DNA of 22,489 nucleotides from a virus, in IMG/VR virus record IMGVR_UViG_3300040787_000021, positions 1 through 22,489 of that record; one strand, given 5' to 3'. The first letter of the stretch is position 1. The number at the start of each line of letters is the position of its first letter. The translations under genes and the position numbers were made by a program. Under the pieces are notes generated by a model, which ran no database searches, was not told the origin of the DNA, and worked only from the letters and a program-made list of their open reading frames with translations. Below are positions 1-22,489 of the stretch, piece by piece.

Positions 1-75
1 ACCACCGACATTTGCATCACCAAAAATACAAAAATAGTAGTGCAAATCATCCAAACAATAAACTTTTCGTATTTT

Positions 76-489
76 CTAAAAAAACTGAGAATCCTCGGTG
101 ATTTTTTCAACTTCTTCATTTAACTTATAAAAAATAATTTCTATATTTTTACTTCCGAAATGGATAATATCTGAATCCTGAAGAACTTTAAAATAAACTC
201 TCTCTTCGTTAACAAAAACACCGTTGCGAGAATAGTTCTTACCCCATCCATCTATTAAGTGATAATGCCCTTCGATTTCACAAATCACTGCATGGATGCT
301 GCTCAAATAATTCGGTGGGTTAGGAATTTCGACTATTGCTGTGGGCTGTGATAAACACTGGCTGAAACTCAAACATTTTTTATAGTTTCTTCCGAATATG
401 TAATTACCTTTTAAATTAGAAAAAAACTTATCAAAAGTAATTTGATTACTACTTTTGACAAGCAAGCGGAAGGAGTACTCAAAGCTCAT
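76..489 (-). CDS. FHA-domain protein coupled to the lysis cassette
   Basis: A 137-residue protein with the hallmarks of a forkhead-associated (FHA) domain, a phosphothreonine-binding beta sandwich. Residues 33-34 are the conserved Gly-Arg, a Ser-x-His-Ala-like element lies at 63-67 (SSIHA), then RNGVFVNEERV at 88-98 matches the usual NG-x-x-VN-x-x-x-v signature, and DIIHFG at 107-112 matches the terminal D-x-I-x-FG strand. The region of about 30-120 is therefore the whole domain and little else is present, so it is a stand-alone FHA module without an enzyme attached. It begins with ATG directly after the stop codon of the holin-like gene with no gap, so it is very likely co-translated with the lysis genes. 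FHA proteins normally dock onto kinase-modified partners. What a phage would do with one here is unknown. It is somewhat AT-rich and ends in an amber codon after a run of seven T. Confidence 0.75.
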   Translation of the reverse strand: MSFEYSFRLLVKSSNQITFDKFFSNLKGNYIFGRNYKKCLSFSQCLSQPTAIVEIPNPPNYLSSIHAVICEIEGHYHLIDGWGKNYSRNGVFVNEERVYFKVLQDSDIIHFGSKNIEIIFYKLNEEVEKITEDSQFF

Positions 490-675
490 TTATTGCTGCG
501 CTGGTGAAGGTAGCCAGTAGGATACAATTCCTGTTACCAAAGAGGTGAAAACTGTTAGTTCTTCTGGGGGAACTGACGCTTGATTTAATCTGTGAAAGCA
601 GAAGAAAAGCACTAGCAAACTAATAAGTGTTTGAGTAAAGAAGAAAAAAGTCTTTGTACTACTACTCGATATCAC
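490..675 (-). CDS. holin-like small membrane protein
   Basis: A 61-residue protein with a strongly hydrophobic segment at about residues 9-28 (TFFFFTQTLISLLVLFFCFH) and a second, weaker hydrophobic stretch at about 41-57 ending in YWLPSP. This size and topology fit a small two-segment holin, the protein that opens the cytoplasmic membrane so that the endolysin can reach the wall. The start is GTG, overlapping the TGA stop of the endolysin gene (GTGA), which indicates translational coupling; the next gene starts immediately after its stop. I see no family-specific motif, so the assignment rests on size, hydrophobicity and position beside an endolysin. An alternative is an unrelated small membrane protein of the lysis cassette, such as an anti-holin. 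Confidence 0.6.
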   Translation of the reverse strand: MISSSSTKTFFFFTQTLISLLVLFFCFHRLNQASVPPEELTVFTSLVTGIVSYWLPSPAQQ

Positions 676-1508
676 AGACTTAAATCCCCCACCTTAGTAG
701 CAAGTAGGGCATGGCGATTCCAGTAATTCGTGTAGAGCTTTTCCATCAAATCCCAGGAGTAAACATCGAATTTACCAGCGAGAGAACTTCTATCTGCATA
801 TCGATGCGCTGCACCCGCTCTACTGCCGTATGGATCGTGTATCCAAAAACTTTTGTTTTCAACATTAAAACCAACCGCTAGAACAATATGCCCGCCCGAC
901 TTATAATCAACGCTTAAAGGTACCGGGACATCTTTTCTTAATATTTCAATAATCCCTTCTAACTCAACATCCTTTGAGTAATAAGCGGTAATTCTCAAAT
1001 CTCGCAAAGCATTGATATGAGGTTGGTTGTAAATCGTGTCACCATATTTTTTCAAATACTTCGCATACACGCTCTCTGGCTCCACAAACCCGCCCTCTTT
1101 TTGCAATTGCCGTAGATTTTTCAACCCGGCTTTTTTTAAAATATGATGTGCCAACATTGCACTACAAGTTAACTTACACTGGCGATCGCCAGTTCCGAAT
1201 AAATTTGTAGAATTATCGCGCTGAAAGAAATATTCAACATCTAACTTAACTGTTTCTAAGACTGGTGCTTCAATTCTCAGCAACGCATCAGCAGTGCATT
1301 TCCCCAAATAATCCAAATCCCCCAAATCCCGCGCTTTTTTAAATTTGTGAAAAGCAGCCATCGTAATTGGTCCTACCTTTCCGTCGATGGAACCTTTTAA
1401 ATATCCACCGCGCACCAAGCATTCTTGAACTGCTTTAGCCCAAATTGGAGGGGCATCTTTCAGTAAAATCGTTCCGCAAAAGTTTTTTAGTGATTCGGAG
1501 TGATTCAT
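672..1508 (-). CDS. endolysin: peptidoglycan-binding domain plus C39-like cysteine peptidase
   Basis: A 278-residue, two-domain lysis enzyme. Residues about 22-78 resemble a PG_binding_1 module, with AVQECLVRGGYLKGSIDGKV followed by GPITMAAFHKF, the typical helix plus DGxxGPxTxxA pattern that binds peptidoglycan. Residues about 90-270 resemble the C39_2 papain-like peptidases: QRDN at 96-99, Cys111 within CKLTCSAML as the probable nucleophile (Cys115 is the alternative), His207 in GGHIVLAVGF and Asp225 in HDPYG, which together would form the catalytic triad. The likely reaction is cleavage of peptide cross-links in the host wall. There is no signal peptide, in keeping with release through the holin encoded next. 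The ATG at 1508 opens the minus-strand lysis cassette, about 110 bases from the divergent HTH gene. A perfect HIP1 octamer lies inside the gene at 1182-1189. The family is well supported; bond specificity is not. Confidence 0.85.
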   Translation of the reverse strand: MNHSESLKNFCGTILLKDAPPIWAKAVQECLVRGGYLKGSIDGKVGPITMAAFHKFKKARDLGDLDYLGKCTADALLRIEAPVLETVKLDVEYFFQRDNSTNLFGTGDRQCKLTCSAMLAHHILKKAGLKNLRQLQKEGGFVEPESVYAKYLKKYGDTIYNQPHINALRDLRITAYYSKDVELEGIIEILRKDVPVPLSVDYKSGGHIVLAVGFNVENKSFWIHDPYGSRAGAAHRYADRSSLAGKFDVYSWDLMEKLYTNYWNRHALLATKVGDLSL

Positions 1509-1577
1509 TTAATTGGTATTTTTATATACTATTAGCTAAGTAATTTCATTATTCCCAGTATTCAGCTTAGAAAAAAT

Positions 1578-1613
1578 GCGACAAAATGAGAAAATTAAGT
1601 GTCGCGTTTTGTC
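1578..1613. promoter_or_regulatory. interleaved inverted repeats in the divergent control region
   Basis: GCGACA at 1578-1583 is the exact reverse complement of TGTCGC at 1600-1605, and GACAAAA at 1580-1586 is the exact reverse complement of TTTTGTC at 1607-1613. The two pairs interleave just upstream of the ATG at 1619, in the gap between the lysis cassette and the HTH gene. The arrangement could be an operator for the HTH protein itself. It also resembles, from memory, the TGTCGC-type repeated sites at ends of some cyanobacterial Tn7-like transposons. Neither reading can be proved from the sequence alone. Confidence 0.35.
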
Positions 1614-1618
1614 TGATT

Positions 1619-2113
1619 ATGTTAAAAAAAGAAGTCGCAAAAACGTTGGGATGCTCGGAGAAGACCGTTGAACGGCACGTCAATGAAGGTAGGCTATCGC
1701 AGCGGTACGAGAAAACACCAGGAGCTAGAGGGAAATCGAAAGCTGTATTTGATAAACAAGAGGTGCTGAAGCTAAAACAAGAATTGAAACAACCAACGTA
1801 TTTATCTATACCGGAAGTCGCAAATGATTTAAGTCAAATTAATTCTCAACTTTTAAACGACGAAAGATTGGATTGCATTAAGCAGGGATTCAACGCATGG
1901 GGATACAACCAATATTTAAGTAGCTTGCAGCAGAAGCTGTTATTAAAAATAAAAGAAGCTTCAGACTTAACAGGATTTTCCCAATCGGGAATTAAAAGAG
2001 CTATAAAAGATAATCGATTGAGAGCTATCAAAGAAGGGGGAGCGTGGAAGATTAGTAAAGTTGATTTGTTCGATTTTATTGCGATTGAGTGTCAATTCAA
2101 AATTGCGCGATAA
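1619..2113 (+). CDS. DNA-binding protein with two helix-turn-helix domains
   Basis: A protein of 164 residues from the ATG at 1619; an ATG at 1586 would add 11 residues (MRKLSVAFCLI) but reads through the inverted repeats, so I prefer the internal start. Residues 1-30 form a MerR/excisionase-like helix-turn-helix (MLKKEVAKTLGCSEKTVERH), followed by a basic wing-like stretch and FDKQEVLKLKQEL. A second one, about residues 108-152, has the HTH_17/excisionase pattern (IKEASDLTGFSQSGIKRAIK, then a basic wing and a WKISKVDLFDFI end). The gene stands alone between the minus-strand lysis cassette and the plus-strand structural operon, a natural place for a regulator of either. It could control lysis or late structural genes, or act as an accessory excision factor. 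Its target is unknown. Confidence 0.65.
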   Translation: MLKKEVAKTLGCSEKTVERHVNEGRLSQRYEKTPGARGKSKAVFDKQEVLKLKQELKQPTYLSIPEVANDLSQINSQLLNDERLDCIKQGFNAWGYNQYLSSLQQKLLLKIKEASDLTGFSQSGIKRAIKDNRLRAIKEGGAWKISKVDLFDFIAIECQFKIAR

Positions 2114-2121
2114 GCTAAAGC

Positions 2122-2151
2122 TTGATACTTCGTATAACGCAAAGTTATAAC
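2122..2151 (+). promoter_or_regulatory. candidate sigma-70-type promoter for the plus-strand structural operon
   Basis: TTGATA at 2122-2127 could be a -35 box and TATAAC at 2146-2151 a -10 box, with an 18-base spacer. The -10 box overlaps a small inverted repeat, TATAAC (2133-2138) with GTTATA (2144-2149). The site lies 45 bases before the TTG start at 2197 in the only gap upstream of the operon. This is a motif match only. Confidence 0.35.
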
Positions 2152-2180
2152 CCTTGATTTCACGTATTTTGATTTGCAAG

Positions 2181-2186
2181 AAGGAG
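2181..2186 (+). promoter_or_regulatory. ribosome binding site deciding a TTG start
   Basis: AAGGAG lies 10 bases before TTG at 2197. It is the strongest Shine-Dalgarno match near this gene and is the reason for choosing the non-ATG start. Confidence 0.55.
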
Positions 2187-2196
2187 CAACAAGCTA

Positions 2197-4158
2197 TTGA
2201 TTCCCCGTTACGCTGGTGTAGGTATTGATTGTTCGGAATGGAATATTGAGGTTATCCCTAGTGGTGGAAACTTGACCACTGGCGGGACTATCTATTTTTC
2301 CTTCCAATTAATGAATCGCGCTGGACTAAATCGTGCGTTTATATCCAGCGCGGTAACTTATATCCAAGGAGATCGAATTGAAATCACAATTCCAGAAAGC
2401 ACAATTCGTGAAGCACATGATATACACTACTTTATCTTAAGTGCTTCGACAAGCAGTAATCCTGAAAATTTTATACAAATTGCTCGCTTGCCTGGGTATC
2501 AATACGGTGAAGGGATTGAACCACAATCGATAAAACTGCAACTTCCTGCAACGATTCAATTAACCGAAGACGAGCATTTATTACTTGCACCAAACGTATT
2601 AAATGCTGCAACTTTGCCATCGGGGGCAGATTTAATTGATGGCATGGTGCGGTGGGTTATTCAAGAATCAAGGTTTGTGGAATATCAAGCGCAATTCGAT
2701 ATTTGGGAATTTTTAGGAAGCCCAAATACTTTTATTTTGGATACCACTATTGATGGGAGCGATCGCAATCTTAGTGAAATCGATCCAACCGATATAATTC
2801 CCCATCCGATATATCCACCAGCGCCAAACACCAAAGTTTTACCAGAGTGGGAAAGTAAATATTTTCTCTATAATAATTCCGATAACCCGCTACCTGCGGG
2901 GACAGAATTTGGGATTGAGCTTTCCTATAACAACAAACGCAGCTCTGACTTATTAAACGGATTATTTCTGATAAAATTTGATGGGTTTGTAGATGGAAAC
3001 GGAAACCTACGCACTACCGACAGCGAAGGAAGAGATTTCAACAATGTTGGTGGCTTTATTCCTTGGGAACCAAAAATCGAAACGCCTTTTATCACTGATG
3101 ACGAATTACAGCCGGGAGAATCAATATCGATATCAGTAAAACCTTTCTTCTCAACTGCCGAATTAAACAATCAGGTGCCTGATGGTGCAGTGATTGGTAT
3201 TCTTCCGGTGATTCGCACCCAAAGCGGCGGCTATAATCCAATTGCGGAGTTGATTGATGGTGACGTTGTTTTTGCTAAAGGGGATTATTATCGAGTTTTA
3301 CCCACTTCAGGCTTAAGCTTCACTATTGGCAAAGGTATGGCCTTAGTAGGGAGCTATTCTTTTCCGGTAAAACCATCTCGCACAATATCCGGATTGCGAG
3401 AAAACACTGCTAACCAGCAGGTAATTATTAACGGCAATGGTGCAGTATATTTAGAATCTCCGAACTATCAGCCGACTAGTAGCGAAGCGTTGCGAGCGCT
3501 GGTTGGTACGGTAAGCGGAGAATCTGTAGCAACCGAGTGGAGCGATTATTTAGAAGTAACTAATGGCGGCATTTCGGTTAGTGCAATTATCTCAAATATA
3601 ATTAGAGAAGATTATCCCGACGTAATTAAAGGTGCTGCTGCTCAAGTAAATGCCCCAACGATTAATGTTTATTTACAGCGTCTCTCTGATGGTGCAATTC
3701 GTAAATTTAGCTCTATCTCGCTTTTACCACAGAACGGATTTAGCTATACTATCGGCGATTGGAATGACGGTATTGATAGTACCCTTCCTGTTGAAATCGA
3801 GGAAAATTTCTCGTTATTCGCACCGGGAGAAGTAACACTTGCTGAAGATAGCGGCATTTTAGCAACCGATAGCTACCGCGTTGCTGTTAGCTACGGCTAT
3901 GAAGGGACAGAAATAACCTCAATTTCTCACGCTTCTCCACCTTGTATTAAGGAGTGGTATGGCGCTTTTCAACCGCCTTCTTTGGTAGCAGGAGAAATTA
4001 CTATATTTGAATCCGAGCAACCGCCGGTAATGGTAGTAACTCAAACTGGTAATCCAGGTGAATATAAAATAGATATTGGATTTTTCGCATCTGGTATTAT
4101 TCCCCAAACTTGGGATACTGCCAACTGGGATAACGTGAATTGGGATGGGCTTAATTAA
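2197..4158 (+). CDS. large beta-rich phage surface or tail protein, unknown family
   Basis: A 653-residue protein whose family I do not recognise. The sequence is dominated by alternating hydrophobic and polar residues with many Gly, Pro, Ser, Thr and Asn, as in beta-sandwich tail, fibre or adhesin-like proteins. It has no signal peptide, no transmembrane segment and almost no cysteine. The N-terminus contains SGGNLTTGGTIYFSFQLMNR, the kind of Gly-rich strand pairing found in domains of tail proteins. The C-terminus ends in a five-residue repeat with a W-D core (TWDTA, NWDNV, NWDGL; bases 4108-4155). It starts with TTG behind a good ribosome binding site and opens the plus-strand structural operon; a HIP1 octamer is inside at 2759-2766. 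Position next to a fibre-like gene suggests a virion surface component, possibly receptor-contacting. This is inference from composition and context. Confidence 0.6.
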   Translation: MIPRYAGVGIDCSEWNIEVIPSGGNLTTGGTIYFSFQLMNRAGLNRAFISSAVTYIQGDRIEITIPESTIREAHDIHYFILSASTSSNPENFIQIARLPGYQYGEGIEPQSIKLQLPATIQLTEDEHLLLAPNVLNAATLPSGADLIDGMVRWVIQESRFVEYQAQFDIWEFLGSPNTFILDTTIDGSDRNLSEIDPTDIIPHPIYPPAPNTKVLPEWESKYFLYNNSDNPLPAGTEFGIELSYNNKRSSDLLNGLFLIKFDGFVDGNGNLRTTDSEGRDFNNVGGFIPWEPKIETPFITDDELQPGESISISVKPFFSTAELNNQVPDGAVIGILPVIRTQSGGYNPIAELIDGDVVFAKGDYYRVLPTSGLSFTIGKGMALVGSYSFPVKPSRTISGLRENTANQQVIINGNGAVYLESPNYQPTSSEALRALVGTVSGESVATEWSDYLEVTNGGISVSAIISNIIREDYPDVIKGAAAQVNAPTINVYLQRLSDGAIRKFSSISLLPQNGFSYTIGDWNDGIDSTLPVEIEENFSLFAPGEVTLAEDSGILATDSYRVAVSYGYEGTEITSISHASPPCIKEWYGAFQPPSLVAGEITIFESEQPPVMVVTQTGNPGEYKIDIGFFASGIIPQTWDTANWDNVNWDGLN

Positions 4159-4389
4159 TGGAATTTTTATCTGAGCAAGAATTTAGGTGCTGTAAACTCG
4201 CAGCTTTAGGTAAAACCAATTGTCAAATAGCATCTCTCTTTGTATTTAGCTCCAGGTACTGTGCAACATTATCTTTATTTAGCTTACAAAAAATTAGGTA
4301 TTAACCGTCGTCAACGTCTGCCGCATTTGTTTTTCAATAAAGATAATTGGTATCAGTTGACAGGAATATTTTATCAAAACTTAAAATAG
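4158..4389 (+). pseudogene. LuxR-type helix-turn-helix gene with a +1 frameshift
   Basis: The ATG overlaps the stop codon of the preceding gene (TAATG). The first frame reads MEFLSEQEFRCCKLAALGKT and then NCQIAS, then runs to TAA at 4302-4304 (48 residues in total). If one base is skipped in the TC-rich run at 4233-4239, the other frame continues SLYLAPGTVQHYLYLAYKKL, GINRRQRL and on to TAG at 4387-4389. Joined, the product (about 76 residues) is a classical LuxR/GerE DNA-binding domain: LSEQE start, GKTNCQIAS helix, the conserved Gly-Thr-Val recognition helix and a KKLGI end. LuxR domains bind operator DNA as dimers. The single-base break could be true gene decay, a sequencing or assembly error, or programmed frameshifting; decay or error is the simpler reading. 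It sits in the structural operon, four bases before the next gene. Confidence 0.65.
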
Positions 4390-4393
4390 TAAA

Positions 4394-5005
4394 ATGGCAC
4401 CACAAGTAGGATATTCAATCTTATCAATATCAGCCATCAAGGCAATTGGAGCAGAAGATAGAGTTAATGGGTATTGTCGTATCACTAGGGGTAACTTTAA
4501 CTCTTGGTATATGTTCGTGGAATCTTCTACGGCAATTCCCGACGAAATAAACGTGCTTCTTCCTAACGATAATCCAACAACAGGTAGATGGCACAAATCA
4601 AACGAAAATCCCTCTTTACCTGCAATTTTGGTTTGTGAGAATCAATGCAATTTAGATGGTAGTGGTAAAGCTTTGAAGTTTTATGCACCCTACGAAGGGG
4701 AGATAATAGTTAAGCCGAGTTTTGATATTGCCATCGGCGACTATTGGGAACAAGAATTACGATCGGGCAATGAAACTAGAGACAAGAGCGTTGAAGTTCA
4801 AGTTTGGAATCAAGAGCCAAATTTCAATATGGATGGTAGAAAATTTGTAGAAAACTTACCTCGCACGGGTGGAAAAGTAAGCATAAAAATGGATTCTGAT
4901 TACCGCTGGCTATCAATATTCGCTTGTGAAGATGGCGGCAGTAGTCGCGATGGTGTTTGCTTTATCATCAATCAAAATTTGATTACTTTAATTGATTTTA
5001 ATTAA
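4394..5005 (+). CDS. tail-fibre-like protein
   Basis: A 203-residue protein. Residues about 10-68 (SISAIKAIGAEDRVNGYCRI, then a beta-rich stretch ending NPTTGRWHK) resemble a short module seen in phage fibre and tail proteins in which a series of strands ends in a G-R-W motif. The rest is beta-rich and polar, with an acidic mid-section and four cysteines, and ends in a run of hydrophobic strands (VCFIINQNLITLIDF). There is no membrane segment or enzyme motif. The ATG follows the broken LuxR gene by four bases, and its stop abuts the ATG of the ferritin-like gene with no gap, so these two are certainly in one transcript. A role in virion surface or host contact is the best guess; the exact family is unknown to me. 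Confidence 0.5.
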   Translation: MAPQVGYSILSISAIKAIGAEDRVNGYCRITRGNFNSWYMFVESSTAIPDEINVLLPNDNPTTGRWHKSNENPSLPAILVCENQCNLDGSGKALKFYAPYEGEIIVKPSFDIAIGDYWEQELRSGNETRDKSVEVQVWNQEPNFNMDGRKFVENLPRTGGKVSIKMDSDYRWLSIFACEDGGSSRDGVCFIINQNLITLIDFN

Positions 5006-5638
5006 ATGATTTATTATTTAAGTGCTTGGATTTTTAGTAAGAATCCCAATTATTTATCAATCCTCAAGAAATCTGAACTAGGGGTTTACTATTTTTGTCG
5101 TAAAGTTGCGATTGAATGCGATAAAAACGGCTTTAATACCTTAGCGTTGCAGTTAAGAATTCAAGCTGAATCTGAGTACAACCACGCCCAAGCTTTTTCT
5201 AAATTAATGGGGGGTAAATTAACTGAGTCTTACAAAAGTTTAGAAAGAAGGGGGAACAGAACAATTGAGTGGAGCAAAATTGACTGGGATAGTAGTGAAG
5301 AATATATTGCCACCAACTTATCCCAAAACGCGATCGCAAAGTTGTTTTTTAAAGGTAAAAGTGCTGACAGCTATAGCTTATTTGATAAATTAGCCTTCAT
5401 GCAGGTACTAGAAGAGCATCAATACAAATTCTACAAGGCTTTGTCGTTATTTGTATGTCCGGAAATAGCTAAAATTTTACAATCTATTATCTCAGACGAA
5501 AAAACACACTCAAGCTCCTTGTTAGACCAGCTGTCTTTAGTCGTCCCAAAAAATCATATTCATAGATACTTACTTAAATGGCAATATAGAAGCTTCATAA
5601 CGTTATTAATGCTGCCATGTTTGATAAAAAAACTGTAG
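5006..5638 (+). CDS. ferritin-like diiron-carboxylate protein
   Basis: A 210-residue, mostly helical protein with the four-helix ligand pattern of the ferritin-like/rubrerythrin superfamily. Glu24 lies in the first helix (KKSELGVYYF), Glu57 and His60 form ExxH in the second (AESEYNHAQAF), Glu136/Glu137 lie in the third (VLEEHQYKFYKAL), and Glu165 with His168 form the second ExxH in the fourth (SDEKTHSSSLL). That is the full set of carboxylate and histidine ligands expected for a two-iron site that reacts with oxygen or peroxide. The C-terminus (about 187-210) is more hydrophobic and basic. The gene starts at the base after the preceding stop and its end overlaps the next gene by 22 bases. A HIP1 site lies at 5330-5337. 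A role in oxidative defence or iron storage is possible. A modified hydroxylase/oxidase acting on a neighbouring product, or a structural use of the fold, cannot be excluded. Confidence 0.65.
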   Translation: MIYYLSAWIFSKNPNYLSILKKSELGVYYFCRKVAIECDKNGFNTLALQLRIQAESEYNHAQAFSKLMGGKLTESYKSLERRGNRTIEWSKIDWDSSEEYIATNLSQNAIAKLFFKGKSADSYSLFDKLAFMQVLEEHQYKFYKALSLFVCPEIAKILQSIISDEKTHSSSLLDQLSLVVPKNHIHRYLLKWQYRSFITLLMLPCLIKKL

Positions 5639-7587
5639 ATGAATTCCAAAAAATATTTGGAAAAATATCTATTATAAAATTTGATTTTGATTGCGATAAA
5701 GACGACTTTATCTACAGCAGGATTAATAACAGCAAAGTAAGAATTAAATGCCTTGCTAGAGTTAAGATAGGCGATAATTGCTTAATTTTCGAGGAAAGCA
5801 ATTTTTATTATTTGTTGAACATTAGCGACCATTCAACATCTTTAAATTATCAAAGAAATATCGAATTTAATAAACAGTCGTTGAATAAAAATAATTTATT
5901 TCTACCTTTTAAAATTCTATACACAAAGTTTAATGCTGACAATGCCAGAGTTTTTATTGGTGGACATTCAAAAACCCCAACCTTTTTATTCGCAACAGAC
6001 AATTTTAATCCAGAAATTAATTATCTTGCAAGCGGAAATATAGCAAATAAAGGTAAAAATAATTTTTTAAGTTTTTCTAGCCTACCATTAGAATCATCTG
6101 ACTTATATTTAACATCAAGAAGAAAGCAGATTTATCAAAACAAACTCATTTCTAATTTTGCTTTAAATTTTTATTGGCTAGGATATGATTTCTTTTTTAC
6201 GTATTATACAATCGACGTTTATACGCTTATAGCACCAAACTTTGACGAATCAAGTAAATTATTGTATCTCATAGACAAAGACGGAAATCAAGAAAATATT
6301 CCATTAATTGCGGACGAAATTTTTGATGAAAATGAATCCCCAAGATTTGACAGAGGAAACTTAGTTTACAACAAATCAACAACTTTTTTTGACAGACATA
6401 TTAAATTTGAATTTGAATATTCAGGTGTAGAATTTTATTACGAAGAAAGATTGGCTCGTCGTTCAGAATCTGAAGAAACGACGACTTACAACAATGCTAA
6501 TAATTTTACGAGAAGTACTAGAATTAATGAACTTTCTGCGCTTAGAAGCGTTGAATTCTTGCTACCTTTTTTCTGTGGCGAGGATTTTATTTTGTATTCA
6601 AAATATGAAGATGCGGGAAATATTGAGCATCAAGCGTCTTATTCTTCAGATTCTGACTTGATATCTGCAACGGTTTTTTATAATGATGATCAATTAAGAA
6701 CTTCATCTTTTACTGACCCATCCTCTATTGGCAGCTTTGTTATTAGGGGAGCGAATGACATCATATTTAGAGATGGACAGCAAATTGAAGCAGACAATTT
6801 TCGGACAGACCTAAATTATTATGAGCTTATAAAACCATATTATTATGATAAAAATGAAAAGACGACTCGTGAATTAGATTCTAATTTTTCCGGATGTATG
6901 GAAGTTGATATTTCTATCGATATCGAGAAGCTTCCTCAAGTGAATTCAGTTTATTTCGGAAACAAAAAAGATAATGATGGCAAATACTATACTTCTGATT
7001 TATCTACTAGCTTACCCGAATCGACAATAGGAGTTGACATAGTTTATTACAAAAAAATTAATGGTCAATTCTACGAGTTCAAAGGTTCAATAATTGGAGA
7101 ACAACGAATTACGCAGTTAGACGACACGGTTGTTGTAAACGATATAGAGTTCAACAGATATTATTGGCAGATAGAAATCCAGTTTGAATTAATCACTCAA
7201 CTGGTTTACTTCCACAGAGATAATTACTTAATAATAAATCCTCACTCAATTAATGGATTTTGCTTGTTTTTGAATTGGGCTAATAATCGTTCCGGATATA
7301 TCAGGATAAGCCACAACAACTATTACGCATATCATAGGTACTTAGATTATTTTGAAGTTTTTGCTCATCAAAACAATCTTTCTTCCAAAGGAAATAGAAT
7401 ATATGTTTCCCATGTGGATATAAATTCAATCAAGAGTAAGAATGGCATTGGTTTTGTCTATGTTTTTGAAATTATTGAAGACAAAATAATTTTAAAAGAA
7501 GTTTTAGTTGACAAGATTTATAAATTAAAAATTAGTGACAACGATAATTTCAATGATTATTCAATTAGTTATCACCCAAGAACTTAG
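5617..7587 (+). CDS. large AT-rich protein of unknown function, probably virion-associated
   Basis: A 656-residue protein with no recognisable family. It is unusually rich in Asn, Asp, Tyr, Phe, Ile and Ser, with predicted long runs of beta strands and few helices, no signal peptide, no membrane segment and few cysteines. Its codon use is markedly more AT-rich than the neighbouring 2197-4158 gene. The ATG lies inside the 3' end of the ferritin-like gene, so translation is probably coupled. It is the last gene of the plus-strand operon and its 3' end overlaps the convergent methyltransferase gene by 23 bases, with no clear hairpin terminator between them. Length, composition and position after a fibre-like gene fit a tail, spike or other surface protein. 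I cannot support more than that. Confidence 0.55.
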   Translation: MFDKKTVDEFQKIFGKISIIKFDFDCDKDDFIYSRINNSKVRIKCLARVKIGDNCLIFEESNFYYLLNISDHSTSLNYQRNIEFNKQSLNKNNLFLPFKILYTKFNADNARVFIGGHSKTPTFLFATDNFNPEINYLASGNIANKGKNNFLSFSSLPLESSDLYLTSRRKQIYQNKLISNFALNFYWLGYDFFFTYYTIDVYTLIAPNFDESSKLLYLIDKDGNQENIPLIADEIFDENESPRFDRGNLVYNKSTTFFDRHIKFEFEYSGVEFYYEERLARRSESEETTTYNNANNFTRSTRINELSALRSVEFLLPFFCGEDFILYSKYEDAGNIEHQASYSSDSDLISATVFYNDDQLRTSSFTDPSSIGSFVIRGANDIIFRDGQQIEADNFRTDLNYYELIKPYYYDKNEKTTRELDSNFSGCMEVDISIDIEKLPQVNSVYFGNKKDNDGKYYTSDLSTSLPESTIGVDIVYYKKINGQFYEFKGSIIGEQRITQLDDTVVVNDIEFNRYYWQIEIQFELITQLVYFHRDNYLIINPHSINGFCLFLNWANNRSGYIRISHNNYYAYHRYLDYFEVFAHQNNLSSKGNRIYVSHVDINSIKSKNGIGFVYVFEIIEDKIILKEVLVDKIYKLKISDNDNFNDYSISYHPRT

Positions 7588-8110
7588 CTAAAGCCCAAAC
7601 ATGATAAGGAAAATTACTTTGATTCTTCAAGCTGTGTTCTTGAGGCTTATATTCCTTCCATCCACTTAAATTATCAATAACACACTCCCGATTGCCCCAA
7701 CTCCCTACTTTAATATTCTGCAACTCAAAACCACATTCTTTCAAGAAAAACTTTAACCCCTCAGCGCTCCATCTAGTACAGTCAAACAGCATTGGGTGAT
7801 ACTTTACCAAAAAAGGTACAGTAATCAAAAAATGCCCTCCAGGATTAAGCATTGATATTACATTTTTAGTAGCAGCATAAGGAAATCGTAGATGTTCCCA
7901 AACTTGCTCAGCAATTATCAAGTCAAACTTTTCAGGTAATCTACTAGTACAAATATCAAATGCTGGATAAACAACAGATAAATATTCCTCAAATCCGTAG
8001 CTACTCCATCCGTTGCCTGATATTTCTAATACTCGTTTTGGTTGTGGTTCGATACTAGAAACCAACTTATTAGTTTCTCGATTCATTACCACTCTCGACC
8101 ACTTAACCAT
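7565..8110 (-). CDS. class I SAM-dependent methyltransferase
   Basis: A 181-residue protein from the ATG at 8110; a TTG two codons earlier (8116) is possible but less likely. Residues 27-36 (VLEISGNGWS) are a variant of the SAM-binding motif I, DLIIAEQVWEHL (63-74) is the motif IV/post-IV region of the Methyltransf_11 type, and MLNPGGHFLITVPF (87-100) is the standard strand-4/5 signature. The distal part contains CTRWSAEGLKFFLKECGF and GSWGNRECV, which I recognise from a cyanobacterial subgroup of these enzymes often found among glycan genes. The substrate is not evident; a sugar, lipid or protein on the virion or cell surface is plausible, while DNA methylation is unlikely because no target-recognition or NPPY/DPPY motif is present. 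The start overlaps the preceding small gene by eight bases, so it is the last gene of the minus-strand series. Confidence 0.8.
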   Translation of the reverse strand: MVKWSRVVMNRETNKLVSSIEPQPKRVLEISGNGWSSYGFEEYLSVVYPAFDICTSRLPEKFDLIIAEQVWEHLRFPYAATKNVISMLNPGGHFLITVPFLVKYHPMLFDCTRWSAEGLKFFLKECGFELQNIKVGSWGNRECVIDNLSGWKEYKPQEHSLKNQSNFPYHVWALAKFLGDN

Positions 8111-8273
8111 AGCCAATATTGCGCTGCTTTACGATGCTGGTTTTTTTGTCTTGAGTCGGAAACTTAACCGTTTTTTTATAGGTTTTCACCTCAACGAAAT
8201 TATCCTTAATAGTAAACTGGGGAATCAGTTTCTTCCACTCATCAACAATCTTCTTTTGCGTATATCTGCTCAT
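8103..8273 (-). CDS. small basic hypothetical protein (56 residues)
   Basis: An open frame from ATG at 8273 to TAA at 8103 encodes 56 residues beginning MSRYTQKKIVDEWKKLIP and ending KQRNIGYG. It is Lys-rich (about a quarter of residues) and hydrophilic, with no membrane segment or known motif. It fills the otherwise empty gap between the hub-like gene and the methyltransferase, overlaps the methyltransferase ATG by eight bases, and is in the same orientation, all of which argue for a real gene. The ribosome binding site is weak. Function unknown; a small basic partner or DNA/RNA-binding peptide is possible but unsupported. Confidence 0.5.
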   Translation of the reverse strand: MSRYTQKKIVDEWKKLIPQFTIKDNFVEVKTYKKTVKFPTQDKKTSIVKQRNIGYG

Positions 8274-8333
8274 AAAAATTATTTTATATTTGTCATAGGT
8301 ACTTTTTGCTCTATCTCTTTTTTTATCAGTTTT

Positions 8334-11003
8334 TTAAGGATTCCTCCGATGTCTTCCAACTAACGGCAATATTTGCCCCAAATTAACTCTCCAAATCAAT
8401 AAAGCGCTACCCTTTAATGGCTCTTGCTCTCCCGGTTTTGGTATTTTATGCTTGGTGTAACTAAGTGGCGGTAAAACGTATCTACCTAAACTCAAAGAAG
8501 TTACCGCTGTGATTCTCCTATCACCATTCACTACACCTTGAATTTCTAAGTTGTGAGCCACCGACAATACCACGCGCTGTCTATATTCCCCATTACAAAT
8601 ATAATTAAATCTATCCCCCTCTTTAATTCCCAAGTTACCGGGAATTTGCAAACTCTCAGTTAAGCCATTCCGCCAATTTTCAATAGCTAATTTACACCTT
8701 GCAGCCGTTAATGCTTCTTGCAAAGTTTCAGCCACTGGGAAACTTTCACTACCACCAATTAGATTTTGATAACTGTATCCAGGAGTTTGTATTAAATATC
8801 GATATTGCGCTTCTTCTGGCTTTTCAGCTTTATCCTTGACATCTTCCTCTTCTTTCTTGAACCGATTTGGGCGACGTTTAGCAACGGTTGGCTCTCCTTC
8901 GGTTTCGGTTGTTGAAGTTTCTTGTAAAGCCTCCGTCATCCCCTCTCCTTGAGCCTTATATTTAATTGAATAGGTATGTACTTTTGCTGGGGTGATTTCT
9001 TCTCCACGCAAATACACAACATTTCCATTTTCTGTAGTAATGGATTGTTCGTAAACGGCTTCTTCAATATTTGTAGTAGTTTCAAATAAAGATTCTTCCC
9101 CCACTACCAAATCTGGCATTCGCTTATCTTCTGCGCTCAATCCTTCATTTTCAGGATTGTCAGTACTTGCAAAGCCAGCAGATTCTGTACGCTCTCGCAC
9201 CGAATAGTATGGCGGAGCAAAATCCGGGTTATACACCGGAGAGAGAAATGCTTTACCAAATCTGTCACATTTTTTCACCCAATCAACTGCATTCTCACTA
9301 CTATATTCTTCAAACTTCTGTAAATACCTTGAAGTGCGTTTATAGATGGGAAGCTGAAAAAACCTATATAAATGCGCTTCCGGATTGCCATCTTCTAAAG
9401 TTTCTGGAATCTCTACCGATTCTTTGCGATATCTTACCGTGTTAAATCCAGATTCGATTTCGTATAATAGATACCCGGTTTGTTTATCGTAAGTAAACTC
9501 TGTGGTTGTTTGTTTGATTAGCTTCCACTGTTGTCGAGGATTCCCTAATATCCGCTTTCTCGAATCATCGTAAATTTCTCCGGCGGTAAAAACAAACCCA
9601 AATATTTCGGTGATTATCTTAACTTCTGCTTCATCTTCAAGGTGTACGAATTGTCGGGATTTTGTAACACCTCCCAAATCAAAACACATTGACATAACTT
9701 GAATTGAGCTAGTGCCTGCCGGAAATTCATTCGCTTTTACGTCACCATCAATTCTTACCCGTCGCTTTGGATCTTTCCTTACATACCTCGGTGTTGATTG
9801 CCCTTGTGTTTTCTCCTCATCCTTATCTTTGGGTTGCGAAAACTCCCCCGATAATTCTACGTTGGGATATTCAAAGGATAAGTTAGTTGGTAATTCGTTT
9901 CTGATAGTCGGAATTGGTGGTGGTGTTGGGGATGATGGGAAAGTCGCTAAATTTGGTGATGGTGGATTGTAATTAGCAATTGATAGCGATCGCCTTTTAG
10001 AAGAAATAGCGATCGCATCGTAACTGGTTGAGATTTCCCCTAAAATTTCCGTATCTCTGTAAAACCAAGCTTTTGTAGAGTTAATTCTAACTACTTCTAC
10101 TGCACCTGGATTGCTCCACCTCACAAAAGAGTTAGCAACCCGCAATCTCTCTTGTAGTAAAGAAATTGGATCTGCTGTCGCGTCGCGGGGTGTATCGCGA
10201 TCGATGGGTACGGGTTTTAAAACCGCTCCCGTATAAGGGATGCCAGCCTTACGCAGCAACTTAATTACCGTAGTCTCTCGTTTGTTGTTACTATTGTTTC
10301 GTATCCCAATCGCACAATCTGGATCTGGTTGGTTATCTAAAATCAAATTATTATTGCCGTCATCACGAAGAAAGACTGGCTCATCGATGTAATTTTCCCA
10401 CTTACCGCCGAAGTTTATTTTCACCGTACACCGCATATCTGGGTATATCGCTCGCGGTAATTCGGTAATATCTAAATTTTCAATTCGTAGGGGTAATCCG
10501 TAAATATTAATTTCCAGCCCAGGAGATAAAACCTGCTGAATAATCGATTTTGGTAAAGCTATTTCAAATTGTGCAGTTGCTGATGGGTGCTGCTCAAAAC
10601 TTCGATTTAATTGGATAGTACCTTCAAGAGGAAGATTTTTAAATGATATTGGATGCGGTTCCCGTAGTAGTGGAGGGCTTACGGGGATGGTTGGTGGTGG
10701 TGTTGATACTTGGATGCTTCGTGGTAAGTTTTCAGCAAATATTTGTAGCTGCTGCGAGTATGGATTCCACAGGTATTCCCCATTTTGTGGAGATTCGGGG
10801 TTAATTGCGGGAGTGTAAGTAATTCCGTTAGCGGAAACCGAGGTGACTTCTTCTGCTTCGACAGTTATCGGCTGGCTAAAATCTTCGACTACTGTTTGTT
10901 GACTTTCCGCTACTTCAATATTAATAGGCGAATAGTTGCCACTAAAAGCTTGGATTTGAGCGGTGTAATCACCTTTGTTTTCGGTATTAGAAATTATTAA
11001 CAT
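8334..11003 (-). CDS. large tail hub or baseplate-like protein
   Basis: An 889-residue protein. Residues about 118-345 look like the beta-rich N-terminal part of a phage tail hub (for example QFEIALPKS, GLEINIYGLPLRIENLDITE, VIKLLRKAGIPYTG, then LLQERLRVANSFVRWSNPG), in keeping with gp27/late-control-D-like or Tal-like proteins. Pro-rich linkers lie at about 101-116 and 346-367, a charged linker follows near residue 730, and the C-terminal 120 residues contain a conserved-looking barrel segment (LQIPGNLGIKEGDRFNYICN). There are no long hydrophobic helices, so it is not a tape-measure protein. Two HIP1 octamers are inside. The gene overlaps the end of the zinc-ribbon gene by seven bases. The hub role is inferred from domain appearance, size and position; I could not match it to a named family. 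Confidence 0.5.
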   Translation of the reverse strand: MLIISNTENKGDYTAQIQAFSGNYSPINIEVAESQQTVVEDFSQPITVEAEEVTSVSANGITYTPAINPESPQNGEYLWNPYSQQLQIFAENLPRSIQVSTPPPTIPVSPPLLREPHPISFKNLPLEGTIQLNRSFEQHPSATAQFEIALPKSIIQQVLSPGLEINIYGLPLRIENLDITELPRAIYPDMRCTVKINFGGKWENYIDEPVFLRDDGNNNLILDNQPDPDCAIGIRNNSNNKRETTVIKLLRKAGIPYTGAVLKPVPIDRDTPRDATADPISLLQERLRVANSFVRWSNPGAVEVVRINSTKAWFYRDTEILGEISTSYDAIAISSKRRSLSIANYNPPSPNLATFPSSPTPPPIPTIRNELPTNLSFEYPNVELSGEFSQPKDKDEEKTQGQSTPRYVRKDPKRRVRIDGDVKANEFPAGTSSIQVMSMCFDLGGVTKSRQFVHLEDEAEVKIITEIFGFVFTAGEIYDDSRKRILGNPRQQWKLIKQTTTEFTYDKQTGYLLYEIESGFNTVRYRKESVEIPETLEDGNPEAHLYRFFQLPIYKRTSRYLQKFEEYSSENAVDWVKKCDRFGKAFLSPVYNPDFAPPYYSVRERTESAGFASTDNPENEGLSAEDKRMPDLVVGEESLFETTTNIEEAVYEQSITTENGNVVYLRGEEITPAKVHTYSIKYKAQGEGMTEALQETSTTETEGEPTVAKRRPNRFKKEEEDVKDKAEKPEEAQYRYLIQTPGYSYQNLIGGSESFPVAETLQEALTAARCKLAIENWRNGLTESLQIPGNLGIKEGDRFNYICNGEYRQRVVLSVAHNLEIQGVVNGDRRITAVTSLSLGRYVLPPLSYTKHKIPKPGEQEPLKGSALLIWRVNLGQILPLVGRHRRNP
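9986..10016. repeat. pair of HIP1 palindromes
   Basis: Two perfect GCGATCGC octamers at 9986-9993 and 10009-10016, 15 bases apart. Five more are at 1182-1189, 2759-2766, 5330-5337, 17821-17828 and 20867-20874. HIP1 is highly over-represented in many cyanobacterial genomes, so its density marks the likely host group. Confidence 0.9.
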
Positions 11004-12049
11004 CGCTTAAATCGAACTCTCTTTGACTTAAAATTTAACATCAAGTTTTTCTCCGATGTCTCAATTACCGGATAATCAGAAGATGTTACGTTGGCCATCT
11101 TGATACCTATTAATTTACGCTTCCTTTTATAACCGAATTGCCCTCGACTTTCAAGAAACTTCCTTCGTCTTACAGTTACGAGAGCAAAAGACAAAGATTT
11201 TTTAATGTGGAACATTTCTCGCAATTCTGAGATGTTTTCACCACATCGTCTCTTGTAAGTAATTATCCAGCAGGTACGAATTAGAGTTTCTACTTTGTGG
11301 TCTTCAACTTCCTGGCAGTTATTTTTATAGTATTTTTTTGGCTTAGTTAAATATAAATATTTCTCAACAAGTTTCCCTGCTGCTTCAGGATAAGGATTAG
11401 GAGTTGGGGGATATTTTAAATAGTAATAAGGACATTCTCCGCGACAATTTTTAGCACTATTTGGATTAGTCAACCATTTGTGAGCTAGCTCTATCGTTCC
11501 TCCACAATCGCATTTACAAGTCCAAGTTGGTTGATTCCGCTTATCTTTTTTACCTGTTAATTTAATTGCGGTTAAGTTGCCAAACTTCCTACCACTAATG
11601 TCAATCGGACGACGTTTGTTGTCCACTAATCCCAATTTTCTTCTGCATCCACAAGAGGTTTGCTTGCCAAGACAGTCAAAGTCAGCTCTAGGCTTTTTAA
11701 TTATGTTCCCGCAATCGCATTGAAGAATCCATAATCGACGATACCTATTACCTACAAATATCACCTCACCCTTGCCTAGAACAGTCAAGAATCCAAGCCT
11801 TTGACCCGTACAGTCTGGTTTTTCAAAAGGATGTTTTCGCTCGACATTGAACTTTTGACAACCACAAGAAGGTTTTTTGTATTTTGGATGGTCAAAATTA
11901 CTTCTTTTGCGTTTAATTATCTTTCCACAAACACATTGCAACCGCCATAAAGTTTGATAAGTTCCATTCTTTCTCGTCTTTTTAATACTTCCTAAAACAG
12001 TTAAATATCCAAATTTCTGACCAGTGCAATCTGGTTTAATGTAAGGCAT
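10997..12049 (-). CDS. protein with three zinc-ribbon-like repeats (AP2/HNH-associated type)
   Basis: A 350-residue protein. Three copies of a module begin with a C/S-TG-Q/R-K/R-x-G-x-LTV-like strand pair (residues 8-19, 80-91, 151-162) and then carry paired cysteines: CVCG at 39-42 with CGC at 62-64; CDCG at 111-114 with CGC at 133-135; CKCDCG at 178-183 with CRGEC at 202-206. The CxC...CxC spacing suggests one zinc ion per module. This type of module is common at the N-terminus of phage AP2-domain or HNH homing-endonuclease proteins and probably binds nucleic acid, but here it stands in triplicate and no HNH or AP2 motif follows. The C-terminal 140 residues are strongly basic and unlike anything I know. 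It overlaps the genes on both sides (14 and 7 bases). It may be a decayed or domesticated mobile gene, or a phage DNA-binding protein. Confidence 0.6.
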   Translation of the reverse strand: MPYIKPDCTGQKFGYLTVLGSIKKTRKNGTYQTLWRLQCVCGKIIKRKRSNFDHPKYKKPSCGCQKFNVERKHPFEKPDCTGQRLGFLTVLGKGEVIFVGNRYRRLWILQCDCGNIIKKPRADFDCLGKQTSCGCRRKLGLVDNKRRPIDISGRKFGNLTAIKLTGKKDKRNQPTWTCKCDCGGTIELAHKWLTNPNSAKNCRGECPYYYLKYPPTPNPYPEAAGKLVEKYLYLTKPKKYYKNNCQEVEDHKVETLIRTCWIITYKRRCGENISELREMFHIKKSLSFALVTVRRRKFLESRGQFGYKRKRKLIGIKMANVTSSDYPVIETSEKNLMLNFKSKRVRFKRC

Positions 12050-12380
12050 CTTTTTCCAAAAAACCTTCTATATCAGAATCAAATCTTAACTCACCAAATC
12101 TAACACCACAAGGAATAAAACTCATGATTGCAAGAGCTAAAACTAATACAAATATTGACTTATTGAAAGTTTCTTGGTTGGGTGGATACAGCAACAAATC
12201 ATCAGCCCGCAGAAACAAACCAGAAGGATAGTTTGGGTCTTCAGATTCAGCTATCTCCCAATCGTTTTTAGTACCATGAGTCAGCCATTTCCATTCCTCG
12301 TTACTTACCCCACCCTTAGACTTTATATGTCCAATAAAACGAGGGACATTGTGTTGAAGAATTGGAATTAAATCACTCAT
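12036..12380 (-). CDS. hypothetical protein with one transmembrane segment
   Basis: A 114-residue protein of unknown family. The first 70 residues are soluble and Trp/Pro-containing (NEEWKWLTHGTKNDWEIAES). A single hydrophobic stretch, SIFVLVLALAIMSFIPCG at about 74-91, is followed by a short acidic tail. It is therefore probably a single-span membrane protein with no signal peptide. It starts within the stop region of the 83-residue gene (eight-base overlap) and overlaps the zinc-ribbon gene by 14 bases, so it is part of the same transcript. A lysis accessory or superinfection-exclusion protein is conceivable; no motif supports either. Confidence 0.5.
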   Translation of the reverse strand: MSDLIPILQHNVPRFIGHIKSKGGVSNEEWKWLTHGTKNDWEIAESEDPNYPSGLFLRADDLLLYPPNQETFNKSIFVLVLALAIMSFIPCGVRFGELRFDSDIEGFLEKDALH

Positions 12381-12624
12381 TTACCACATACTTTTCCTTC
12401 AACTCTTCAAAGCTGCTAATAGCCATTTTAATGATTTGCGTCTGCGGGCTTTGCTTCATTAAAGCGGCTTCGGATACTTCATACTCTACCCCTCTTAATA
12501 CAGTCCTGTAAATGGTAGGAAAAACGCCTGAAGTAGCGGTTACTTCAATTGTTAATTCCTTGTCGTCAGTTTGATAGCAGTCATTCCAAATAACTGTATA
12601 ACTGTGACTTTCACCAATTTTCAT
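12373..12624 (-). CDS. hypothetical protein (83 residues)
   Basis: A short protein of unknown function beginning MKIGESHSYTVIWNDC. The first half is beta-like and the second half contains a helical, charged stretch ending EELKEKYVVNE. It has two-residue patterns typical of small tail-associated proteins but no recognisable domain. It is the first gene after the structured gap at 12625-12903, and its stop overlaps the start of the membrane-protein gene by eight bases, which supports it as a real, translated gene. Confidence 0.5.
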   Translation of the reverse strand: MKIGESHSYTVIWNDCYQTDDKELTIEVTATSGVFPTIYRTVLRGVEYEVSEAALMKQSPQTQIIKMAISSFEELKEKYVVNE

Positions 12625-12651
12625 CTAAAACTCCTCTCGTGGGATAGTCTG

Positions 12652-12714
12652 GTCAACTTAGGGCTTCCAATTTTTAGGCTGGAAGCCCCCGACTTAAAGT
12701 CGGGGGTCGTTGAC
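12652..12714. repeat. nested palindromes forming a possible three-way junction
   Basis: GTCAAC (12652-12657) pairs with GTTGAC (12709-12714). Between them are two further perfect stems: GGGCTTCCA (12661-12669) with TGGAAGCCC (12680-12688), and CCCCCGACTT (12686-12695) with AAGTCGGGGG (12697-12706); the two inner stems share three C. The GAAGCCCCCGAC...GTCGGGGG end is like the right-end hairpins of cyanobacterial IS200/IS605 elements as I recall them, but no tnpA or tnpB frame is next to it. Confidence 0.6.
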
Positions 12715-12800
12715 AAAGCGTGTTTTTACTCTGTTAACAACTAATATTTTAGATTACCATAATGCTTAAGGATTTCATGATTAACCTTACTCTTAAGATT

Positions 12801-12848
12801 AATAGTCAGTTCGCGGGAGCATAGCCTCGCGGACTATTTTTGTTTTCA
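12801..12848 (+). terminator. hairpin with U-tract on the plus strand
   Basis: AGTTCGCGGG (12808-12817) can pair with CTCGCGGACT (12826-12835), with two G-U wobbles; alternatively AATAGTC pairs with GACTATT outside a CGCG stem. It is followed directly by ATTTTTGTTTTC. The T tract lies on the plus-strand side only, so this would end a plus-strand transcript although the flanking genes are on the minus strand. It might also be a copy of a Nostocales-type interspersed GCG-rich repeat. Confidence 0.4.
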
Positions 12849-12903
12849 AATTCAATAATATATGTAAGGAAGGCATGTAAGAGCCTAGATACAACCTTTT
12901 TCT

Positions 12904-13878
12904 TTATTCAATAAAAGGGGCAAAATAACCTACGTTACCTCTGGAATCGCATGGAATTACAGTTACTTGCGATTGGTCTGCTGTATCAACAACTTTCCCA
13001 GTACAGATAATTACTGCACACCGCAAAAACCCATCCAAATTAGACGGCCTTGTTTGAATATCTAATTGGAATTTATTTTTAGCGTCAGTAATATTCCTAA
13101 ACTTAATACCTCCGTACAAGACAACTACAGATCCAGTTGATGATATTAAAACCTGTTGCACGGTTGCTTTTCTATCTTCAACATCCTTTAGCTCGCCATT
13201 TCCTGGATCGTATTTGTCGCTTTGTAATTCTGTTGTTGTTGTTGAAATTGAGCCATCGCGTTTTAGATAAAACAAGTTTACGGTATCAGCTATATCAAAA
13301 TAACTGCGGTCGGGATTTTGGGGATTTGTAAAATAATTCCTCCCAGTTGATTTAAACCATCCAGCAGTTCTGCTAAAAGTCTTAGTATTTGGATTGGGAA
13401 CTAATGTTGCAGAATTCAAGTTAATTAGCCCATTATCTAGGCTGGACTGGTTTTCCTTAGATCCATTAATAACAAAAGAGAATATTTGATTCAAGGTTTG
13501 TCCACCATCTCTAGATACAATCGCACCCAACGGAATTGTTTCTATTAAATCGTTAGAAGTTGGAGCAAATACCTTGTAAATTAGAGTGCCGTCTGATTTT
13601 AAATACAGGTACAAGGAGTTTGAATTTATTATTTCTTCTGGGATTTTAATTTCTTGGCTTGGTAGTTCTAAAGTACTGTGTTGCTTTAATTCGTAATTAT
13701 AAAACTTTACTACTCCACCATTTAATTTAAAATATCCCTGCTTATTTATAATTTCTATTTTTAAATTATTTTCTAAGTTTTCTACAACAAAATTGTATGG
13801 TCGAGAAATTGTCATTGCAATTTTCTCAATATCACTTTTATTGTTAGTTATTAATTCTGCTGGTAATATTATTGACAT
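12904..13878 (-). CDS. probable tail fibre or receptor-contact protein
   Basis: A 324-residue protein of mostly beta-strand character, rich in Asn, Ser, Thr and Gly, with no membrane segment or enzyme motif. The first 150 residues look like an attachment region (for example LYLYLKSDGTLIYKVFAPTS, a pattern of short strands seen in fibre attachment domains). The later part (SYFDIADTVNLFYLKRDGS, and YFAPFIE at the end) resembles tip or fibre-head sequence. It is followed downstream by a 279-base structured gap and preceded by two other short fibre-like genes, which makes a host-contact cluster the most economical reading. The family is not identified. Confidence 0.5.
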   Translation of the reverse strand: MSIILPAELITNNKSDIEKIAMTISRPYNFVVENLENNLKIEIINKQGYFKLNGGVVKFYNYELKQHSTLELPSQEIKIPEEIINSNSLYLYLKSDGTLIYKVFAPTSNDLIETIPLGAIVSRDGGQTLNQIFSFVINGSKENQSSLDNGLINLNSATLVPNPNTKTFSRTAGWFKSTGRNYFTNPQNPDRSYFDIADTVNLFYLKRDGSISTTTTELQSDKYDPGNGELKDVEDRKATVQQVLISSTGSVVVLYGGIKFRNITDAKNKFQLDIQTRPSNLDGFLRCAVIICTGKVVDTADQSQVTVIPCDSRGNVGYFAPFIE

Positions 13879-13884
13879 AGTAGT

Positions 13885-14262
13885 TTAAATTGCAAAAGAA
13901 ATTCCGTCCAAGTTAAAATAAAGAATAGCAGACGTATTTCGCGTTATTATAAGTTCTCCATTTGGCTTTATTCTTAGATAAGTTAAGAAATCAGAGACAG
14001 AAGCAGAAGCACCAAATGTTAAAGGATAGTTACCGTTGCTGGTTGGTCTAATTCCTGCTGGCAAAATAAGAACAATTCCAGAATCATCTGCGATGCTTCT
14101 ATCTTTTTCTATTACCCCTCTAAAAAAAATCAAATCTCTAATTTTTTTATAGGCTGGTGCAGTAAAACCTTCTAAGAAATCGACGTAACTTGAGTATCCA
14201 GGATTGTAACCAGTTAAATCAATCCACTCACCAGTACTTTTCGGTGGCAAATATATAGCCAT
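13885..14262 (-). CDS. tail-fibre tip-like protein
   Basis: A 125-residue protein. The pattern W-x-D-LTGYNPGYSSY near residue 13, followed by APAYKKIRDLIFFRGVI (35-51) and LILPAGIRPTSN (about 65-76), matches the compact domain that ends many phage tail fibres, in which a Trp-containing strand, a K-hydrophobic strand and L/FRGVI recur. No other domain is present, so it is a free-standing tip domain rather than a long fibre. Its ATG follows the end of the next gene upstream, and the stop-start junction at 14262/14263 has no gap. A receptor-contact role is inferred. Confidence 0.55.
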   Translation of the reverse strand: MAIYLPPKSTGEWIDLTGYNPGYSSYVDFLEGFTAPAYKKIRDLIFFRGVIEKDRSIADDSGIVLILPAGIRPTSNGNYPLTFGASASVSDFLTYLRIKPNGELIITRNTSAILYFNLDGISFAI

Positions 14263-14835
14263 TTATCGTACCTCTTGAATTAAAAATGTGGTTCCTGTTG
14301 CATCGTAATTAACAGATCCAAGTATATGTATCCAATTTGCATTAAATTCAATGCTCGCACCTGCTGGTAAGTTAGTTCCCAGCACAGTGCCGTCAAAACT
14401 ACCAACGTTTGCAATGCTCACACTTGTAGCACCTGCTGCAATTGTTCCTGATGTTGTTACGGAAGTGAAAGAAGGGGTTTGAGTTTTTATTAAAAGCTTT
14501 ACCGATAGCAATCTTTTCAAGATTGCTATTACACTTCCTTGTCCAGTATCAGTTGATGCTGCACTCTCGAATTTAGTGCCTAAATTAATTAATAATTGTA
14601 GAGCGCTATATCCAACAGAAAAGAAGGTATCAACTCCATCAAAAGATGTTGTTTGACCTGCTATTTCTTCTAATCTATCTATTTGCGTTTGTTGATTTGC
14701 GGCGCTCGCATCACCAGTATTACCTCCTGAACTTCCCCCATCAATTCCAGATATTTCTAGCCTTCCTTGATTATTTACTTTTAAAGGAACAACTACACCG
14801 TTTTCGTCAACTCCAGCTATCAAACGTCCACTCAT
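14263..14835 (-). CDS. fibre-like or tail accessory protein
   Basis: A 190-residue protein. It opens with a beta-hairpin module (MSGRLIAGVDENGVVVPLKV) of the type found at the base of fibre proteins, then a Gly/Ser linker (SGIDGGSSGGNTGDAS), a helix (QQTQIDRLEEIAGQT) and a Thr/Ser/Ala-rich beta region ending in GTTFLIQEVR. The gene is next to the tip-like gene and shares its orientation. The unusual number of small residues suggests a fibrous trimeric structure. No enzyme or DNA-binding motif is visible; the exact role is unknown. Confidence 0.45.
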   Translation of the reverse strand: MSGRLIAGVDENGVVVPLKVNNQGRLEISGIDGGSSGGNTGDASAANQQTQIDRLEEIAGQTTSFDGVDTFFSVGYSALQLLINLGTKFESAASTDTGQGSVIAILKRLLSVKLLIKTQTPSFTSVTTSGTIAAGATSVSIANVGSFDGTVLGTNLPAGASIEFNANWIHILGSVNYDATGTTFLIQEVR

Positions 14836-14837
14836 AA

Positions 14838-15443
14838 TTAAAAAGGAAATTTAAACCCACTTTTTTGTAATTCTTTCTCTCCAATTTCTTGAAGATTTCT
14901 TAAATCTAATTCTTGCTGTTTTTCTTTGATCGCATCCTCCCCCCTCAATCTGTCTGATTGCTGCTTGCAAATTTTTATTAATTCAAAAGAAGAAAAGTTT
15001 GATATTAAAAAATCAATATTTTGTGAATTATTAATGCTTAGCTCTGCTATTAAATCAAGAGTTAAATCACCTGTTGTTATACTTATTTGATTATTACTTT
15101 TGCTTTTGTAACCATACCCCATTAAAAGTTCTAAGCCAGAAATATACGAATTATTTTGCTGTTCTTTAGCAATAAAAAATTCGTGCCTGCTATCTGGACG
15201 TAACTGATTTATATCAATATTTGTATCAATCAAATCCCAGATATGCAGATAATAATTTTTGAGATGCTCAAAAAATGGGACATCAAATCCTTTTTTATTA
15301 TAATTTTCAAATTGTTTTACTTGCCTTAATAATTCTACGTGATAAGCTCTTACTCTTGATTCAACTTTTAAACATGGTGCTTTAATTAATTTAAAATCAC
15401 CATAGTCTAAATCAATCCGATAAAAACCACTATCTAACAACAT
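14838..15443 (-). CDS. tail-assembly-position protein, unknown family
   Basis: A protein of 201 residues from the ATG at 15443, which overlaps the stop of the tail-tube candidate (TAATG); a TTG two codons upstream is the alternative. It is mostly helical and charged, with a helical C-terminus of about 40 residues (DRLRGEDAIKEKQQELDLRN and on) that looks like a short coiled coil. It occupies the position where siphophages and Mu-like phages put the tail assembly chaperone, directly after the tube protein, but I see no slippery frameshift site or longer fusion product. Function is inferred from place only. Confidence 0.45.
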   Translation of the reverse strand: MLLDSGFYRIDLDYGDFKLIKAPCLKVESRVRAYHVELLRQVKQFENYNKKGFDVPFFEHLKNYYLHIWDLIDTNIDINQLRPDSRHEFFIAKEQQNNSYISGLELLMGYGYKSKSNNQISITTGDLTLDLIAELSINNSQNIDFLISNFSSFELIKICKQQSDRLRGEDAIKEKQQELDLRNLQEIGEKELQKSGFKFPF

Positions 15444-16285
15444 TAGCAAGCAACTTTTTGATCTGTATAATACATTTGATAGCCCAATCCAGTACCGTCA
15501 TTGGGATCGGGAAGAATTCTCAACGTTACGCTTTTTTCAGGATTGGAGGAAATTTGACCGTTGCCTGGAAGTCTAGAACAATTGCGAGCTGTTAATCCCG
15601 CAAATCTCCCATCATAATCAACGCCCATACCGTAAACAGTAATAATCCCTAAGTTGTCAGAGCTTATGATAGTAGCTCTGTCAAAGGTGCAGGGAACCCA
15701 TCCACGTAATGTTTGACCAGTAGCTACTAGTTCTGGACTTAACGTTAAGGCAAGAGCAGTATTTATTTTGATTTCATCTCCGCTAGGAGTCGCAGCACCA
15801 CTTATTACGGACACCTTTTTAGCTAGCTTGGATGCGTCATCAACATAATATATTTCAGCGGTTGAGTTTTCATCTTGAGCTACTACTTGAAAACCAGCTT
15901 GTCCTTCAAGCCTAGCTGGGATATCAGTTGATTTAGGATCTGCTTCAAAATAAACGAATCCAGGAACGTTAGTTTCAGCCTTCATCAATCTTCCATGAGT
16001 GAAGCTATCAAAGTCGGGGGTTCCCGTTGAAAAGTTCATGGTTAATTCCGGAGTAAAACCCTGAGTCAACGTTAATGCAATAACATTTTCCCCTTTGCAG
16101 TTAACATCCGGAATATCTAATACCTGCTCGTTGGGATTAATTGTTATTTCTGTCGGAGCAACAACCGTTGGGATTGGCAAAAGTATTTTTGTAGGTGGAT
16201 CGCCAGGGTTACTCGCAGCTACTGTAGCTTGCCGAAATAACCCTACTCTCGAAACGGTTCTCAATCCATATTTAGCGTCAGACAT
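15443..16285 (-). CDS. major tail tube protein candidate
   Basis: A 280-residue protein dominated by beta strands, with few helices and few cysteines. It lies after the gp37-like terminator gene and before the assembly-position gene, which is where the tail tube gene lies in Mu-like and siphophage tail modules. Segments such as GENVIALTLTQGFTPELTMN and TDIPARLEGQAGFQVVAQD resemble tube proteins, but I find no decisive motif. The ATG at 16285 lies eight bases inside the end of the gp37-like gene. It could instead be another tail structural protein; I consider tube most likely. Confidence 0.5.
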   Translation of the reverse strand: MSDAKYGLRTVSRVGLFRQATVAASNPGDPPTKILLPIPTVVAPTEITINPNEQVLDIPDVNCKGENVIALTLTQGFTPELTMNFSTGTPDFDSFTHGRLMKAETNVPGFVYFEADPKSTDIPARLEGQAGFQVVAQDENSTAEIYYVDDASKLAKKVSVISGAATPSGDEIKINTALALTLSPELVATGQTLRGWVPCTFDRATIISSDNLGIITVYGMGVDYDGRFAGLTARNCSRLPGNGQISSNPEKSVTLRILPDPNDGTGLGYQMYYTDQKVAC

Positions 16286-16703
16286 TCCTTATCTCCACAG
16301 TGGGAATAATTAAATTAATAATGTAAAAATAAATACCATCTCGATTCTGCTGAAAATTATCAGATTCCAGATAAGCTTCTCCCGTCACCCCCTCGGTACA
16401 AGCTTTGAATCCAAGTAATAATTTTTCTACTTCTTCAACCAGTGCAACCGCTTTATCCTCACTTCTAAAATCTTTAATTTCTATCGATATTTGAAAATTG
16501 CGATCACAGTTTTGTAAACCGATATAGTTAGTGCTTGGAGGAGGTTGGAATTGCCCCCCAGTATAGCCGACTCGTAGAACATAGTCACCTTTAACTAAAT
16601 TTTTACTACCCGCTTCCCCATCAGTATCATCAGCAATTATACGTACTCTATCCTTTAACGGTTGTAACTGTTTTATTATGGATTGCTTGAGTTGAGTAAT
16701 CAT
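16278..16703 (-). CDS. Mu gp37-like tail terminator (DUF1834 type)
   Basis: A protein of 141 residues from the ATG at 16703 (a TTG one codon earlier is also open). The pattern matches gp37-like proteins that cap the tail tube and join it to the head: an N-terminal helix (ITQLKQSIIKQLQPLKDRV), a G-x-Y-x-LRVGYTGG strand region, NFQISIEIKDFRS and a conserved-looking C-terminal helix and strand (AVALVEEVEKLLLGFKAC ... YFYIINLIIPT). The ATG overlaps the stop of the gp36-like gene (TGATG), and its own end overlaps the tube candidate by eight bases, a typical Mu-like gene order. Assignment rests on length, order and pattern. Confidence 0.65.
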   Translation of the reverse strand: MITQLKQSIIKQLQPLKDRVRIIADDTDGEAGSKNLVKGDYVLRVGYTGGQFQPPPSTNYIGLQNCDRNFQISIEIKDFRSEDKAVALVEEVEKLLLGFKACTEGVTGEAYLESDNFQQNRDGIYFYIINLIIPTVEIRNV

Positions 16704-17164
16704 CAATAAAGCTTTAAATTATCAAAACTTGTTTTACACTCACCACCATAAACAGTCCAGTCGTCCAAAGGAAAACCACGGTTATCAATTAAAGAATTTT
16801 GCTCCTGTCGCGCTTCCGCTACAATTCCATTTTCGTCAATGATGAGCATAACCCCTTTTTCAATATCCTTTAAACGCGCTATTGCATTTTTATAACGCTC
16901 CGAATAAGCTTCGGGAGCATTGTTTTGAGCCAAGCGGTACCAAGCGATATCGATACAGTAAGTTTTTATGTAGGTTGGCACGGAGGTTAGGGGAATGGAG
17001 TAGCGAGTTGCAAGATATCCATTTATCTCGCTGCTAGCTTCAATGAGCGCCAATTCTAATCGGGGAAGATTAATTAATTCAGCATCTGGGTTGTCAAGGT
17101 TGGTTAACTCTATAGTCTCATTCGTCCCTACCTGCTGTTCAAATTCTTCTGCGGTTACATACAT
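16703..17164 (-). CDS. Mu gp36-like head-tail connector (DUF1320 type)
   Basis: A 153-residue protein with the DUF1320 pattern: a first helix MYVTAEEFEQQVGTNETIEL, then LPRLELALIEASSEINGYLA, RYSIPLTSVPTYIKTYCIDI and AWYRL. This is the same order of segments as in gp36 of Mu and related phages, with A-S-x-E-I-x-G-Y-L-A-x-R-Y being the most distinctive part. It is thought to form a connector ring between head and tail. The C-terminal part is a short, less conserved tail ending in KTSFDNLKLY. It follows the small linker-like gene and is overlapped by the gp37-like gene, as in Mu-like genomes. Confidence 0.75.
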   Translation of the reverse strand: MYVTAEEFEQQVGTNETIELTNLDNPDAELINLPRLELALIEASSEINGYLATRYSIPLTSVPTYIKTYCIDIAWYRLAQNNAPEAYSERYKNAIARLKDIEKGVMLIIDENGIVAEARQEQNSLIDNRGFPLDDWTVYGGECKTSFDNLKLY

Positions 17165-17179
17165 AGTGAGAGCGTATTA

Positions 17180-17536
17180 CTAAATCTGTTCAATCGCACC
17201 AATCACAATCAAAGGTTTAGCTTCCTCTTCACTCATTTTTAAACTATGGCCAGCTTGATACTGTTTTTGATTGTGATTGATTGTGGTTTTGCAGCGGTAT
17301 AGTTTTGTATCTGCGACTTTAGCTTGCTTATCGCTCTCCTCGGTTGATTCCGCCGGCTTAACAATGGGAGTTTCCTGTTTTCCTTTTTTATCTGAAGTAT
17401 CCGCTGTGGGTGCCACGGGGATATTCCCTGTGGCAAATGCGGCTGTTTCTTTATTGTCCTCAGATTCCTGTTCGGAATTGTCTTCGACTTCGATAACTGC
17501 TTCCGAATCGTCCGACTCTGCTCTTCTTCTAGCCAT
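17180..17536 (-). CDS. small acidic protein with a C-terminal phage domain
   Basis: A 118-residue protein. Residues 1-75 are low-complexity and very rich in Glu, Asp, Ala, Pro, Thr and Lys, almost certainly disordered. Residues about 77-118 (LYRCKTTINHNQKQYQAGHS and LKMSEEEAKPLIVIGAIEQI) resemble the short C-terminal phage domain in which a G-x-x-L/V-x-M/L-s-x-x-E-A-x-x-L-x-x-x-G-A-I pattern recurs. It lies between the major capsid gene and the gp36-like gene, the usual place for a small connector or head-completion protein. Precise function is unknown. Confidence 0.55.
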   Translation of the reverse strand: MARRRAESDDSEAVIEVEDNSEQESEDNKETAAFATGNIPVAPTADTSDKKGKQETPIVKPAESTEESDKQAKVADTKLYRCKTTINHNQKQYQAGHSLKMSEEEAKPLIVIGAIEQI

Positions 17537-17549
17537 AATTTAAAAATTA

Positions 17550-18500
17550 TTAATTTTGTGTAACATTTTGAACTAAGAATCCCGCACCATTATAAGTAAT
17601 TAACGGCGCACGCTCAGCTTTTACTGGAAAAAGCCAAGTCTCTCTATTCTCTTCGTAATAACTGGGTAACGCGATAGGATAACCTTTTAAGGTATAGGTA
17701 TAGCCAAAAGAAGGCTCTATTGCTTCTGGGTCAAGTTCTTGATTAACGTAAGCCAGAATAACTTCATTTTGTAAAATATCTCGCTTCAACCCGGTTATCG
17801 GATCTTTGACTAAGCAAGTAGCGATCGCACATTTTTCAATATTAAAAAATCGCTGCACCATTCCAATTGTTAAGCTGTCGTCTTTGACGTACTTAAATTG
17901 GTCGCGAACTTCCGGATGAATGTCAAGAGCATTAAAGGCTTTAGGAGAGAATATCGCAGTGTTGGGATATACCCCAGTCTCACTTCTGATCGCTTCCCTC
18001 CACTCGTTCATTTGCGCTTTAGGTCTTGAAGTAGAATCTGTCCACTGAGAGGAACCACTTAGTACTTCAGTAAAATTGGAACCATAAGCATCGGGTGAAG
18101 AAGCAAGCGACAGTTGATCGTACTCTAGCCTCAAATCAATTACATTTTTAGCCTTGCGAGAAGTCGCTCTTTGCAAATTAATAGGTAAATCTGTTTCGGA
18201 TTCTGCTTCCTCAAGCAATTCTATGGGCAACTCACCTTCGATTTTGTCTTGGTAAAGCTCAAAGTATTCGCTACCGTAAACTACTGCTACTCGCTTTGTT
18301 CTAGCTCCTGGTGTGCGCCGGGTATCCATCAAAGCAAAAGCTTCGTCTGAATGCTTGATAATTCGTCCGCTTCGCTTCCCTACCGGAACCGGAGGGAACA
18401 ACAAATTCCCAACCATTCTTCCTTGCTTCGGTCCAAGCTGGACGTAGCGAGTAAGAATTGGGTCAACGACTTTCGCTTGTCTTAAACTTAACTGTGGCAT
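17550..18500 (-). CDS. phage major capsid protein
   Basis: A 316-residue protein. The start (LTRYVQLGPKQGRMVGNLLF, then PPVPVGKRSGRI) and the RTPGA motif at about residues 62-66 match the capsid proteins of many Mu-like and related phages, in which a P-x-LT-x-x-x-x-x-Y-x-x-x-x-x-x-x-G-x-LFP-x-VPV-x-K-x-SG-x-I pattern is followed by a DT-R-(A/T)-PGA element. The rest of the fold, including FSPKAFNALDIHPEVRDQF and the C-terminal YNGAGFLVQNV, fits. It follows a protease/scaffold and a cement protein and is followed by a connector gene, a classical head-module order. A HIP1 octamer lies at 17821-17828. The four-base gap to the cement gene suggests a shared transcript. Confident as capsid; the exact family name is from memory. 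Confidence 0.8.
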   Translation of the reverse strand: MPQLSLRQAKVVDPILTRYVQLGPKQGRMVGNLLFPPVPVGKRSGRIIKHSDEAFALMDTRRTPGARTKRVAVVYGSEYFELYQDKIEGELPIELLEEAESETDLPINLQRATSRKAKNVIDLRLEYDQLSLASSPDAYGSNFTEVLSGSSQWTDSTSRPKAQMNEWREAIRSETGVYPNTAIFSPKAFNALDIHPEVRDQFKYVKDDSLTIGMVQRFFNIEKCAIATCLVKDPITGLKRDILQNEVILAYVNQELDPEAIEPSFGYTYTLKGYPIALPSYYEENRETWLFPVKAERAPLITYNGAGFLVQNVTQN

Positions 18501-18504
18501 TCGA

Positions 18505-18876
18505 TTACGCTTTTCCTTCTCTTGTTATAAAAATTTCAATATAATCATCAGCCTGCTGAGCGACTTGCAGCGCTCTAGCAAAGACAAACTGTCCGCTGGA
18601 TGCAGCGACCAATCTTCCTTGAGAGTCAGAAGTTAAAGCAGTTCCAACTGTTACAGCTTCCCCTACTTGCGCTCCACATGTACCCATCACAGCAGTACGG
18701 ATAAATTCACCACTTTTTATTGACTCTTGCTGAGTAATTCCTCTAAAACTACTTCCAGCAGCGGAAACCAACGAACCGTCGTAGTTAATGCATTTTCCAA
18801 TCGGAGTAGCTTGAGCGACCTGCACCGTTTGGTCATCAATACTTTTGGAAGCAATATCAAAAATTGACTTAGCCAT
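18505..18876 (-). CDS. capsid decoration (cement) protein
   Basis: A 123-residue, beta-rich protein of the DUF2190/capsid-cement type, which sits on the outside of the capsid lattice and stabilises it. It is small, rich in Gly, Ser, Val and Ala, with strands such as GKCINYDGSLVSAAG, GEFIRTAVMGTCGAQVGEAV and GTALTSDSQGRLVAASSGQF, and a FARALQVAQQADDYIEIFIT end in the style of this family. The ATG overlaps the end of the protease/scaffold gene by eight bases and the capsid gene follows within five bases. The order protease, cement, capsid is strong support. Confidence 0.7.
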   Translation of the reverse strand: MAKSIFDIASKSIDDQTVQVAQATPIGKCINYDGSLVSAAGSSFRGITQQESIKSGEFIRTAVMGTCGAQVGEAVTVGTALTSDSQGRLVAASSGQFVFARALQVAQQADDYIEIFITREGKA

Positions 18877-20200
18877 TATTCTGTACAGCCTCCAACGCTT
18901 CCGTAAATTCCGCTGTATCGTTTATATCTAAATTGTTCGCCTTTGCGTAAGCGACCGCCTTTTTATAAAGACCACCAGAAGCTTCATCTACACCGTAACC
19001 ATCTGGTGCATTAAAGCTAGGAACCTTCGGAATTTTGGGGATAGGAGAAGCAATTTCCTCGCCATAATTCCATGATGGTTGGTCGTTGAGCATATCTTTC
19101 AGTGCTTGTCTGGGGGTTTTCTTTCCTCCAGAAGCTTCCGAAAAATTAGCGGTTTTGTTGTCCGAGGAAGCTAATAGTAAAGTCACAGTATCATCGCGTT
19201 TTGCAGCGATAATTTTACCTTGATTAATCAAAGACTCTACAAAATCAGTAATTTCTCGTTTCTCAAGTTCTTTTTCTTTCTTTTCAACGGCTTCTTCTCT
19301 TTCATTCAAATACTCCTCGTAGTCCATCCCCTCTTTTTCTTCAAAGCATTTATCTAGCTTTTTTCGTTGAGAAGCAGTAGGCTTTTTGCCGTTATTGACA
19401 ATATCCGAAATCTCCGATTCTTCTATTCCCGATTCCTCTGAAATATCGGCAATTGATTTACCGGAAGCCTTCATTTTTGTTTTGTAATCTCCTTCCATGT
19501 ACTCTACAGAAGGTTTCGAGAGCATATGTTGCCGCATTTCCGAAACCTGCATTTCAAGTCCCGATATTGTTCCGTAAAGGCTTGTATAGCTTTCACCCAT
19601 ATTTCTTAAATTTTCAATTTCATAAATTGGTAAAACTCTATCTGCTACCTCAATCGATTCTTTATCAATCAAGTATTCCCGAAATCGCTGAAATAAATCA
19701 GCGCATGTCCCCCACGCACTTACATTCATAGAAAACTCAACTACTCCTTCTTGATGCTCTGAAACTTGAAATTCAAGCTGCCTTAATCCCTTCACCGCTG
19801 GTGGTGTTTTCCCCAAAAGCGCGATGTGTCGCAAAGACAGCTTCCCAGGGTAGGGATTGCTGGGACTACTGGGAAGGTAGAAACTACTTGACACACTATG
19901 AAGTAATCCATCTCGAACCCACTGTTTTACTTTGGGAGAAATTTTTTCATACCCCGCTTTAAGAGTATCGCCAACAACTTTAAGATATTTGGGAACTCCG
20001 TAGCATAATTCGGAATGAGCTACTTCAGAGTCTTTGATACCCTTTGTATCGTGTGACACTATTGTCGGTGGTCTAAAATATTCAGGATTAAAAGAATTGA
20101 CAGCTTGTTTTAAATCGCTAACAGAGAAGTTAAATTCTGCTCCATTACTCGCGACTTGCTTACCAGATTTAAAAATTTCGATTTCAACGCATTTAGACAT
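18869..20200 (-). CDS. Mu I-type protease/scaffold protein with an XRE-like HTH insert
   Basis: A 443-residue protein. Residues 1-145 match the Mu gpI protease domain: FKSGKQVASNGAEFNFSVSD, P-TIVSHDTKG with His50, a W-V-R-D-G-LLHSVSSSFYLP segment with the probable catalytic Ser among 104-106, and LSLRHIALLGKTPPAVKGLR with His125. It should cleave the scaffold, and possibly the capsid, during head maturation. Residues about 243-287 (KASGKSIADISEESGIEES, EISDIVNNGKKPTASQRKKL) have the helix spacing of an XRE-type HTH, then come a Glu/Lys-rich coiled coil (290-318) and a helical scaffold tail. Such an HTH is unusual for a scaffold, although I recall similar inserts in some phage prohead proteases. 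The first gene after the divergent region at 20201-20322, so it may have its own promoter. Protease identity is firm; the HTH role is not. Confidence 0.8.
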   Translation of the reverse strand: MSKCVEIEIFKSGKQVASNGAEFNFSVSDLKQAVNSFNPEYFRPPTIVSHDTKGIKDSEVAHSELCYGVPKYLKVVGDTLKAGYEKISPKVKQWVRDGLLHSVSSSFYLPSSPSNPYPGKLSLRHIALLGKTPPAVKGLRQLEFQVSEHQEGVVEFSMNVSAWGTCADLFQRFREYLIDKESIEVADRVLPIYEIENLRNMGESYTSLYGTISGLEMQVSEMRQHMLSKPSVEYMEGDYKTKMKASGKSIADISEESGIEESEISDIVNNGKKPTASQRKKLDKCFEEKEGMDYEEYLNEREEAVEKKEKELEKREITDFVESLINQGKIIAAKRDDTVTLLLASSDNKTANFSEASGGKKTPRQALKDMLNDQPSWNYGEEIASPIPKIPKVPSFNAPDGYGVDEASGGLYKKAVAYAKANNLDINDTAEFTEALEAVQNNG

Positions 20201-20237
20201 CCGCAGGGCTAAAAGCGACTATTTAACTCTTAAGGAA

Positions 20238-20254
20238 TAGCACAATTAGCACAA
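20238..20254. promoter_or_regulatory. paired 8-base direct repeats, possible operator
   Basis: TAGCACAA occurs at 20238-20245 and 20247-20254, one base apart (9-base period), in the gap between the minus-strand protease gene and the plus-strand XRE gene. The spacing is close to one helical turn, as expected for a dimeric regulator or two adjacent binding sites. The XRE protein is the natural candidate to bind here; that is inference. Confidence 0.4.
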
Positions 20255-20263
20255 AAAAAGACC

Positions 20264-20282
20264 ACTTACTTACTTACTTACT
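20264..20282. repeat. short tandem repeat (ACTT)4
   Basis: ACTT occurs four times in tandem at 20264-20279, followed by ACT. It lies in the divergent gap, next to the direct repeats, and could vary by slippage, changing spacing between regulatory sites. Confidence 0.75.
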
Positions 20283-20322
20283 CATATTGAGGTTATAAAT
20301 GTAGTGGTGATTGGTATTAAAT

Positions 20323-20568
20323 ATGAAAAAAGCAGAGTTTCCTAAGTGCGAAACCTTACGGCTGAAAAGAATCGCGAGCGGTTTATCTCAAAGTCAATTA
20401 ACTTGTTCTATGGCTGAAAAAGGGATTGGCAATTTTAGCAGCAACTACATCTCAAGATTTGAATGTGGTTCTCAAAAGCCCTGGAAGAAAGCAAGAGTTG
20501 CCTTGGCTCAATATTTTGAATGCAGCGAAAACGAGCTTTTCCCTGAGCATTACCGTTGGGTGCGCTAA
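20323..20568 (+). CDS. XRE-family helix-turn-helix regulator
   Basis: A protein of 81 residues from the ATG at 20323; a TTG four codons upstream is weaker. Most of it is a single Cro/CI-type HTH domain: LRLKRIASGLSQSQLTCSMA, then NFSSNYISRFECGSQKPW and a last helix with LAQYFECSENELFP. The Y-I-S-x-F/W-E-x-G recognition-helix pattern is clear. No other domain is present, so it is a bare DNA-binding module, probably a dimer. It runs against the minus-strand head genes: its promoter region (20201-20322) is shared with the protease gene and its 3' end overlaps the 326-residue head gene by four bases. It may switch the head operon, or be the lysogeny or late regulator. No terminator is visible at the convergent end. 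Confidence 0.8.
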   Translation: MKKAEFPKCETLRLKRIASGLSQSQLTCSMAEKGIGNFSSNYISRFECGSQKPWKKARVALAQYFECSENELFPEHYRWVR

Positions 20569-21545
20569 TCTTTTTGGAAGTAAGTCCTGAACCCATCTAA
20601 TTCTGTCACGAGGGAATCTCTCAATGCGGATGCATAAGCCGGGTCTGCTCCTGAATTCCCGTAATTACCCAGCGAACCCCCAGATGGTGTATATTTTTCT
20701 ATGGAACTATCATAAAAATAATTGTCAAACTCTTCACGAGACAGCCTATCTCCAAGCGCTCGACGCACCTTATTAACCTCAACTAAACCAGTACCTTCAG
20801 GGTCTAGTTTTTCAAAAGCTTCGTCAAATTCTTTACTGAATTCTTCTTTTGATTTTATCGGAGGCCGCGATCGCATTTCATAAGCTTCCCCTAATTCATC
20901 TTTTGTGCCCTGCATAGGGCTAGTATAGTGTTCAATAGTGGCTTCTACACTTTCTCTCGGCAAATTTTTGGTGTATAGCTTAGACACATCGTCGATTTCA
21001 ACATCTTGTGTACCACCTTCATTGCCTGAAACCTTTATCGTTTTACCGTTATTTTTATAAGTTCCAGCAGGAACTTCAAAAAAATCTTTATCTCTATCAT
21101 TAAAAGCATCTAATTCACTTTTAACCCGATTGGCTTTCGCAAGATCCCGCCAACTCGGTTCTTGTTTAGCTTCTGGTTTTTGATTTTTTGTATTCTGCGG
21201 CTTAACTGCTTTCTTTGGAGTAGATTTTTTCTTTGCAGTAGTTTTCGGCTTAGCTTTCTTGCCGTTTTTCTGGTTTTTCAAAAACTCACCAAAATTCTTC
21301 GCTTCACCTTTTACAGCTTTTTTACAAGCATAGTTTTTACTAATACAGCTACCACCGCAAGGGTAGCCTTTCTTACAGCTTCTCTGCTTTCCCCCTTTAG
21401 CAAACTCCAATATTTGAATTGGCAAATTCGACCAAACAAAAAAATTTGCGCTTTCACTGAACTCTAGAGATGATATTTCTTCCTCAAACTCTACTTCAGC
21501 TTCAGTATATTCACTAAGATTGGAGAACAGTGTTGTAATAGTCAT
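20565..21545 (-). CDS. head-region protein with a cyanobacterial Cys motif and a winged-helix-like C-terminus
   Basis: A 326-residue protein with three parts. Residues 57-74 form a Cys motif, C-x5-C-x3-C-x6-C (SCKKGYPCGGSCISKNYAC), which I recognise from head-morphogenesis or related proteins of cyanobacterial phages. A Lys/Pro/Ala-rich linker at about 85-130 is probably disordered and may bind DNA. The C-terminal 100 residues (KEEFSKEFDEAFEKLDPEGT ... VNKVRRALGDRLSREEFDNY ... DSLVTELDGFRTYFQK) resemble a conserved cyanobacterial wing-helix-like domain. It is not an EF-hand (see rejected items). The start overlaps the end of the preceding gene by four bases. The position before the protease fits a minor head protein, but no SPP1 gp7 or Mu F domain is visible, so the role stays open. 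Confidence 0.5.
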   Translation of the reverse strand: MTITTLFSNLSEYTEAEVEFEEEISSLEFSESANFFVWSNLPIQILEFAKGGKQRSCKKGYPCGGSCISKNYACKKAVKGEAKNFGEFLKNQKNGKKAKPKTTAKKKSTPKKAVKPQNTKNQKPEAKQEPSWRDLAKANRVKSELDAFNDRDKDFFEVPAGTYKNNGKTIKVSGNEGGTQDVEIDDVSKLYTKNLPRESVEATIEHYTSPMQGTKDELGEAYEMRSRPPIKSKEEFSKEFDEAFEKLDPEGTGLVEVNKVRRALGDRLSREEFDNYFYDSSIEKYTPSGGSLGNYGNSGADPAYASALRDSLVTELDGFRTYFQKD

Positions 21546-21820
21546 TTAATTGGCAAGTAATTGAGTACAAAATCATCGCCACTCGATTTTAATTCATAAT
21601 TAAATTTTCCATACTCGCTATCTTTATCAATAAAAATACCGGAAGAGACTGTACCAGGTTTTGGCTCATCATCTTCAATCACGTCTTGAGCTTTATCAGT
21701 GTAAATCGTATTAATTAAAGTTAGCAAACCGGCTTTTCGGAATTCTGTTTGCTTGTCGGGTTCAAGCTGGTCGTAAAATTCTTTATATTGTTCTGGACTA
21801 GCGTTTTCGGGTAATTTCAT
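21542..21820 (-). CDS. hypothetical protein (92 residues)
   Basis: A short, acidic protein beginning MKLPENASPEQYKEFYDQLE, with a helical first half and a beta-like second half (GIFIDKDSEYGKFNYELKSS, then DDFVLNYLPIK). No family is recognised. It overlaps the next gene by four bases and follows the partial gene at the window edge by 20 bases. Both features argue for an actual gene in the head-region transcript. A small chaperone or linker role is possible but not supported. Confidence 0.5.
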   Translation of the reverse strand: MKLPENASPEQYKEFYDQLEPDKQTEFRKAGLLTLINTIYTDKAQDVIEDDEPKPGTVSSGIFIDKDSEYGKFNYELKSSGDDFVLNYLPIK

Positions 21821-21840
21821 TATTTAACTACGCTCCTAAA

Positions 21841-22489
21841 CTAACAAATTTCAGCCTTAAAGATATTTTTAATATCTTTGATACTATCCGGAATATTTAT
21901 CTTAAATCCCCCAGGAGATTCTCGCGATATCTCGCCAATCTTACCAAGATACTCGTCGATAAGCGGTTCATTATAGAAATTATTCTGTAGGTCGTTAACT
22001 TCTTCCAAACTTACCTTTAATTTAGACCATAGCTCAGCCGTTTTACCATACAATCGCTGATAATCGCTATCTGTCAAAGATTTATTGCCAACCTCTCGTA
22101 TAGCCTCATTAATTTCTTTCACTGTATTCCTATATCGATTAATAGCTGCGACCGCTGATTTATCCTGCTGAAATTCTTTCGATGAATTATTTAAAACTCG
22201 TTTTGATAAATTAATAAATTCAGCTTCGTCATTTATAGGTATAGTTTTTACCGACTTGTCAGAAGTTGTTTTTACGCTTAATTTTCTCGACCCTTCAGAA
22301 TTAACTTCGTCAATTATTTTGCGTAGCACATCTACTTTAGCAGCGGCATTCTTTTTATTAGAAATTCCTCTCTCAAATTGCAAAGAATTAATTACAGAAA
22401 GAGCGGTCGCGTCGTTTTTGTATTTACGTTTTAATTTATCAACTGTGGCATCGTAAGCATTTTTTGTTGACAAATTAAGTAACTTCAAT
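21841..22489 (-). CDS. head-region protein, incomplete at its 5' end, unknown family
   Basis: At least 215 residues are visible; the frame is open to the window edge, and the only start-like codon there is a TTG one base from the edge, so the true start is probably outside. The protein is highly helical and charged (AAAKVDVLRKIIDEVNSEG, NRYRNTVKEINEAIREVGN, LWSKLKVSLEEVNDLQNNFY), with regularly spaced hydrophobic residues that suggest coiled-coil or helical-bundle packing. A cysteine is the final residue. It opens the visible minus-strand series, upstream of the two other head-region genes. No portal, gpF or terminase motif is visible in this part. Confidence 0.45.
   Translation of the reverse strand, partial: LKLLNLSTKNAYDATVDKLKRKYKNDATALSVINSLQFERGISNKKNAAAKVDVLRKIIDEVNSEGSRKLSVKTTSDKSVKTIPINDEAEFINLSKRVLNNSSKEFQQDKSAVAAINRYRNTVKEINEAIREVGNKSLTDSDYQRLYGKTAELWSKLKVSLEEVNDLQNNFYNEPLIDEYLGKIGEISRESPGGFKINIPDSIKDIKNIFKAEIC

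Follow-up and report, generated by a model that had tools for sequence, protein, structure and literature searches.

A ferritin-like diiron-type protein encoded next to the tail adhesin gene of a likely cyanophage

Ferritin-like proteins in phages

Phage-encoded ferritin-like proteins are already known, and the usual interpretation is that they store iron or act against stress. The names listed in BFVD include a rubrerythrin-domain protein from Acidovorax phage ACP17, a siphovirus-assembly ferritin, a marine-phage non-haem ferritin and a Dps-like protein. The ACP17 protein (A0A218M313; 31.4 bits against PF02915) resembles the one described here in that a tailed phage codes for a ferritin-like diiron domain. 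Its gene, however, is located among genes of DNA metabolism (single-stranded DNA-binding protein, DexA and RNase HI) and not beside tail genes. A link between iron and phage tails is also on record, because T4 gp37 exemplifies tail fibres with HxH iron sites (reviewed in PMC11705849). In a literature search with partial coverage, no paper was found that links phage ferritin-like proteins to tail fibres.

Here we analyze a ferritin-like protein of 210 residues encoded on a viral DNA stretch of 22,489 nucleotides (IMG/VR record IMGVR_UViG_3300040787_000021; hereafter the window, meaning the whole stretch). In its predicted fold, it resembles the oxygenase branch of the superfamily most closely, and three diverged genomes of the cyanophage type tie its gene to that of an adhesin.

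The virus, its host and the tail operon

The window represents a phage, as genes for head, head protease, major capsid and tail proteins are present. The 653-aa tail-module protein shows 47% identity to Nodularia phages and has more distant kin in Aphanizomenon phage CL131 and Planktothrix phage PaV-LD. The HIP1 motif (GCGATCGC) is over-represented in cyanobacterial genomes. It occurs at 7 sites in the window, where dinucleotide shuffles predict 0.15, and one of these sites (5330-5337) is inside the ferritin-like gene. Due to the tail-gene homologues in cyanophages and the HIP1 enrichment, a cyanobacterial host is likely. The features of the region are as follows.

2197 to 4158, + strand: tail-module protein of 653 aa that corresponds to the first half of Nodularia phage gp041 (phrog_31840, 1.3e-167)
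4394 to 5005, + strand: protein of 203 aa with no assigned family, directly upstream of the ferritin-like gene with zero gap
5006 to 5638, + strand: ferritin-like diiron-carboxylate protein of 210 aa (Pfam, ligands, AF2 model, MiaE match with Z 17.1)
5617 to 7587, + strand: terminal fibre/adhesin-like protein of 656 aa (alignment A4, N-terminal profile)
7565 to 8116, - strand: SAM-dependent methyltransferase of 183 aa, converging on the adhesin gene (Pfam Methyltransf_23, 1.2e-8)
8334 to 11003, - strand: tail/baseplate-type protein, oriented towards the + strand operon, also in the relatives (phrog_15468, 6.7e-162)

The ferritin-like ORF has an ATG start and its boundaries are exact. The stop codon of the 203-aa gene (TAA, 5003-5005) is immediately followed by this ATG at 5006, and the adhesin gene begins at 5617, so that it overlaps the last 22 bases of the ferritin-like gene. 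The initial annotation had described a shared transcript with zero-gap and overlapping junctions. Both kinds of junction are confirmed, but no more than three genes are connected by them (4394-5005, 5006-5638 and 5617-7587), and the 235 bases upstream of this run are occupied by a broken LuxR-type frame.

This upstream stretch (4158-4393, + strand) has a helix-turn-helix of the LuxR/GerE type which is split over two frames, LSEQEFRCCKLAALGKTNCQIASLF and PGTVQHYLYLAYKKLGINRRQRLPHLFF, and it overlaps the stop codon of the 653-aa tail gene (TAATG). When read through as one protein, it scores 25.7 bits, above the Pfam GerE cut-off. The gene is either broken or frameshifted. A GerE-type gene is also found near the fibre gene of a related genome (L011, 12894-13445, - strand).

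An endolysin-like gene (672-1508, - strand) combines a peptidoglycan-binding repeat (below threshold) with a C39-like peptidase domain. The 350-aa protein encoded at 10997-12049 (- strand) contains three repeats of a zinc-ribbon-like unit, G-x-x-F/L-G-x-L-T-V/A ... C-x-CG. Such units are often found with HNH endonucleases; in this protein, no Pfam match and no HNH domain were found. Two head-region genes, one in the window (20565-21545, - strand) and one at L007 (12209-13186, - strand; same virus), have a Cys-rich N-terminal part in common (RSCxKGYPCGxSCISKxYxCKK). Their C-terminal parts differ, one being ADP-ribosyltransferase-like (PF03496, 27.2 bits) and the other having a sub-threshold EF-hand match.

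Family assignment and relatives

Rubrerythrin (Pfam PF02915) is the only family for which the 210-aa protein passes the cut-off (23.8 versus 22.8 bits), with a best stretch of 41 residues that covers part of the profile. For the Ferritin profile (PF00210), the score is 17.1 bits against a cut-off of 24.5; the relatives described below have no match to it, and it retrieves nothing from 33 related records. Searched at E<=10, the four phages with a family member contain nothing that matches the MiaE profile (PF06175), and MiaE_2 (PF13794) is matched below its cut-off in one relative only. The Pfam and NCBIfam scans of the ferritin-like proteins returned no ADO family, and PADLOC returned no defence match for the 210-aa protein.

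Because the Pfam matches are weak, relatives were sought. With the 210-aa protein as query, none was found among 50,697 phage and 72,556 plasmid records (E<=10), nor in GTDB genomes scanned by peptide patterns of the protein. A direct search of viral contigs retrieved only 3300040801_005449, which codes for an identical ferritin-like protein. This contig is from the same virus as the window (99.98-100% identical) and is therefore left out of all counts. The 653-aa tail protein was then aligned with the corresponding proteins of the Nodularia, Aphanizomenon and Planktothrix phages (alignment A1), and a scan of viral contigs with this alignment yielded 32 loci. A search with the 210-aa protein through the whole records of these loci uncovered three diverged relatives. 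Two are full-length and occur in the same place (L014, 242 aa; L017, 237 aa). The third, from a 130-kb contig (L051, phage G009), is shorter (160 aa) and may be truncated. The L017 relative retrieved nothing from the phage and plasmid records (E<=1), and no new family members came from further scans of viral sequences, for which A2, A3, A6 and the L051 protein were used. The family as described here thus has four members, all encoded on viral contigs from metagenomes, none of which belongs to a cultured phage.

One reading of the Pfam result is that of a stress protein related to rubrerythrin or ferritin. A diiron peroxidase or ferroxidase would lower peroxide and free Fe(II), and its gene would be an auxiliary metabolic gene placed in a tail operon. 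Beyond the Rubrerythrin match, this fits a photosynthetic host, which is supported by HIP1 and by the phage kinship, and the ferritin-like and Dps-like phage proteins named in BFVD. Peroxide protection had been among the functions offered by the initial annotation. It is weakened by the relatives, which score 21.2, 13.7 and 21.1 bits against PF02915, all below the 22.8-bit cut-off. Cysteines occur only at positions 31, 38, 151 and 205 of the 210-aa protein, and a CxxC or rubredoxin-like Cys4 motif is absent from it. Overall, we consider a stress protein unlikely, but an alternative to be taken seriously.

Metal ligands

The window protein and its three relatives were aligned (alignment A5; ca. 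30% identity), and 20 of the 144 ungapped columns are invariant. E24, E57, H60, E136, E165 and H168 are identical in all four sequences and are the sole invariant Glu and His residues of the alignment. Their arrangement, E / ExxH / E / ExxH, is that of diiron-carboxylate proteins. The chance that all six of these named columns are invariant is 3.5e-6 (hypergeometric, treating all columns alike). The residues had been named from the sequence alone before any relative was known, with only the choice between Glu136 and Glu137 left open. Both are in the third helix, but E136 is invariant and E137 is not. Loss of the ligands in homologs would have spoken against a diiron protein; instead, all six are kept in each of the four sequences.

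Two irons would be bound by these six ligands within the bundle. Conservation of the ligands also bears on the possibility that the protein is a helper without catalytic activity, which would serve the tail fibre as chaperone or assembly factor and retain the metal-binding fold for stability. Genes adjoining those of phage adhesins often code for chaperones, and here a variable partner gene is found directly downstream. However, the six ligands are kept at ca. 30% identity while most other positions have changed, which would not be needed for a non-metal scaffold, so that an idle helper is improbable.

Coupling to a variable tail adhesin

Eight genomes were compared for the region downstream of the 653-aa gene: the window, the Nodularia phages (L003 and L015, counted once), L011, L012, L013, L014, L016 and L017. 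All of them have the 653-aa protein (45-50% identity), and in all of them the + strand run that follows it ends in an adhesin with a shared N-terminus, the L014 contig ending within the adhesin. Except for L014 at its contig end, this run converges on the conserved - strand tail protein. The latter, encoded at 8334-11003 in the window, shows 40-48% identity in L003, L011-L013 and L015-L017.

About 90 N-terminal residues of the adhesin are common to seven related genomes, and the remainder is highly variable. A profile of this N-terminal part, built with L013 and L017, detects L003, L011, L012, L015 and L016 (1.5e-8 to 9e-6), while L014 is linked by alignment. Receptor-binding adhesins that are anchored in the virion typically combine a constant N-terminal part with a changeable rest, and we infer that the 656-aa protein is one of them.

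The ferritin-like gene directly precedes the adhesin gene in three of the eight genomes (window, L014 and L017). The overlap between the two genes amounts to 22 bases in the window and to 10 bases in each of the other two genomes. The remaining five genomes carry different genes at this position: the Nodularia phages have a gene for a LamG lectin, and L011, L012, L013 and L016 have others. We conclude that, in three phages which have diverged from one another, the ferritin-like gene is translationally coupled to that of a terminal tail adhesin with variable sequence. Thus, the association with a fibre-type gene, which had been proposed for the window only, is supported for a likely cyanophage and recurs in the same place in other genomes. 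The 203-aa gene upstream (4394-5005) is the counterpart, by position, of a gene of 130-134 aa in L014 and L017; as to homology with the 130-aa upstream gene of these genomes, only a profile match with E 0.32 was obtained.

The relative in phage G009 (L051) is encoded on the opposite strand and outside the fibre operon, which counts against a tail-linked oxygenase. A 995-aa gene of G009 aligns loosely with the fibre genes, but the fibre profile does not find it and kinship is not claimed. Next to the G009 ferritin-like gene is a 573-aa gene (L051, 12470-14191, - strand) with a sulfotransferase domain and a family-2 glycosyltransferase, and an R2K ATP-grasp gene is also nearby in this contig. 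This glycosyltransferase-sulfotransferase and the SAM-dependent methyltransferase of the window are only hints at surface or glycan modification.

The genomic arrangement bears on two of the alternatives. An enzyme of general metabolism, as assumed for a stress protein, need not be coupled to the adhesin in three phages. The other alternative is that of an iron-bearing virion component (ferrojan-horse type), in which the protein would be part of the tail tip and present iron to the uptake receptors of the host. The coupling to the terminal adhesin gene in a variable receptor-binding region would agree with this, as would tail-fibre iron known from other phages (T4 gp37 HxH sites, PMC11705849). 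However, the known tail sites are of the HxH type, and the + strand tail proteins of the window operon do not have this motif. Moreover, five of the eight related genomes lack the ferritin-like gene, and iron in a buried diiron centre would not be exposed. For the suggestion that iron is loaded into the virion, we find no positive evidence, and we regard it as very improbable.

Predicted structure

AF2 fails on the single sequence (pLDDT 40.2). With alignment A5, a thin alignment of four family members, it predicts a helical bundle with pLDDT 76.6 and pTM 0.75. Helices 16-40, 44-67, 125-146 and 152-179 carry the ligands (local pLDDT about 82-94), each of the six being located in one of these helices. 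This agrees with the four ligand-bearing helices expected from the initial annotation. The model has additional helices at the N-terminus (2-11) and the C-terminus (182-209), and the stretch between helices B and C (73-107) is poorly defined. The C-terminal helix was considered as a membrane anchor, but its hydrophobicity is too low for a clear transmembrane segment.

Foldseek retrieved many ferritin-like chains together with TenA/haem-oxygenase-like bundles, with weak E-values (best 0.055) and low TM-scores. The candidates were realigned with VIA-align. All of the top 50 matches that were listed belong to the ferritin superfamily (Z 12.3-17.1). The best among them is the tRNA hydroxylase MiaE (Z 17.1, 2.4-2.5 A over 168 residues, model residues 1-209). 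It is followed by 5ux1 (Z 16.6) and 8fhc (Z 16.5), both deposited as having aldehyde-deformylating activity. Rubrerythrin (Z 13.8), cyanobacterial ADO (13.5) and bacterioferritin (12-13) rank lower. According to a warning of the tool, helical bundles can reach Z ~13-14 without kinship, so that only the MiaE-type group is clearly above this level. When PDB sequences were searched with a profile of the family, almost only ferritin-like or designed diiron chains were found, each match being weak.

Fold prediction, structure search and invariant ligands support a ferritin-like diiron protein, as had been proposed. The 210-aa protein is very probably a diiron-type member of the ferritin superfamily. 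Its predicted shape is MiaE-like; membership in the MiaE family is not claimed, because PF06175 has no match and MiaE_2 is below threshold.

With rubrerythrin and bacterioferritin ~3 Z units below MiaE, the structure comparison further argues against a stress protein. It raises yet another alternative, namely that a MiaE-type tRNA hydroxylase acts on host tRNA and is encoded in the tail operon without a role in the tail. MiaE being the best structural match would fit, but there is no MiaE profile match, a search of loci from the three phages with gene coupling yielded no tRNA gene, and the threefold adhesin linkage argues for a tail role. Among the readings considered, a tRNA hydroxylase is the least probable.

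Proposed function

Our tentative main reading, to which we give a probability of about 40%, is that the 210-aa protein is a six-helix diiron protein of the MiaE/ADO type, most likely a small O2-dependent oxidase or hydroxylase. Of the three functions proposed in the initial annotation, oxidation of a partner protein fits best, because the predicted fold is nearest to MiaE and to proteins with aldehyde-deformylating activity; the partner itself is speculative. In such an enzyme, a diferrous site in the bundle would activate O2. Since neither a reductase nor a rubredoxin domain is part of the protein, the diiron site would probably be recharged by a host electron donor such as ferredoxin. Because the ferritin-like protein is co-produced with the adhesin, a tail component may be the substrate, and we speculate that this could be the adhesin itself, a tail protein in its neighbourhood or a glycan associated with the tail. 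The protein would then be a modifying enzyme of tail assembly and not an iron store.

It is a bolder and rather unlikely proposal that there is a family of phage diiron oxygenases dedicated to the receptor-binding module, each of which oxidatively modifies the co-made adhesin or an attached glycan. If true, maturation of the host-recognition device would include an enzymatic, O2-dependent step, and this in an oxygen-producing host. Should the adhesin be modified, the protein would count as a diiron enzyme that acts in the maturation of phage tails.

Comparison with known systems

The predicted model has the same architecture as the tRNA-(ms2io6A)-hydroxylase MiaE (PDB 2itb, 6zmb, 8afj), including the N- and C-terminal helices. 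The aligned part comprises 168 of the 210 residues (2.4-2.5 A), and a non-haem diiron site is expected of this fold. The phage protein differs from MiaE in several respects: identity is 14%, PF06175 is not matched, the gene is part of a tail operon, and there is a poorly defined insert of ~57 residues between helices B and C. With ADO and the aldehyde-deformylating deposits (4rc5, 5ux1, 8fhc), it has the diiron oxygenase fold in common at 12-14% identity. Rubrerythrin (PF02915) has the same bundle and provides a Pfam match barely above the cut-off for the window protein, which matches part of the profile and is without a rubredoxin domain. With the T4 gp37-type tail fibres, the link between iron and tail is shared; there, iron is bound at HxH sites of the fibre, whereas the window codes for a separate, enzyme-like bundle.
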